NCBI GenBank assembly: GCA_014879945.1
Contig: JACSRE010000168.1
Coordinates: 1-63,196 of the forward strand
Direction of reading: 5' to 3'
DNA from: Myxococcus sp.
Lineage (GTDB): Bacteria > Myxococcota > Myxococcia > Myxococcales > Myxococcaceae
Length of the DNA stretch: 63,196 bases
Shown: positions 1 through 63,196 of the stretch, in pieces
Layout: every line of letters begins with the position of its first letter
Numbering within the stretch: the stretch's first letter is position 1
Program-made: the position numbers and the translations under genes
Notes under the pieces: model-generated
What the model was told of the DNA's origin: nothing
Seen by the model: the letters and a program-made list of their open reading frames with translations, nothing else
Database searches by the model: none

Positions 1-2
1 CC

Positions 3-1148
3 GCGAGCCGAGCGCACGCCGAAGTCCGCGCCACCGCGCAGGGCGTCGTCGTGCGTGACCTGGGGAGCACCAACGGCACCGCCATCAACGGCGTGCGCGT
101 CACCGAGGCGCTGCTCGAGCGGGGCATGACGGCGCTCCTCGGCGGTACGGCGATCGTGATCGAAGACGCGCGCGACGAGGTGCTGCCGATGCCCCAGGCG
201 GGGTTCGGGGCGCTGGTCGGCGCGAGCGCGCCCATGCGGGCCCTCTTTCGTGAGCTCGCCCGCGTCGCGCCGACGAACGCCACGGTGCTGGTCGAGGCCG
301 AGAGCGGCTGTGGGAAGGAGCTCCTGGCCCGCTCGCTCCACGACGCCTCACCACGGGCCGCCGAGCCCTTCGTCGTGTTCGACTGCGCGGCCTGCGCGCC
401 GAGCCTGATCGAGAGCGCGTTGTTCGGCCACGAGCGGGGCGCCTTCACCGGAGCGACGGCCCGGAAGCCCGGCGTCTTCGAGGCCGCGCACGGCGGCACG
501 CTCTTCCTCGACGAGGTGGGCGAGCTCCCCCTCGAGCTCCAGCCCCGGCTGCTGCGCGCGCTCGAGAGCCGCGAGGTGCGACGGGTCGGAGGGCAGCAGC
601 CCATTCCTGTGGACATTCGCGTCGTGGCGGCCACCAACCGCGACCTGCTGCGCGAGATGAACGGCGGCGCCTTCCGCGAAGATCTCTACTTTCGACTCGC
701 GGTGGTGCGGCTGCGAATTCCGCCGCTCCGCGAGCGCCTCGACGATCTCCCGCTGCTGGTGGAGCACCTCGTCCGCGAGCAGGTCGGCCCCGATGAGCGG
801 CGGCTGCGCATCGCCATGGGCCTGGTGGCCTCGGAGCCGTGGATGCAGTCGCGCGTGTACCCGTGGCGCGGGAACGTTCGCGAGCTGCGCAACGCCGTCG
901 AGCGGGCCCTGGCCCTGGCAGGCGCCGGGCAGGCCCCTGCGGAGCCGCTGACGGAGCCGCCGCTTCAGGTGCCGGTCTCTCTCGATCGGCCGCTGGTCGA
1001 ACAGCGGGAGCGCCTCGTCGAGCAGTTCGAGGCCGCCTACGTTGCCGCGATGCTCGCCCAGCACGACGGCAACTTCTCGCGCGCGGCCGCGGCCGCCGGC
1101 ATCGACCGCATGTACTTCAAGCGACTGCTCCGCAAGTACGCGCGCTGA
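3..1148 (+). CDS. FHA-domain sigma-54-dependent transcriptional activator (5' truncated)
   Basis: This is a bacterial enhancer-binding protein that would use ATP hydrolysis to open sigma-54 RNA polymerase promoters. The window begins inside the gene: the frame is open from base 3 and already encodes the end of an FHA phosphothreonine-binding domain (SRAHAEV, then RDLGSTNGT). The central AAA+ domain has a Walker A variant (AESGCGKE), the sigma-54 contact loop GAFTGA and a Walker B (GGTLFLDE). The C-terminus is a Fis-type helix-turn-helix ([21 protein letters not shown]). An FHA domain in place of a receiver suggests control by Ser/Thr kinases, an arrangement common in myxobacteria. Family assignment is secure; targets and true start are unknown. 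Confidence 0.95.
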
Positions 1149-1350
1149 GTCTGGCAGCCTCACCAGTGAGTGCCGGAGGCTCGGCGCGCTCGTCCGCAAT
1201 TTGAGCCGCTTACGAGTCGGGGGCGCTCGGGTGGTGCACGGGCGCAGCGGCGCGGGCGTCACCTCGAGTGGTCAACCACCTCAGAAGACGAGACCGATCG
1301 CGTGGCACTGCGCGTGCTGAGGGGCTGCGCTCCAACCCTGGCCGAGGTCC

Positions 1351-4300
1351 GTGCGAATGCGTGTTGCTCTGGTGATGTCGTGCTCTCTGGTGTTGGCGTG
1401 CGCCCAGCCCCCCGCGACGCCGCGCAATGGCGAACCTCCCACCGGGGTGAACCAGTTTCGCGCGCGCGCCGACGCGCTGACGCTCGCAGACGGCGGCCTG
1501 TGCCCCATCACCGTCAACCCCGACGCCGAGCTGATGATTCGGAGCGTGGCCGTCGTGGAGGACCCGCTGCGCACCAACTGGTCTGGTGGCCTGGCGAACC
1601 CGTCGGACGGCGCGTGGACCTTCGGCCGCCTGATGACCACCATGGCGGGCGTCAACGACCCGGAGCAGTTCGTGCGCGCCTGGGCCGCGCAGTGGGACGC
1701 GCCGCAGACCATCAACGGCCTGCCGGTCGCGCCGCGCCCGATGAACAACCGGGTCATAGCGCCCTGGCCCACCGTGGCGGGCCGGCTCGATCTCACGCGC
1801 GCGCCGATGCGGCTGCTCGCCATCGTCAACCGAATGGACCTGCGTGATCTCTCGCGCGGCTCGGCGGGTGAGGGCCGGTTCGTGTTCGGCGTGCTCGGCG
1901 CCGGTGGCGCGCAGCTGCAGTTCACCGTCATCCTCGAGTTCAACCTGCCGGCCGCCACCGAGGCCGACGTCGAGCGCTGGGCAGCCGACTGGCACGCGCT
2001 GGGCTCGCTCCCGCTCGGCAGCCCCGCCTACAACCAGGCGCTCGAGGCCATCACCAACCGCTTCGCCGGCCCCAACGCCGCGCCCGGCCGGCCCAACAAC
2101 AGCGCCATCAACCAGGTGCGCAGCAACGAGATCGCCCTCGCCGCGCCCTGGGAGCTGCGCGAGTTTCGCCTGAACGGGGCCGGCCAGCTCGCCGAAGTGC
2201 CGGTGGCGCAGACGACCGATCTGCCGCTCAACGACACGCCGACGCTGGCGCAGTTCATCAACGCCAACACCCCCGCGCTGTTGACCGACACCCACGTCGT
2301 GCCGGCGACCTTCAACGGTGCGCCGTTCCTCGCGGGCTCGGCGCTCACCAACCTCGGGCACGTCTGGCGCGCCCCCGGCATCACCAACAACGAGGCCCGG
2401 TTCCACTTCTCGGTGAACACCTGCAACGGCTGTCACGCGGGCGAGACGAACACCATCTTCCTGCACGTGTTCCCCCGCAACCCCGGCCAGGCGTCTGCGC
2501 TCTCGGGCTTCCTGACGGGGACGACGGTGCCCGACCCGGTGACGGGGCAGCCGCGCACCTTCAACGATCTCGCGGTGCGCTCCGAGTCCCTGCTGGCCGT
2601 GCTCTGCCGCGCGCCCGGCACCACCAGGTCGGTCGCGATCACCTCGCCCACGGCGGGCTCGACGGTGCGAGGCCCCACCACGCTCAAGGCGAGCGCCTCG
2701 GGTGTGGACACCGTGCAGTTCTTCGTCGACGGGGTGCCCGTGTCGCCGGCGCTGCCGCCTCCGTTCGAGGCGCCGTGGTCGGGTGACTTCGTCGCGCCCG
2801 GCCAGCACACCGCCACCGCGGTCGGTCAGTCAGCGACCGGCTCGGTCACCTCGCTGCCGGTGACGTTCACCACCGCCCCCGCCTTCGCGCCGGACTTCAC
2901 GGTGACGATCACCTCGGCCCCGGCGTTGGTCGCGCCGGGCCAGCTGATGACGGCCCGGCTGAACGTGTGCAACATCGGCAACGTCGGCGGCTCGACCTCG
3001 GTGGAGCTGTTCGTCTCGACCGACGCGACCATCTCGGGGCCCCGCAGCGCCACCCCTGACTTCTTCGTCGTCGGCGCCCCTGTCACGCTCGCGAGCGGCG
3101 CGTGCCAGGCGGTGAGCCTCTCGGGCCCCGCCTTCGCGCCTCCCTCGTCGTCGTTCTCGTTCTTCATCGGCGCCATCGTCGATTCCTTCGAGTCGGTGCC
3201 CGAGCGCGACGAGACCAACAACGGCAGCCCCGCGCAGGGCCTCATCATCGGCAACGGGCCCGACTTCATCGTGACGGCCGCGGCGCCTCCGGCGAGCGTG
3301 GTGCCGGGCGCGCCCTTCACGACGCAGGTGACGGTGTGCAACCAGGGCAACCAGCCCGGGTTCACCGACGTCGAGCTCATCGCCTCGACCGCCACCGTCA
3401 TTCAGGCGCCCCCCGACTTCCTCGTGGGAACGCTGGCGCAGCTCTCGTTGGGGGCGGGGCAGTGCGTGACGAGCCCGGTGCAGGCCTTCGGGCTCCCGAC
3501 GGGGACCTTCTTCGTGGCCGCCGCCGCGGTGCGCAGCGGCTTCGAGCTGGTGGCCACCAACAACACCAGCCCGGCGAGCCGACTGAACGTCGGCTTCCAG
3601 GCCGAGCTCACGGTGCGGTCGGTGTCGGCGCCCTTCAGCGCGCTGCCCGGCGCGACCTTCACCACCAGCGCGGTGATCTGCAACGACGGCACGATCACCG
3701 CGACCACCACCGGCCTGCTGGTGCTGGCCGGCACTCGTTCGTTTGGGTTGCCGCCTGCGCCCGACGTCGTGCCGGTGAGCCCCTTCAGCGTCACCATCGC
3801 GGCGGGCAGCTGCGTGACGCGCTCGCTGTCGGGGCCGGCGAACGCTCCGCCTGGCGTCCTCGCGCCCTTCGTCGGCGTGGTGCTCGACGAGTTCAACTCG
3901 GTGCCCGAGTTCGACGAGACGAACAACCAGCTCGCGTCGTTGACGGGCATGGGGGTGGGGTTCATGCCCGACTTCACCGTCAGCTCGGTGTCGGCCCCGG
4001 CCGCGCTGCTCCCGGGCGCGCCCTTCACCGCCGCGGTGGTGGTGTGCAACCGCGGCACGGCGCCTGGCGCGACCAACGTCGAGCTCCGCCTCACTGACGG
4101 CTCGAACGTCGTTCCGCTCGGCGGCGTCTTCGTGTCGCTCAACGCCAGCCAGTGCCTCAGCCAGACGATCAACGCGGCGGCGAGCCCGCCTCCGACGCCG
4201 GGGCCGCTCTACTCGTTGGTCGCGGTGGCAGACGTGCACCAACAGGTCGCCGAGTTCTCGGAGACCAACAACGAGAGCCCCGCGTTCTCGATGGCGATCG

Positions 4301-5055
4301 GCCTCGGCCCTGACTTCGTCGTCACCCGCGTCACGCTGCCCTCGGCGGTGGCCCCCTTCGACCCGTTCACCGCCACCATCAGCGTCTGCAACCGCGGCAC
4401 CGCGCCCGGCGCGGCCCAGGTCGATCTGATCGCGTCGAGCGACAGGGTGGTCACCCTGACGAGCGGCGCGCGGCTGCCCGGGGCCTTCTTCTCGCTGGCG
4501 GCGAACCAGTGCCAGACGCAGACGGTCCAGTCGGTGATGGCGGTCATGCCGCCGCCGCCGCCGGCGCTGGCGACGACCTTCTTCGTGGCGGGGGTCGCCG
4601 ACCCCGACGGGCAGCTGACCGAGCTCCGTGAGACGAACAACGTGGGCCCGGCGACCTCTTTCCTGCTCGGGCGCGCGCCGGACTTCGTGGTGACGTCGTT
4701 CACCGCGCCGACCAGCGCCGCCTTCGGGGGCACGTTCTCGTCGTCAGTCACGGTCTGCAACCGCGGCACGTCGCCAGGCGCGGCCAACCTCTCGTTCGTC
4801 ATCGCGACCGCCGCCGGAATCCCCTCGACGCTCCCGTTGCCGTCGACGGCCATGCCGGTGCCCGCGCAGGGTGACTCGTTCTTCTCGCTGGCGCCCAACG
4901 CCTGTCAGTCGCGCACCTTCCTGGTGACGGCCCTCACGCCTGGGGGCGTGCGGGGCAGCCTCAGGGCCGGCGCGATCATCGATCTGAGCCAGTCGGTGCA
5001 GGAGCTCCGCGAGACCAACAACGTGTCGCCGGTGCGCGCGCTCACCGTGCTGTGA
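1351..5055 (+). CDS. Large lipoprotein with CXXCH motif, Ig-like domain and six CARDB repeats
   Basis: This is a predicted surface lipoprotein of 1234 aa. The N-terminus is a lipoprotein signal with lipobox LVLAC (Cys17). Start is GTG 1351 or ATG 1357. Residues about 30-430 form an unrecognised domain that contains CNGCH (Cys358, Cys361, His362), matching the c-type haem signature CXXCH. An Ig-like segment (ITSPTAGSTVRGPTTLKASA) follows at about 430-510. The rest is six CARDB-type repeats of about 120 aa. Most start PDFxVT and carry VCNRGT or a variant, and each ends in or near a TNN motif (usually ETNN). CARDB modules are usually extracellular beta-sandwich adhesion or spacer modules. It converges on the next gene with a 14-bp overlap of the 3' ends. 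Function is not known. Confidence 0.85.
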   Translation: MRMRVALVMSCSLVLACAQPPATPRNGEPPTGVNQFRARADALTLADGGLCPITVNPDAELMIRSVAVVEDPLRTNWSGGLANPSDGAWTFGRLMTTMAGVNDPEQFVRAWAAQWDAPQTINGLPVAPRPMNNRVIAPWPTVAGRLDLTRAPMRLLAIVNRMDLRDLSRGSAGEGRFVFGVLGAGGAQLQFTVILEFNLPAATEADVERWAADWHALGSLPLGSPAYNQALEAITNRFAGPNAAPGRPNNSAINQVRSNEIALAAPWELREFRLNGAGQLAEVPVAQTTDLPLNDTPTLAQFINANTPALLTDTHVVPATFNGAPFLAGSALTNLGHVWRAPGITNNEARFHFSVNTCNGCHAGETNTIFLHVFPRNPGQASALSGFLTGTTVPDPVTGQPRTFNDLAVRSESLLAVLCRAPGTTRSVAITSPTAGSTVRGPTTLKASASGVDTVQFFVDGVPVSPALPPPFEAPWSGDFVAPGQHTATAVGQSATGSVTSLPVTFTTAPAFAPDFTVTITSAPALVAPGQLMTARLNVCNIGNVGGSTSVELFVSTDATISGPRSATPDFFVVGAPVTLASGACQAVSLSGPAFAPPSSSFSFFIGAIVDSFESVPERDETNNGSPAQGLIIGNGPDFIVTAAAPPASVVPGAPFTTQVTVCNQGNQPGFTDVELIASTATVIQAPPDFLVGTLAQLSLGAGQCVTSPVQAFGLPTGTFFVAAAAVRSGFELVATNNTSPASRLNVGFQAELTVRSVSAPFSALPGATFTTSAVICNDGTITATTTGLLVLAGTRSFGLPPAPDVVPVSPFSVTIAAGSCVTRSLSGPANAPPGVLAPFVGVVLDEFNSVPEFDETNNQLASLTGMGVGFMPDFTVSSVSAPAALLPGAPFTAAVVVCNRGTAPGATNVELRLTDGSNVVPLGGVFVSLNASQCLSQTINAAASPPPTPGPLYSLVAVADVHQQVAEFSETNNESPAFSMAIGLGPDFVVTRVTLPSAVAPFDPFTATISVCNRGTAPGAAQVDLIASSDRVVTLTSGARLPGAFFSLAANQCQTQTVQSVMAVMPPPPPALATTFFVAGVADPDGQLTELRETNNVGPATSFLLGRAPDFVVTSFTAPTSAAFGGTFSSSVTVCNRGTSPGAANLSFVIATAAGIPSTLPLPSTAMPVPAQGDSFFSLAPNACQSRTFLVTALTPGGVRGSLRAGAIIDLSQSVQELRETNNVSPVRALTVL
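2890..5052 (+). repeat. Six tandem CARDB-encoding repeats
   Basis: Six diverged in-frame repeats of about 360 bp lie inside the lipoprotein gene. Each encodes a PDF-type start (the third begins AELTV), a VCN[QR]GT-like core (CNIGN, CNQGN and CNDGT in repeats 1-3; CNRGT in 4-6) and a terminal TNN. Repeats 4-6 share the CNRGT core and look most recently duplicated. Confidence 0.8.
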
Positions 5056-6454
5056 CGTCGGGCCCCGAGGCGCTCACCAGCTCGACGCGCTCGAGGTGCT
5101 TCGGCACGGCGACCGGCCACCCCTTGAGCGCGACCCGCGCGCGCATCGCCTCGAGCGCGCTGTCTTCACCGTGCACCAGGAGCACCTGCCGCGGCGGCGT
5201 GGTGAAGCCGTCCATCCACCGGAGCATCTCGGTCCAGTCGGCGTGGGCCGAGAACCCCGAGATCTGCATCAGCCTGGCGCGCACCTCGAGGTCCCTCCCG
5301 TGGATGCGAATGGTGGGCTCGCCGTTGATCATGCGGCGGCCGCGCGTGCCCTCGGCCTGGTAGCCGACGAACAAGATGGTGTTCTTCGGGTCGGTCACCC
5401 GCCGCGCGAGGTGGTGAAGGATTCTGCCGCCCGTCGCCATGCCGCTGGCCGAGATGATGATGCCGGGGTCCTTGAAGCCGTTGAGCTGCTTGCTCTGATT
5501 GGCCGAGGTGACGAAGTGTGTGCGGTTGGTCTGGAGCGGGGTCTTCCCGTCGAGGATGAGCTGCCGGAACGAGGCGTCGTGATCGTTGGGGTGCGCCAGG
5601 TAGATCGGCGTCGCGTTGCAGGCCAGCGGTGAGTCGACGAACACCGGCAGCTCGGGGATGCGTTTGGCGCGCTCGAGGTTGTCGAGGTGGAAGAGGATCT
5701 CCTGGGTTCGGCCGACCGCGAACGCGGGGATCACGAGCACGCCGCCGCGCGCGACCGTGTCGTTGACCGCATCTGCCAGCAGGTCCATCGGGTGGGTCTC
5801 GACGTGCGCGCGGTCGCCGTAGGTGCTCTCGGCGATCAGCGTCGTCGCCGAGCCGATGGCCACCGGGTCTCGCAAGATCGGCGCGTTGTACCGGCCGAGA
5901 TCGCCCGTGAAGACGACGCGTTGGTTGGTGCTGAGCAGGTCGAAGACGCAGACCGCGCTGCCGAGGATATGCCCGGCCTGCGAGAAGGTCAGCCTGATGC
6001 CGGGCACGATCTCTTTCGGGCGGCCGTACCCGAAGGTCTCGAACTGCTCGAGCGCGCGCTCGGCGTCGTGCTCGCCGTACAGCGGCAGGGCGGGGTGGTG
6101 CTTCGAGTAGCCCTTGGCGTTGGCGTAGCGCGCCTCTTCTTCCTGAATGCGCGCCGAGTCGGGCAGCAAGAGGCCGCAGAGGTCGCGCGTCCCTGGGGTC
6201 GAGTACACGGGCCCCCGGTAGCCCTGGCTCACCAGCCTCGGCAGGCCGCCGGTGTGATCGATGTGGGCGTGCGTCAGCACCACCGCGTCGAGCTCGTGCA
6301 CGTCAACGGGCGTCGGCGCCCAGTTGCGCAGGCGCAGCTCCTTGCCACCCTGAAAGAGCCCGCAGTCGACGAGCACCTGCTTGCCGTCGTGCTCGAGCAG
6401 GAACTTCGAGCCCGTCACCGTGCCTGCCGCACCCAGAAACTGAATCGAGGCCAT
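5042..6454 (-). CDS. Metallo-beta-lactamase/beta-CASP family RNA-processing exonuclease
   Basis: This is a cytoplasmic MBL-fold nuclease of the beta-CASP/RMMBL class, probably acting on RNA. The protein is 470 aa. Zinc ligands are visible in HAHIDH (residues 62-67). Beta-CASP features include TGDLG, the SASGMATGGR segment and a GFSAHAD motif near the C-terminus. The ATG at 6454 was chosen because GGAG lies about 8 bp upstream and MASIQFLGAAG is a normal family start; the ORF could extend 13 codons further. It starts only 4 bp after the stop of the upstream metallopeptidase-like gene, so the two are probably co-transcribed. Its 3' end overlaps the convergent CARDB gene by 14 bp. RNA rather than DNA substrate is inferred from the family. 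Confidence 0.9.
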   Translation of the reverse strand: MASIQFLGAAGTVTGSKFLLEHDGKQVLVDCGLFQGGKELRLRNWAPTPVDVHELDAVVLTHAHIDHTGGLPRLVSQGYRGPVYSTPGTRDLCGLLLPDSARIQEEEARYANAKGYSKHHPALPLYGEHDAERALEQFETFGYGRPKEIVPGIRLTFSQAGHILGSAVCVFDLLSTNQRVVFTGDLGRYNAPILRDPVAIGSATTLIAESTYGDRAHVETHPMDLLADAVNDTVARGGVLVIPAFAVGRTQEILFHLDNLERAKRIPELPVFVDSPLACNATPIYLAHPNDHDASFRQLILDGKTPLQTNRTHFVTSANQSKQLNGFKDPGIIISASGMATGGRILHHLARRVTDPKNTILFVGYQAEGTRGRRMINGEPTIRIHGRDLEVRARLMQISGFSAHADWTEMLRWMDGFTTPPRQVLLVHGEDSALEAMRARVALKGWPVAVPKHLERVELVSASGPDVTAR

Positions 6455-6458
6455 GCCG

Positions 6459-9374
6459 TCACTCCAGCGAGAGAGAAACCGTGTGCAGCCCACCGCGGGC
6501 GAAGTCGAAGCGCCACGCGTACTGGTACGTGAGCGAGAAGGGCAGGACGTCCATGATGTTGAAGCGAAACGAGGCCGCGCCGCCGACCGCGCGCAGCCAC
6601 TGCCCCTGCACCGTGCAGGCCCCCGAGCCGAAGCCCTCGACGTCGAGCTGCCGCGCGAAGAACGAGGGGAACAGCCACAAGATCGAGGCGGTGCCGCGGT
6701 CGATGATGAAGTTGAAGCGGTAGCGCGCGTTGGCGACGGCGACGCCTTCGGTTCGCACCGTGAAGTCGTCGTAGCCCCGCACCGCCTCGGCGAGCGAGCC
6801 GGGCAGGTACCCGCCAGGCCCGCGGGGCGCCTCGACGCTGGTCTGGCTCTGGTAGAGCGACACGCCTTGTGGCTGCCCGCCGACGCGCAAGGCGCCCTGC
6901 GGAGAGGCCGGCAGGCCCCGGCCCACCAGCGACACCACGAACGAGTGGCGCTGCGTGAACGGCAGGGGCAGGGCGAAGGCGAGCGAGCCGCGCAGATCGT
7001 ACAGGCTGCGATCGCTCCCGAACGCGGCGGGGTAGGCGCGCGCCGTGGCGCTGACCGCGAGCAGTCGCTGCAGCCCGCCGTACGCCGTCGCTTCGCCGGC
7101 CGAGTACGACACCGACACCTCGGGGCCGAAGTACTTCTGGAGCAGCGAAGGCCCGGCCGCGTCGAAGGTCTCGTCCACCAGGGCGCGCGCGGCGATCGAG
7201 ACGGGCACGGTGAAGAACTCTCGCGAGGCGTTCACCGAGGCCGACCAGAAGGCGCCCCCTGCCACCGCGTCACGCGCGCCGAAGAGCCCGAGCTGCACCG
7301 GCGCGAGCTGCTGGTTCACGTACTCCACCGACGCCGTCCACTGGCGGGTGGGGAAGCTGAAGCTGCCGTTGAGCGCCCAGGCGTGCCAGCCCAGGCGGTC
7401 CTTCCCTGACAGCGAGGCGTAGAGCGTCGTCGTCCAGGTGATGGACTGATCGGGGTTGAGGGTCGGCAGCACCAGCACCCCGGGCAGGCGGAGCTGCGGC
7501 ACGAAGAGGTGATCGAGGCCCGAGTAGGGGTGCTCGTCGGTGACGGCGAGGGCCGGCGAGTCGGGGAAGGGCGGCGGGGCGGCTGGAGTCGTCGCTTGTT
7601 CCGGGCTCACCCCTTCCTTGATCACCTCGAGCGCCGCCATCGGGGCGCGATCGATCGACCACTGCGTGCCCTCCCGGTTGACGAAGGCGACCGACTCCTT
7701 CGTTGGCCAGGCGTCGAGCAGGGCGAAGGGCGCGTCGGTGAGGCGCTCCAGCCGGCCGGTGTCGAGGGCGAGCCGGTGCACCTGAAGCCGGCCCCCGTGC
7801 GCGCGCGTCGTGGTGAGGTGGCCCTCGTCGATCCACCTCGCGCCGTAGTTGAAGGCGCCGTCGTCGGTGAGCGCGCGCACCGAGCCGTCGGCCTCTCGCA
7901 GGCGCAGGTTCCAGCCGTTGCCGTCGAGCTGGGAAAAGGCGACGCGAGCTCCGTCAGCCGAGAAGGCGGGCGACGACACCGAGACCCCTGGCGGCGGCTC
8001 GTAGAGGGTCGTCACCCGCTCGCCCTCGAGGTCGAAGGCCGCGAGCCGCGATCGCCCGGCGGTGAAGTCGACGAACACGTACTGGGTGCCGGCGGCGTTG
8101 ATCGCGCCACCCTGGGCGCGCCCGATGTCCTGCCACACCTTCACGACGTCGCCCGTCATCGCGTCGATCTTCCAGAGCTGGGTGCGGGTGTCGCCGCGCG
8201 AGATGAGGTCGTCGTTCATGAGGAAGAGGAACTTCCCGTCGCCGGTGAACGACAGCCCGCTCATCGTCACGGGCCCGACGCGCACCCACTGGCGCCCGAA
8301 CATCAGGCGCACCAGGCGGGTCTCGACGCGCACCGAGCCGTCGGCCTCGAGCACCCGCAGCATCGGCACCTCGTCGTTGCCCGACTGCACGACGGCGAGG
8401 GCGCCGCTGGGCCCGTGCACGGCCAGGCGCGCCAGCTGGCCGAGGCGGTCACGGATGAGCTCCTGCGTGGGCGGCCTGGCGCGCGCGACGCGGGTGCGGT
8501 CGAGGTGCTTCGACCAGGTCGAGACGAGATCGCCGACCGCCTTGCCGTACACCTCGTTGAACCGCAGGGTGACGCCCAGGGGCGCGAAGAACGCGCGGCC
8601 CTGCTTCTCCATCAGCGCCCACAGGCTCTCTTCGCCGTAGGTCTCGACCAGCCACTCCACGAAGTGCAGCGAGGTCAGGTAGGCGCCGCTGAAGGGGGCC
8701 AGCTCGCGCTGGTTGAGGCTCAGATCGCCGGGTCCCAGCGAGCCGCCGCGCGCGGCGACGAACGACTCGAAGACGCCGCGGTAGATGGGGCTGTGCGGGC
8801 GGCCCACGGTGCGGTTGATGCGCCCCTCGTAGTACTGCGCGACGCCCTCGGTGAACCAGCGCTCGATGAACAGCTGTGACGGCACCACCGGGCCCACGAC
8901 GGTGTTCACCGCGCCCCAGAAGGCCTCGATCTGCTCGGCGTGCGCGACGTGGAACATCTCGTGGCAGCTCACGTCATCGGCCCCCGCCCCCGAGAGGCCG
9001 AACCAGTGCAGCAGCTCCTGTGTCGTCTGCAATGGGTTGACCGAGTGGAGCGGCTCGCCCACCGCCAGGCCGGTGACGTACGCGTTGTTGAAGTTGGCGC
9101 TGGTGAGGAAGATCAGGCCGCGCTGCCGGGGGCGCTCCGTGCGCTGGAGCGCGCGGAACTTCTTGAGGCACTCCGAGGCGCGGCGGGCGATGCGCTCGGC
9201 GGCCTCGCGGTGGGCGGCCGGGTAGTAGACCTCGAGCTCGTCGGTCTCGAGCCGACGCATGTCGTCTTGCGCGAAGGTGGTGGCCAGCTCCTGTGAGAAC
9301 CGGGGTGTCGCGGTGGCGCAGCCGAGGGCGAAGGGTGCCAGAAGAACGAGCAGACGGCGCATCGCGCGAACCAT
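6459..9374 (-). CDS. Lipoprotein: gluzincin-like peptidase domain, beta-propeller and C-terminal beta-barrel-like region
   Basis: This is a predicted envelope lipoprotein of 971 aa with lipobox FALGC (Cys19 from the longest start, Cys15 from ATG 9362, which is equally plausible). Residues about 45-290 resemble a peptidase-MA/gluzincin domain: HEMFH at 138-142 is an HExxH zinc motif and FTEG (Glu176) could supply the third ligand. Residues about 300-600 carry WD40/TolB-like propeller repeats, for example FSADGARVAFSQLDGNGWNL. The C-terminal ~330 residues have alternating hydrophobic/aromatic strands ending HTVSLSLE, which suggests an outer-membrane barrel. Domain types are inferred from motifs. 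Substrate is unknown. It probably forms an operon with the beta-CASP gene downstream. Confidence 0.75.
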   Translation of the reverse strand: MVRAMRRLLVLLAPFALGCATATPRFSQELATTFAQDDMRRLETDELEVYYPAAHREAAERIARRASECLKKFRALQRTERPRQRGLIFLTSANFNNAYVTGLAVGEPLHSVNPLQTTQELLHWFGLSGAGADDVSCHEMFHVAHAEQIEAFWGAVNTVVGPVVPSQLFIERWFTEGVAQYYEGRINRTVGRPHSPIYRGVFESFVAARGGSLGPGDLSLNQRELAPFSGAYLTSLHFVEWLVETYGEESLWALMEKQGRAFFAPLGVTLRFNEVYGKAVGDLVSTWSKHLDRTRVARARPPTQELIRDRLGQLARLAVHGPSGALAVVQSGNDEVPMLRVLEADGSVRVETRLVRLMFGRQWVRVGPVTMSGLSFTGDGKFLFLMNDDLISRGDTRTQLWKIDAMTGDVVKVWQDIGRAQGGAINAAGTQYVFVDFTAGRSRLAAFDLEGERVTTLYEPPPGVSVSSPAFSADGARVAFSQLDGNGWNLRLREADGSVRALTDDGAFNYGARWIDEGHLTTTRAHGGRLQVHRLALDTGRLERLTDAPFALLDAWPTKESVAFVNREGTQWSIDRAPMAALEVIKEGVSPEQATTPAAPPPFPDSPALAVTDEHPYSGLDHLFVPQLRLPGVLVLPTLNPDQSITWTTTLYASLSGKDRLGWHAWALNGSFSFPTRQWTASVEYVNQQLAPVQLGLFGARDAVAGGAFWSASVNASREFFTVPVSIAARALVDETFDAAGPSLLQKYFGPEVSVSYSAGEATAYGGLQRLLAVSATARAYPAAFGSDRSLYDLRGSLAFALPLPFTQRHSFVVSLVGRGLPASPQGALRVGGQPQGVSLYQSQTSVEAPRGPGGYLPGSLAEAVRGYDDFTVRTEGVAVANARYRFNFIIDRGTASILWLFPSFFARQLDVEGFGSGACTVQGQWLRAVGGAASFRFNIMDVLPFSLTYQYAWRFDFARGGLHTVSLSLE

Positions 9375-9412
9375 CGCGCATCCGCTGGGGCGGTGCTACG
9401 AGCGCGCGCACC

Positions 9413-10705
9413 ATGACGATGCCCACGCCTCCTCAGCTCGATGCTGCGTTCGCCCAGGTCTCAGCGGCGCTCGACCAACTCGAAGGCCGCAAGGTCGATC
9501 TCCTCAAGGAGCCCTGGGACACGATCGAGAAGGCCGCGATCAAGCTGCTCGGCGGCGCCTTCAACGTGCAGCAGCCCGAGCACCAGGTCGTCGCGCTCGC
9601 GCTCGCCACCGCCTTCGCGCGCCGGCTCCACGCCGATCACCAGGCCTTCTGGTTCCCCTCGCGCGAGGCGGCCGAGGGCGCGTCGCTGGGGTTCCCCGAG
9701 GCGCTCATCATGCTCTCGCCGTTCGGCGCGGTGGTCGACGCGCTCAGCTCGGCCCGCCTGGCCCGGCTCGACGACGTGCAGAAAGACATTCGCACCTCGC
9801 TGGCCCAGGTGAAGTTCGGCGGTGGGGGAGGCGCGCCGCAGCGCATCGGCCCCGAAGACTACATGCGGCTGTTCGACCCGGGCTTCGTGCAGCTCGTCGC
9901 GCTCGACCCGGTGAAGGCCGGCCAGACGTGGACGACGCCGCCCGATCGCCTCGCCGGCGAGGTGCGCGACGCCATCAACCGCGCGCAGAAGCTCCCGCCC
10001 GAGCTGAAGAAGCAGATGGAGGGTCAGCTCGTCACCGCGCTCCAGCGCCTGGAGCCGGGCAAGCCGCTCATCGCGCAGGTCGCCCGCGCGCCGCGCGTCT
10101 GTGAGGTCGTCGGGCTGCTGTTCGGCACCACCACCGCCACCGGGTCGGCGCCCGAGGAGTTCTGGACCGACGTGGTGATGCCCTTCCTCTTCCTCGGGGC
10201 GCCCGAGAAGTTCCCCGAGCTCGAAGGCCAGGAGCTCGAGGCCGCGAAGCAGGGCATCGACCCGATGCTGCTGTTCCTCGACGTGGTGCCGTACCAGCAC
10301 CAGTCGCCCGAAGAAGAGGGCCTGCTCAACGCCTTCCCCGGGTCGTCGCTCGGCCTGCCGCACGAGGGCTTCGGCGCGATCCAGAACCTGCGCCTGGTGA
10401 AGGTGGGGCTCGACGCCGTCAAGGAGCCGCTCGCGAAGTTCGACGAGCAGAAGACCCGCGCCTCGCTCGCGCTCTTCGCCCAGGCCGTGAAGAAGCAGAC
10501 CGGCGAGGTGCCGCTCCAGGGCCAGGAGGAAGCCAGGCAGATGCTCGACGCCGCGATGGTGCTGCTCAACGACATGAAGCGGGTCGTCGAGAGCGGCAAA
10601 GACGTGTGCGTGCGCCGGCTGACCGAGGCCGAGGCGGCCAGCGACCCGGCGCTGTCGCTGGTGCGTCAGGCGCTCACCGCGCCGCGCATCATCCTCACCA
10701 GCTGA
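9413..10705 (+). CDS. Hypothetical protein, 430 aa
   Basis: I do not recognise this protein. It starts MTMPTPPQLDAAF at ATG 9413; the frame is open further upstream but that part covers the divergent gene's start. It has no signal peptide or membrane segment. The composition is soluble and largely helical, with a glycine run (GGGGG) near residue 137 and an acidic, Leu-rich middle. Only 38 bp separate it from the divergent lipoprotein start at 9374, so the two promoters must overlap. The convergent tyrosine phenol-lyase stop lies 3 bp from its own stop. Codon use resembles its neighbours, which supports a real gene. Confidence 0.7.
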   Translation: MTMPTPPQLDAAFAQVSAALDQLEGRKVDLLKEPWDTIEKAAIKLLGGAFNVQQPEHQVVALALATAFARRLHADHQAFWFPSREAAEGASLGFPEALIMLSPFGAVVDALSSARLARLDDVQKDIRTSLAQVKFGGGGGAPQRIGPEDYMRLFDPGFVQLVALDPVKAGQTWTTPPDRLAGEVRDAINRAQKLPPELKKQMEGQLVTALQRLEPGKPLIAQVARAPRVCEVVGLLFGTTTATGSAPEEFWTDVVMPFLFLGAPEKFPELEGQELEAAKQGIDPMLLFLDVVPYQHQSPEEEGLLNAFPGSSLGLPHEGFGAIQNLRLVKVGLDAVKEPLAKFDEQKTRASLALFAQAVKKQTGEVPLQGQEEARQMLDAAMVLLNDMKRVVESGKDVCVRRLTEAEAASDPALSLVRQALTAPRIILTS

Positions 10706-10708
10706 TCG

Positions 10709-12294
<1,586 letters not shown>

Positions 12295-12300
12295 CAACAG

Positions 12301-12345
12301 AAGGCCCCGAAGTCGCACGAGAAATCGTCGCGGTTTCGGGGCCTT
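12301..12345 (+). terminator. Probable tRNA-Gly terminator
   Basis: An 11-bp perfect inverted repeat, AAGGCCCCGAA and TTCGGGGCCTT, is separated by 23 nt and begins 6 bp after the tRNA. There is no long T-run. The stem shares AAGGCCCCGA with the terminator after tRNA-Glu at 23518. Confidence 0.55.
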
Positions 12346-12422
12346 CGGCGCTTCCGGCCGAAAGGTTCGTCTTCCACGCGCTCGACGGCTAGCTTCCTGC
12401 TCGCCACGGGGAGGTGGCACTC

Positions 12423-14493
12423 GTGAACGAGGGGCGCACGTCTGGAGACGCGGTCGGCCTCGGGCCGGCCGACATCACGCGGCTGAAGCGCGCGATCGTG
12501 CTGTTCGGGGTCGGCCTGACGGTGGCCGCCGTTCCGGTCGTCACTGCGGTGCTGACGGAACCCACCTGGAAAGGCACCGCCACGCTCTCGATCTTCGTGG
12601 CGGCCCTGGTGCCGTTCGGCATGTCGTTCCGCTTCGCCCAGCGAGGCGAAGTCACCGCGTCGGTGCTGACGCTTGGGCTGACGCTGCTGGGGCTGTGCGT
12701 GCCGGGCACCTGGGTTCAGGACTCGGGGCCCGTCGTGCTGGCCGGGCCTCTGCTCGTCGTCTGCATCGCCCTGCCGTACCTGCCTCGGAGGCCGCTGGGC
12801 GTGCTGGCGATCGCCGCGCTGGCCACCACCGCGGTGATCGTGCCCATCGCCGTGCTGGCAGAGCGTCCGCGCCCCCGAGGCCCGGTCCCCGTCGAGGCGC
12901 TGCACATCTTCTGGCCCCTGGTCTTCTCGGCCGTCATCTACTGGCTGCTGTGGCAGTTCGCGACCCGCATGCGCGAGCTGCGCACGGCAGAGGTCGCCGC
13001 CTCTCGCGAGGTCACCCGCCTCACCTCGACCCTCGAGGTGCTGGTCAGCTCGTCGCCCCTGGCGATCGCCGTCTTCAGCCCAGAGGGGGTCGCCCAGCTG
13101 TGGAACCCCGCCGCGGAGCAGCTCTTCGGCATCACGCGCGACGCGGCGATCGGTCGACGGGTGGACGCGCTGCTCGCTCCCGAGGGCGACGTCTCCGCGC
13201 CGCTGCGCAGGCTCCAGGCCGGGGAGGCCGAAGCCGGCGTCGAGCTGCGGGTCGGCGCCATCGGCCAGCCCCCCCGATCGCTCGAGCTCGCCTTCGCGCC
13301 CTTGACCCTCGACGGGCAGGTCGTGGGCTACGCCGCGCTCGCCGCCGACGTGTCGGGCCGGCACCGCACCGAGCTCGAGCTGCGGCAGGCCCAGAAGATG
13401 GACGTGCCTGGGCCGGCTGGCCGGCGGCGTCGCGCACGACTTCAACAACCTGCTGACCGTGATCCTCGCCGAGGTCGAGCTCCTCGCGCCGGGGGCGGCG
13501 CCCGCCGACATCGCCGTCTCTCGCGACGCGATCAAAGAGACGAGCGAGCGCGCCGCCGATCTCTGCCGGCAGCTGCTCGCCTTCAGCCGCCAGCAGGTGC
13601 TGCAGGCCCGGCTCTTCGATCTCAACGCGCTCACCGCCGAGCTGGTGCCGGTGCTGCGCCGCCTGGCCGGGAGCCGCATCACCGTGCACTTCACGCCGGC
13701 CCCCCAGCCGGCTTTGGTGTCGATCGACAAGAGCCAGTTCGAGCAGGTGCTCCTCAACCTCGTCGCCAACGCCCGTGACGCGATGGCCTCGGGCGGGGAA
13801 CTCTTCCTCTCGATCGAGGTCTCCGCGGCCCACGTCTGCCTCGTCGCCCGCGACACTGGCGAGGGCATGGAGGAGTCGGTGCGGGCGCGCATCTTCGACC
13901 CGTTCTTCACCACCAAGAGCGTCGGTCGCGGCACCGGCCTCGGGTTGGCGACGGTGGCGCAGGTGGTGAGCCGCGCCGGTGGCGAGGTGGCCGTCGAGTC
14001 GAGGTTGAAAGAGGGCACCACCTTTCGAGTCGTGCTCCCCAGGGTGAGCGCCGAGAGCCGGCGGCCAGAAGGCCCGGCGGCCTCGCCGGCGAGGAACGGC
14101 CGGCTCACGGTGCTGGTGCTCGACGACGAGCCCAGAGTGCGAGACGTCACCGCGGAGCACCTGCGCTCGTTCGGGTTCCACGTCGAGACGGTGAGCGACC
14201 CGCGCGAGTTCCGAGCCCGCATCGCGGCGCCCGAGCCGCTCGAGGTGCTGGTGACCGACGTGGCGATGCCGGTGGTCGGCGGCGTCGAGCTGGCGCGCGA
14301 AGCGCTCGCGACCAGGCCGTCGATCGGGCTGGTGTTCATGTCGGGCTACGCCACGGACCCGGCGGTGGGCGAGCTGGTGGCCAGCGGGCGGGCCCGGTTC
14401 CTGGCCAAGCCGTTTACGAAGGAGCAGCTGCGCGAGGCGGTCGAGGCCGCAGTCGGGAGTGGGCCGTGCGCCACTACGGAGAGACCCCGGTGA
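12423..14493 (+). pseudogene. Hybrid sensor histidine kinase with receiver domain, interrupted by +1 frameshift
   Basis: The intact protein would be a membrane histidine kinase with a C-terminal receiver. GTG 12423 was chosen because GGGGAGG lies 8 bp upstream. The first frame encodes about six hydrophobic segments and a PAS domain, and runs to QAQKMDV. An extra C at 13407/13408 then shifts the frame just before the phosphorylation site. The second frame continues with HDFNNLL (H-box), NLVANARDAM (N-box), DTGEGM, GTGLGLATV and a receiver with VTDVAMP (phosphoacceptor Asp) and AKPF. Removing one C restores a continuous protein of about 690 aa. It may be a recent mutation or a sequencing error, since both halves are otherwise intact. 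The 3' end overlaps the convergent gene by 20 bp. Confidence 0.85.
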
Positions 14494-15577
14494 CGAACGC
14501 CTTTCGAATGAGGCGGCCACAGCTGACCGAGTCGGCGCCCGCCCCCGGGGCCAACTGCCGCCGCGAGAGCACGCCGTAGAGCGTCCTGGTGGCGTCGATC
14601 CACGGGTAGAAGCCGAACGCGCCCGCGCTCGAGAACGCGCCGTCGCCGGTCGTGGGATCGTCTTCGACCCAGTGGCCGTAGGAGTAGTGGAAGGCCTCGG
14701 GCGCGGGGCTGCCGAGCGCGCCCGGGCACGCCAGGCTGCGCTGCGTGCAGGCCGCGTTCACGCCGAGCTGCTGCTTGATGGCCAGCTCACCCGAGAGGAT
14801 CTTCCGCAAGAAGCGCGCGTAGCTGGTCGCCGAGCCGTGCATGCCGCCGGCGAGCTGGGGGCTGTTGAAGCCCAGCTCGCTCCCCACCCCCACCCCCAGC
14901 ACCGTCGCGAACTCGGCCTCGAGGGCGGCGTTGTCCATCGCGCCCAGGCCGAGGTCGACCGCGTACTTCTGGAAGTGGCCGCCGCCGTAGTCGAAGCGCC
15001 CCACGTTGGCGGGCGTGAGGACGCCGTTGGTGCCGCTCATCTGGCACTGGGCCACCGTCGAGGTGCCGGCGCAGCTGGTGAACGAGCTGTAGCCGGCGCG
15101 CATGGTGAGCGCGTTCACGTCGAGCTGGGCGAGGGCGGCCTTGTTGCGCTCGACCGCGTAGGCGCCGAAGACCCACTTCGAGGCCGAGGCGATCGCCACG
15201 TCGGTGTCCGCGCCGAACTGGAGCCCGCGCTGGCCAGACGCCAGGCCGCCGTCGACGTCGCCGATCTCCCAATAGAAGGGCTCGATGGCGTCGCAGAGGG
15301 GGTGGGTGAGGGCGGTGGTGCGAGCGGCGGCCGCGCGGGCGGCGAGGGTGAGGCCTGCGTCGGTGGGGTGGCCGGCGTCGGCGCTGCCTGCATCGAGCGG
15401 CGCGCCGGCGTCAGCCGAAGTACCCGCGTCAGGCGTCAGCCCGGCGTCTGGCTCGAGGCCGGCGTCGGCCTGCGACCCGGCGTCGGGCGGCGCCTCGGGG
15501 CCCGCGTCGACCCCCGGAGCAGGCGCGCCACACGCGGCCAGGATCACCACCATGAGACCGAGCGTTCGAGCATGCAT
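14474..15577 (-). CDS. Lipoprotein with beta-lactamase/transpeptidase-like SxxK domain
   Basis: A predicted secreted lipoprotein of 367 aa. The signal peptide ends in lipobox ILAAC (Cys16). Residues about 20-72 are a low-complexity linker rich in DAG units, typical of myxobacterial surface lipoproteins. The globular part contains SASK (in ASASKWVFGAYAVER), matching the SxxK nucleophile motif of serine beta-lactamases and penicillin-binding enzymes, and a later YSYGHW that might supply a second motif. No clear KTG was found. It is best called a serine-hydrolase-fold protein of unknown substrate, not a resistance gene. Confidence 0.65.
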   Translation of the reverse strand: MHARTLGLMVVILAACGAPAPGVDAGPEAPPDAGSQADAGLEPDAGLTPDAGTSADAGAPLDAGSADAGHPTDAGLTLAARAAAARTTALTHPLCDAIEPFYWEIGDVDGGLASGQRGLQFGADTDVAIASASKWVFGAYAVERNKAALAQLDVNALTMRAGYSSFTSCAGTSTVAQCQMSGTNGVLTPANVGRFDYGGGHFQKYAVDLGLGAMDNAALEAEFATVLGVGVGSELGFNSPQLAGGMHGSATSYARFLRKILSGELAIKQQLGVNAACTQRSLACPGALGSPAPEAFHYSYGHWVEDDPTTGDGAFSSAGAFGFYPWIDATRTLYGVLSRRQLAPGAGADSVSCGRLIRKAFVTGVSP

Positions 15578-15688
15578 GGCGCCATCAACCCGGCCCGAAC
15601 GGGTTGGTTGCAGAGCCGCGCGCGATTCCGCGACAGCGATTCCGCGACCAGTAGCCGCCGGCGCCGGTCGTCGCTACACGCCCCAGAC

Positions 15689-15985
15689 ATGTTCTCCTCT
15701 GATCTGGGCCGGTTCCGACTCATCAGCGGCCTCGAGGGCCTCTCGTATGTGCTGCTGGTCGGCATCGCCATGCCGCTCAAGTACGTGTGGGGAGACCCCT
15801 CGTGGGTCCGGGTGATGGGCGCGCTCCACGGGGGCCTCTTCGTCGCGTTCTGCGTCGCGTTGGGGCTGGTGGTGCTGCGCCGGGGGTGGCCGCTCACCCA
15901 GGCAGCCACCGTCTTCGGGCTCTCGCTGCTCCCTCTGGGCGCCCTCGTGATCGAGAAGCGGCTGCGGGCGCTCCCTGCCGCGTAG
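15689..15985 (+). CDS. DUF3817 small membrane protein
   Basis: A 98-aa integral membrane protein with three hydrophobic segments. The N-terminus (FRLISGLEGLSYVLLVGIAM followed by PLKYVWG) matches the conserved opening of the DUF3817 family, whose function is unknown. ATG 15689 fits the family length; the frame runs far upstream but that region is antisense to the lipoprotein gene. It is divergent from the lipoprotein with 111 bp between starts, and 50 bp ahead of the helicase operon. Confidence 0.85.
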   Translation: MFSSDLGRFRLISGLEGLSYVLLVGIAMPLKYVWGDPSWVRVMGALHGGLFVAFCVALGLVVLRRGWPLTQAATVFGLSLLPLGALVIEKRLRALPAA

Positions 15986-16035
15986 CCGTCGTTTGGACCT
16001 CACCTGTCCGGGGGCGCGCGGTAGCTTCCGCCCGC

Positions 16036-18924
16036 ATGTCGGCTCCCGCTCCGCACCCGCTTCAGCGCCGCCTGCGTGCCGAAGCCCTGGTGCGCCAGCG
16101 CCGGTCGGACGAGCACCGCCGCGCCATCGCCCCGCAGCGCGCCGCCCGCATCGACCCCAACCCCCACCAGATCGACGCGGTGGTGTTCGCGCTCGCGCGG
16201 CTGCGTGAGGGCGGCTGCATCCTCGCGGACGAGGTGGGCCTGGGGAAGACCATCGAGGCCGGGCTCGTCATCACCCAGCTGCTGGCGGAAGGCGCGCAGC
16301 GGGTGCTGCTGATCGCCCCCAAGTCACTGGTGGGGCAGTGGCGCGACGAGCTCTTCACCCTCTTCGATCTCGACGCGAGAGAAGGTCAGGCGAAGCCGGG
16401 CGGCTTCGATGGGCCGGGCGTCTTCCTCATCAACCGAGAGGGCGCGGGCTCCGAGAAGGGGCGCGACGCGCTGCTGGCCAGCGCGCCGTTCGACCTCTGC
16501 GTCATCGACGAGGCGCACGAGCTGTTCGCCGGCATCTACAAGCGCTTCACGCCGGCCGGCGACTATGACGATGACTCCGCCGACGCGCGCACGGCGGGGC
16601 GGGTGCGCGAGGTGCTGCAGGCCGGTCAGACGCCGGTGCTGCTGCTCACCGCGACGCCCATTCAGAACAACCTCGCCGAGCTGTGGGGCCTGGTGCAGTA
16701 CGTCGATCCGCTCGGCACGCTGCTGGGCGATCTGCCGACGTTTCGCGAGGTCTTCTGCGGCGACGGCGATCGACAGCTCGCGCCGGGGCAGGAAGACGAG
16801 CTGCGCAGCCGCCTCAAGCAGGTGCTGCAGCGCACGCTGCGCAGGCAGGCGCAGGCCTTCCTCGAGAAGCCCTTCGTCAGCCGCGAGGCCCGGCTGTTCG
16901 ACTACGCGATGAGCCCGAAGGAGCGCGCGCTCTACGACGACGTCACCCGCTACCTGCTCGAGCCGGGCATTCGCGCCTTCCAGGGGCGGCATCGCAAGCT
17001 GCTGCTGCTGGGCTTTCACCGCCGCATGGCCTCGTCGACCGGCGCGCTGGCGGCCTCGCTCGAGAACGTGGCCGCGCGGCTCAGGCGCATGGCGGCGGGC
17101 CAGGCCCCAGACGACGCAGAGGTGGACGCGCTGGTCGCCGATCTCGACGACGACGAGCTCCCGGCCCTGGTGGAGGACGACGCCGAGGTGGCCCTCGCCG
17201 GCGACTTCACGTCGGAGATCAGCCGCGTCGAGTCGTTCATCGCTCGCGCCAACGCGCTGGTGCACGACGACGGCCGGTTCCGCTCCCTGCTCGAGGCCGT
17301 CGGCTTCGTCGCCGATCGCGCGAAGGCGGGGCAGGGGTCGAGCAAGCTGGTGATCTTCACCGAGTCGCTGGTGACGCAGGAGTACCTGCGCGACGCGCTC
17401 GTCGAGAGCGGCCTGCTGCGCGCCGATGAGATCACCCTCTTCCGGGGCACCAACGACGGCCCCCGCGCGCAGCAGGCCCTGGCGCGGTGGCGCGCCGAGG
17501 TGCCCGCCGGTGAGGGCCACCCTCCCAGCAAGGAGATCGCGATGCGGCTGGCGCTGGTGCACGAGTTCCGCACCCGCGCGCGCGTGTTCATCTCGACCGA
17601 GGCCGGGGCCAAGGGGCTCAACCTGCAGTTCTGCAACGCGGTGGTGAACTGGGACCTGCCGTGGAACCCGCAGCGCATCGAGCAGCGCATCGGCCGCTGC
17701 CACCGCTACGGCCAGCAGCACGACGTCTCGGTCATCAACTTCATCGCCACCGACAACGAGGCGCAGGCGCTCACCTTCGACATCTTGAGCCAGAAGCTCG
17801 AGCTCTTCGGCACCGTCTTGAGCGCGTCCGATCAGATCCTCCACCGGCCCACCGGGCCCGGCGGCGACGTGCTGGTCAGCGCGCTCGGCTCCGAGGTCGA
17901 GGCCGAGCTCACCCGCATCTACGAGCGCGCCCGCACCGTCGACGAGGTGAACGCCGAGCTGCGGGCCCTGCGCGAGAAGGTGGCGGAGGACCGCCGGCGC
18001 TTCGAAGAGACGCGCGCGCGCACCGTCGGCCTCATCGAGCAGCGCTTCGACGACGAGGTGAAGCGGGTGTTCCGCCTTCGGCAAGACGCGGTGCCGCAGG
18101 CGCTGGCCGAGTTCGATCGCGATCTCTGGCGCGTGGTGCACGACTACCTGCGCGCGAGCGGCACGCCCTTTTCAGAGCGAGAGGGGGTGCTCGAGGTCGC
18201 CGGCGAGGTGGTGGGGGCCATCGGAGGATCGACCGAGCACCAGTCTCTCCACCTGGGGCACCCGCTGGTGAAGGCCGCCGTCGAGGACGCGCGCCGGTTC
18301 ACCGGGGGCGGCGCCATCGCCGTCAAGGCCAGGCCCGAGTGGAAGCTCGGCCCGGGCCCCGCGCGGCTGCGGCTGGTGAAGGCGTCGTACGAGGGCTTCG
18401 AGCGCGTCGAGCTGCTGGTGCCCGTGATCGTGCTGGCCGACGGCCGGTTGGTGGAGCCAGGCGTGGCGAACGAGGTGATCGAGGGTGAGCTGAGCCCGGC
18501 GTCGGCCCCGGCCGAACGCGTCGACGAGGCCTCGATGCTCGACGGCCAGGAGCAGGCGCTGTTCCTCCTCCAGGCGCAGGTGGACGACGCCGAGCACCGC
18601 CGGTTCGAGGCCGCGTCGCTGCAGGCCGAGCGCTTCCTCGACGACCGGCTGCTGGTGCTGCGCAAGAAGCAGGCGGCGATCGCGGCGCGCATCGAGGCGG
18701 CCGAGCGACGGCGCGACGGCGCCACCGGCTCCGAGGCCCGCACCGACGCCGAGCACGCGCTGCGCAAGGCGGCCGCCGAGCTCGAGGGCGTCAGCGCGCG
18801 GGCGGCCCGGCTCCAGGCCCGCGACGACACGCGGTACCAGCGGTACCTCGAGCACATTCAGGCCCGCCGCTACACGCCGCCGCGCCTCGAGACCCTCGTC
18901 GACCTCGACGTGGTCTTCACATGA
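16036..18924 (+). CDS. SNF2/RapA-like DEAD/DEAH-box helicase
   Basis: A superfamily-2 ATPase of 962 aa. Visible motifs are LADEVGLGKTIEAG (Walker A, about residues 60-73), VIDEAHELF (motif II), LTATPIQNN (motif III), STEAGAKGLNLQFC (motif V) and RIEQRIGRCHRYGQ (motif VI). The DEVGLGKT form and the C-terminal architecture resemble the RapA branch of SNF2 proteins. The C-terminal ~300 residues are rich in coiled coil (EAERRRDGATGSEA region). It is the first gene of a three-gene operon; its stop overlaps the next start as ATGA. Linkage to an Mre11/Rad50-type pair points to DNA repair, processing or defence, but the substrate is not known. Confidence 0.9.
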   Translation: MSAPAPHPLQRRLRAEALVRQRRSDEHRRAIAPQRAARIDPNPHQIDAVVFALARLREGGCILADEVGLGKTIEAGLVITQLLAEGAQRVLLIAPKSLVGQWRDELFTLFDLDAREGQAKPGGFDGPGVFLINREGAGSEKGRDALLASAPFDLCVIDEAHELFAGIYKRFTPAGDYDDDSADARTAGRVREVLQAGQTPVLLLTATPIQNNLAELWGLVQYVDPLGTLLGDLPTFREVFCGDGDRQLAPGQEDELRSRLKQVLQRTLRRQAQAFLEKPFVSREARLFDYAMSPKERALYDDVTRYLLEPGIRAFQGRHRKLLLLGFHRRMASSTGALAASLENVAARLRRMAAGQAPDDAEVDALVADLDDDELPALVEDDAEVALAGDFTSEISRVESFIARANALVHDDGRFRSLLEAVGFVADRAKAGQGSSKLVIFTESLVTQEYLRDALVESGLLRADEITLFRGTNDGPRAQQALARWRAEVPAGEGHPPSKEIAMRLALVHEFRTRARVFISTEAGAKGLNLQFCNAVVNWDLPWNPQRIEQRIGRCHRYGQQHDVSVINFIATDNEAQALTFDILSQKLELFGTVLSASDQILHRPTGPGGDVLVSALGSEVEAELTRIYERARTVDEVNAELRALREKVAEDRRRFEETRARTVGLIEQRFDDEVKRVFRLRQDAVPQALAEFDRDLWRVVHDYLRASGTPFSEREGVLEVAGEVVGAIGGSTEHQSLHLGHPLVKAAVEDARRFTGGGAIAVKARPEWKLGPGPARLRLVKASYEGFERVELLVPVIVLADGRLVEPGVANEVIEGELSPASAPAERVDEASMLDGQEQALFLLQAQVDDAEHRRFEAASLQAERFLDDRLLVLRKKQAAIAARIEAAERRRDGATGSEARTDAEHALRKAAAELEGVSARAARLQARDDTRYQRYLEHIQARRYTPPRLETLVDLDVVFT

Positions 18925-20072
18925 AAGCCCCGGAGGACGACATCGTGCTCAAGCTCCTGCACACCGCCGATTGGCACCTGGGCCGGCGCTTTCGCGCGTT
19001 CAGCGAAGAGGGGGGCCTGCGGCTCTCTCGCGCGCGCTTCGAGGTGCTCGACCGGATCTTCAACGAGGCCGAGCGGCACCAGGTCGACGCGGTGTTGTGC
19101 GCCGGCGATCTCTTCGACGACCCCCAGCCCACGCGCGAGGTCGCCGACGGCCTGCTCGCCGCGCTCAAGAAGCACAGCCGAAACACCAGGCCCGTCTTCC
19201 TCCTGCCCGGCAACCACGACCCCGCCCAGCCCGACTCGGTCTGGTTCGACGCACGCTTTCGCAAGCAGCTCCCCGACGAGGTGCACGTCGTCGAGCAGGC
19301 GAAGGAGTACGCGCTCGTCAACGGCTGCGTGCTCTGGGCGGTGCCGTGCGAGTCGAAGGCAGGGCAGCTCGACCCGACGCTGAAGATCCCCAGGCGCGAG
19401 CCGGGTGACGAGCGGGTCCGCGTCGGCCTGGTGCACGGGAGCACCTACGACGCCAGGGACGCGCAGACCAACTTCCCCATCGCGAAGGACGCGGTGATCG
19501 ATCGTGGCCTCGACTACCTCGCGATCGGCGACACCCATGGGTTCCGCTTCATCCCTCCGGAGCGCAAGCAGCCGCCCACCGTGTACCCCGGCGCGCCCGA
19601 GGCGACGGCCTTCGACGAGAAGGACCCGGGCTCGGTGGCGGTGGTGTTCATCACCCGGCAGCGGCGCGCGATGGTGAACCAGCGGCGAGTGGCCGCGTGG
19701 GACTGGGAAGAGGTGACGGTGGGCTCGATCTCGGAGCTGCGCCAGCTCGCCGCCAGGCAGGATCTGAAGACCCGCGTGCTGCGGCTGAACGTCGACCTGC
19801 GGCTCCCCGCCGCCGAGCTCGACGAGGCCGAGCGCATCCTCGAGGCGCTGGCCGGCACCGAGGCGCGGCACGGCGCGGTGGGGGTGCTCGATCTCAAGCG
19901 GCACTGCCTCGAGCTCGATCTCTCGAACGTCGACACCTGGAGCGACGCGCTGCCGTCGGTGTTGCAGGCCACCGTCGCGAAGCTGCGCACCGCCGCCGAA
20001 GACCCGCAGCGCCGGCCCGCCGCCCAGCGCGCCCTCTTTCATCTCTTCCGCGCCACCCGGAAGGCGGGCTGA
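18921..20072 (+). CDS. SbcD/Mre11/YhaO-like metallophosphoesterase exonuclease
   Basis: A predicted Mn-dependent nuclease of 383 aa. Calcineurin-fold metal motifs are clear: HTADWHLG (residues 13-20), GDLFD, GNHD, VHG and GDTHG, where the last replaces the usual GHxH. This matches the nuclease subunit of SbcCD/Mre11-Rad50 and Bacillus YhaO. ATG 18921 overlaps the helicase stop by 4 nt, and the ATPase starts 3 nt after its stop, so the three proteins are probably translated in fixed ratio and form a complex. Specificity (double-strand end or hairpin cleavage) is inferred from the family. Confidence 0.88.
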   Translation: MKAPEDDIVLKLLHTADWHLGRRFRAFSEEGGLRLSRARFEVLDRIFNEAERHQVDAVLCAGDLFDDPQPTREVADGLLAALKKHSRNTRPVFLLPGNHDPAQPDSVWFDARFRKQLPDEVHVVEQAKEYALVNGCVLWAVPCESKAGQLDPTLKIPRREPGDERVRVGLVHGSTYDARDAQTNFPIAKDAVIDRGLDYLAIGDTHGFRFIPPERKQPPTVYPGAPEATAFDEKDPGSVAVVFITRQRRAMVNQRRVAAWDWEEVTVGSISELRQLAARQDLKTRVLRLNVDLRLPAAELDEAERILEALAGTEARHGAVGVLDLKRHCLELDLSNVDTWSDALPSVLQATVAKLRTAAEDPQRRPAAQRALFHLFRATRKAG

Positions 20073-20075
20073 CGC

Positions 20076-23000
20076 ATGCGCTTCATCGACCTCGAGGTTA
20101 AGTCCTTCCAGGCCATCGCCGCGGCGCGGGTGGAGTTCGGGCCGGGGCTCAACGTGCTCTACGGCCCGAACGATCTGGGGAAGTCGACGCTGGTGACGGC
20201 GCTCCGGGCCGCGCTGCTGGTGCCGGCGAAGTCGACCGACGGCGACCCCTTCGTGCCGTGGTTCGGCGACCTGGTGCCCCGGGTGACGCTGACGCTCGAA
20301 GACGACGAGGGCCGGTTCTGGCGCGTCACCAAGGAGTTCGGCGCCAACGGCGGGCTCGCCGAGCTGCGCACCTCGAAGGACGGCCAGCAGTTCTCGCTCG
20401 AGGCGAAGGCGCGAGAGGTCGACGAGCGCCTGCGCGGGCTGCTGGCCTGGGGCATTCCGGGGCTGGGCGGCAAGCGGGGCTCGCGCGGCGTTCCCGACTC
20501 GTTCCTCGTCAACGCGCTGCTCGCCGGGCAGACCGACGTCGAGTCGATCTTCACGAGCACCCTCGACGACGATCCCACCGACTCGGGCAAGGTGCGGCTG
20601 ACCCGCGCGCTCGCGGCGCTGGCGCAGGACCCGCTGTTCAAGCAGGTGCTCGACGCCGCGCAGGCCGAGGTCGACGCGTTCTTCACCTCGACGGGCCGAA
20701 AGCGCTCTGGTGCCCGGGCCCGCTTCACCATCGTCGGCGACCGGGTGAAGGCCCTGCAGGACGAGCTGGCGCAGCTGACCGCCGAGCTCCAGCAGTCGGC
20801 ATCGACCGAGAGCACCGTCAAGGCGCTGCGGCTTACGGCCGAAGCGGCGCACGCCCGGGAAGTCGAGGCCCTCGGCGTCGTCGAGGCGGCCCGGCGCGGC
20901 GTCGAGCAGTCGCGCAGCCGGTTGGCGGCTGAAGAGAAGGTGCAGCAGACGAGGGCGTCGCTTTCGCGCATCGACGAGGTGCTGGCCCGCGGCCAGGCGC
21001 TGGCGGCGGAGCTGACGCGGCTGGAGGCCGCCGCGAAGACCGACGAGGCCGAGAAGGCGCGCGTCGAGGCGATGGCGGTGACGGCGGCCGAGGCGGTGCG
21101 GGCGGCGGAGGACGCGCTCCAACGGGCGCAGAGCGAAGAGGGGGCACGCGCGCGCGAGCTGAAGCGGGCCACGCTGGCGAGCCGGCTGGCGGCGTTGAGC
21201 GCGACCGCGGCGCGCCTGGGGGCCCAGCGCGAGAAGGCGATGGCCGCGGCCGATCGGCGTAGGGCCCTCGCCACCGCCGAAGCCGAGCACGAGCGGCTCT
21301 CGAAGGAGCTCGCGGGCCTCGGCGGGCAGCTGGAGACGGCCAAGCAGAACGCCGAGCTGGCCCGCCTCATCCTCGACTACGGCCGCTGGCGCGAGGCAGA
21401 GCGTGGGTCGGCCCAGGCCGCGAAGGCGCGCGAGGAGCTGGCGGCGCTCCAGCTCAAGGCGCAGGCGCTGGCCGGGGAAGCGCTCCTGAAGGAGCAGGCG
21501 GTCGGCAAGGCGACCCAGGCGTTGGAGCTGCGCCGCGAGAAGCTCCCGACGGCCGCGGCGCTCGCGCAGTTGGTGGCCCTCGAGGGCGATCTCAAGCTGG
21601 CAGAGGCGCGCATCGGCGGCGGGTTGACGGTCGCGGTGCGGCCCCGCGACGAGCTGCGGTTGCACGTGGAGCTCGACGACGAGGCCCCGACCGACGAGGT
21701 CGCCCGCGCCGAGAAGGAGCGCGTCTTCGACGCCGAGCGAAAGCTGGCGCTGACGATCGGCCAGATGGTCGAGATCGAGGTCACCACCGGCTCGAAGGAG
21801 GACCGGCGCACCCGCGACGCGCTCGCCAAGCGGTGGCGGGCGGAGTCGAGCGAGGCGTTCTCGCGCGCAGAGGTGAGCTCGGTCGCCGCGCTCCGGGCCC
21901 TGCACGCGGAGCTCGAGCGCGAGGCCGAGGCGCTCGAGCGGGAGCGCGCCGCGATCGCCAGGTTGAAGGCCGAGTCGACGAGCGCGGCGCAGCGGGCCGA
22001 GCTGGTCGAGCGCGGGCTCAGCAGCGCCACCTCGGCCGAGGAGCTCAAGCGCCGCCGCGACCGCATTCCCGAGGCGCAGCTCGAGGTCCTCCAGCGCATC
22101 TTCGAGACGCTCTCACCGGACTGGGAGGCGGACGCGGAGGGGCAGCAGTCAGCGGCGAAGAAGACGCTCGAGGCCCTGGCCGAGCGGACCACCCGGCTGC
22201 GCGCCGCGCTCGCGGCGGCCGACGAGCGGCGCAAGGCGGCCCAACCCGCGAAGGACGAGCTCTCACAAGAGGCCTTCGCGGCGCTCGAGCTCGAGCTGAG
22301 CACCTGCGCCGCGGAGCAGAAGTCCGTCGCGGCTGGCCTCGAGGCCCTGGAAGCGGAGCAGGGCGCCGAGGTGAAGACGGCCCAGCGCGCCCTCGACGAG
22401 CGACGGCAGGAGGCCCAGCTGGCGGCCCGGGCGCAGGTGGTGGCCTCGCAGCAGCTCGAGGTGACGCGCGCCGCGCTCAACGAGCAGCGCGGTCAGGCCG
22501 CGGCGCTGAAGGCCGAGGCCGAGCGGCTCGATCGCCCTGCGGCGGCGCGGGCGCTCCAGGCCGCCGAGGCCACCCTCGCGCCGTTGCTCGTGACGCCGGT
22601 GGTGACGCCCGCGCAGCTCGAGGAGGCCGAGCGCCTGCTGGCCGCGAGTCACGCGCAGACGGTCGACGCCGACGCCGAGTACCACAAGGCCGAGGGCGCC
22701 CTCTCGAAGGTCGGCGGCCCCCAGGTTCGTGAGCGGGTGCGCGCGCTCGAAGAGGCCCTGGCGATCGCGCGGGCCCGGGAGGCCGAGGTCGAGCTCGACG
22801 CCGAGTCCTGGCGGCTGCTGAAGGACACGCTGCGCGAGGCCGAGAACTCCGAGTCGGGGCACCTGGGCCGGGCGCTCTCGGCGCCGGTGGCCGAGCAGTT
22901 CAAGGAGCTCACCGCGGGGCGCTACGGCGCCGTCGAGCTGGGGCCCGGGTTGTCGACCGCCTCGGTGACGGCCACCGGCGCGAACATCGACGGCGCCACC

Positions 23001-23318
23001 GTGTTGGGCGCCCTCTCGGTCGGCACCCGCGATCAGCTGGCCAGCCTGCTGCGGGTCGCCATCGCGCGGCAGCTCAAGTCGGCCCTCGTGCTCGACGATC
23101 ACCTCGTGCACACCGACGCCGCGCGCATGGGCTGGTTCGTCGAGGTGCTCCGGAAGACGGCGCTCGAGGCCCAGGTGCTGGTCTTCACCTGCCGCCCGCT
23201 CGACTACGCCACGCCCGCCCAGCTCGAGGGCCCGGCCCGGCGGGTGCTGGCCGGCGGGAGCCTGTGCCTCGTCGATCTGGCTCGCACCATCGAGGGCTGG
23301 CCTCAGCGCTCGCGATAA
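20076..23318 (+). CDS. SbcC/Rad50/YhaN-like SMC-family ATPase, no zinc hook seen
   Basis: A 1080-aa SMC-type ATPase and likely partner of the adjacent nuclease. The N-terminal head has Walker A GPNDLGKST (about residues 30-38). About 700 residues of Ala/Glu/Lys/Arg-rich coiled coil follow. The C-terminal head has LSVGTRDQ (ABC signature position) and ALVLDDHL (Walker B). Only three cysteines occur and none form CXXC, so the Rad50 zinc hook is missing; this favours the YhaN type over true SbcC. Last gene of the operon. Confidence 0.87.
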   Translation: MRFIDLEVKSFQAIAAARVEFGPGLNVLYGPNDLGKSTLVTALRAALLVPAKSTDGDPFVPWFGDLVPRVTLTLEDDEGRFWRVTKEFGANGGLAELRTSKDGQQFSLEAKAREVDERLRGLLAWGIPGLGGKRGSRGVPDSFLVNALLAGQTDVESIFTSTLDDDPTDSGKVRLTRALAALAQDPLFKQVLDAAQAEVDAFFTSTGRKRSGARARFTIVGDRVKALQDELAQLTAELQQSASTESTVKALRLTAEAAHAREVEALGVVEAARRGVEQSRSRLAAEEKVQQTRASLSRIDEVLARGQALAAELTRLEAAAKTDEAEKARVEAMAVTAAEAVRAAEDALQRAQSEEGARARELKRATLASRLAALSATAARLGAQREKAMAAADRRRALATAEAEHERLSKELAGLGGQLETAKQNAELARLILDYGRWREAERGSAQAAKAREELAALQLKAQALAGEALLKEQAVGKATQALELRREKLPTAAALAQLVALEGDLKLAEARIGGGLTVAVRPRDELRLHVELDDEAPTDEVARAEKERVFDAERKLALTIGQMVEIEVTTGSKEDRRTRDALAKRWRAESSEAFSRAEVSSVAALRALHAELEREAEALERERAAIARLKAESTSAAQRAELVERGLSSATSAEELKRRRDRIPEAQLEVLQRIFETLSPDWEADAEGQQSAAKKTLEALAERTTRLRAALAAADERRKAAQPAKDELSQEAFAALELELSTCAAEQKSVAAGLEALEAEQGAEVKTAQRALDERRQEAQLAARAQVVASQQLEVTRAALNEQRGQAAALKAEAERLDRPAAARALQAAEATLAPLLVTPVVTPAQLEEAERLLAASHAQTVDADAEYHKAEGALSKVGGPQVRERVRALEEALAIARAREAEVELDAESWRLLKDTLREAENSESGHLGRALSAPVAEQFKELTAGRYGAVELGPGLSTASVTATGANIDGATVLGALSVGTRDQLASLLRVAIARQLKSALVLDDHLVHTDAARMGWFVEVLRKTALEAQVLVFTCRPLDYATPAQLEGPARRVLAGGSLCLVDLARTIEGWPQRSR

Positions 23319-23372
23319 CGGCTCGAAAGCAGGTCGGTCCGTCAGGGTTGGTCGAAGTCGTCGTCGAACCTG

Positions 23373-23399
23373 TTGACAGTCGCGCGGCCCTCACATACT
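23373..23399 (+). promoter_or_regulatory. Candidate sigma-70 promoter of tRNA-Glu(CTC)
   Basis: A perfect -35 TTGACA (23373-23378) is followed after 15 bp by CATACT (4 of 6 matches to TATAAT). The tRNA 5' end lies 20 bp further on. The short spacer makes the exact -10 uncertain. Confidence 0.5.
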
Positions 23400-23419
23400 T
23401 CCGCCGCGCTTTTGCAGTT

Positions 23420-23492
23420 GGCCCTGTCGTCTAGTGGCCTAGGACGGAGCCCTCTCACGGCTTAAACCCGGGTTCGAATCCCGGCAGGGTCA
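23420..23492 (+). tRNA. tRNA-Glu(CTC)
   Basis: A 73-nt cloverleaf. The acceptor GGCCCTG pairs with CAGGGTC, the D-arm is of GTCTAGTGGCCTAGGAC type, the anticodon loop is CTCTCAC (anticodon CTC at 23454-23456) and the T arm is CCGGG-TTCGAAT-CCCGG. CCA is not encoded. Confidence 0.96.
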
Positions 23493-23517
23493 CAAAGCCT
23501 GGACGTCCCCAGGTACG

Positions 23518-23546
23518 AAGGCCCCGAGGGAAACCTCGGGGCCTTT
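23518..23546 (+). terminator. Strong, potentially bidirectional intrinsic terminator
   Basis: A perfect 12-bp stem AAGGCCCCGAGG/CCTCGGGGCCTT with a GAAA tetraloop, 25 bp after tRNA-Glu. It also lies just beyond the stop of the convergent anion transporter, so it may terminate both strands. Confidence 0.85.
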
Positions 23547-23574
23547 GTCGTATTCGGTCGCGTCTCTTCGCGGC

Positions 23575-25140
23575 TCACTCCGCCAGGCGCTCCTGCACGT
23601 CAGCGGGCACTTCCTCCTGGTCGAGCACCTCGACGTACGCGGGCTTGAAGAGCCGGGGCAGCAGGCGCCGCACCAGCACCAGCCCCGCCAACAGCAGCGG
23701 AAAGAGGATGGCCGCCACGCTCGCCTTCACCACCCAGAGCGCCGCGAGGCACAGCGACTGCACGAAGGTGTAGAGGTGCACCTGCGTCGTGGGCACGGCG
23801 CGCAGGTAGTGCGTCGACGGGTAGCGCTTCGGGTCGAGCACCCACAGCTGCATGCGCTCGAACAGCTGGTTCCCAACGGTCGAGGCCACGCCCATGTAGA
23901 GGAAGAGGCCCAGCAGCACCGCCATGGGCACCTCGGCGAGCGGGCCGGTCAGGAGCAGCGCTCCGGCGATCAGCAGGTGAATCAGCAGGGCCGAGAGCCG
24001 GTTCTCGCGGGTCGAGACGATGCGCGTCTCGCCCGCGTCGTCGACCTCGGTGGTGGTGAGGCTGCGCACGTGGTTGAGCGAGCGCACCGTCGCGGCCACC
24101 AACCAGGGCAGCCCGAACATCGAGCAGGCGGCGATCAGCACGCCGACCAGGGCGAAGTCCCAGTCGTACGAGGTGCCCTTGGTGAGCCGATGCTCGGGGC
24201 TGTTGATCAGCCGGGCGGTGATGTTCTGGTCCATGTACAGCAGCACCGTCACCAGCAGCGCCGGCGCGATCGCCGCGAAGGGGAGCCACGCGGGGCCGAG
24301 GAAGAGGTCGACCGTCCAGGGCCGGCCGTTGGTCGTCGCGAACTTCGCCGGCATCCCCAGGGTGTTCACCTCGACCTCCATCAGCAGGCGGCGGGCGAGC
24401 ACCATGGTGACGACCGCGATGGCCGGGCCGAAGTCGGCGAGGAACTGCCGCGGCCACTCACGAAGGTAGCGGCTCTGCCGGAGCGCGCGCGTCGCCATGG
24501 CGACCGTCAGGGTGCCCAGCGCCAGCAGCACCGCGAAGAGCGCGCCGCTGTCGCTCACGCTCGGGTCGGAGAAGTTGGCGAGCAGGTCGGCGAGCGCCTG
24601 CACGATGAAGATGAGGCTGATGAGCGCGCCGAAGGTCTCGTCGGTGAAGCGCGTGAAGAGCTTGATGAGCCGCGCCGCGCCGAAGAGCGAGAGGAGCACC
24701 GAGAGCAGCGCCGTCCACAGGCCGACCCAGGCGTAGGTCGTCAAGAACGGCAGGCCGAGGCGGACGCACAGATCGTACAAGACGCCAGTGAAGATCAGGA
24801 GCGGCCCCGTGCCACCCAGCACCGTGAGCGGCTGGCCGGCGAGGAGCGCGTAGGCGACGCCGCAGCCGGCGGTGGCGACGATCATCTCGACCGCGCCGAT
24901 CTGCCCGCCCGTGAGATCGGACATCAGGCCGCCGAAGGCGATGGCCGGGGCCAGGCAGGCGAAGAAGAGGAACGCGGCGCTGGCGACGATCTTCGGGTGC
25001 AGGCCGTCTCGCCAGTCCCCCAACCAACGCGACGCGAACACGCCACCGTCGACCTTCAGCTCGGCTCCGATTGGCATGGCGGCGGTGTACTGCCGCCCCA
25101 CCGCCGCGGGTATGGGTTTCGGGTCGCCGGGGCCCCCCAT
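23575..25140 (-). CDS. SLC4-like bicarbonate/anion transporter family protein
   Basis: An integral membrane transporter of up to 521 aa. About 12-14 hydrophobic segments are visible. The stretch GQPLTVLGGTGPLLIFTGVL and the preceding FGGLMSDLTGGQIG match the conserved core of the HCO3 cotransporter/SLC4 family, better known from animals. The long cytoplasmic N-terminal domain of animal members is absent. The 25140 start leaves only 21 bp to the divergent gene; the internal ATG at 25077 gives a more comfortable intergenic space and still includes all membrane segments. Transported ion (bicarbonate, chloride or borate) cannot be told from sequence. Confidence 0.82.
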   Translation of the reverse strand: MGGPGDPKPIPAAVGRQYTAAMPIGAELKVDGGVFASRWLGDWRDGLHPKIVASAAFLFFACLAPAIAFGGLMSDLTGGQIGAVEMIVATAGCGVAYALLAGQPLTVLGGTGPLLIFTGVLYDLCVRLGLPFLTTYAWVGLWTALLSVLLSLFGAARLIKLFTRFTDETFGALISLIFIVQALADLLANFSDPSVSDSGALFAVLLALGTLTVAMATRALRQSRYLREWPRQFLADFGPAIAVVTMVLARRLLMEVEVNTLGMPAKFATTNGRPWTVDLFLGPAWLPFAAIAPALLVTVLLYMDQNITARLINSPEHRLTKGTSYDWDFALVGVLIAACSMFGLPWLVAATVRSLNHVRSLTTTEVDDAGETRIVSTRENRLSALLIHLLIAGALLLTGPLAEVPMAVLLGLFLYMGVASTVGNQLFERMQLWVLDPKRYPSTHYLRAVPTTQVHLYTFVQSLCLAALWVVKASVAAILFPLLLAGLVLVRRLLPRLFKPAYVEVLDQEEVPADVQERLAE

Positions 25141-25161
25141 GATTCAGGTAGCGTGGTGGCC

Positions 25162-25995
25162 ATGAGCGGGAGCCAGACGCGCGCGCAGCAGACGCTCGAG
25201 ACCGCCGACGCCGGCGGTGACCTCGCGCCGATCGATCTCGACGCGTCGGGGCGACGGCTCGAGACCTTTCCTGAGCTGCTCGAGGTGCTGACGAGCGCGC
25301 CCGAGCGCGCCCGGCCTGCGCTCGCCACCCGAATCAACGAGCTGCTGATCGACATGCGCATGCCGGGCCACGAGGCCGAAGAGTCGGAGCTGGTGATGGG
25401 GGCGCTCGAAGCCAGGGTGCTGCACGAGCTCATCGACACCCGCGGGCGCAGCTGCCGCAAGGAGGCGGTGCAGACGATGATGGCCTGCGGCTTTCCCCAC
25501 GCGCTGCTGTTGCACCCTGACGATCTGTCCTTCGCGCGCACCTTCGTCGAAGCCCCTCCGAGCGACGCCCAGGCCGTAGCGAGCGCCGACGAGCTCGAGC
25601 CGTGGGAGGCAGGCCATCGCGCCAACCGCACCTGGGGCGCGGCGCTGATGGGCGCAGGCCAGCTGGCGTCGGTCGTCCTCTCGGGGAGCGACCCTCAGGT
25701 GACCAGGCGCCTCGCCGCCGCGGCCACGCTGTGGGTGCTGGGGCTCGCCGCCGCGATGGCGCTCGCGCTGACGCGCCCGAAGCACTTCAACGTCGCTACC
25801 TTCGGCGCCTTCGCGACGCTGCTGGTGCTCGCCGGGCTGCTGGTGGCGATGGCCGCTGGCTCGTTCGCGCTCGGGCTTGCCCCTGTCGGCGTCGGGCTCG
25901 GCCTCTTCGTCTCGATCAGCAACCTCTACGAAGATCGAGCCGACCCGCCACGAGCGGGAGACTGGGACTACCGTCCGGGAGCGCGCGATGAGTGA
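25162..25995 (+). CDS. Hypothetical membrane protein, 277 aa
   Basis: Function not recognised. The N-terminal ~165 residues are soluble and include a cysteine-bearing segment (GRSCRKEAVQTMMACGF). The C-terminal third has two to three membrane segments (LWVLGLAAAMALAL; FATLLVLAGLLVAMAAGSFA; GVGLGLFVSI) and a charged tail. ATG 25162 is the first Met after the divergent transporter start. Its 3' end overlaps the next small gene by 8 bp, so the two are likely co-translated. Confidence 0.7.
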   Translation: MSGSQTRAQQTLETADAGGDLAPIDLDASGRRLETFPELLEVLTSAPERARPALATRINELLIDMRMPGHEAEESELVMGALEARVLHELIDTRGRSCRKEAVQTMMACGFPHALLLHPDDLSFARTFVEAPPSDAQAVASADELEPWEAGHRANRTWGAALMGAGQLASVVLSGSDPQVTRRLAAAATLWVLGLAAAMALALTRPKHFNVATFGAFATLLVLAGLLVAMAAGSFALGLAPVGVGLGLFVSISNLYEDRADPPRAGDWDYRPGARDE

Positions 25996-26203
25996 ACCTG
26001 ACCCTGCCCGCTGTCCCCTCTGTGGGGAGCCCAACGCCTGCGGCATGGCGGCCGGAAGCCAGGCCTGCTGGTGCTTCGGCGCCACCCTCGATCCCCAGGC
26101 CCTGGCGAAGATCCCCGAGGCGGCGAAGGGCAAGGCGTGCGTCTGTCAGCGGTGCGGGGTGAAGGCGGCCGCCCCCGACGCGCCAACGCCCCGGAAAGAG
26201 TGA
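25988..26203 (+). CDS. Cysteine-rich CWC family small protein
   Basis: A 71-aa protein with nine cysteines in the pattern CPLCG, NACGMA, ACWCF, CVCQRCG, characteristic of the CWC cysteine-rich family. It probably binds zinc; the role is unknown. ATG 25988 overlaps the preceding stop by 8 bp. The tail after CQRCG is disordered. It lies 98 bp upstream of the PUFA/hydrocarbon operon but a promoter-like sequence sits between them. Confidence 0.85.
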   Translation: MSEPDPARCPLCGEPNACGMAAGSQACWCFGATLDPQALAKIPEAAKGKACVCQRCGVKAAAPDAPTPRKE

Positions 26204-26219
26204 CCGGATCGACGCATCT

Positions 26220-26238
26220 CTCGCGCGGAAAACGCGAG
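26220..26238 (+). other. Short hairpin upstream of the pfa-ole promoter
   Basis: CTCGCG-CGGAAAA-CGCGAG forms a 6-bp stem with a 7-nt loop, 16 bp after the CWC gene and 6 bp before the candidate -35. It could be a weak terminator or an operator; short GC palindromes are common here, so support is weak. Confidence 0.25.
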
Positions 26239-26244
26239 CGCGCA

Positions 26245-26273
26245 TTGTGACGCCACCACTCGACTGTTAGAGC
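26245..26273 (+). promoter_or_regulatory. Candidate promoter of the pfa-ole operon
   Basis: TTGTGA (26245-26250), a 17-bp spacer and TAGAGC (3 of 6 matches to TATAAT) lie about 30 bp before the GTG start of the first megasynthase gene. It is the only promoter-like pair in the 98-bp gap. The match is modest and a non-sigma-70 promoter is possible. Confidence 0.35.
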
Positions 26274-26301
26274 CGCCGCTCCGCTTTTGCAGGAGCCTGC
26301 C

Positions 26302-29300
26302 GTGACGCGTCCCACCCTCGCTGCGCATTCGCTCGGAGCCTTCAGCCCCGGCGAGTCGCCCCCCCGCACCGGTCCTGAGGCCTTCCGGCTCCTCCTGGCG
26401 CAGGTGGGCGCGCCCATCAGCGTCGTCGACGTCGGAGGCCGCCCGGCCATCGCGCGCGGCGGGGTGGCGTCGATCGGCCCCGTGCCCGCCGAGGGCCAGC
26501 TCCCGTTGCTTGGGCACGCACCGGCGCTGACGCCCGATCGCCTCGGTGATCGCTCCTTCCTCGCCGCGTACGGCGTCGACGCCGCGCTGGTCGTCGGTGA
26601 GATGGCCAACGGCATCGCGTCGGAGGCGCTCGTGGAGGCGGTCTCGCGCGCGGGGCTGCTCGGCATGTTCGGTGCGGCCGGCCTCTCGCTGCCCCGGGTG
26701 ACCGCGGCCATCGATCGGCTCTCGGCCTCGCTCCCCGGCACGCCGTGGGGCATCAACCTCATTCACTCGCCCGACGATCAGAAGCTCGAGGCGGCGCTGG
26801 TCGAGCTCTTCCTCGCGCGCGGCCTGCGCATCGTCAGCGCCTCGGCCTACCTCGATCTGACGCTCCCGGTGGTGAAGTACCGCGTCACCGGCCTTCGCCG
26901 CGGCGCTGACGGCTCGATCGTCGTGCCGAACCGGCTGATGGCGAAGGTGTCGCGCGTCGAGGTGGCCCGGAAGTTCCTCGAGCCGGCGCCCGAGCGCTTC
27001 CTCAACGAGCTGGTGGCCTCAGGCGCGATCACCCGCGAGCAGGCGGAGCTGGCGGCCCAGGTGCCGATGGCCGACGACGTGACGGCCGAGGCCGACTCTG
27101 GCGGGCACACCGACAACCGGCCGCTGGTGCTGTTGCTGCCGGCGCTCCAGGCGCTGCGCGATCAGATCTGCGCCGAGCGCGGCTACGCGGTTCGGCCGCG
27201 GGTGGGCGCGGGTGGCGGCATCGCCACGCCCGCCTCGGTGGCCTCGGCCTTCTCGATGGGCGCGGCGTACGTGGTGACGGGGTCGATCAACCAGGCGACC
27301 CGCGAGGCCGGCACCAGCGACGCGGTGCGACAGCTGTTGGCGCAGGCGGGCCCGACCGACGTGGCCATGGCCCCGGCGGCCGACATGTTCGAGATGGGCG
27401 TGAAGGTGCAGGTGCTGACCCGCGGCACGCTCTTCGCGGTGCGCGCGCAGCGGCTGTACGAGCTGTACCGCGCCCACGGCTCGATCGCCGCGCTGCCCGA
27501 GGCCGTCCGCGAGGAGCTCGAGGCGAAGTACTTCCGCGCCACGCTCGAAGAGGCCTGGGCTGGCTGCGAGCGCTTCTTCTCGGAGCGCGACCCGGCGCAG
27601 CTCGAGCGCGCCAGGCAGGATCCGAAGCACCAACTGGCGCTGCTGTTCCGCGCCTACCTCGGCCAGGCCTCGCGCTGGGCCAACGACGGCGTCGCCGATC
27701 GAAAGCTCGACTACCAGGTGTGGTGCGGCCCGGCGATGGGCGCCTTCAACGCGTGGACGAAGGGCAGCGTGCTCGAGTCGTGGAGCGCGCGCGACGCGGT
27801 GACGATCTCGAAGAACCTGCTGGTCGGCGCCTGCGTGTTGACGCGCGCTGCGGCGCTCCGGGCGCAGGGGGTGGTGCTGCCGGCCGACGTCGAGGCCTTC
27901 GCGCCCCGTCCGCTCGAGGAGCTCGAGCAGCTGACCCGCAGCGAGGCGCCGCCGCACGTCGCCGCCCAGCCGGCCAAGACGTACACCACCGACGTCACCA
28001 CCGGCCCGCGGCGCAAGGAGCCCATCGCCATCGTCGGCATCGGCGCGATGTTCCCCAAAGCCGAGAACGCCCAGGCGCTGTGGCGGCTGCTCCGCACCGG
28101 GCAGGACGCCGTGTCTGACGTGCCCCCGACGCACTTCTCGGTGGCCGACTACTTCGACGCCGATCAGAAGGCGCCGGACATGACGTACGCGAAGCGCGGC
28201 GCCTTCCTCCCAACGACGCCCTTCGACCCGACGGAGTTCGGCATTCCGCCTTCGATCCTCGAGGCGACCGACACCTCGCAGCTGCTCTCGCTGGTGGTCG
28301 CGAAGATGGCGCTGGACGACGCGGGCTACCCAGATGACGGCCAGTGGGACCGCTCGCGCGTGAGCGTGCTGCTCGGCGTCACCGGCACGCAGGAGCTGGT
28401 GATCTCGCTCGGCGCCCGCCTGGGGCACCCCCACTGGAAGAAGGCGCTCGCGGACGCGGGGGTCGACGAAGGCACCGCCAAGGACGTCGTCGAGCGCATC
28501 GGCGCCTCGTACGTCGGCTGGCAAGAGAACTCGTTCCCCGGGTTGCTGGGCAACGTGGTGGCCGGTCGCATCGCGAACCGCTTCGATCTCGGCGGCACCA
28601 ACTGCGTCGTCGACGCGGCCTGCGCGAGCTCGCTGGGTGCGCTCAACCTGGGCATCGCCGAGCTCGAGTCGAAGCGGACCGACATGGTGCTGACGGGAGG
28701 CGTCGACACGCTCAACGACATCTTCATGCACATGTGCTTCTCGAAGACGCCGGCGCTGTCGGCGACCGGAGACGCGCGCCCGTTCTCGGACAAGGCCGAC
28801 GGCACGCTGCTCGGTGAAGGCATCGGCATGGTGGTGCTCAAGCGCCTCTCCGACGCCGAGCGCGACGGCGATCGTGTGTACGCGGTGATCCGCGGGCTGG
28901 GCACCTCGAGCGATGGGCGCGCCAAGTCGATCTACGCGCCGCTGCCCAGGGGGCAGGCGAGGGCGCTCAAGAACGCCTACCAGGACGCGAACGTTCGCCC
29001 GCGAGACATCACCCTGCTCGAGGCGCACGGCACCGGAACCAAGGCGGGCGACGCCGCGGAGTTCGAGGCGCTGCAGGCCGTCTTTCGAGAAGACTCGCTC
29101 GACGTGCAGTGGGCGGCGCTGGGCTCGGTGAAGTCGCAGGTCGGTCACACCAAGGCCGCCGCCGGCGCCGCGGGCCTCATCAAGGCGGCCCTCGCCCTGC
29201 ACCACAAGGTGATCCCCCCGACGCTCAAGGTCGATCGCCCGAACCCCTCGCTGAAGCTCGAGTCGAGCCCGTTCGCGATCGCCGGCGCCGCGCGGCCGTG

Positions 29301-32300
29301 GCTGCCGTCTGCGCGGGGCCCCCGCCTGGCGGGCGTCAGCTCCTTCGGCTTTGGCGGCAGCAACTTCCACACGGTGCTCGAGGAGTACGGCGACCGCCGC
29401 CTCGCGCCTGCGTGGGATGGCTCGGTGGAGTTGGTCGCGCTCTCGGCTGCCGATGGGCCGTCGCTGCTGGGCAGGTTGAACGAGGCGATGAAGGCCGAGG
29501 ATCTCGCGACGTTCGCGGCAGCGTCACGCGCCGCCTTCCGTGCCGACGACGCGCAGCGCCTGGTGATCGTCGTCGAGGCCGGCAGGTCGTTGTCGTCGGT
29601 GGTGCAGCCGCTCGTCGCGAAGGTCCAGGCCGGTCAGCCGTTCACCTCGCAAGAGGGCGTGGCCTACGGCGTGGGCGCTCCAGTCGGCAGCCTGGCCTTC
29701 GTCTTCCCCGGGCAGGGCTCGCAGCACGTCGACATGGCGCGAGAGCTCTGCTGCGTGTTCCCCGAGCTGCTCGAGTCGGTGGCGTCGATGCCCGACGTCG
29801 CGGCGCGGGTGTACCCGCTGCCGACGTTCGACGACGCCGAGCGCAAGCGCAGGGAAGCGGCGCTGACGAAGACCGACGTCGCGCAGCCGGCGATCGGCGC
29901 GGTGAGCCGTGGGCTGCTTCAGCTCCTCGGGCGCTTTGGCGTCAAGCCCGCGCTGGTGGCCGGGCACTCCTACGGTGAGCTGGTGGCGCTCCACGCCGCG
30001 GGCGTGCTGTCGAGCGCGGGCTTCGAGGCCGCCTCCCGTCGTCGCGGCGAGCTGATGGCCGGTGACGGCTCCGATCTCGGCACCATGATCGCGGTGCTGG
30101 CGCCGCTGGCCGAGGTCGAGCAGTTGCTGATCGACGAGAAGCTCGCGCTGGTGCTCGCCAACCGCAACGGGCCGGCGCAGGCGGTGCTCTCGGGCGCGCG
30201 CGGCGAGATCGATCGCGCCGAGGCGGCGTGCAAGGCGAAGGGGCTGCGGGCCACCCGGCTCAACGTGGGCGCGGCGTTCCACAGCCCGCTCGTCTCACCA
30301 GCCGCGGCGGCGTTCGCGACCTCGCTGTCGTCGCTCGACTTCGGCGCGCCGTCGATTCCGGTCATCGCCAACACCACCGGCCAGCCGTACCCGGCCGACG
30401 CGGCGGCGGCGAAGTCGCTGCTGGCGAACCAGCTGGCGCTCCCGGTTCGGTTCGACGCCGTCGTCGAGACGCTGCACGCCCTCGGGGCGCGCACCTTCGT
30501 CGAGGTCGGGCCGAAGACGGCGCTCTCGGGCATGGTGAAGTCCATCCTCGGGGAGCGCCCCTTCACGGCGCTCTCGCTCGATGGCCAGGGCCGGCGGGGC
30601 GCGATCTTCGAGCTGGCGCTGGTGCTGGCACGGCTGGCCGCCGAGGGGCGGGCGGTGCGGTTGGCGGAGTGGCAGAAGGTGGCGCCGCCGCCGCGGTGGG
30701 TCGCCCGGCCGCCGCGCAAGCCGAAGATGGTCGTCCCTCTCAACGGGGCCAACTACCGCGCGCCGGTGCCGCCGAAGCCGGCCGTCGCCCCCAGGCCCAT
30801 CGTCGTCACCCCAGCGCCCTCGATCGCGCCGAACAACGGAGTCTCTGTGAACGGGAAGAACGGCACCAACGGGACCCACGCGCCGCAGTCGCCGGCGTCG
30901 CCGCTACCGTCGTCGAGTGAGGCGCTCCGCCTGTACCAGGAGAACCTGCGGGCGCTGCAGGCGCTCCAGGAGCAGACCGCGAAGGTGCACCAGTTGTTCC
31001 TCGAGGGGCAGCTGGCCGCGCAACAGAACGTCGCCGCGCTGCTGGGTGGACAGGTCGCCAACGTCGCCGCGCCTCGTTCCTTTGCGCCCGTGCCGCAGCC
31101 CGTGGCGTTCTCACCCGTGGTGGTTGCCTCCCCGCCGCAGCCCGCGCTTCCTCCCGCGCCCCGTGCAGTCGTCGCCGCTGCGCCCCCAGCCGTCGCCGCG
31201 CGCGTGGTGGCGCCTTTGCCCGCAGCCGCGCAATCCCCGGTCGACGTCGTCCCGCTGCTCCTCCAGGTCGTCTCGGAGGCCACCGGCTACCCCATCGAGA
31301 CCCTCGCGCTCGGCATGGATCTCGAGGCCGACCTCGGCATCGACTCCATCAAGCGCGTCGAGATCCTCTCGATGTTGTCTCGCCGCGTCCCCGGCGCCCC
31401 TTCGGTGAACCCCGAGAAGTTGGGCAGCCTGCGCACCCTCGAGCAGGTCGCCGACTTCGTTCGCGGCGCCGCGGGAACGTCGGCCCCGCCCGTCAGCCCA
31501 GCCGCTCCGGCGAAGGCGATGGTGGACACGCGCGCGACCCTGCTGGCGACCGTCGCAGAGCTGACCGGCTACCCCATCGACACGCTCTCGCTCGAGATGG
31601 ATCTCGAGGCCGATCTCGGCATCGACTCGATCAAGCGGGTCGAGATTCTCTCGCTGCTCTCTCGCCGCATTCCCGGCGCCCCGTCGGTGAACCCCGAGAA
31701 GCTGTCGGGCCTCAAGACGCTGGCGCAGGTGCACGCGTTCATCTCCGAGTCGGTGCCGGCGGCCGCGGTGGTGACGGCGCCCGCGAAGCTCGTCGCGCCT
31801 GCAGCCGTCGACTTCAGCGCGGTGCTGCTCTCGACGGTCTCGGAGCTCACGGGTTATCCCGCCGAGACGCTCACCCTGTCGATGGATCTCGAGGCCGATC
31901 TCGGCATCGACTCGATCAAGCGGGTGGAGATCCTCTCCTTGTTGTCGCGGCGAATCCCCAACGCGCCCTCCGTCGACCCCGAGAAGCTGTCTGGCCTGAG
32001 AACGCTCGAGCAGGTGCTCGGCTTCGTCAGCGGCGCCGGTGCCCTTCAGCAGGCCGTCGAGGCTGCGCCGCCCCCGGTGGTGACGAAGCTCGCGAAGGTC
32101 GAGGGGCCAGGGCCGTCGCCGGCGCCGTCCTCCGAGGTGGTCAGGCGCATCGTCGTGCCGGTGCGCGCGAAGCCCGCGATGATTGAGCCGGTCGGGTTGC
32201 CGGCCGGGCGGGTGCTGATCGCCGGCGACGACCGAGAGCTGGTGAAGTCGCTGGTGCGCGTGTTCGAGCGCGTCGGTCAGGCCTTTGAGGTGCTGACGCC

Positions 32301-34440
32301 GGGCGCGCCCATCGCTGGCTCCGTCGCGGGCCTGATCCTCACCGCGCCGCATACGGCCGCGTGGGATGAGCAGGCGGAGCTGGCCCTCAAGCAGGCGCTC
32401 CTGTTCGCGCGAGCAGCCTCGCCGTCGCTGCGCGCCACCCCCGGCTCGTTCGTGGTCGCCGTCAGTCGCCGGGACGGCGCCTTCGGCTTCGGGCGCACCG
32501 CGCTCGACGCGCACCCGCTGGCTGGCGCGCTGGGCGGCCTGGTGAAGACCCTGTCCCTGGAGTGGCCCGAGGTGCGCTGTCGCTCCCTCGACGTCTCGGC
32601 GCACTGGTCGGCCGACGACGCCGCGCAGGCCCTGATCGACGAGCTCGCCAACGCCGGCCCTTCGGAGCTCGGCCTGGGCCCTGCGGGGCGGGTGACCCTC
32701 GGGCTGCGCGAAGCAGAGGTGCAGGGTGGCGCGCTCCCGCTGAAGCCGGGCGACGTCGTCGTCGTGACCGGCGGCGCCCGCGGCGTCACCGCCGACTGTG
32801 CGCGTGAGCTCGCCCGAGCGTCGGGCGCGACGCTGCTGCTGCTGGGACGCTCCCCGGCGCCGGTTGACGAGCCCGCGTGGCTCGCCGCCGCTCCAGACGA
32901 GGCCGCGATCAAGAAGGCCCTCGTCGATCAGGCCCCGGCCGGGAGCCGCCCGAGCCCGCGGCAGCTCGCCGAGTCGTGCCGGCTGGTGCTGGCCTCTCGC
33001 GACATTCGCTCGACCCTCGAGGCGGCGCGCGCGATCGGCGTGAAGGCCGAGTACCGGCAGGTGGACGTGCGAGATCTCGACGCGGTGAAGGCCGTGCTGG
33101 CCGACGCGCGCGCGAACCTGGGGCCGATTCGTGGCCTGGTGCACGGCGCCGGGGTGCTCCGCGACAAGCGCATCGAGGACAAGCGTGACGACGACTTCGA
33201 TCAGGTGCTCGACCCGAAGATCGCCGGGCTCCGCGCCCTGCTCGAGGCGACCCGGGCCGACCCGCTCACGGTGGTGGGGCTGTTCTCGTCGGTGAGCGGT
33301 CGGTTCGGCCGCAAAGGACAGTCGGACTACGCGCTCGCCAACCAGGCCCTGGTGTCGATCGCCCAGGCCGAGGCGCTCAAGCGGCCGGCGTGCCGCGTCG
33401 TCGCGCTCGACTGGGGCCCGTGGGCCGGCGGCATGGTGACGCCGTCGCTCGAGGCGACCTTCAAGGCCGAGGGCATCTCCCTCATCCCGCTCCAGACCGG
33501 AGCGCAGGCCTTCGTCGATGAGCTCCGCGTCGATGCGTCGGGGCCGCGCGAGGTGGTGCTGGGGGCGGGCTTCGGTGACGCCGCCGAGGCCGGCTGGGCG
33601 CTGGTGCGCACCTCGCGCGTCGAGCGCTCCTGGCCCGTGCTGGCCGATCACCGCCTCAACGGCAAAGAGGTGCTGCCGTTCGCGATGACGCTCGAGTGGT
33701 TCCTGCAGGCCGGGCGCGCGCTGGGTGACGGCGCGGCCGCGATCGAGCTCGAAGACGTGCGCGTGCTCCGGGGCATCTCGTTCGAGGGCGACCGCGAGGA
33801 GCTCTCGGTGTGGGCGGGCCGGGCCGAAGCGCGCGAGGGGAAGACGGTGATTCCGCTCGAGCTGCGCAACCGGAAAGACGTGGTGCACGTGCGTGGGCTG
33901 GCGGTGCTGCACGCAGCGCCTCGCGTGTCGGAGCGCCTCAAGATCGTCTCGGCGCCCTCGTTCCCGACCCCCGTGAGCGAGCTCTACGCGAGCCAGCTCT
34001 TCCACGGCCCCAGCCTCTGGGCGCTGCGATCGATCGAAGGGCTCGGCGAGGCCGGCATGGCGCTGACGCTCAAGACGCACGCCACCTCGGAGCGGCTGGT
34101 GCCCGGCCCGTCGCAGGCGTGGGCGCTCGACCCGCTCTGCGTCGACGGCGTCTTCCAGGCGATGATCGTCTGGGCCCGGGCCCAGCTCGGGGCGCCGTCG
34201 CTGCCCTCGAAGCTCGGCGGGGTGCGGGTGGTCCGCCCGTTCACCCCGGGTGACGTCAAGGCCATCATCCGGGTGCGCTCGGTCGACGGCGCCATCGTCA
34301 CCGCGGACGTCGACTTGATCGACGCCTCGGGCGCCCTGGCCGCGCAGCTCGAGGGCTACGAGTGCACCGTCAGCGCCAGCCTCACGCGCGCGTTCACGGC
34401 CGATTCACAGCCCCTGCAGACGACCACGCCCCTGGCATGA
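26302..34440 (+). CDS. PUFA synthase subunit, ER-KS-AT-ACP-ACP-ACP-KR-DH (PfaD-PfaA fusion)
   Basis: An iterative type I PUFA-synthase megasynthase of 2712 aa. GTG 26302 has AGGAG 6 bp upstream. Domains in order: PfaD-type FMN enoyl reductase (residues ~1-550, with EADSGGHTDNRPLVLLLP); ketosynthase (~570-1020; DAACASS with Cys774, EAHGTGT, VGHTK); malonyl-type acyltransferase (~1130-1430; GHSYG, Ser1223); three ACPs with identical GIDSIKRVEIL sites (Ser1682, Ser1776, Ser1871); ketoreductase (~2150-2420; VTGGARGV, Ser/Tyr2343 in SDYALANQ); PKS-type dehydratase (~2435-2700; DHRLNGKEVLPF with His2450, Asp in ALDPLCVDG). The fused N-terminal ER is unusual; it is normally a separate protein. It overlaps the next gene as ATGA. 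Confidence 0.95.
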   Translation: MTRPTLAAHSLGAFSPGESPPRTGPEAFRLLLAQVGAPISVVDVGGRPAIARGGVASIGPVPAEGQLPLLGHAPALTPDRLGDRSFLAAYGVDAALVVGEMANGIASEALVEAVSRAGLLGMFGAAGLSLPRVTAAIDRLSASLPGTPWGINLIHSPDDQKLEAALVELFLARGLRIVSASAYLDLTLPVVKYRVTGLRRGADGSIVVPNRLMAKVSRVEVARKFLEPAPERFLNELVASGAITREQAELAAQVPMADDVTAEADSGGHTDNRPLVLLLPALQALRDQICAERGYAVRPRVGAGGGIATPASVASAFSMGAAYVVTGSINQATREAGTSDAVRQLLAQAGPTDVAMAPAADMFEMGVKVQVLTRGTLFAVRAQRLYELYRAHGSIAALPEAVREELEAKYFRATLEEAWAGCERFFSERDPAQLERARQDPKHQLALLFRAYLGQASRWANDGVADRKLDYQVWCGPAMGAFNAWTKGSVLESWSARDAVTISKNLLVGACVLTRAAALRAQGVVLPADVEAFAPRPLEELEQLTRSEAPPHVAAQPAKTYTTDVTTGPRRKEPIAIVGIGAMFPKAENAQALWRLLRTGQDAVSDVPPTHFSVADYFDADQKAPDMTYAKRGAFLPTTPFDPTEFGIPPSILEATDTSQLLSLVVAKMALDDAGYPDDGQWDRSRVSVLLGVTGTQELVISLGARLGHPHWKKALADAGVDEGTAKDVVERIGASYVGWQENSFPGLLGNVVAGRIANRFDLGGTNCVVDAACASSLGALNLGIAELESKRTDMVLTGGVDTLNDIFMHMCFSKTPALSATGDARPFSDKADGTLLGEGIGMVVLKRLSDAERDGDRVYAVIRGLGTSSDGRAKSIYAPLPRGQARALKNAYQDANVRPRDITLLEAHGTGTKAGDAAEFEALQAVFREDSLDVQWAALGSVKSQVGHTKAAAGAAGLIKAALALHHKVIPPTLKVDRPNPSLKLESSPFAIAGAARPWLPSARGPRLAGVSSFGFGGSNFHTVLEEYGDRRLAPAWDGSVELVALSAADGPSLLGRLNEAMKAEDLATFAAASRAAFRADDAQRLVIVVEAGRSLSSVVQPLVAKVQAGQPFTSQEGVAYGVGAPVGSLAFVFPGQGSQHVDMARELCCVFPELLESVASMPDVAARVYPLPTFDDAERKRREAALTKTDVAQPAIGAVSRGLLQLLGRFGVKPALVAGHSYGELVALHAAGVLSSAGFEAASRRRGELMAGDGSDLGTMIAVLAPLAEVEQLLIDEKLALVLANRNGPAQAVLSGARGEIDRAEAACKAKGLRATRLNVGAAFHSPLVSPAAAAFATSLSSLDFGAPSIPVIANTTGQPYPADAAAAKSLLANQLALPVRFDAVVETLHALGARTFVEVGPKTALSGMVKSILGERPFTALSLDGQGRRGAIFELALVLARLAAEGRAVRLAEWQKVAPPPRWVARPPRKPKMVVPLNGANYRAPVPPKPAVAPRPIVVTPAPSIAPNNGVSVNGKNGTNGTHAPQSPASPLPSSSEALRLYQENLRALQALQEQTAKVHQLFLEGQLAAQQNVAALLGGQVANVAAPRSFAPVPQPVAFSPVVVASPPQPALPPAPRAVVAAAPPAVAARVVAPLPAAAQSPVDVVPLLLQVVSEATGYPIETLALGMDLEADLGIDSIKRVEILSMLSRRVPGAPSVNPEKLGSLRTLEQVADFVRGAAGTSAPPVSPAAPAKAMVDTRATLLATVAELTGYPIDTLSLEMDLEADLGIDSIKRVEILSLLSRRIPGAPSVNPEKLSGLKTLAQVHAFISESVPAAAVVTAPAKLVAPAAVDFSAVLLSTVSELTGYPAETLTLSMDLEADLGIDSIKRVEILSLLSRRIPNAPSVDPEKLSGLRTLEQVLGFVSGAGALQQAVEAAPPPVVTKLAKVEGPGPSPAPSSEVVRRIVVPVRAKPAMIEPVGLPAGRVLIAGDDRELVKSLVRVFERVGQAFEVLTPGAPIAGSVAGLILTAPHTAAWDEQAELALKQALLFARAASPSLRATPGSFVVAVSRRDGAFGFGRTALDAHPLAGALGGLVKTLSLEWPEVRCRSLDVSAHWSADDAAQALIDELANAGPSELGLGPAGRVTLGLREAEVQGGALPLKPGDVVVVTGGARGVTADCARELARASGATLLLLGRSPAPVDEPAWLAAAPDEAAIKKALVDQAPAGSRPSPRQLAESCRLVLASRDIRSTLEAARAIGVKAEYRQVDVRDLDAVKAVLADARANLGPIRGLVHGAGVLRDKRIEDKRDDDFDQVLDPKIAGLRALLEATRADPLTVVGLFSSVSGRFGRKGQSDYALANQALVSIAQAEALKRPACRVVALDWGPWAGGMVTPSLEATFKAEGISLIPLQTGAQAFVDELRVDASGPREVVLGAGFGDAAEAGWALVRTSRVERSWPVLADHRLNGKEVLPFAMTLEWFLQAGRALGDGAAAIELEDVRVLRGISFEGDREELSVWAGRAEAREGKTVIPLELRNRKDVVHVRGLAVLHAAPRVSERLKIVSAPSFPTPVSELYASQLFHGPSLWALRSIEGLGEAGMALTLKTHATSERLVPGPSQAWALDPLCVDGVFQAMIVWARAQLGAPSLPSKLGGVRVVRPFTPGDVKAIIRVRSVDGAIVTADVDLIDASGALAAQLEGYECTVSASLTRAFTADSQPLQTTTPLA
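31230..32040 (+). repeat. Triplicated acyl-carrier-protein domains
   Basis: Three tandem ACP-coding units of about 285 bp have phosphopantetheine serines at 31345, 31627 and 31912. Each shares MDLEADLGIDSIKRVEIL and PSVNPEKL-like segments, indicating recent duplication. Ala/Pro linkers separate them. Confidence 0.9.
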
Positions 34441-37400
34441 CGTCGCGCCGCGCCATCGCCATCGTGGGCCTGGGAGGCCGGTTCCCCGGCGCGCCGTCGG
34501 TCGACGCGTTGTGGCGCGTCGTGGCCGAGGGCCGAGCGATGGCGCGCGACGTGCCGGCCTCGCGCTGGCCGATCGACGCGTCAGCGGTGGTGCGCGCGTC
34601 GGGGGGCCTCGACCAGGCGCGCTCCCGAAGGGCGTGCGTGCTCGATCCCTTCGAGCCCGAGCTCGAGGGGCTCGCGCTCGATGGCGCTCCGCTGACGCCG
34701 CTGGTGCGACTGGCGCTCGACGTGGCGGTGCAGACGTTCAGGAGCGCGGCCGGCGCGAAGATCGATCGCGCGCGCACCTCGGCGATCGTCGCCAACATCG
34801 CGCTGCCCACCGATGGCGCCTCGGCGTTGTCCGAGCAGGTGTTCTTCGAGGCGGTCTTCCCGGGGAGCGCGCCCCCCGAGGCCGATCCCCGCGAGGCCTT
34901 CCCCTCGGCGTGGCCGATCGGCGTGATGGCGAAGGCGCTCGGCCTCGGCCGTGGCAGCTTCACCCTCGACGCCGCGTGCGCCTCGTCGCTCTACGCGCTG
35001 CACCTGGGGTGTTTGGAGCTCGAGGCCGGCCGGGTGGACGCGGTGCTGGCTGGCGGCGTGTCGCTCCCGCAGCAGCTCTACACGCAGATCGGCTTCACCC
35101 AGCTGCAGGCGCTCTCGCCGAGCGGCGTGTGCGCGCCGTTCACGGCTCACGCTGACGGGCTGGTGGTGGGGGAGGGCGGCGGCCTGGCGCTGCTCAAGCG
35201 CCTCGAAGACGCCGAGCGTGACGGCGATCGGGTGCTGGCCGTCATTCGAGGCATCGGGCTCTCGAACGACGTCGGTGGGAGCCTGCTGTCGCCGGACTCC
35301 GAGGGTCAGCTGCGCGCGATGCGGGCCGCCTATGCGATGGCGGGTTGGTCGCCTGATGACGTTCAGCTCGTCGAGTGTCACGGCACCGGCACCCCGCGGG
35401 GCGATCAGGTCGAGCTCCACAGCCTCAAGACGTTGTTCGGTGGTGCCGCGCCGGTCATCGGCTCGGTGAAGAGCAACGTCGGCCACCTCCTCACCGCGGC
35501 GGGCATGGCAGGCCTGAGCAAGGTGATCGGCGCCATCACCCACCAGACGCTGCCGCCCAACGCCAACGCCCACGACGTGCTCGCGTCGGCCGCGCCGCTG
35601 CAGGTGCTCGAGCGACCGCGCCCGTGGGAGGGCCAGGGGCCACGTCGCGCCGCCGTCTCGGGGTTCGGCTTCGGCGGCATCAACGCGCACGTGCTGCTCG
35701 AGGAGTACGCGCCGGGTGCGTCTGCGCAGGTGCCGGCCGCGCAGGACGCAGAGCCCATCGCCATCGTCGGGCTTGGCGTGCACGTGGGCGCGCTCGCCTC
35801 GGTCGAGGCCTTCGGCACGACGCTCTTTGGGGGTGGCTCGGCCCTCACGGCGCGGCCTGCGACCCGCTGGAAGACGCAGGCGGGGCGCGCGCTCGAGGGC
35901 GCGTGGATCGAGGCGCTCGAGATCCCCATCGGGCGCTTCAAGGTGCCGCCGCTCGAGCTGCCGTCGGTGTTGCCGCAGCAGTTGTTGATGCTCGAGGTCG
36001 CCGCGAACGCGGTGGCAGACGCGGGCGGGCTGGGGCCCGGGCCGCACCCGCGGGTCGGCGCCGTCGTCGGGCTCGGCCTCGACCTCGAGACGACCTCTTT
36101 TCACCTCCGCTGGGTGCTGGAGCGCCACGCCCGTTCGTCGCTGGCCGCGGCCGGCCTCGACGTGACCGAGCGGGAGCTCGAAGGGTGGCTGAAGGACGTC
36201 AAGGCGAGGCTCTCGGCGCCGCTCGATGCCCAGCGGGTGTTGGGCGCCCTGGGCGGCATCGTCACCAGCCGGCTCGCGCGCGAGCTGTCACTGGGTGGGC
36301 CGAGCTTCGGCGTACAGGCCGAGGAGGGAAGCGGGCTGCGCGCGCTCGAGGTGGCGGCGCGGTTGCTTCAGCGCGGCGAGGTCGACTGCATGATCGTCGG
36401 CGCGGTCGAGCTGGCCGGAGATCTCCGCCGGGTGCTGGCTGCCGAGGAACTGGGGCGCGGCGGGCTGCCCGCCGATGGCGCGGCCGCGGTGGTGCTGAAG
36501 CGGTTGGGCGACGCCACGCGGGCCGGTGACGCCATCTCGGCGGTGATCCGCGGCTTCGGCGCGTCGGTCGTCGAGCGCCCTCAGGACGCGGTCGCGCGCG
36601 CGTGGCGTGAGGCGGGGACTGCGCCGCCCGCGACGCTCCGCGCGGCTGATGGGCTGAACGATCAGCTCGGTGTTCCCGGTGCGGCAGCAGGGCTCGTCGC
36701 GGTCGTCGAGGGGAGCCTCAGCCTCAGGCACCGGGTTCGAGGGCAGGGGAAGGGAAGGCGCGCGGCGATCTGGAGCGCGGGCTCCACGCCTCGACGGCTC
36801 GGCGTCAGCAGCCTCGGGTTTGATGGCACGGCGCTGCACGTCGCGCTGGAAGAGGCGCCTGCGGGCGTGCCCTCGTCGATCTTCGAGGGCTCGCGGCCTG
36901 CCGGGCTGTTCCTGGTCGACGCGGCGACGCGCGAGGACCTGTCGGCGCTGGTCTCTGCCAACCGCTCCGCGTCGATCGATCGTCTCGCCGCCACCTGGTT
37001 TCAGCGCGCCCCGACACCCATCGCGCCCACGGCCTTCGTCGCGACCTCGGCCGACGAGCTGCTGCGGCAGCTCCGCGCGGGCCGACCGGCGCCGACGCCG
37101 ATCGACGGGGAGCTCGCCTTCGTCTTCCCCGGCTCCGGCAGCCACTTCGAGGGCATGGGCGAGACGCTGCCGCTGGCGCTGCCGCAGGTGTTGGAGCAGC
37201 TGGGCCGCGAGGTGCACGACTTCTCGCGCCACCTCTTCCCCGAGCTCGCCGCGGGGCCCGCTGGGCTCGCCGAGATCATCGTGCGGCAGGTGACGCACGG
37301 CCTCGTGGTGCACGACGCGCTGAAGCTGCTGGGCGTCTCCGCGCAGGCGTACATGGGCTACAGCCTGGGTGAGTCGGCGGGGCTGTTCGCGTCGAGGGCC

Positions 37401-40400
37401 TGGCGCGATCGCGACACCATGTTCCGGCGCACGCTCGAGAGCGCGCTCTTCCGCACCCAGCTGACCAGCGACGGCACCGTCTTGCGCGCGGCCTTTGGTG
37501 ACGACGCCGAGTGGGCGGTCGCGCTGGTGATGCGCTCGAAGGACGAGATCCGGCCGGCGCTCTCAGGCACCGCGACGCTGCTCATCGTCAACGCACCGGG
37601 AGAATGTGTCATCGGGGGGCGACGCGATGACGTTCGCGCGGTCGTCGGCCGTCTCGGCGGCGCCGCGGTGTTCCTCGACGGCGTGCCGTTCGTTCATCTG
37701 CCGGCGATCGCGCCCGTGCAGGAGGACTACCGCGCGCTCCACCTGCTCCCGACGACGCCGCCGCCCGGCGTTCGGTTCTACAGCGCCGCGTGGGCGCGCT
37801 CGTACGAGGTCACCACCGAGCGCTGCGCCGCCTCGATCGTCGCCAACGCGATGCACGGCTTCGACTTCACGGCGCTGATCGAGCAGGCCTATGCCGACGG
37901 GGTGCGGGTCTTCGTCGAGCCGGGGCCGCAGGGCTCGTGCACCCGGATGATCGGCCGAATCCTCGGTGCGCGCCCCCACCTGGCGGTCGCGGCCTGCCAG
38001 CGAGGGCAGGACGGCTACGTCTCTCTGCTCCAGGCGGCAGCGAAGCTCCTCGAGGCAGGTCGAAGGCTCGAGCTCGGGCCGCTGTACGCGAAGGCCCCCA
38101 CGCTGCGCACCGCGGACTCGACGAAGCGCGCGCGGATCGTGGTTGGTGGCGCGCCGCTCGAGGTCCCTCCGCTCCCGGGCCGCCCGCCGACCGCGCCAGC
38201 GCGCCCTTCGCCGACCCTCGCGGTCGTCCCGATGCTGGTCCCCGCGCCTGAAGGCCAGGTCGCGGTGGGCGCGACGCCCGTCATGGTCTCGATGAACTCC
38301 ACTTCCCTCACTGACTTCCTGAAGACCTCGACCGCGACGGCGCGCGCCCACGAGGCGTATCTGCAGGTGGCCGAGCAGTCGATGGCGCTCCAGACCCGGT
38401 TGCTGGTGCAGCTGCAGGCCCTGGTCGAGCCGGGCGCTCCCGTGCAGCCCTCGGTCGGAGCGGCGCCGCCGGCGTTCGATCGCTCCGCGTGCCTCGAGTT
38501 CGCGGCCGGGAAGCTGTCGAAGGTGTTGGGGCCTGCCTTCGCCGCTGTTGACGGCTACCCGACCCGGGTGCGGCTGCCGACTGAGCCGCTGATGCTGGTC
38601 GATCGGATCACCGAGGTCGAGGGCGAACCCGGCAGCCTCACCTCAGGGCGCGTGGTGACCGAGCACGACGTGACCCCCGGCGCCTGGTACCTCGACGGCG
38701 GTCGCGTGCCGGTGTGCATCAGCGTCGAGGCAGGCCAGGCCGATCTCTTCTTGTCCGCCTACCTGGGCATCGATCTGCAGACGAAGGGTGAGCGCGTCTA
38801 CCGGCTGCTCGACGCGAAGATCGTCTTCCACCGCGACCTCCCGCGGGTGGGCGAGGTGATTCGCTACGACATCCGCATCGATCGCTTCGTGCGGCAGGGC
38901 GACACCTGGCTCTTCTTCTTCCGCTTCGACGGCGCCATCGCCGGTGAGCCGTTCATCACCATGTATGACGGGTGCGCCGGCTTCTTCAGCGCCGAGCAGC
39001 TGGACCAGGGCAAGGGCATCGTCGCCGAGGCGAAGAAGGTGGCGCCCGCGAAGGCTCCGGCCACCCCCCTGGCGCCCCACGGCGTCGAGACCCTCGACGA
39101 GGCGAAGGTCGAGGCGCTCCGGCGAGGCGACCTCAGGGCCGCCTTCCAGCTCGAGTTCCCGATTCGCACCTTGTCTCCGGCGCTGCGGCTGCCGACGGGA
39201 CGCATGCAGTTGGTCGATCGAATCCTCGAGCTCGACACGCGCGGCGGCGCGGCCGGGCTCGGGCTGGTGCTGGGCGAGCACGACGTCTCGCCCGACGCCT
39301 GGTACCTCACCTGCCACTTCTCGGACGACCCGGTGATGCCCGGCACGCTGATGTACGAGTGCTGTCTGCACACCCTGCGCGTGCTGCTGCTGCGCCTGGG
39401 CTGGGTCGATGACGCCGCCGACGTCGATCTCCACTACGCGCCGGTGCTCGGGCAACCGAGCCAGCTGAAGTGCCGCGGGCAGGTGCTCCCGACGACGAAG
39501 AATGTGCAGTACCGCGTCGAGATCGATCGGCTCGGGTACGGCCCTGAGCCCTTCGTCATCGCCACCGCGTCGATGTTCGCTGACGGCAAGCACGTGGTGC
39601 AGATGGAGGGCATGTCGGTGTGCATCAAGGGGCTGACGAAGGAGCGCCTCGACGCCATCTGGGCGCGCGCGCCGAAGCCGGCCGACGTGGTGTTCTCTCG
39701 AGAGCAGATCATCGAATACTGCGAAGGAGCGCCCTCGAAGTGCTTCGGCCCGGCGTACGCGCCCTTCGACTCGAGTGCGCGGCGCCTGGCCCGGCTGCCA
39801 CGCGATCCGTTCCGGTTCATCGATCGCGTCGTTGGCTGCGAGCCCCCGCCCCTGGTGATGGAGCCAGGCGGTTGGCTCACCTGTGAGTACGACGTGCCGC
39901 GCGACGCCTGGTACTTCGGGGCGAACCGCCAGAAGGCGATGCCGTTCTCGGTGCTGCTCGAGGCCGCGCTGCAGCCCTGCGGCTTCCTGGCGGCGTACGT
40001 CGGCTCGGCGCTGACCACGAACGAGGTGCTCTCGTTCCGCAACCTCGACGGCGCCGCAAAGGTCGAGCGCGAGGTCTTCGCTGACGTGGGCACCCTCACC
40101 ATGCGCGCGAGGCTGACGAAGGTCTCGCGCGCCGGCGGCATGCTCCTGCAGGAGTTCGACTTCGACGTCAGCGACCGCGCCGGGCTCGTCTACGGCGGCC
40201 ACACCGGCTTTGGGTTCTTCCCTCCGGCAGCGCTCGCGCAGCAGGTGGGCGTGCGTGGCGGCGCGCCGTGGGCGCTCGAGCGGGGGCGGGCATTCGCCCT
40301 GAGTCCTGCGCCTGGAGACTCCGGCGGACTCCGACTGCCCGGCGAGGGCTACGCGATGATCGACGCCATCGACGCGCTGCGGCTCGATGGCGGAGCGCAC

Positions 40401-40784
40401 GGCCTTGGCTTCGTCGCAGGGCACAAGCGGGTCGACCCCGCGGAGTGGTTCTTCCAGGCCCACTTCTTCCAGGATCCCGTGATGCCCGGCTCGCTCGGGC
40501 TCGAGGCGCTGCAGCAGTTGCTGTTGGTGTACGCGCGCGAACGGTTCGGAGGCCTCGTGGCCTCACACCGGCTCCAGTCGATGGCCGTCGGTCAGCCGCA
40601 TGTCTGGCAGTACCGGGGGCAAGTGGTGCCGACGAACGGGCTGGTGCAGGTGCAGGCGCAGGTGAAGCAGGTCGTCGAAGGGGCCAGGCCGGTGGTGATC
40701 GCCGACGGGCAGCTGATCTGTGACGGCAAGGTCATCTACGCGATGAAGGACTTCGCCGTGCGCCTGGTGCCGGAGGTGACGTGA
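34437..40784 (+). CDS. PUFA synthase subunit, KS-CLF-AT-DH-DH (PfaC-like)
   Basis: The second PUFA-synthase subunit, 2115 aa, starts at ATG 34437 inside the previous stop (ATGA). Domains: active ketosynthase (~5-430; DAACASS, Cys181, ECHGTGT, SNVGH); chain-length factor (~440-780), a KS copy in which the active Cys is replaced (GVQAEEGSG, Glu630); acyltransferase (~885-1200; GYSLG, Ser976); two FabA-like double-hotdog dehydratases (~1350-1740 and ~1760-2110). In each, the second hotdog has the catalytic His motif (HFSDDPVMPG, His1627; HFFQDPVMPG, His2009) and the first lacks it. The FabA-like pair would isomerise trans-2 to cis double bonds. There is no C-terminal acyltransferase (AGPAT) domain, unlike described myxobacterial Pfa3, and no thioesterase. 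TGATG junction with oleA. Confidence 0.94.
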   Translation: MTSRRAIAIVGLGGRFPGAPSVDALWRVVAEGRAMARDVPASRWPIDASAVVRASGGLDQARSRRACVLDPFEPELEGLALDGAPLTPLVRLALDVAVQTFRSAAGAKIDRARTSAIVANIALPTDGASALSEQVFFEAVFPGSAPPEADPREAFPSAWPIGVMAKALGLGRGSFTLDAACASSLYALHLGCLELEAGRVDAVLAGGVSLPQQLYTQIGFTQLQALSPSGVCAPFTAHADGLVVGEGGGLALLKRLEDAERDGDRVLAVIRGIGLSNDVGGSLLSPDSEGQLRAMRAAYAMAGWSPDDVQLVECHGTGTPRGDQVELHSLKTLFGGAAPVIGSVKSNVGHLLTAAGMAGLSKVIGAITHQTLPPNANAHDVLASAAPLQVLERPRPWEGQGPRRAAVSGFGFGGINAHVLLEEYAPGASAQVPAAQDAEPIAIVGLGVHVGALASVEAFGTTLFGGGSALTARPATRWKTQAGRALEGAWIEALEIPIGRFKVPPLELPSVLPQQLLMLEVAANAVADAGGLGPGPHPRVGAVVGLGLDLETTSFHLRWVLERHARSSLAAAGLDVTERELEGWLKDVKARLSAPLDAQRVLGALGGIVTSRLARELSLGGPSFGVQAEEGSGLRALEVAARLLQRGEVDCMIVGAVELAGDLRRVLAAEELGRGGLPADGAAAVVLKRLGDATRAGDAISAVIRGFGASVVERPQDAVARAWREAGTAPPATLRAADGLNDQLGVPGAAAGLVAVVEGSLSLRHRVRGQGKGRRAAIWSAGSTPRRLGVSSLGFDGTALHVALEEAPAGVPSSIFEGSRPAGLFLVDAATREDLSALVSANRSASIDRLAATWFQRAPTPIAPTAFVATSADELLRQLRAGRPAPTPIDGELAFVFPGSGSHFEGMGETLPLALPQVLEQLGREVHDFSRHLFPELAAGPAGLAEIIVRQVTHGLVVHDALKLLGVSAQAYMGYSLGESAGLFASRAWRDRDTMFRRTLESALFRTQLTSDGTVLRAAFGDDAEWAVALVMRSKDEIRPALSGTATLLIVNAPGECVIGGRRDDVRAVVGRLGGAAVFLDGVPFVHLPAIAPVQEDYRALHLLPTTPPPGVRFYSAAWARSYEVTTERCAASIVANAMHGFDFTALIEQAYADGVRVFVEPGPQGSCTRMIGRILGARPHLAVAACQRGQDGYVSLLQAAAKLLEAGRRLELGPLYAKAPTLRTADSTKRARIVVGGAPLEVPPLPGRPPTAPARPSPTLAVVPMLVPAPEGQVAVGATPVMVSMNSTSLTDFLKTSTATARAHEAYLQVAEQSMALQTRLLVQLQALVEPGAPVQPSVGAAPPAFDRSACLEFAAGKLSKVLGPAFAAVDGYPTRVRLPTEPLMLVDRITEVEGEPGSLTSGRVVTEHDVTPGAWYLDGGRVPVCISVEAGQADLFLSAYLGIDLQTKGERVYRLLDAKIVFHRDLPRVGEVIRYDIRIDRFVRQGDTWLFFFRFDGAIAGEPFITMYDGCAGFFSAEQLDQGKGIVAEAKKVAPAKAPATPLAPHGVETLDEAKVEALRRGDLRAAFQLEFPIRTLSPALRLPTGRMQLVDRILELDTRGGAAGLGLVLGEHDVSPDAWYLTCHFSDDPVMPGTLMYECCLHTLRVLLLRLGWVDDAADVDLHYAPVLGQPSQLKCRGQVLPTTKNVQYRVEIDRLGYGPEPFVIATASMFADGKHVVQMEGMSVCIKGLTKERLDAIWARAPKPADVVFSREQIIEYCEGAPSKCFGPAYAPFDSSARRLARLPRDPFRFIDRVVGCEPPPLVMEPGGWLTCEYDVPRDAWYFGANRQKAMPFSVLLEAALQPCGFLAAYVGSALTTNEVLSFRNLDGAAKVEREVFADVGTLTMRARLTKVSRAGGMLLQEFDFDVSDRAGLVYGGHTGFGFFPPAALAQQVGVRGGAPWALERGRAFALSPAPGDSGGLRLPGEGYAMIDAIDALRLDGGAHGLGFVAGHKRVDPAEWFFQAHFFQDPVMPGSLGLEALQQLLLVYARERFGGLVASHRLQSMAVGQPHVWQYRGQVVPTNGLVQVQAQVKQVVEGARPVVIADGQLICDGKVIYAMKDFAVRLVPEVT

Positions 40785-41824
40785 TGCGCTGGTCGAAGGT
40801 GAACGTCGAGGCCATCACCTACGAGCTGCCGGGAGAGATCGTCACGTCGGCGGAGCTCGACGCGCGGCTCTCGCCCATTCATGAGGCCCTGAAGATCGCC
40901 CCAGGGCAGCTCGAGGCGCTCACCGGCATTCGCGAGCGGCGCCAGTGGCCGCCGGGCACCTCGATGGCGTCGGTGGCCGCGCGCGCGGGCCAGCGCGCGC
41001 TCGAGCGGGCAGGGGTCTCGCCCGACGATCTCGGCGCCGTCATCTATGCCGGCGTCTGCAGAGACAACCTGGAGCCCGCGACGGCCTGCGCGGTGGCCGC
41101 CGCCCTCGGCACCGGACCCGAGGCGCAGGTCTTCGACGTCTCGAACGCGTGCCTGGGGGTGATGAACGGCATGGTGGAGCTGGCCAACCGCATCGAGCTG
41201 GGCCAGCTGCGCGCGGGGCTGGTCGTCTCGGCCGAGAGCTCGCGAGAGATCGTCGACGCCACCATCGAACGCATGAACCGCGAGCCGACGATCGAGCGCT
41301 ACCGCCTGGGGCTCGCGACCATGACGGGGGGCTCCGGCGCGACCGCCGTGCTCCTCACCGCGGCGGACTTCTCGGCCAACGAGCATCGCCTCGTCGCAGG
41401 CGTCGCGCTGTCGGCGCCGGCCCACCACCGCATCTGCCGCTGGGGCCCGTCGGCCGGGCTGCTGGGTGAGCGCGCGAACGTGATGGAGACGGACGCCTCG
41501 CAGGTGCTCGAGCACGGCGTGGAGCTCGGTCGCGCGACCTGGGACCGGCTGCTGTCGACCTCGGGCTGGCGACGCGAGGAGGTCGATCGCGTCATCTGTC
41601 ACCAGGTGGGCGCCGCGAACCGCCGCGACATCCTTTCGACCATCGGCGTGCCCGAGTCGAAGGACTTCTCGACGTTCGCGCGGCTCGGGAACATGGGCAC
41701 CGTCTCGTTGCCCACCACGGCCGCCATGGCCGACGAAGCAGGCTTTCTTCACGCCGGTCAGCGCATCGCGCTGCTGGGCATCGGTAGCGGTCTCAACTGC
41801 CTCATGCTGGGAGTTCAGTGGTGA
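40784..41824 (+). CDS. oleA: OleA, head-to-head acyl condensing thiolase-superfamily enzyme
   Basis: OleA joins two fatty acyl thioesters by Claisen condensation to a beta-keto acid. The 346-aa protein has the thiolase/KAS III fold with Cys123 (VSNACLG), His273 (CHQVG) and Asn303 (LGNMGT). It also has Glu97 in LEPAT, the residue that separates OleA from FabH-type KAS III, and the OleA-type C-terminus IALLGIGSGLNC. It looks like Xanthomonas OleA throughout (for example ARLSPIHEALKI). ATG 40784 has GGAGG 7 bp upstream and overlaps the megasynthase stop by 1 nt. The context suggests its substrate is the PUFA-synthase product. Confidence 0.92.
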   Translation: MRWSKVNVEAITYELPGEIVTSAELDARLSPIHEALKIAPGQLEALTGIRERRQWPPGTSMASVAARAGQRALERAGVSPDDLGAVIYAGVCRDNLEPATACAVAAALGTGPEAQVFDVSNACLGVMNGMVELANRIELGQLRAGLVVSAESSREIVDATIERMNREPTIERYRLGLATMTGGSGATAVLLTAADFSANEHRLVAGVALSAPAHHRICRWGPSAGLLGERANVMETDASQVLEHGVELGRATWDRLLSTSGWRREEVDRVICHQVGAANRRDILSTIGVPESKDFSTFARLGNMGTVSLPTTAAMADEAGFLHAGQRIALLGIGSGLNCLMLGVQW

Positions 41825-42750
41825 ATGACATGACCTTCGACATCACCCCGTATCGCTCGCTGTACCCGTGGCAGGGCCGGTTCTTCGACACCGGCAACGG
41901 CGTGCGCATGCACTACCTCGACGAGGGCCAGGGCGAGACGCTGGTGATGCTCCACGGCAACCCCACCTGGAGCTTCTACTGGCGTCACCTGGTCAGCGCC
42001 TTCTCGGGTCAGTACCGGGTGATCGTGCCCGATCACGTCGGGTGTGGGCTCTCTGACAAGCCCTCCGACGCAGAGTACCCGTACGTGCTCGAGCGCCGCG
42101 TGGCCGACCTCGACGCGCTGCTGAAGTCGCTCGGCATCACGAAGAACGTCACCCTGGTCCTGCACGACTGGGGCGGGATGATCGGCATGGCGTGGGCGAC
42201 GAAGAACCCGGGCCTGGTGAAGCGCTTCGTGGTGCTCAACACCGCAGGGTTCGGTCTCCCCCAGGGCGCCAGGCTGCCGTGGCAGATCGGCGTGGTGCGC
42301 TACGCGCCGTTCTTCCCCGTGCCGGTGCGGGCCTTCAACGCCTTCTCCCGAGGCGCCAACCTGTTGTGCTCGACGCGCCCGGGCCGCATGACGCCCCTGG
42401 TGAAGCAGGCCTACCTCGCGCCCTACGACTCGTGGGCCAACCGCATCGCGGTGCAGCGCTTCGTCGAAGACATTCCGCTCGCGCCCGGCGATCGCAGCTG
42501 GCCGGTGGTGCAGGAGGTCTCGGACAAGCTCGGGCAGTTCAAGGACGTGCCCATGCTCATCTGTTGGGGCCGGAAGGACTTCGTGTTCGACGACGCCTTC
42601 CTCGCCGAGTGGAGAAAGCGCCTGCCGGGCGCCGACGTGCATGTCTTCGAGGACGCGGGCCACTACGTGCTCGAAGACGCGCCTGACGAGATCATCGCCC
42701 TCATGAAGACCTTCCTCGGTAGGCACCCGTTGGCTCCCGCGGCGTCATGA
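41821..42750 (+). CDS. oleB: OleB, beta-lactone decarboxylase (alpha/beta hydrolase)
   Basis: OleB removes CO2 from the beta-lactone made by OleC to leave a cis-olefin. The 309-aa protein has the haloalkane-dehalogenase-like fold: HGNPTW oxyanion segment, nucleophile Asp116 (LHDWGG), acid Asp253 (GRKDF) and His281 (HYVLED). GTG 41821 is favoured by GGGAG 7 bp upstream and overlaps the oleA stop as GTGA; ATG 41830 is an alternative. Sequence alone could suggest a haloalkane dehalogenase, but its position between oleA and oleC settles the call. It is a separate protein, not an OleBC fusion. Confidence 0.92.
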   Translation: MNDMTFDITPYRSLYPWQGRFFDTGNGVRMHYLDEGQGETLVMLHGNPTWSFYWRHLVSAFSGQYRVIVPDHVGCGLSDKPSDAEYPYVLERRVADLDALLKSLGITKNVTLVLHDWGGMIGMAWATKNPGLVKRFVVLNTAGFGLPQGARLPWQIGVVRYAPFFPVPVRAFNAFSRGANLLCSTRPGRMTPLVKQAYLAPYDSWANRIAVQRFVEDIPLAPGDRSWPVVQEVSDKLGQFKDVPMLICWGRKDFVFDDAFLAEWRKRLPGADVHVFEDAGHYVLEDAPDEIIALMKTFLGRHPLAPAAS

Positions 42751-44408
42751 GCGCGCCCCTGCAGCCGAAGCTCAGCACCAACATCGCCTCGCACCTCCCG
42801 GCGATGGCGCGCCTCGACCCGGCCCGGCCGGCGATCATCGCGCCCGACGGGAAGGGGGGCTGGCGGACGATGACCTTCGGCCAGCTCGACACCCTGAGCG
42901 ATCGCATCGCCCACGGGCTCGCGGCGATCGGCGTGACGCGGGGCGCGCGCACGGTGCTGCTCGCTCCGCCGAGCTTCGAGTTCTTTCCGCTCGTCTTCGC
43001 GATCTTCAAGGTCGGCGCGGTGATGGTGGCGATCGACCCGGGCATCGGCCGCAAGGCGCTGCTGGCGTGCCTCGACGAGGTGAAGGCCGACGCCTTCATT
43101 GGCGTTCCCGCGGCGCACGTCGCGCGGCTGCTGTTCCCCGGGCCGTTTCGCACGGTGAAGGCGAACGTGACCGTCGGGCGTCGCTTCTTGTGGGGTGGCC
43201 ACTCGCTCGACGAGGTGAAGGCGCTGGGCAAAGACGAGCCCTACCCGATGGTGGATCCGGCGAAGGGCGAGACCGCCGCCATCCTCTTCACCTCGGGCTC
43301 CACCGGCATCCCCAAGGGCGCGGTGTACTCGCACGAGATCTTCGACGCGCAGGTGAGGCTGATCCGCGACGCCTACCGCATCACCCCCGGTGAGATCGAC
43401 CTGCCGACGTTTCCCCTCTTCGCGCTGTTCGACCCGGCGCTCGGCATGACGGCGGTGCTCCCCGACATGGACTTCCGGTTCCCCGCGAAGGCCGACCCCA
43501 GGAAGCTGATCGACGCGATGACGACGCACGGGTGCACCTCGATGTTCGGCTCGCCAGCGCTCATCGACAACCTGGGGCGCTACGGTGTGGCACACGGGGT
43601 GAGGCTGCCCGGCCTCAAGCGGGTGTTGTCCGCCGGCGCGCCCGTGCGGGTGGACGTGCTCGAGAACCTGACGAAGCTGCTGGGGCCTGACGCGCAGATC
43701 TTCACGCCCTTCGGCGCCACCGAGTCGCTCCCGGTCGCGAGCATCGGGAGCCACGAGGTGCTGGCCGACACCGGGAAGCTCGCCATGCAGGGCAAGGGCG
43801 TCTGCGTCGGCCGCCCCGTGCCCGAGATCACCGTCCGCGTGATCGAGATCTCTGACGCGCCCATCGCCACCTGGGCCGAGGCGCGCGAGGTGCCGCAGGG
43901 GGTCGTGGGGGAGATCACCGTGGCCGGCCCGGTGGTGACGCGCGAGTACTGGGCGCGGCCCGAGCAGACGAAGCTGGCCAAGATCCAGGACGGCGACCGC
44001 GTCGTGCACCGCATGGGCGACGTCGGCTACCTCGACGAGATCGGGCGCCTGTGGATGTGCGGGAGGAAGGGCCACCGCGTGGTGACGGCCTCGGGCACGC
44101 TCTTCACCACGCCGGTCGAAGAGGTGATCAACCAGCACGAGGCGGTGCGACGGTCGGCGCTCGTGGGCGTGGGCCCGGCGGGGGCCCAGGTTCCGGTGCT
44201 GCTGCTGGAGCGCGAGGCCGAGCAGGGCCCGACCGACGGCGCCCTCGTGCAGGCCGTGAAGGAGCTGGCGGCCAGGCACGAGACGACCAGGCGCGTGGCG
44301 CACGTCTACGTCTACCCGGGGGAGTTCCCGGTGGACCGTCGCCACAACGCGAAGATCGAGCGGGAACGGCTCGCCGTGTGGGCGACGAAGAAGGGGCTCG
44401 GGCGATGA
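42747..44408 (+). CDS. oleC: OleC, beta-lactone synthetase (AMP-forming ligase family)
   Basis: OleC uses ATP to close a 2-alkyl-3-hydroxy acid into a beta-lactone. The 553-aa protein belongs to the ANL adenylation superfamily: FTSGSTGIPKGAVYSH phosphate loop (about residues 180-195), FGATES, DVGY and GRKGHRV hinge region, and a C-terminal lysine in RRHNAKIERE. It starts at ATG 42747 in an ATGA overlap with oleB and ends in an ATGA overlap with oleD. Confidence 0.92.
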   Translation: MSAPLQPKLSTNIASHLPAMARLDPARPAIIAPDGKGGWRTMTFGQLDTLSDRIAHGLAAIGVTRGARTVLLAPPSFEFFPLVFAIFKVGAVMVAIDPGIGRKALLACLDEVKADAFIGVPAAHVARLLFPGPFRTVKANVTVGRRFLWGGHSLDEVKALGKDEPYPMVDPAKGETAAILFTSGSTGIPKGAVYSHEIFDAQVRLIRDAYRITPGEIDLPTFPLFALFDPALGMTAVLPDMDFRFPAKADPRKLIDAMTTHGCTSMFGSPALIDNLGRYGVAHGVRLPGLKRVLSAGAPVRVDVLENLTKLLGPDAQIFTPFGATESLPVASIGSHEVLADTGKLAMQGKGVCVGRPVPEITVRVIEISDAPIATWAEAREVPQGVVGEITVAGPVVTREYWARPEQTKLAKIQDGDRVVHRMGDVGYLDEIGRLWMCGRKGHRVVTASGTLFTTPVEEVINQHEAVRRSALVGVGPAGAQVPVLLLEREAEQGPTDGALVQAVKELAARHETTRRVAHVYVYPGEFPVDRRHNAKIERERLAVWATKKGLGR

Positions 44409-45391
44409 AGGCGATGGTGACGGGTGGAGGCGGGTTCCTGGGCAGCAACCTGGTGAGGGCCCTGCTGGCGCGCGGCGACGCTGTTCGGGTGCTGGCGCGC
44501 GGCGATTACCCCGAGCTGCGGGCCGCCGGCGCCGAGACGATTCGGGGCGACATCACCGACGCGGCTGCGACGGCCGCGGCCTGTGAGGGCGTCGACGTCG
44601 TCTTTCACACCGCGGCGAAGGCGGGCGGGTGGGGTGATCCGAAGGAGTACGAGGCGATCAACGTCACCGGCACCGACCACGTCATCGCCGGGTGCAGGGC
44701 GATGAAGGTGCCGGTGCTGATCCACACCAGCTCGCCCAGCGTGGTGCACGGCACCGAGGACATCGAGGGGGCGACCGAGTCGATCCCCTACGCGACGCAC
44801 TTCACGGCCCATTACCCCCGCACCAAGGCCATCTCGGAGCAGCGCGCGCTCGCCGCGTCGGACGACACGCTCAAGGTGATCGCGCTGCGCCCGCACTTCA
44901 TCTGGGGCCCCGGCGATCGCCACCTGCTGCCGCGCCTGATCGCGCGCGCGAAGACCGGCCGCCTGCGCCAGATCGGCGCGCGCGACCCGAAGTGCGACAC
45001 CATCTACATCGACAACTGCGTCCACGCGCACCTGCTGGCGGCGGCGCGGCTGCGCGAAGGGGCTCCGCTCGGCGGCAAGGCGTACTTCGTCAGCGACGAC
45101 GCGCCGATCGGGGTGTGGACGATGGCCAACCGCATGCTCGCGTGCGCAGGGCAGGGGCCGGTGGGCAAGCCGATTCCCGCCGGGCTGGCGTACGCCGTCG
45201 GCGCGATGATGGAGGGCGCGTACTGGCTCTTCGGCGTCGAGAAGGAGCCGCTGATCACCCGCTTCGGGGCGAGCGAGCTGTCGCACGCGCAGTGGTTCGA
45301 CATCAGCGCCGCCAAGCGCGAGCTCGGGTACGCCCCGAAGGTGAGCCTCGACGACGGCCTGACGCGCCTGGCGGCGTCGCTGCGGTCCTGA
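44405..45391 (+). CDS. oleD: OleD, 2-alkyl-3-oxoalkanoate reductase (SDR)
   Basis: OleD reduces the OleA beta-keto acid to the 2-alkyl-3-hydroxy acid with NAD(P)H. The 328-aa extended SDR has the nucleotide motif TGGGGFLG (residues 6-13), a catalytic Ser in TSSPSVV and YPRTK (Tyr137, Lys141). It resembles 3-beta-HSD-like OleD proteins. ATG 44405 overlaps oleC by 4 nt. It is the last gene of the operon; the convergent PPTase stop lies 8 bp away, with no obvious terminator hairpin between. Confidence 0.92.
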   Translation: MKAMVTGGGGFLGSNLVRALLARGDAVRVLARGDYPELRAAGAETIRGDITDAAATAAACEGVDVVFHTAAKAGGWGDPKEYEAINVTGTDHVIAGCRAMKVPVLIHTSSPSVVHGTEDIEGATESIPYATHFTAHYPRTKAISEQRALAASDDTLKVIALRPHFIWGPGDRHLLPRLIARAKTGRLRQIGARDPKCDTIYIDNCVHAHLLAAARLREGAPLGGKAYFVSDDAPIGVWTMANRMLACAGQGPVGKPIPAGLAYAVGAMMEGAYWLFGVEKEPLITRFGASELSHAQWFDISAAKRELGYAPKVSLDDGLTRLAASLRS

Positions 45392-45399
45392 ACGGCGCG

Positions 45400-46137
45400 T
45401 CAGCGCGCGCGCACCATGGCGACGACCCGGTGCGCGTCGAGCCACAGCAGCTCGACCTCGAGCTCGAACCGGGGGTCGGTCGCCTCGAGGAACAGCTCGA
45501 CGCGAACCTGCTCTCGCGACAGCACGTCGACCCGCGCGGCCTGAAAGCCGAAGAACCGGCCCAGGCGGGGCGCGAGGGCCTTGTACACGGCCTCCTTCAC
45601 CGCGAAGCGCAGCATCACGTTCGGCCAGCGGTCGGCTTCCGGCAGGGCCTGCACCTCGACGAGCTCCTCGGGCCGGCACACCCGCGTCATGATCGAGGAG
45701 CGATCGCGCAGCCCGCCCTCGAGATCGACGCCCACGAGCCCCGCGTCACTGGGGCCGACGAGCGCCAGGGCGAGATCCTCCTTGTGGGTGAGCGAGGTGA
45801 TCAGCCCGGGCGGAGACAACGGCGCCCGCGCCGAGTCTGACAGCAGCGCCCACTTCGAGACGTCGACGCCGAGGGCCGCCGCGGCCGCGCGCCACGCCAG
45901 GCGCCCACCGGCCACCTCGATCTGCCGGCGCCCCCGCTCCTGAAGCGCCAGGGCCTGCTCCTTCGGGTGCAGCGCGGCCAGGACCGCCTCGTGCACGGGC
46001 TCGACCCCCGCCGGCAGCGGCACCGCGGCCAGCACGCCGAAGCGCACGGGCCGCACCCACTCGGGCAGGAAAGGAATCGTCACCAGGTGGTCATCGTACC
46101 CGCGCGGCGGCCCCTTTCCCCGCCCGAGAATTCTCAC
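45400..46137 (-). CDS. Sfp/EntD-type 4'-phosphopantetheinyl transferase
   Basis: It transfers phosphopantetheine from CoA to carrier-protein serines. The 245-aa protein has the family motifs VGVDLE and FAVKEAVYKAL, with Mg-binding Asp and Glu. Its place beside the pfa-ole operon suggests it activates the three ACPs, as pfaE does in marine PUFA clusters. The start is uncertain: GTG 46137 has no Shine-Dalgarno, and the first ~20 residues could be omitted. It is convergent with oleD, so it needs its own promoter, in the short region shared with the divergent ATPase genes. Confidence 0.9.
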   Translation of the reverse strand: MRILGRGKGPPRGYDDHLVTIPFLPEWVRPVRFGVLAAVPLPAGVEPVHEAVLAALHPKEQALALQERGRRQIEVAGGRLAWRAAAAALGVDVSKWALLSDSARAPLSPPGLITSLTHKEDLALALVGPSDAGLVGVDLEGGLRDRSSIMTRVCRPEELVEVQALPEADRWPNVMLRFAVKEAVYKALAPRLGRFFGFQAARVDVLSREQVRVELFLEATDPRFELEVELLWLDAHRVVAMVRAR

Positions 46138-46184
46138 GGATTCGACGGCGCCTTGGGTACATTCAGGGTCTGCGAGGCTGCGCC

Positions 46185-47111
46185 CTGGACGAGCTGGTCA
46201 ACAAACGTGTCGTGCTCATCACGGGGAAGGGCGGAGTCGGCCGCTCGGTGATGACGGCGGCCCTGGCAAAGCTCGCGGCGAAGCGCGGCAAGCGCGTGCT
46301 CGTCACCGAGGTCGGCGACGAGGGCGACGACTACTCGCCGCTGGCCCGCCACTGGAACCGCGAGCGGCTGCCCCAGCACCCGGAGCTGATCGAGCCCAAC
46401 ATTCACGGCGCGGTGCTGCTCGCCCGCACCGGCCAGGAGCTCTTCCTCAAGTCGGTGCTGCGCTCGGGCACCATCGCCCGCGCCGCGCTCGGCAGCGACG
46501 CCCTCCGCCGGCTCCTCTCGGCGGGCCCTTCGTTTCGCGAGATGGGCGTCTTCTTTCAGCTGCTCTCGGCGCTGCGCCAGAAGACGGGCCCCAACCCGAC
46601 GCACGAGCTGATCCTCATCGACATGCCGGCGACCGGCCACACGCTCTCGTTGACCGGCCTGCCCGAGACGCTGCTCAAGCTGGTGCCGGGTGGGCCGATC
46701 GCCGCCGCGCTCAAAGAGGGCCAGACGTACCTCAACGATCCGAAGCTCGCCTCGGCGTGGATCGTCACGCTCCCCGAGACGCTGCCGGTGAGCGAGTGCC
46801 TCGAGCTGATCGAGGGCCTCAAGAAGACCCGCATGCCGGTGGGCGGCGTGGTGGTGAACCGCATGCCGGCCGACCCGTTCACCGCGGAGGAGCGCGAAGG
46901 GTTGGGCCCGCTGGTCGATCAGCACGGGTGGCTGGGGCGCGAGGCGTTCAAGAAGCCCCTGGTCGCGCACCGTGAGCTGGCCCGCCTCCGCAGCCACACG
47001 GCGCTGCCGATCTTCGTGATGCCCGAGCTGCCGCACGAGGGGCTGATCGCCGCCATGGCCGGGCTCCTCGACGTCGCCACGCCGCTGCCGCTGCCGACTG
47101 GAGGCGCCTGA
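46185..47111 (+). CDS. ArsA/Get3-like ATPase, P-loop Lys replaced by Arg
   Basis: A deviant-Walker-A ATPase of the ArsA/Get3 group, 308 aa. The P-loop reads GKGGVGRS: the signature Lys15 is kept but the phosphate-binding Lys is Arg20. Switch II is well preserved (DMPATGHTLSL, like Get3 DTAPTGHTL), whereas switch I (TEVGDEGDD) lacks the usual DPAHS. The start is unusual. The first in-frame GTG (46212) would cut the first strand of the fold; CTG 46185, with GAGG 7 bp upstream, gives LDELVNKRVVLITGKGG and is preferred. It lies 2 bp before a paralogue with the reciprocal defect, and the two probably form a heterodimer. Cargo unknown. Confidence 0.8.
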   Translation: MDELVNKRVVLITGKGGVGRSVMTAALAKLAAKRGKRVLVTEVGDEGDDYSPLARHWNRERLPQHPELIEPNIHGAVLLARTGQELFLKSVLRSGTIARAALGSDALRRLLSAGPSFREMGVFFQLLSALRQKTGPNPTHELILIDMPATGHTLSLTGLPETLLKLVPGGPIAAALKEGQTYLNDPKLASAWIVTLPETLPVSECLELIEGLKKTRMPVGGVVVNRMPADPFTAEEREGLGPLVDQHGWLGREAFKKPLVAHRELARLRSHTALPIFVMPELPHEGLIAAMAGLLDVATPLPLPTGGA

Positions 47112-47113
47112 CG

Positions 47114-48217
47114 ATGAGCCAGGTGCGCGTCGGAGAACTGCTCCGCACGAAGAAGGTGATCGTCTGCTGCGGCGCTGGAGGCGTGGGCAAGACGACGACC
47201 GCCGCCGCGCTGTCGATCGCCGCGGCGCGGGCCGGGCGCAGGGTGTTGGTGCTCACCATCGACCCCTCGCGCCGCCTCGCCGAGACGCTGGGGGTGTCGC
47301 GCAACCCGACCGATCCGGTCCGCATCCCCAAAGATCGATCAGACGCCGCCGGCATCACCACCGGCACCCTCGACGCGTGGATGCTCGACATCAAGCTCGT
47401 GTCCGACGGCGCGGTGCGGCGGCTGGTGAAGAGCGACGCCGACGCGCAGCGCATCTTGTCGAACCGCATCTACCAGCAGGTCAGCACCATGGTGGCGGGC
47501 ATGCACGAGTACACCGCCATGGAGGCGCTCCACCGCCTGGTGCACGCGGGCCAGTACGATCTGGTCGTGCTCGACACGCCGCCCTCGCGAAACGCCCTCG
47601 ACTTCCTCGAGGCGCCCCGGCGGCTGTCTGGCCTGGTGGACTCGCGCGCCATCTCGGCCTTCCTGCCCCGCTCGGACAGCCTGGTGGCCCGCACCGCGTC
47701 GCGGGTGATCGAGAAGATCCTCGGGGCGGTGTTCGGCGAGGAGTTCGCGCACGAGTTCGTCGGCTTCATCGGCACCTTCACCAGCATCTTCCAGTCGCTC
47801 AACGTCGACGTGAACGAGATGCGCCGCTTCCTGTCGAGCGACGACGTGGCCTTCCTGCTCGTCTCGTCGCCTGCGCCCGCGGCCTTGACCGAGGCGTCGT
47901 TCTTTCACGACAAGACCCGCGAGCTGGCGCTCCCGTTTCGAGCGTTCGTGCTCAACCGCAGCCACGCCACCGACGCGGGGCGGCCGATGCCGTCGGCGCC
48001 CTTTGGCGCCAGCGCGGCGGTGCTCACCGGGTTGCCGAAGCTGACCCGCCTGGCCGAGACGGAGCAGCTGGCGGCGGTGCGAGACTTGACGCTCCTGGGA
48101 GAGCTGCAGAAGCGGGCGGGGGAGGGCGCGACCGCCATCGCGCTCCCTGAGCTGCCGCAGGGGGCCGACGACGTGGTGACGCTGGTCTCGGTCGCCGACG
48201 CGCTCGCGGCTTCTTGA
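47114..48217 (+). CDS. ArsA/Get3-like ATPase, signature Lys replaced by Ala
   Basis: The second ArsA-family ATPase, 367 aa. The P-loop is GAGGVGKT: the catalytic Lys26 is present but the intradimer signature Lys is Ala21. Switch I is TIDPSRRLAE and switch II is LDTPPSRNALDFL, so this subunit keeps the ATP-binding residues its neighbour has lost. ATG 47114 follows the previous stop by 2 bp. Arsenite transport is unlikely, since no arsenic genes are near and no clustered metalloid-binding cysteines are evident. A membrane-protein targeting or cell-organisation ATPase is possible but unproven. Confidence 0.88.
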   Translation: MSQVRVGELLRTKKVIVCCGAGGVGKTTTAAALSIAAARAGRRVLVLTIDPSRRLAETLGVSRNPTDPVRIPKDRSDAAGITTGTLDAWMLDIKLVSDGAVRRLVKSDADAQRILSNRIYQQVSTMVAGMHEYTAMEALHRLVHAGQYDLVVLDTPPSRNALDFLEAPRRLSGLVDSRAISAFLPRSDSLVARTASRVIEKILGAVFGEEFAHEFVGFIGTFTSIFQSLNVDVNEMRRFLSSDDVAFLLVSSPAPAALTEASFFHDKTRELALPFRAFVLNRSHATDAGRPMPSAPFGASAAVLTGLPKLTRLAETEQLAAVRDLTLLGELQKRAGEGATAIALPELPQGADDVVTLVSVADALAAS

Positions 48218-48220
48218 GGC

Positions 48221-48865
48221 CTACTTCGGCCGAACGCCGCCGCTGAGCAGCGTGACCGACTCGTTGGGCTCGCTGACGGTGAGCACGATGTCCTGGATCA
48301 CCAGGCTCGCAGGCGCCTTGGCGCCCGTCTCGTCGAACAGCACCGCCGGAGAGAGGGCGATCGAGCCGCCGTTGGCGTCCATGGTGGCGAGGGTGGCGCG
48401 GAACTTTCCGTTCACCAGCACCTCGACGTCTTGCCAGCGCTCGAGGGAGTCGTTCTTCACCAGGTAGATGGGGTGCGTGGCGTCGCCGCCCACCACCAGC
48501 ACGGCGTTGATGTCGTTGCTCGGGCCCTGGGTGCCGCAGGCCACGCCCACGCTGGTGAGCGACAGCATCAGCCACGTCAACAACACGCCGGCCTTGTATT
48601 TGAAGAACCGGTCCGAGGTGCGGAAGTCCTCGGCCATCTCGGAGAGGATCGACACCGAGTTGAGCAGGGTGTCGACCGCGCCCTCTTTGATCACCGCCTT
48701 GTCGATCTTCTTCTTCGGCTCGGCAGACAGCGGCTGATCGCGCATCGCCGATCGCACGGCCCGCATGCCGGGGTCGCTCTTGGTCGCCGAAGGAGGCGGC
48801 GGCAGATCGAGCTCGAGGCCCGATGGGTCGAAGCTCGGCCGTCCCTGGTCGTCGTTCTCGTCCAC
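48221..48865 (-). CDS. Hypothetical single-pass membrane protein, 214 aa
   Basis: No family recognised. It starts GTG 48865 (VDENDDQGRPSFD). Residues 1-85 are charged and proline-rich, one membrane segment follows (VLLTWLMLSLTSVGVAC, about residue 102), and the C-terminal half is a beta-rich domain (HPIYLVKNDSLERWQDVEVL and later) probably outside the membrane. It starts 19 bp after the stop of the TPR lipoprotein gene, and may be the last gene of that minus-strand operon. It converges on the ATPase gene with 3 bp between stops. Confidence 0.7.
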   Translation of the reverse strand: MDENDDQGRPSFDPSGLELDLPPPPSATKSDPGMRAVRSAMRDQPLSAEPKKKIDKAVIKEGAVDTLLNSVSILSEMAEDFRTSDRFFKYKAGVLLTWLMLSLTSVGVACGTQGPSNDINAVLVVGGDATHPIYLVKNDSLERWQDVEVLVNGKFRATLATMDANGGSIALSPAVLFDETGAKAPASLVIQDIVLTVSEPNESVTLLSGGVRPK

Positions 48866-48884
48866 GGACCCGAGCCTAGCCGAA

Positions 48885-50210
48885 TCAGGGCTGGTTGACG
48901 CGCTCGAGCGCTCGAGAGGCCAGCGCGTTCTCTGGCTGCTGCTCGAGGACCTGGGCCAGCCACTTCGAGGCCTCGACCCTGGCTGCCTGGCGATCGGTGG
49001 CCACCTTCGCCTTGAGGTACTTCTCGGTGTGCAAGAGCCCCAGCCGCAGCACCGCCTCGAGGTTCTCGGGGCGCTGCTCGAGCTCTGACTTGAGCTCCCG
49101 ATCGGCGGCGGGCCAGTTGCTCTCGAGCTGGTACACCAGCGCCAGCTTGCCGCGCGCGAACCAGTTGTCGGGGCGCAGGCGCACCGCGGTGCGGAAGGCG
49201 GTGCGGGCCTTCTCGAGCTCCTGACGCTCGAGCGCGACGTCGCCCAGCTTGAACCACGCGTCGTCGATGGTGGGGTTCTTCTCGAGCGCCTTCTCGTAGA
49301 GCTCTCTGGCCTGTGCGCTGCGCTGCCGGGCCGTGTAGAGATCGGCGAGGTAGAGGTAGGCCTTGCCGTCGTCGGGAGACAGCTCGATGGCCCGCTTGAG
49401 CTCCTCGATCGCCCGGCCGGCGTCGTCGACCCGCGCGGCGGCGAGGCCAAGCAGGGCGTGTACGACGCCGAGGTCTGGGTATTCCCGCACGATGTCCTCG
49501 AGCTCGGTGATCGCCTGCTGCGGCACGTCGGCGACCTGCAGCCACCCCAGCGCCTGATCGAGCTTCCCTCGCGCCGCCTTGGGGAACCCCGCGAACGGAT
49601 CGGCGATCTCGTCCATCAACGCGCGGGCCGTCGCCGCCTCCTGGGGCGTGCAGTCGCTCGTCACCACCAGGCGCACCGAGGCGGTCGCGTCACGCGAGCG
49701 GCCCACCCGATGGAGCGCCTTGGCGTAGGGCAGGTGCCAGGACGTCCTCTGGGGTGAGCGCTCGAGGGCCCGCCCCAGGCTCTCGCGCGCGGCCTCGAAC
49801 TGCTCTGACTCGAGCAGCGCCAGCCCGAGCCGGTAGTGGAGCTCGCCCTCGGTGGGCGCCTTCTCGACCGCGCGGCGAAACGCCTCGACGGCGGCGGCCC
49901 CGGCTTCCTTCGCGTTCGCGAAGAGGATGAGGCCCCGCACGTAGTGGGCGACGGCGGTGTCTTCGGCGCCCAACCGGCTCAGCACCCCGGCCGCCGAGCC
50001 GTTCTTCACGTGCGCCTCGGCCCAGGCCCGCGCCACGTCGAGATCGTTGGGCGCCTCGGCGTGGAGCACGTCGAGCAGCTTCACCGCGCCCGCCGCGTCG
50101 CCCTTCTGCAGCGCCACCAGCGCCTTTTCCCTCGCAGACAAGGGCGCCCCGCTCGAGGTGGTGACGCACGCGCCGAGGCCCAGGAGCGCGGCGATCAGGA
50201 GCGCCTTCAT
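48885..50210 (-). CDS. TPR-repeat lipoprotein, 441 aa
   Basis: A predicted envelope scaffold. The signal peptide has lipobox LGLGAC. About ten TPR-like helical repeats follow (ELHYRLGLALLESEQFEAAR; KAYLYLADLYTARQRSAQAR; DAWFKLGDVALERQELEKAR). ATG 50210 overlaps the plsC stop (ATGA), so the two are translationally coupled. TPR lipoproteins usually hold protein complexes together; the partner is not evident. Confidence 0.85.
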   Translation of the reverse strand: MKALLIAALLGLGACVTTSSGAPLSAREKALVALQKGDAAGAVKLLDVLHAEAPNDLDVARAWAEAHVKNGSAAGVLSRLGAEDTAVAHYVRGLILFANAKEAGAAAVEAFRRAVEKAPTEGELHYRLGLALLESEQFEAARESLGRALERSPQRTSWHLPYAKALHRVGRSRDATASVRLVVTSDCTPQEAATARALMDEIADPFAGFPKAARGKLDQALGWLQVADVPQQAITELEDIVREYPDLGVVHALLGLAAARVDDAGRAIEELKRAIELSPDDGKAYLYLADLYTARQRSAQARELYEKALEKNPTIDDAWFKLGDVALERQELEKARTAFRTAVRLRPDNWFARGKLALVYQLESNWPAADRELKSELEQRPENLEAVLRLGLLHTEKYLKAKVATDRQAARVEASKWLAQVLEQQPENALASRALERVNQP

Positions 50211-50992
50211 GCCGTCGCCTGGTGGTCGCGCGCGACGCCCTCGCGGCCCTTCATCGCCACCACGGTGGACTTGTCGCCGCCCCGGCCGCCCAGCTCGAGC
50301 GACAGATCGATGATGCGATCTCGCACCGCCTTCATCAGCGCCTCCCGATCGTCTCCGAAGCGCGTGGGGTCGACCGGCTCTCCCACCATCACCGTCACCG
50401 GGCCGGGCGTGATGTTCCACGAGTTCTTCGGCATCAGCTTGCCAGAGCCCTCGATCACCACCGGAACCACCGGGACGCCGGCCTTCATCGCGACCGCGAA
50501 GGGCCCCTTCTTGAACGGCATCACCGAGCAGTCGTCGCTGCGGGTGCCCTCGGGGAACATGGCGATCGAGATGCCACCGCGAATGCGCTGCGCCGCCAGC
50601 TCGAGCGAGCGAATGGCCTTCTTGTGGTTGGAGCGATCGACGAAGACGAACTGGGCCATCGACATGTACCAGCCCAGCACGGGCACGTGCTTGAGCTGCT
50701 GCTTGGCGACGAAGCGGAAGTTCACCGGCAGCGCGGCGAACAGCGCGGGGATGTCGAGCGTGGACTGGTGGTTGCAGACGTAGATCGCCGGCCTGGTGAA
50801 GTCGGCCTTCTCGAGGCCGCGCACGGTGTACTCGGCCCCGCCGGCCCACAGCAGCACCGGAGACCAGATGCGGCGCACCACGAACAGCGAGTTCGACACG
50901 TTGAGCGTCAGGAGCGACACGAGGATGGTGACGGGGAAGAGCACCGTGGTCCACGTGATGGCGATGAAGACACAGAAGAGGTTGCGGAGCAT
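50207..50992 (-). CDS. plsC: 1-acyl-sn-glycerol-3-phosphate acyltransferase (PlsC family)
   Basis: It acylates lysophosphatidic acid in phospholipid synthesis at the inner membrane. The 261-aa protein has an N-terminal membrane anchor (LFCVFIAITWTTVLFPVTIL), the catalytic NHQSTLD (NHx4D) and the acceptor-binding FPEGTRS, plus a later VPVVPVVIEG. ATG 50992 gives the usual family length; the frame runs upstream into the neighbouring gene. It could supply the AGPAT activity missing from the PUFA synthase, but lies in a separate operon and is probably housekeeping. Confidence 0.9.
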   Translation of the reverse strand: MLRNLFCVFIAITWTTVLFPVTILVSLLTLNVSNSLFVVRRIWSPVLLWAGGAEYTVRGLEKADFTRPAIYVCNHQSTLDIPALFAALPVNFRFVAKQQLKHVPVLGWYMSMAQFVFVDRSNHKKAIRSLELAAQRIRGGISIAMFPEGTRSDDCSVMPFKKGPFAVAMKAGVPVVPVVIEGSGKLMPKNSWNITPGPVTVMVGEPVDPTRFGDDREALMKAVRDRIIDLSLELGGRGGDKSTVVAMKGREGVARDHQATA

Positions 50993-50994
50993 GG

Positions 50995-51723
50995 CTACGG
51001 TCCAACGACGTCGGTGAAAGCGGGGGAGCCCACAAGAAAGGCGAACGCCGGGTCGGCCGCAACGTCTGCCGGTCGCCAACCGTCTCGCGCCGCTGCGCGG
51101 GCGGCCTTCAGGTACAGCAGCACGTCGGTCGAGCGACGCTGGGCGGCCGCGAGCCGGGCCAGGCCGTACGCTCCGAACGGCGACTGTCGCGCCAGCCGCT
51201 CGAGGTCTTCGAAGCGGCTCTGCGCCTCGGCGTAGCGGCTCAACGCCAGCAGCGCCGAGCCCTCGAGGTAGCGGGCCTCGAGGTGGTCGGGCTCGAGGGT
51301 CAGGGCGGCGCGCGCCTCGACGAGGGCGGCCTCGGCGTCTCCTTCACCTCCGCGCAGCAGGAGCGCGCGGGACCGCACCGCCGAGGCGGTGGCCGTCGAG
51401 AGCGGCTCGACCCAGGCGATCGCTGCGCCGGCGTCGCGCTCCGCGAGGGCCAGGCCGGCGAGCCCGAGCCTCGCCGGCGCAGAGGTGGGCTCGAGGGCCA
51501 GCGCCCGATCGAAGGCGCTGGCCGCCTGCGCACCGTCGCCCAACCGCAGCTGCGCGACGCCCACCAGCGCGTGCGCCTGGGCGCTCGAGGGCTCGGCGGC
51601 AGCGGCGGCGGCGTAGGCAGACGACGCCTGGGCCCACTGGCTCTTCTTCGCCAGCTGGTGGCCCTGCTGCAGGCTCCGCTCGGCGCTGCTGGGGCACCCG
51701 AAGAAGGGCAGGGCCAGAAACAC
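50995..51723 (-). CDS. TPR-like lipoprotein (start uncertain)
   Basis: About 242 aa. A short hydrophobic stretch ends in a lipobox-like FFGC and is followed by TPR-like repeats (QLAKKSQWAQASSAYAAAAA; HALVGVAQLRLGDGAQAASA). The frame stays open back through the adjacent tRNA-Glu, but that part is tRNA sequence. GTG 51723 is the first start after the tRNA terminator; it gives a signal peptide with no basic residues, so the true start is doubtful. Its stop is 2 bp before plsC, so it probably begins the TPR-plsC-TPR operon. Confidence 0.65.
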   Translation of the reverse strand: MFLALPFFGCPSSAERSLQQGHQLAKKSQWAQASSAYAAAAAAEPSSAQAHALVGVAQLRLGDGAQAASAFDRALALEPTSAPARLGLAGLALAERDAGAAIAWVEPLSTATASAVRSRALLLRGGEGDAEAALVEARAALTLEPDHLEARYLEGSALLALSRYAEAQSRFEDLERLARQSPFGAYGLARLAAAQRRSTDVLLYLKAARAAARDGWRPADVAADPAFAFLVGSPAFTDVVGP

Positions 51724-51728
51724 GACGA

Positions 51729-51753
51729 GCCCGGTGGCGCTGTGCCACCGGGC
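51729..51753 (-). terminator. Hairpin terminator after tRNA-Glu(TTC)
   Basis: A perfect 10-bp stem GCCCGGTGGC/GCCACCGGGC with a 5-nt loop begins 13 nt after the tRNA 3' end on the minus strand. The following T-tract is weak (TCGTCGTGTTT). Confidence 0.65.
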
Positions 51754-51766
51754 CCGCGTGTTGTGT

Positions 51767-51839
51767 TGACCCCATCGGGATTCGAACCCGAGTTTTAGCC
51801 TTGAAAGGGCCACGTCCTAGGCCTCTAGACGATGGGGCC
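51767..51839 (-). tRNA. tRNA-Glu(TTC)
   Basis: A 73-nt cloverleaf on the minus strand. The acceptor GGCCCCA pairs with TGGGGTC, the D-arm is of GTCTAGAGGCCTAGGAC type, the anticodon loop is CTTTCAA (anticodon TTC) and the T loop is TTCGAAT. CCA is not encoded. It lies 8 bp after tRNA-Lys. Confidence 0.96.
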
Positions 51840-51847
51840 GAAATTGG

Positions 51848-51920
<73 letters not shown>

Positions 51921-51952
51921 GCACCTGTTGTTTTCGGTCTGCGTGTGTCCTC

Positions 51953-52534
51953 TCACTTCTTTTTCGTCTTCTTGTCGGCTTCGACCGTCACTTCCACCGA
52001 CGCCGCGATGCCGTCAACCTGAATGTCGATGACGGTCTTGCCGGGGTCGAGGGGCAGCACGGCGTTCCCGCCGACGATGGCGGCGACGGTCTTGTCCTTC
52101 GGCTGGTAGGTGGCGCCCCGCTTGCCCAGCTCGCGGTCCTTGAGGCCGAGGAATTTCAGCTGGATGGGCACCGACTCGTCGCCTTCGGTGAGGGTGATCA
52201 CCGGGTTGAGGACCTGCAGCTTCTCGACGAAGGACACGCGGACGGGGATGGCCGCCTCGACGTCTTCGTAGCGGGCGATCGCCTCGGTGGTGCCGCTCTT
52301 CTTCGGCTTGAGCACGCCGCGCGCGTCGATCTCGGCGATCTCGGGGTCTTTGGTGCGCCAGGCCACCATCGCGCGCTCGGCGCGGTTGCCTGCGCGCGAC
52401 ATGCAGCGGGCCGAGAGGTTCTTCGACTCGCCGCGCGACTGGAACTCGACGTCGGCGGGCACGATCTCGATGTAGTCCACCTTGTCGCAGGCGGCACCGA
52501 CGCACACGAGCACTGCCAGAGAGAGGCATCGCAT
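51953..52534 (-). CDS. Lipoprotein with Ig-like (Big_2-type) domains, 193 aa
   Basis: The signal peptide MRCLSLAVLVCVGAAC ends in a lipobox. The body is beta-rich. A bacterial Ig-like 2 pattern is visible (DPEIAEIDARGVLKPKKSGT followed by TEAIARY), as is a second similar unit near the end (KTVAAIVGGNAVLPLDPGKT). It ends in a Lys-rich tail. ATG 52534 was picked for the signal peptide. The tRNA pair starts 32 bp after its stop on the same strand, so read-through into the tRNAs is possible. Function unknown. Confidence 0.8.
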   Translation of the reverse strand: MRCLSLAVLVCVGAACDKVDYIEIVPADVEFQSRGESKNLSARCMSRAGNRAERAMVAWRTKDPEIAEIDARGVLKPKKSGTTEAIARYEDVEAAIPVRVSFVEKLQVLNPVITLTEGDESVPIQLKFLGLKDRELGKRGATYQPKDKTVAAIVGGNAVLPLDPGKTVIDIQVDGIAASVEVTVEADKKTKKK

Positions 52535-52596
52535 GAGGTGGGCGCATAGCACGACCGGCTGGCTCCACGTCACGTCTCGCGGTACCTCTGCGCGCC

Positions 52597-53166
52597 ATGG
52601 CGCCCCGACGCGACGATGACGAGGCTGAACCCACCGACGACGAAGGCCTGCTCGAGCGCGACGAAGACGAAGCGGAAGACGCGCGGCCGAAGGGCACGCT
52701 CTACATCACGCCGGCGGGCGCCGAGAAGCTCAAGGCCGAGCTGAAGGAGCTGCTCACCGTGGAGCGCCCCAAGGTGACCGCCGAGGTCTCGGCCGCGGCG
52801 GCGCTGGGCGATCGCAGCGAGAACGCCGAGTACATCTACGGCAAGCGTCGGCTGCGTGAGATCGATCGCCGGCTGCGCTTTCTGCAGAAGCGCGTCGAGG
52901 GCCTCACCGTCGTCGACCCCACCCAGCAGAAGGACCCGTCGCGCGTCTTCTTCGGCGCCACCGTGACGCTCCAGAATGAAGAAGACGAGACCCGCACCAC
53001 CTACCAGCTGGTGGGGCCCGACGAGACCGAGCTCAAGAGCGGGCGCATCTCGATCGACTCGCCGGTGGCGCGCGCGCTCATCGGCAAGCGTCAGGGCGAC
53101 TCGGTCACCGTGATGCGGCCCAAAGGCGAGGCCGACTTCACCGTGCTCACCATTCGCTACGTCTGA
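52597..53166 (+). CDS. greB: Transcription elongation factor GreB
   Basis: It rescues backtracked RNA polymerase by stimulating transcript cleavage. The 189-aa protein has the Gre coiled-coil domain with the acidic tip (LGDRSENAEY) and the GreB-specific YGKRRLREIDRRLRFL, followed by the FKBP-like domain (FFGATVTL, SPVARALIGKRQGD). It carries an extra N-terminal ~30 residues that are strongly acidic (DDDEAEPTDDE and on), absent from E. coli GreB. Confidence 0.92.
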   Translation: MAPRRDDDEAEPTDDEGLLERDEDEAEDARPKGTLYITPAGAEKLKAELKELLTVERPKVTAEVSAAAALGDRSENAEYIYGKRRLREIDRRLRFLQKRVEGLTVVDPTQQKDPSRVFFGATVTLQNEEDETRTTYQLVGPDETELKSGRISIDSPVARALIGKRQGDSVTVMRPKGEADFTVLTIRYV

Positions 53167-53272
53167 ATGCTCCGCCGCGTCATCGATTGACCCTCGACTC
53201 GCGCGGGTTGGGGGCTATGTTGTGCGAGCTTCGTCTCGCTGCGCTGCACTCCATTCCTTCCCAGGGGGCTGT

Positions 53273-54589
53273 TTGTCGCGGAAGAACTTCGTTCTCGACA
53301 CCAACGTTCTGCTGCACGACCCGAGGTCGATCTACAGCTTCGATGACAACACGGTCGTCATCCCGATCTACGTCATCGAAGAGCTCGACCAGTTCAAGAA
53401 GGACATGAGCGAGCTGGGCCGCAACGCCCGGCAGATCGCCCGCTACCTCGACGCCCACCGCGCCGAGGGCACGCTCGCCGAAGGGGTGCCGCTGCCGAAC
53501 GGCGGCCTGCTGCGGGTGAGCTTCGTCGAGCGCGATCTGCCCAAGTCGATGGCCGACGGCGGCCTGATGGACAACCGCATTCTGGCGGTCGCCATCGAGA
53601 CCCGGCAGCTCGACCCGCAGGCGCAGACGGTCTTCATCACCAAGGACACCAACCTCCGCATTCGCGCCGACGCCCTCGGGCTGCTCGCGCAGGACTTCGA
53701 GCCCGAGCGCGTCGAGATCAGCGAGCTGTACTCGGGCGTCTCGGAGCACACCGTCTCGGCCGAGGTGATCAACGAGCTCTACAAGCCCGGCGCGCAGGTG
53801 GCGCTCGACGCGCAGCTGTCGGCCAACGAGTTCGTGCTCCTCAAGGACGCCGCGAACACCTCGCACACCGCGATGGGGCGCTACGATCTCGCGCAGAAGA
53901 AGATCGTGCCGCTCAACCGCCAGGTGAAGGACGGCACCTGGGGCATTCGCCCCCGCAACATGGAGCAGGGCTACCTGCTCGACCTGCTGCTCAACGACGA
54001 CATCAAGCTCGTCACCATCGTCGGCAAGGCCGGCACCGGCAAGACGCTGCTGGCGATCGCCGCCGGGCTCCAGAAGGTCACCGAAGAGACGGCGTACCAG
54101 AAGCTCCTGGTCAGCCGGCCCATCTTCCCCCTCGGCAAAGACATCGGCTACCTGCCGGGTGACGTCGAGCAGAAGCTCAACCCGTGGATGCAGCCGATCT
54201 TCGACAACGTCGAGTACCTGCTGAACCTCTCGCGCAGCGACAAGAAGGCGGGCCGCGGCCACCACGAGCTGATGGACCTGGGCATCGTCGAGATCGAGCC
54301 GCTCACCTACATTCGTGGGCGCTCCATTCCCAACCAGTACATCATCGTCGACGAGGCGCAGAACCTCACCCCGCACGAGGTGAAGACGATCATCACGCGC
54401 GTGGGCGACGGCACCAAGATCGTGCTGACCGGCGACCCGTACCAGATCGACAACCCCTACGTGGACTCCACCAACAACGGCCTGGTGCACGTGGTGAACC
54501 GCTTCCGCAACGAGCGCATCGCCGGTCACATCACCATGAACAAGGGCGAGCGAAGCGCGCTGGCCGAGCTGGCCACCAACCTCCTGTGA
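53273..54589 (+). CDS. PIN domain-PhoH family ATPase
   Basis: A cytoplasmic PhoH2-type protein of 438 aa that couples a PIN ribonuclease domain (residues ~1-150; FVLDTNVLLHDP, then acidic residues in MDNRILAVA and FITKDTNLR) to a PhoH ATPase (Walker A GKAGTGKT, Walker B YIIVDEAQNL, later TGDPYQID). Related proteins are RNA helicase/nucleases. TTG 53273 was preferred: it gives the normal LSRKNFVLDTN start and AGGGGG lies 4 bp upstream, while the earlier GTG 53222 adds unrelated residues. It overlaps the next gene by 4 nt (GTGA). Confidence 0.9.
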   Translation: MSRKNFVLDTNVLLHDPRSIYSFDDNTVVIPIYVIEELDQFKKDMSELGRNARQIARYLDAHRAEGTLAEGVPLPNGGLLRVSFVERDLPKSMADGGLMDNRILAVAIETRQLDPQAQTVFITKDTNLRIRADALGLLAQDFEPERVEISELYSGVSEHTVSAEVINELYKPGAQVALDAQLSANEFVLLKDAANTSHTAMGRYDLAQKKIVPLNRQVKDGTWGIRPRNMEQGYLLDLLLNDDIKLVTIVGKAGTGKTLLAIAAGLQKVTEETAYQKLLVSRPIFPLGKDIGYLPGDVEQKLNPWMQPIFDNVEYLLNLSRSDKKAGRGHHELMDLGIVEIEPLTYIRGRSIPNQYIIVDEAQNLTPHEVKTIITRVGDGTKIVLTGDPYQIDNPYVDSTNNGLVHVVNRFRNERIAGHITMNKGERSALAELATNLL

Positions 54590-54879
54590 GCGAACCGAAG
54601 GCCCCCGAAGGCAGCCCGCCGCCGCCCCTCATCGAGTACCCGACCGTCTACGCGTTCAAGGTCATGGGCAAGCAGGAGCACGGCTTCTCGGAGTACGTGC
54701 GCCTGCTCTTCACCCGCTTCATGGGCACCGAGGTCTCGCGTGACTCCATCGCGGTGCAGCCGTCGAGCAAGGGCACCTACGTCTCGTTGACCGTCTCGGT
54801 GTACCTGCTCAGCGAGGAGCAGCGCCGGTCGATCTATCTGAAGCTGCACGAGGAGAAGCGAATCCTCTACTACCTGTGA
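54586..54879 (+). CDS. DUF493 (YbeD-like) family protein
   Basis: A 97-aa protein with the ferredoxin-like ACT-type DUF493 fold: IEYPTVYAFKVMGKQ at the start and VSLTVSVYLLSEEQRRSIYL at the end. GTG 54586 overlaps the PhoH stop as GTGA, so the two are coupled. E. coli YbeD sits beside lipoate genes, but here the partner is the PIN-PhoH ATPase. Role unknown. Confidence 0.87.
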   Translation: MSEPKAPEGSPPPPLIEYPTVYAFKVMGKQEHGFSEYVRLLFTRFMGTEVSRDSIAVQPSSKGTYVSLTVSVYLLSEEQRRSIYLKLHEEKRILYYL

Positions 54880-54957
54880 TCCGACCCCCGCCCGACACCT
54901 CTTCGCGCCGCCCACATGACAGGCGGCTCCAGAGTGTGTATGGGCCTGCGTGAGCCC

Positions 54958-55710
54958 ATGGCCGATCCGTTCCCGCTGTATCTTCCCAGTGAAGCGCGCC
55001 GCTTGTTCCAGAGCGAGTCGCTCCTCCGTCGCTTCGCGCAGGCCGCACACTTCAACGGCGGGTCGCGGCTGCTCGAGGTGCACGCGAGCCTGGGCGGCCT
55101 GGCGCTCGCGCGCGCGTTGAACTGCACCCTCACCGTCATCGAGCCCGACGCGAAGGTGGCCGAGACGCTCAAGGAGCGCGCCCGGCTGGCCGGCATCGGC
55201 GACAAGGTGACCTGGCTCCAGCAGCCCCTGTCGACGGTCTCGTTCGGCGAGAAGAAGTTCGACGGCATCTTCTCGCTCGGCCGCGTCGCGGGGCACCCGG
55301 AGCAGCTCGCGCGCACCTTCCGGCCGTGGCTCGACGAGAAGGGCCGCCTGGCGCTGACCTACGTGATGGCCGTGGGCCGTGCCCCGTCGAAGACCGCGCT
55401 CGAGAGCTGGTCGGAGCGGCTGGGGCGGCCGATTCGCTCGCCCCGCGACACCCTCATGAGCCTCGAGCCCGAGGGCTTCGAGCCCGAGATCGTCGAGACC
55501 CTCGGCGACCCCGAGCTCGATGACTTCTACCGTGAGGTCGAGGCCGCGCTCGTGAAGCAGCCAGCCGAGACCGAGGCGGTCAAGGCCGTGAAGGCCGAGA
55601 TCGTGGTGCACCGCGCCCAGCAGGGCAAGGCGGGCGCCACCTACGGGGTGATCGTCGCGCGCCGCAAAGAGCCAGGCGAGAAGCCGCCCGTCTCACGCGA
55701 CGGCGGCTAG
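54958..55710 (+). CDS. Class I SAM-dependent methyltransferase-like protein
   Basis: About 250 aa. A Rossmann-type pattern is visible: LLEVHASLGGLALA in place of motif I (LEVGxGxG), VIEPDAK (acidic residue after strand 2) and FDGIFSLGRV (motif IV-like). Motif I is altered (HASLG), so SAM binding may be weak or absent. The C-terminal part is charged. The start is uncertain (ATG 54916, 54940 or 54958); none has a good Shine-Dalgarno. Confidence 0.65.
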   Translation: MADPFPLYLPSEARRLFQSESLLRRFAQAAHFNGGSRLLEVHASLGGLALARALNCTLTVIEPDAKVAETLKERARLAGIGDKVTWLQQPLSTVSFGEKKFDGIFSLGRVAGHPEQLARTFRPWLDEKGRLALTYVMAVGRAPSKTALESWSERLGRPIRSPRDTLMSLEPEGFEPEIVETLGDPELDDFYREVEAALVKQPAETEAVKAVKAEIVVHRAQQGKAGATYGVIVARRKEPGEKPPVSRDGG

Positions 55711-55766
55711 CGCGCCGCGCTCGGGAACTTGGGGCGCGCTCCGAGCTGGACCAAGCTGGAGAGGCC

Positions 55767-56678
55767 GTGAGCGACGCCGCCCTCGACGCCTTCATCACCT
55801 TCCTGCGCGCCGAGCGGAACCTGGCGCCCAAAACGGTGGACGCCTACGCCGCCGACGTGAAGGACTGGCTCGACGAGCTCGCGCGCCGGAAGATCGCCGT
55901 CGACGCCGCCACCCGTGACGACGTGCTGGAGCACCTGGCGTGGCTGGGTCGAAAAGGCCTGGCGGCCCGCAGCCGCGCCCGTCACCTGGCGGCCATGCGC
56001 GGGTTTCACCGCTTCCTCGAGGACGAGAAGCTGTCGCCCGGCAACCCGACCGACGATCTCGACACGCCCAAACACGCGCGCAAGCTCCCCGTGTTCCTCA
56101 CCCTGCAAGAGGTCGAAGAGCTCCTCGCCGCGCCAGACGTGACGACCCCCACCGGCCTGCGCGATCGCGCGATGATCGAGGTGCTCTACGCCACCGGCCT
56201 GCGCGTCAGCGAGCTGATCAAGTTGACCATCAATGACGTCAACCTCGTCGACGGCTTCGTGATGGTGATGGGGAAGGGGCGCAAGGAGCGGGTGGTGCCG
56301 CTGGGCCGCCACGCCATCGAGCACGTTCGCGCCTACGTCAGCCAGTCGCGCGGCGCGCTGCTGAAGGGCCGCGAGACGAAGGCGCTCTTCGTCACGCCGC
56401 GGGGCAAGGGCTTCTCGCGCATGGGCTTCTGGAAGCTGCTGCGCCGCCACGCGCGCACCGCGGGCATCACCAAGAACCTCTCGCCGCACAAGCTGCGGCA
56501 CTCGTTCGCCACCCACCTCGTCGAGCGCGGCGCCGACCTGCGCGCGGTGCAGTCGATGCTCGGGCACGCCGATCTCGCCACCACCCAGATCTACACCCAC
56601 GTCGACAGCCAGCGGCTGCGCAGCACCTACGATCGGCACCACCCGCGCTCGCGCGCGAAGCAGCCCGCGAAGGCCTGA
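55767..56678 (+). CDS. xerD: Site-specific tyrosine recombinase XerD/XerC
   Basis: It resolves chromosome dimers at dif. The 303-aa protein has an N-terminal SAM-like core-binding domain (residues 5-90) and a catalytic domain with Arg in ATGLRVSEL, Lys in GKGRKER, HKLRHSF (H-x-x-R), GHAD and nucleophile Tyr in TTQIYTHV. GTG 55767 follows GGAG at 5 bp. It sits in a housekeeping row with trpS and scpAB and shows no flanking repeats, so it is not a mobile-element integrase. XerC versus XerD is not settled. Confidence 0.9.
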   Translation: MSDAALDAFITFLRAERNLAPKTVDAYAADVKDWLDELARRKIAVDAATRDDVLEHLAWLGRKGLAARSRARHLAAMRGFHRFLEDEKLSPGNPTDDLDTPKHARKLPVFLTLQEVEELLAAPDVTTPTGLRDRAMIEVLYATGLRVSELIKLTINDVNLVDGFVMVMGKGRKERVVPLGRHAIEHVRAYVSQSRGALLKGRETKALFVTPRGKGFSRMGFWKLLRRHARTAGITKNLSPHKLRHSFATHLVERGADLRAVQSMLGHADLATTQIYTHVDSQRLRSTYDRHHPRSRAKQPAKA

Positions 56679-56721
56679 CGCCTGTGGACATCGCGCGTCG
56701 CCTTCGTCACAAAGGCGGCCG

Positions 56722-57753
56722 ATGCCACAACGAATTCTCAGCGGTGTTCAGTCGTCTGGCCGGCTCCACCTCGGCAACTACTACGGCGCGATTCGCGAGT
56801 TCGTGCGCCTGCAGGAAGAGGGCGAGGCGCTGTACTTCATCGCCAACCTGCACGCCCTCACCAGCGTGCGCGACGCGGCCTTGGCGCGGCAGCTCACCTT
56901 CGAGACCGCGGTGGCCTTCCTCGCGCTCGGCGTCGACCCGGTGAAGTCCACCCTGTTCAGGCAGAGCGACATCCCCGAGATCACCGAGCTGTACTGGATC
57001 CTCGGGAGCGTGGTGCCCATCTCGAACCTCGAGCGCGCGCACAGCTACCGCGACAAGCTCGAGAACAAGGGCATCACGAACCCCGAGTTCGGCCTCTTCG
57101 CCTACCCGGTGCTGATGGCCGCCGACATCCTCCTCTACGACTCCGACGTGGTGCCGGTCGGGAAGGACCAGAAGCAGCACCTCGAGTTCACCCGCGACTG
57201 GGCCACCAAGTTCAACGCGCAGTACGTGCCGGGCTACGACGCCCAGGACCCGCGCGGCGAGAGGTCGAAGCGCCCCGGCGTCTTCAAGCTCCCCGTCGAG
57301 CGCATTCGCGACGAGACCGCCGTGGTGCCCGGGCGTGACGGCCAGAAGATGTCGAAGAGCTACGGCAACACCATCGATCTGTTCGCGCCCGACAAAGAGG
57401 TCGAGAAGCAGATCAAGTCGGTGAAGACCGACTCCACGCCGCCCGATCAGCCCAAGCCCGTCGAGAACCAGCCGCTGTACCAGCTGCTCAAGCTGGTGCT
57501 GCCACCCGAGGCGTTCGCCGCCGCCGACCAGGCCTGGCGCACCGGCGGAGACCCGAAGACGAACGGGTACGGGTACTTCAAGAACCTGCTCCTCGAGGGC
57601 TACCAGCAACAGTTCGGGCCCGCCCGCAAGCGGTACGCCGAGCTGGTGAACGACCCCGCCGAGGTCGAGCGCCTGCTCGAGGCGGGGGCGCAGAAGGCCC
57701 GGGGCTACGCGGCCCCGGTGATCGCACGGGTGCGGGCCGCCGTCGGCCTCTGA
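56722..57753 (+). CDS. trpS: Tryptophanyl-tRNA synthetase
   Basis: It charges tRNA-Trp. The 343-aa class I synthetase has GRLHLGNYYGA (HIGH-type motif) near residue 15 and KMSKS (in GQKMSKSYGN) near residue 215. Length fits the bacterial family. ATG 56722 follows AAAGG at 6 bp. Confidence 0.97.
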   Translation: MPQRILSGVQSSGRLHLGNYYGAIREFVRLQEEGEALYFIANLHALTSVRDAALARQLTFETAVAFLALGVDPVKSTLFRQSDIPEITELYWILGSVVPISNLERAHSYRDKLENKGITNPEFGLFAYPVLMAADILLYDSDVVPVGKDQKQHLEFTRDWATKFNAQYVPGYDAQDPRGERSKRPGVFKLPVERIRDETAVVPGRDGQKMSKSYGNTIDLFAPDKEVEKQIKSVKTDSTPPDQPKPVENQPLYQLLKLVLPPEAFAAADQAWRTGGDPKTNGYGYFKNLLLEGYQQQFGPARKRYAELVNDPAEVERLLEAGAQKARGYAAPVIARVRAAVGL

Positions 57754-57843
57754 GCCGGCTGAAATTCGTCGCCAGTCAGTCGCCTTTTCCGGCAGCTGGG
57801 CTATAGCGCTTCGAGGCCGATTTCCCGGCCTGGGAGCGATCTC

Positions 57844-58716
57844 TTGGCCAACGTGAAGGACGTGAGTCCTGCACCTGACGACGGGCTGGGCGAGGTGATG
57901 GCGCCGCGTGATGCCTTTCGCATCGCGCTGCCCAACTTCGAGGGCCCGCTCGACCTGCTCCTGCACCTGATCCGCGAGCACAAGGTCGACATCCTCGACA
58001 TCCCCATCGCGCTCATCACCGAGAAGTACCTCGGGCACCTCGAGCGCATGCGCGAGATCGATCTCGACATCGCGGGCGAGTTCCTGGTGATGGCGTCCAC
58101 GCTCCTGCACCTCAAGTCGCGCATGCTGCTGCCTCGCGAGGAGCGCGCCGCCGGGGTCGAGGGGCTCGAGGCGGGCCCCGACGCGCTCGACCCGCGCACC
58201 GAGCTGGTGCGGCGCCTGCTCGAGTACCAGAAGTACAAACACTCGGCCGAGCAGCTGGCCAACAACGATCTGCTCGATCGCGACGTCTTCCCGCGGCGGG
58301 TGTCGGTCTACGAGATCCCCCTCGACGCCGAAGAGGTCGGCCTGCAAGAGGTCAGCGTGTACAAGCTGATCGAGGCCCTCGACCGGGTGCTCGAGAAGCT
58401 CATTCCCCAGAAGCAGCACGAGGTGACGCGCGAGGTCATGTCGATGTCGGCCGCCATGCGCCGCGTCGCCGACCAGGTGCGCGCGCAGGGGAAGGGCGCC
58501 TCGGTGGGCTTCTTCTCGCTCTTCGAGGGCATGCGCCGGCGCGGCGAGGTGATCATCACCTTCCTCGCCATGCTCGAGATGTGCAAACACCGGTTCCTGC
58601 GCATCTTCCAGGCCGAGCCGGGCGGCGAGATTCAGATCAGCGAGCGCGATGACGCCCTGTCGTCGCCCGCGGCGCAGCAGCTGGGTTCAGAGGAGATCGA
58701 CCGTGAGTACCAGTAA
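57844..58716 (+). CDS. scpA: Segregation and condensation protein A
   Basis: The kleisin subunit that bridges SMC heads in bacterial condensin. The 290-aa protein starts at TTG 57844 with GGGAG about 8 bp upstream. The N-terminal FEGPLDLLLHLIREHKVDI and the C-terminal winged-helix segment are typical. It overlaps scpB by 14 bp. Confidence 0.95.
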   Translation: MANVKDVSPAPDDGLGEVMAPRDAFRIALPNFEGPLDLLLHLIREHKVDILDIPIALITEKYLGHLERMREIDLDIAGEFLVMASTLLHLKSRMLLPREERAAGVEGLEAGPDALDPRTELVRRLLEYQKYKHSAEQLANNDLLDRDVFPRRVSVYEIPLDAEEVGLQEVSVYKLIEALDRVLEKLIPQKQHEVTREVMSMSAAMRRVADQVRAQGKGASVGFFSLFEGMRRRGEVIITFLAMLEMCKHRFLRIFQAEPGGEIQISERDDALSSPAAQQLGSEEIDREYQ

Positions 58717-59674
58717 GAAGTCAGGCGGCCCGTCGCCGTTCTCAGAAGACGAGGTCGCTGCGGTCACCGCCGGGCCTTCGACCGACCCCGAGCTCGACGA
58801 GGTCGAGGCCGCCACCATCGACGCGCCCGATCTCGAGACGCCCTTCGAGAAGGTGGCCGCGAGGGCCCGCAAGCTCACCGAGCAGCAGGTCTGCAACGTG
58901 ATCGAGAGCGTGCTCTTCGTCGCCGCCGAGCCCCAGTCGATCGATCAGCTCTTCGACGCGACGGGCATCGACCGCGAGCGGCTGCAGAAGGGCCTCGAGG
59001 CGCTCCAGGGCCAGCGCCGTGACGGCCTGGCTGGCGTGGTGCTGCACGAGGTCGCAGGAGGCTGGCAGCTGCGCACGGCCGCCGAGTCGAGCGACTTCGT
59101 CAAGCGCTTCTTGAAGGTGAAGCCGCAGCGGCTGACGCGCGCGGCGCTCGAGACCCTGGCCATCTGCGCGTACCGCCAGCCCGTCACCCGCCCCGAGATC
59201 GAAGACATTCGCGGCGTCGACTCGGGCGCGGTGCTCAAGGCCCTGCTCGACCGCCGGCTGATCAAGATCGTCGGCAAGAAGGAGGAGGTGGGCCGCCCGA
59301 TCCTCTACGGCACCACCCGCGAGTTCCTCGAGTTCTTCGCGCTCAAAGATCTCAACGCGCTCCCGACGCTGCGCGAGTTCCACGAGCTCACCGAGGAGCA
59401 CCAGGAGATCGTCGAGAAAGAGGCCCCGCGGCCCACCGCCGCCGGCACCGTCGAGGCCCTGTCCGACCCCGCCTTCCAGGAGCGCCTGGCCGAGCAGGAG
59501 AAGGCGTCGGAGGCCGCCCTCGAGCAGCTCGAGAGCGCGATCGAGACCGCCGACGTCACCACCAGGGCCGTCTCGAAGGTGCTCGACCCGCCGAAGCCGC
59601 CCGAAGCCCCACCCGATGGCGGAGCGCCGCCGTCGCCTGCTGGCGGCACGCCCCCAACACCGGCCGGGAGCTGA
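58703..59674 (+). CDS. scpB: Segregation and condensation protein B
   Basis: The winged-helix condensin partner of ScpA. The 323-aa protein has ScpB motifs (VIESVLFVAAEPQSIDQL, TLAICAYRQPVTRPEIEDIR, VGRPILYGTT). It carries an acidic N-terminal extension (~55 aa) and a Pro-rich C-terminal tail. GTG 58703 has AGAGGAG 6 bp upstream. Confidence 0.95.
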   Translation: MSTSKKSGGPSPFSEDEVAAVTAGPSTDPELDEVEAATIDAPDLETPFEKVAARARKLTEQQVCNVIESVLFVAAEPQSIDQLFDATGIDRERLQKGLEALQGQRRDGLAGVVLHEVAGGWQLRTAAESSDFVKRFLKVKPQRLTRAALETLAICAYRQPVTRPEIEDIRGVDSGAVLKALLDRRLIKIVGKKEEVGRPILYGTTREFLEFFALKDLNALPTLREFHELTEEHQEIVEKEAPRPTAAGTVEALSDPAFQERLAEQEKASEAALEQLESAIETADVTTRAVSKVLDPPKPPEAPPDGGAPPSPAGGTPPTPAGS

Positions 59675-59676
59675 TC

Positions 59677-60636
59677 ATGCAGGAACGTCTTCAGAAGTAC
59701 CTCGCGCGCGCTGGCATCGCCTCACGCCGCGCCGCCGAGACCTTGATCACCGCCGGCCGGGTGAAGGTGAACGGCGCCATCGTGCGCGAGCTGGGCACCA
59801 AGGTCGACGGGGTGAAGGACCTCGTCGTGGTCGACGGCAAGCCCGCGGTCGCGCCCAACGAGAAGACCTGGCTGATGCTCTACAAGCCCACGGGCGTCGT
59901 CACCACGATGAGCGACCCGCAGGGGCGGCCCACCATCGGCGACTTCCTCCGGGAGGGCGCCTCGCGTGTCTTCCCGGTCGGGCGGCTCGACTACGACGCC
60001 GAGGGCGCGCTGCTCCTCACCGACGACGGCGACACCGCGAACAAGCTGATGCACCCGCGCCACCAGGTGCGCCGCGTCTACCTCGCGAAGGTCAAGGGCG
60101 ACCCCACCGACGCCTCCATCGAGAAGCTGCGCGGGGGCGTTCGCCTCGAAGACGGCTTCGCCAAGCCCGCCGAGGTCAGCCGCTTCGAGCGCGCCGACAA
60201 GAACACCTGGCTGCGCATCGTCGTGACCGAGGGGCGCCCCCACCTCATCAAGCGCCTCTGCGCGGCCATCGGGCACCCGGTGGTGCGGCTCTATCGCCCC
60301 AGCCACGCCGGCATCTCGGTCGAGGGCTTGCGGCCCGGGCAGGTCCGTCAGCTGACCAGCGACGAGGTGCGCCGCATCGCCGCCGTCGCCGAAGGGAAGG
60401 GCGGCGCCGACGCGCCCCAGCTGAAGCTGCCGCCGCGGCGACACGGCCACGGCATCGGCAAGGACGGCCCCTCCGAAGAGCTCGAGCAGCCCCAGTCCGA
60501 CGAGCGCGCAGAGCCCAGGGCCGTGGAGGCCCAGCCGAAGAAGGAGGCGCCGCGCAAGCACGACGCGCCCCGCAAACACACCGCGCCCGCGAAGCCCGCA
60601 GGCGCCAGGAAGAGCGAGCCCCGCTCCCGCTCCTGA
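59677..60636 (+). CDS. rluB: rRNA pseudouridine synthase, RluB/RsuA family
   Basis: It converts uridine to pseudouridine in rRNA. The 319-aa protein has an N-terminal S4 domain (QKYLARAGIASRRAAE) and a catalytic Asp in GRLDYDAEGALLLT. It ends in a ~60-residue basic, Pro/Ala/Lys-rich tail (APRKHTAPAKPAGARK) probably disordered. It starts 2 bp after scpB; scpA-scpB-rluB is a common conserved operon. Confidence 0.93.
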   Translation: MQERLQKYLARAGIASRRAAETLITAGRVKVNGAIVRELGTKVDGVKDLVVVDGKPAVAPNEKTWLMLYKPTGVVTTMSDPQGRPTIGDFLREGASRVFPVGRLDYDAEGALLLTDDGDTANKLMHPRHQVRRVYLAKVKGDPTDASIEKLRGGVRLEDGFAKPAEVSRFERADKNTWLRIVVTEGRPHLIKRLCAAIGHPVVRLYRPSHAGISVEGLRPGQVRQLTSDEVRRIAAVAEGKGGADAPQLKLPPRRHGHGIGKDGPSEELEQPQSDERAEPRAVEAQPKKEAPRKHDAPRKHTAPAKPAGARKSEPRSRS

Positions 60637-60677
60637 ATCTGCCTGCCATCGCGGCCAGCGCGGGGTAGAACGACGGC

Positions 60678-62783
60678 ATGTCCGCCCGAGGGACCTGCCT
60701 CATCGTTCTGTTCTGGCTGACCGCGTGCACTGGCGGCCGCGACAAGTGGATCGCGCAGCTCCAGAGCCCCAGGCCCGACGACCGCGCCATCGCCGTGAAG
60801 AAGCTGGCCGAGAAGTACGACGCCGACGATCTGCCCCTGTTTACCCAGGCCGCGCGAGACCCCGTCGGCATGGTGCGCGCCGAGGCCATGAGCGCCCTGG
60901 GCAAGAGCAACGATCAACGCGTCGTCGATCTGCTCGGCGAGGCCCTGGGCGACCCCGACGACGACGTGCAAGCCGCCGCCGCCCGCGCGCTGGCGGTGAT
61001 CCGCAACGACAAGGCCCGCGCCTACCTCACGCTCCAGTACTCGCGCCGGGGCCGCAGCACCCGCCAGGTGATCGTCGAGGGGCTCAAGAGCGCCAACGTG
61101 CCTGGCGCCATGGCGAGCTGCGTGGCGGCCGAGGCGAACTCGATCTGGGAGCAGAACCTCAAGGCCCTCCAGGACGGCGCGCTCCCCGAGCGGGTCGGCG
61201 CGGCTGAAGAGCTCGGTCGCTCGGGCCGGCCCGAGGCCGTCAACCGCCTGGTGCCGCTGCTCAAGGACAAGCAGGTGGTGCTCGCCGCGGCGGCCGCGCG
61301 AGGCCTCGGCTCGGCCCGCGACGTGCGCGCCGTGCCCGCGCTGACCGGGCTGCTCGCCGAGAACTACCCCGAGCTCCGCGAGGCGGCCTGCGAGGCCCTG
61401 CTGCGGCTGCAGGACCCCTCGGCGCTCCCCACCCTCACCTCGGTGGCGCTCGAGGGCAGCCCGGCCAGCCCGCTCGCCACGCGCGCCATCATCGCGCTGC
61501 CGCCGACGCCGGAGTCCAACAAGGCGCTCTGTGACGTGCTGCTCGCCGGCGGGGGCGCCGAGGTGGACGCCGCCGGTCGCGAGCTCAGGCAGCGCGGCGG
61601 GTGCCCGGCCGAGCCGCTCCTCGAGAAGCTCAAGAGCCAGCCCCCGAACGCCGCGCTGCGCGCCTTCATCGTGCTGGGCCCGCTGATGGCGGCGCACGCC
61701 CCGAAGATCGCGCCGCTGCTCGGCGCGCCTGACGCGGTGACGCGCCGCCTGGCGGTTGACGCGGTCGCTGCGCTCGAAGACCCCGCGCTCGCCGCGGCGC
61801 TCACCAAGGCGTGGGACGCCGAAGTGAAGGCCATCGAGCCGCTGCGCGCCGACTGGATTCCGGCAGATCTGCCGCTGAAGTACGCGCCGGGCTTCAACCC
61901 CGACGAGGCGCCCCCCGAGAAAGACGTGTTCCGCGTCTCCCGGTCTCGCACCTCCGAGATGTTCAAGCGCGTGCAGGCCCTCGACGCCCAGCGCCTCAAG
62001 GAGCGGGGCAAGGTGCCGCTCCAGCCGCGCGCGCCCCGAGAGCTCGTCGACGACGGCGCCGAAGAGCAGTACCAGCTGATGGCGTCGCTGCTGCGCGCCA
62101 TGGGCAAGCTCAAGGTCGACGGGGCCCGGGCGCGCCTCGAGCCCTTCCTCGAGGAGCAGAGCCCCACGCTGCGCGGCGCCGCGTTCGCCGGCCTGGCGAT
62201 GCTGGGCCCCGAGACGGTGCCCCTGGTGCGTCGAGGGCTGCTCGACGCCGAGCGCAGCGTGCAGGCGGCCGCCGCGAGCGCGCTGGCCGAGACCTCTCCC
62301 GAGGGCCGCCTCGCGGTGCTCGAGACGCTGGGCCAGCTCGTCGGCGATCGCTCCCGCCTGGTGGAGCCGCTCCACGGTCAACCCCTCCCTGCGTCGGCGG
62401 GCCCGGTGCTGCTCGCCCTGGTTCGTGAAGGCGGGGCCGATGGCTCGACCGCCGCGGCGATCCTCGCGGAGCTTCAGGCGCCCGAGTCGGTGGGCGCCAT
62501 CGCCGAGCTCCTCAAGCAAGACACCGTGGTGGGCCGCCGCCAGCTGATCGCCGCGCTGGGCAAGGTGAAGTCGGCCGACGCCGTGGCTGCCCTGGGCCGC
62601 GAGCTCTTCAGCGACTCCTCGGGGGTGCGGGCCGCGGCCGCCGACGCGCTCGCCCAGCAAGGCGACGCCGCGAAGGTGCAGCTCGAGGCGCTCGACGCCC
62701 TCAAGGGTGACTACGCCCTCGCCGTTCGCGAGGCCGCCTCGGCGTCGGTCAAGCGGCTCTCTGGCGCCGAGGCGCCCCACTGA
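60678..62783 (+). CDS. HEAT-repeat lipoprotein, 701 aa
   Basis: A predicted envelope lipoprotein: signal peptide with lipobox WLTAC. It is built of HEAT/PBS-lyase-like helical repeats throughout (AAAARALAVIRNDKARAYLT; VRAEAMSALGKSNDQRVVDL; AAAASALAETSPEGRLAVLE), with a less repetitive insert around residues 380-470. Likely a protein-binding scaffold. The stop overlaps the next start as TGATG. Confidence 0.87.
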   Translation: MSARGTCLIVLFWLTACTGGRDKWIAQLQSPRPDDRAIAVKKLAEKYDADDLPLFTQAARDPVGMVRAEAMSALGKSNDQRVVDLLGEALGDPDDDVQAAAARALAVIRNDKARAYLTLQYSRRGRSTRQVIVEGLKSANVPGAMASCVAAEANSIWEQNLKALQDGALPERVGAAEELGRSGRPEAVNRLVPLLKDKQVVLAAAAARGLGSARDVRAVPALTGLLAENYPELREAACEALLRLQDPSALPTLTSVALEGSPASPLATRAIIALPPTPESNKALCDVLLAGGGAEVDAAGRELRQRGGCPAEPLLEKLKSQPPNAALRAFIVLGPLMAAHAPKIAPLLGAPDAVTRRLAVDAVAALEDPALAAALTKAWDAEVKAIEPLRADWIPADLPLKYAPGFNPDEAPPEKDVFRVSRSRTSEMFKRVQALDAQRLKERGKVPLQPRAPRELVDDGAEEQYQLMASLLRAMGKLKVDGARARLEPFLEEQSPTLRGAAFAGLAMLGPETVPLVRRGLLDAERSVQAAAASALAETSPEGRLAVLETLGQLVGDRSRLVEPLHGQPLPASAGPVLLALVREGGADGSTAAAILAELQAPESVGAIAELLKQDTVVGRRQLIAALGKVKSADAVAALGRELFSDSSGVRAAAADALAQQGDAAKVQLEALDALKGDYALAVREAASASVKRLSGAEAPH

Positions 62784-63196
62784 TGGACGCGCGCGCGCTC
62801 AAGGACAAGGCCACCGAGTTCTTCTCGAAGGGCAAGTTCGCCAAGTCGGCCGAGGCCTACGAGGCCTACTGCAAGGCCGACCCGAAGGATCTGCAGGCCC
62901 GCCTTCGCATGGGTGATGCCTGGGCCAAGTCGGGGAAGAAGGACCGCGCGATCGTCGCCTACCAGGCCGCCGCCGAGGGCTTCGCCAGAGACGGGTTCCT
63001 CCCGCGCGCCATCGCCGCCTCGAAGCTGGTGCTGGAGCTCGACCCCGCGCACAAGGGCATCGCGCAGATGCTGGCCGATCTCTACGCTCGCAAGAGCGGC
63101 AGCAGCCGGCCATCGACGGCGCGCACCCTGGGCGCGAAGCCCGACCCCGTCGCGCCGACGCCGACGACGCGCGCCGACGCGATCGAGATCTCGGTC
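62783..63196 (+). CDS. TPR-containing protein (3' truncated by window)
   Basis: The first 138 codons are present. The start MDARALKDKATEFFSKGKFA is in TGATG overlap with the HEAT lipoprotein. Residues 1-105 form about three TPR-like helix pairs (KSAEAYEAYCKADPKDLQAR; RAIVAYQAAAEGFARDGFLP), then a disordered Ser/Pro/Thr linker begins. A further domain probably follows beyond the window. Confidence 0.8.
   Translation, partial: MDARALKDKATEFFSKGKFAKSAEAYEAYCKADPKDLQARLRMGDAWAKSGKKDRAIVAYQAAAEGFARDGFLPRAIAASKLVLELDPAHKGIAQMLADLYARKSGSSRPSTARTLGAKPDPVAPTPTTRADAIEISV

Follow-up and report, generated by a model that had tools for sequence, protein, structure and literature searches.

A BagA/BagB-like pair of Get3/ArsA-fold ATPase genes from Myxococcus with complementary P-loop substitutions

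Two adjoining ATPase genes and their motifs

The window (the whole stretch of Myxococcus sp. DNA that was analysed, 63,196 nucleotides) carries two adjoining genes on the plus strand, hereafter gene A (46185..47111; product of approximately 308 aa, TGA stop) and gene B (47114..48217; 367 aa), the ATG of gene B lying 2 bp downstream of the stop of gene A. Both products passed the gathering score of the Pfam family ArsA_ATPase (PF02374; 65.7 bits for A and 72.0 bits for B, against 24.3), and phmmer searches against the PDB returned as best matches Rv3679/BagA for gene A (6bs3_A; 2.4e-18) and Rv3680/BagB for gene B (6bs3_B; 2.9e-56). These two proteins share the crystal entries 6BS3-5 as separate chains, 6BS3 being entitled 'ADP-bound bacterial Get3-like A and B'. 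Scored against the NCBIfam equivalog families of the BagA/BagB pair (NF053622 and NF053621), gene A reached 70 bits against BagA, below the cut-off of 400, and gene B 244 bits against BagB (3.2e-72), below the curated cut-off of 521, so that the window pair is a distant relative of BagA/BagB rather than the same equivalog. Gene A also showed a weak match (26 bits versus a cut-off of 90) to NF047398, the NCBIfam 'KGGVGR-motif variant AAA ATPase', and the KGGVGR motif variant hence already has a name elsewhere. A literature search on the motif string KGGVGR returned nothing relevant, and our literature search found no biochemistry on the Arg-bearing clade to which gene A belongs.

The putative start codon of gene A is a CTG (46185-46187). 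Since orthologue conservation sets in at exactly that codon and one orthologue has GTG at the same place (five near relatives have CTG), a start at 46185 is plausible. The first start codon of table 11 in gene A is the GTG at 46212, and its use would remove the first beta-strand.

The Walker A motifs of the two genes are exactly those claimed by the initial annotation. In the deviant motif of gene A, GKGGVGRS (46224..46247), the signature Lys is kept (AAG, 46227-46229) and the P-loop Lys is replaced by Arg (CGC, 46242-46244), whereas the motif of gene B, GAGGVGKT (47171..47194), has Ala for the signature Lys (codon 47174-47176) and keeps the P-loop Lys (AAG, 47189-47191). Switch I of gene B, TIDPSRRLAETLG (47255..47293), contains the catalytic Asp at 47261-47263; the corresponding region of gene A, TEVGDEGDDYSPL (46305..46343), is divergent. 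The idea that switch I is preserved only downstream therefore holds for the DP motif, which is found only in B, but not for the acidic residue of this region (46317-46319 in the window), which is kept in A in 22/22 orthologues of the window's clade in the form [VIL][GA][DE]. Switch II agrees with the earlier reading that GHTL is present only upstream: gene A has DMPATGHTL (46620..46646), and gene B has DTPPSRNALDFL (47573..47608) without GHT.

Compared with other members of the genus, dN/dS is approximately 0.15-0.23 for gene A and 0.11-0.16 for gene B, and purifying selection thus acts on both genes. The Arg in the P-loop of gene A is present in every orthologue seen in the window's genus (82-91% identity). 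With this conservation and dN/dS well below 1, sequencing error, chance or a pseudogene were ruled out as explanations of the motif.

Lysine losses in the phylum and in actinobacteria

We compared 83 A and 77 B rows from a phylum-level search, together with 80 pairs from actinobacteria, the one group through which sampling extended beyond the phylum. The window's genome itself holds three BagAB-like pairs (three A and three B genes), which define the types used below: W for the window's own pair, M for the pair on contig C151 (GKGGVGKT in A, GAGGVGKT in B) and N for the pair on contig C438 (GKGGVGKT and GSGGVGKT). The M- and N-type rows represent roughly half of the matches of these two types, and some of the contigs are short.

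The B subunits are uniform. The signature Lys is found in 0/157 rows (77 from the phylum and 80 actinobacterial), its place being taken by A, S or P, and the P-loop Lys is retained in 157/157; the switch I Asp is present in 77/77 rows. The loss of the signature Lys in B is therefore a family rule, and the older of the two losses, given that this lysine is absent from every B row of both the phylum and the actinobacteria.

The A subunits retain the signature Lys in 82 of the 83 phylum rows and in all 80 actinobacterial rows. The exception is an M-type pair (L100, G141:C2) in which A reads GTGGVGKT and B reads GAGGVGKT, a pair without any signature lysine. The P-loop Lys of A is present in 41/41 M-type and 19/20 N-type rows, and the actinobacterial A proteins carry both lysines, as GKGG[TA]GK[ST], in 80/80. 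The W clade (tree support 100/97), whose members come from several families and, in one genome, from another class, has Arg at this position in 20/22 rows and Lys in the other two (L055 in G144:C963 and L063 in G001:C19), which may represent either a reversal or the retained ancestral state. Accordingly, the expectation of the initial annotation that no orthologue would carry both lysines in one protein did not hold: both occur together in the actinobacterial A proteins, in both other pairs of the same genome and in 2/22 close orthologues. Because so many related A proteins carry both lysines, the change from Lys to Arg in A, and hence full complementarity, is a derived state of one clade.

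Several further observations bear on the A position. The tree requires at least four changes at the A P-loop, the P-loop column itself having been included in the tree. Arg codons in the W clade are all CGN (CGC, CGG or CGA) and never AGR. Replacement of the P-loop Lys by Arg was counted in 21/163 A rows versus 0/157 B rows (Fisher P = 5e-7, with relatedness ignored). A separate N-type A protein on a short contig (L104, G128:C365) also reads GKGGVGRS and is apparently a second, independent change from Lys to Arg in A.

The remaining active-site residues of A are unevenly conserved. No A row departs from the Asp, the Gly or the His of switch II (83/83 rows) or from the adenine-reading Asn. The Thr that follows the P-loop is relaxed in the W clade alone (V8 T7 S6 A1); it is T in 36/41 and 16/20 rows of the other A types and near-invariant in B. 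This pattern suggests that the A site is weakened in its phosphate and trans-lysine contacts, with the adenine pocket kept.

Predicted arrangement of the two subunits

In one orthologue (L060), the reading frame of A runs on into that of B, interrupted by just one TGA. This TGA was read as Trp and the resulting read-through chain was modelled with AlphaFold without templates, from an input of six read-through chains plus B rows in which only the six rows cover the A half. The A half of L060 is 56% identical to window A, so that the model is one of an orthologue and not of the window pair. The model (mean pLDDT 78, pTM 0.76, linker disordered) overlays with both halves on the closed, MgATP-bound form of ArsA (9nbw; Z 25.6, 518 residues, rmsd 3.6), and less well on the open forms of ArsA (Z 21.4-21.9). 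The prediction supports, as distinct from proves, a face-to-face, ArsA-like A-B dimer; given the pseudo-symmetry of ArsA, the overlay of the modelled chain leaves unfixed which half would donate which lysine.

Genomic context

Adjacency of A and B is kept in 22/22 loci of the W clade, and the other neighbours vary, no neighbouring gene being common to all these loci; function was therefore not derived from the neighbours. The genes for OleC/OleD, a phosphopantetheinyl transferase, TPR and acyltransferase proteins that accompany the pair in the window's genus are otherwise shared by some close relatives only. In the window, the region just upstream (42747-46137) holds genes for olefin biosynthesis that resemble OleC and OleD, together with one for a 4'-phosphopantetheinyl transferase (45400-46137, minus strand). 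In mycobacteria, tolerance of citrate is altered by bagAB insertions, and links of the two genes to the toxicity of glycerol and nitric oxide (PMC10597346) and to survival of streptomycin (PMC12216072) have been described.

Elsewhere in the window's genome, an opposite-strand gene resembling short-chain dehydrogenases (L011 7670-8539) separates A from B in the C151 pair. Contig C390 encodes a fused two-domain Get3/ArsA-like protein (L009 5183-7117) in which a single chain shows this asymmetry, its first half having GKGGAGKT and no DP switch I, and its second half GGGGVGKS and STDPSHSL.

A model with one complete site

In Get3, the second (signature) lysine extends to the opposite subunit and stabilises charge there during hydrolysis; the water is ordered by the switch I Asp (PMC10248533). 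As the initial annotation had proposed, the two halves of the window pair look complementary in this respect: only the site on B would be able to combine a P-loop Lys, a switch I Asp and a signature Lys supplied in trans. Our preferred reading, which we consider probable, is that A and B form a BagA/BagB-type ATPase, that is, an A-B heterodimer with one complete composite site on B. It would be built as a heterodimer, or as two such heterodimers joined together, and its P-loops would be opposed as they are in ArsA; at the composite site, B would give the P-loop Lys, the Mg-binding Thr, the switch I Asp and the switch II Asp, and the signature Lys of A would reach over to it. The site on A would never receive a signature Lys, B having Ala there, and would be further reduced by the change of the P-loop Lys to Arg in the W clade and of the alpha-phosphate Thr to Val in the window's genus. 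It would most likely be non-hydrolytic, because it gets no trans signature Lys from B and has lost its P-loop Lys, and might be structural; it may also still hold a nucleotide or an anion, since the P-loop position remains basic and neither the adenine Asn nor the switch II residues vary. Hydrolysis of ATP on B would open and close the dimer and in this way drive a client or cargo step. The motifs, the family and the phylogenetic pattern are observations, as is the ArsA-like arrangement in the prediction for one orthologue; from these we infer that A and B form heterodimers in this organism, that only B is catalytic and that A is silent. As a counter-point to the heterodimer reading, the two W-clade members with Lys in A indicate that Arg is not indispensable; cross-pairing among the three A and three B genes of the genome may also be possible.

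A stronger form of the same model seems to us possible rather than probable. Throughout the W clade, the A site would be permanently non-hydrolytic, an Arg-locked nucleotide or anion site; neither homodimer would be competent, and catalysis would be achieved wholly by intersubunit complementation. If this is true, A and B would be naturally occurring complementing mutants within the Get3/ArsA family and would offer a ready system in which to probe the purpose of the second site.

Among the alternatives, the one that survives best, although we regard it as unlikely, is a BagAB-like complex of the ordinary kind, with two sites for nucleotide, in which the Arg of A is tolerated as a conservative change, A binds and slowly hydrolyses ATP, and the logic of a single site is only partial. 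Indeed, NosGet3d (All4481; PDB 3IGF/8EGK) has Arg at the canonical lysine as well as Glu for the switch I Asp, and is a homodimeric ATPase with a kcat of 0.28 per min (PMC10248533). The P-loop position of the W clade is likewise always basic (20 R, 2 K), and A may retain ATP binding or a slow turnover, as its acidic switch I residue, its switch II Asp and GH and its adenine Asn are kept. However, NosGet3d is a homodimer in which a signature Lys is supplied in trans, whereas the A site of an A-B pair gets Ala, and the W clade is relaxed at the Thr following the P-loop, the residues on the B side being invariant by comparison. The same protein limits the earlier claim that homodimers would have no complete site, which is too strong for A: an A-A homodimer would have trans signature lysines and, as NosGet3d hydrolyses ATP with Arg at this position, cannot be called inactive from sequence. 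Taken as a whole, the earlier interpretation is partly supported.

Constructive neutral drift, in which the old loss in B made the site of A useless and the P-loop Lys of A then drifted to a functionless Arg, strikes us as improbable. The order of events would suit it, the loss in B being universal and older and the change in A occurring in one clade, found again in L104 and absent from L055 and L063. Drift would nevertheless be expected to leave varied residues, whereas only Arg or Lys occurs in 22 rows over deep divergence, with Arg codons that vary synonymously; a position that is always Arg or Lys thus argues against drift alone and favours a role in structure or binding. Lastly, that A and B are unpaired, with A a homodimer resembling NosGet3d and B pairing elsewhere or monomeric, is very improbable: three A and three B genes are available in the genome and the P-loop of an A-A dimer would resemble that of NosGet3d, but A and B stay adjacent in every W-clade locus though their other neighbours change, and their relatives were co-crystallised (6BS3-5).

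Comparison with known systems

Get3/ArsA ATPases normally have two symmetric or near-symmetric composite sites, the contributions of which are hard to separate. Under the preferred reading of an A-B heterodimer, one complete site would here be kept and the other disabled in two steps, the paralogues in the same genome corresponding to the intermediate state, with both lysines in A and no signature Lys in B. The Arg clade, the two members of it that have Lys and the paralogues of the Lys type would together form a natural mutant series, bearing on whether one site is enough and whether the second is structural, and also on the role of the poorly understood BagAB-like pairs outside mycobacteria. 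As an analogy only, the fold and mechanism being unrelated, heterodimeric ABC exporters combine one consensus and one degenerate ATP site.

Get3/TRC40 shares with the window pair the fold, the deviant Walker A motif and the switch regions. It differs from the pair in being homodimeric, in carrying both lysines on every chain and in having a CXXC zinc motif; this motif (C..C) is absent from window A, window B and the 22 orthologues of each, and a Get3 with a zinc motif was thereby ruled out.

ArsA (E. coli, 1F48; L. ferriphilum, 9NBW) resembles the window pair in having two non-identical Get3 halves placed face to face, and the modelled A-B chain overlays both of these halves. It is, however, one polypeptide, whereas the window pair consists of two genes split by a stop, and its metalloid is bound by cysteines for which A and B have no counterpart: window A contains a single Cys, and window B two adjacent ones beside the P-loop. 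With the metalloid cysteines absent and the halves in separate genes, an arsenite pump was ruled out. E. coli ArsA, one of the sequences in the PDB search alignment, has both lysines in both halves.

NosGet3d and some cyanobacterial Get3d proteins share with window A the natural Arg for the P-loop Lys and the retained signature Lys, and NosGet3d is a weak sequence match of window A (2.6e-5). Unlike window A, which has a partner B and keeps the adenine Asn, NosGet3d is encoded by a single gene, forms a homodimer and has Ile for this Asn. It also differs in its alpha-crystallin domain: a Pfam scan of the window pair (E <= 0.001) found no such domain (ArsA_HSP20).

The closest known system is BagA/BagB of Mycobacterium tuberculosis (Rv3679/Rv3680; PDB 6BS3/6BS4/6BS5), the best PDB and the best NCBIfam match of each window subunit. 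As in the window, the A and B genes adjoin, A has the signature Lys and no DP switch I, and B lacks the signature Lys and has the P-loop Lys and a TIDP switch I. The difference lies in A, BagA having both lysines (GKGGTGKS) where window A has Arg. The B half of the asymmetry is thus normal for the family and already known from the mycobacterial pair, and the A half is a conserved change from Lys to Arg in one clade.
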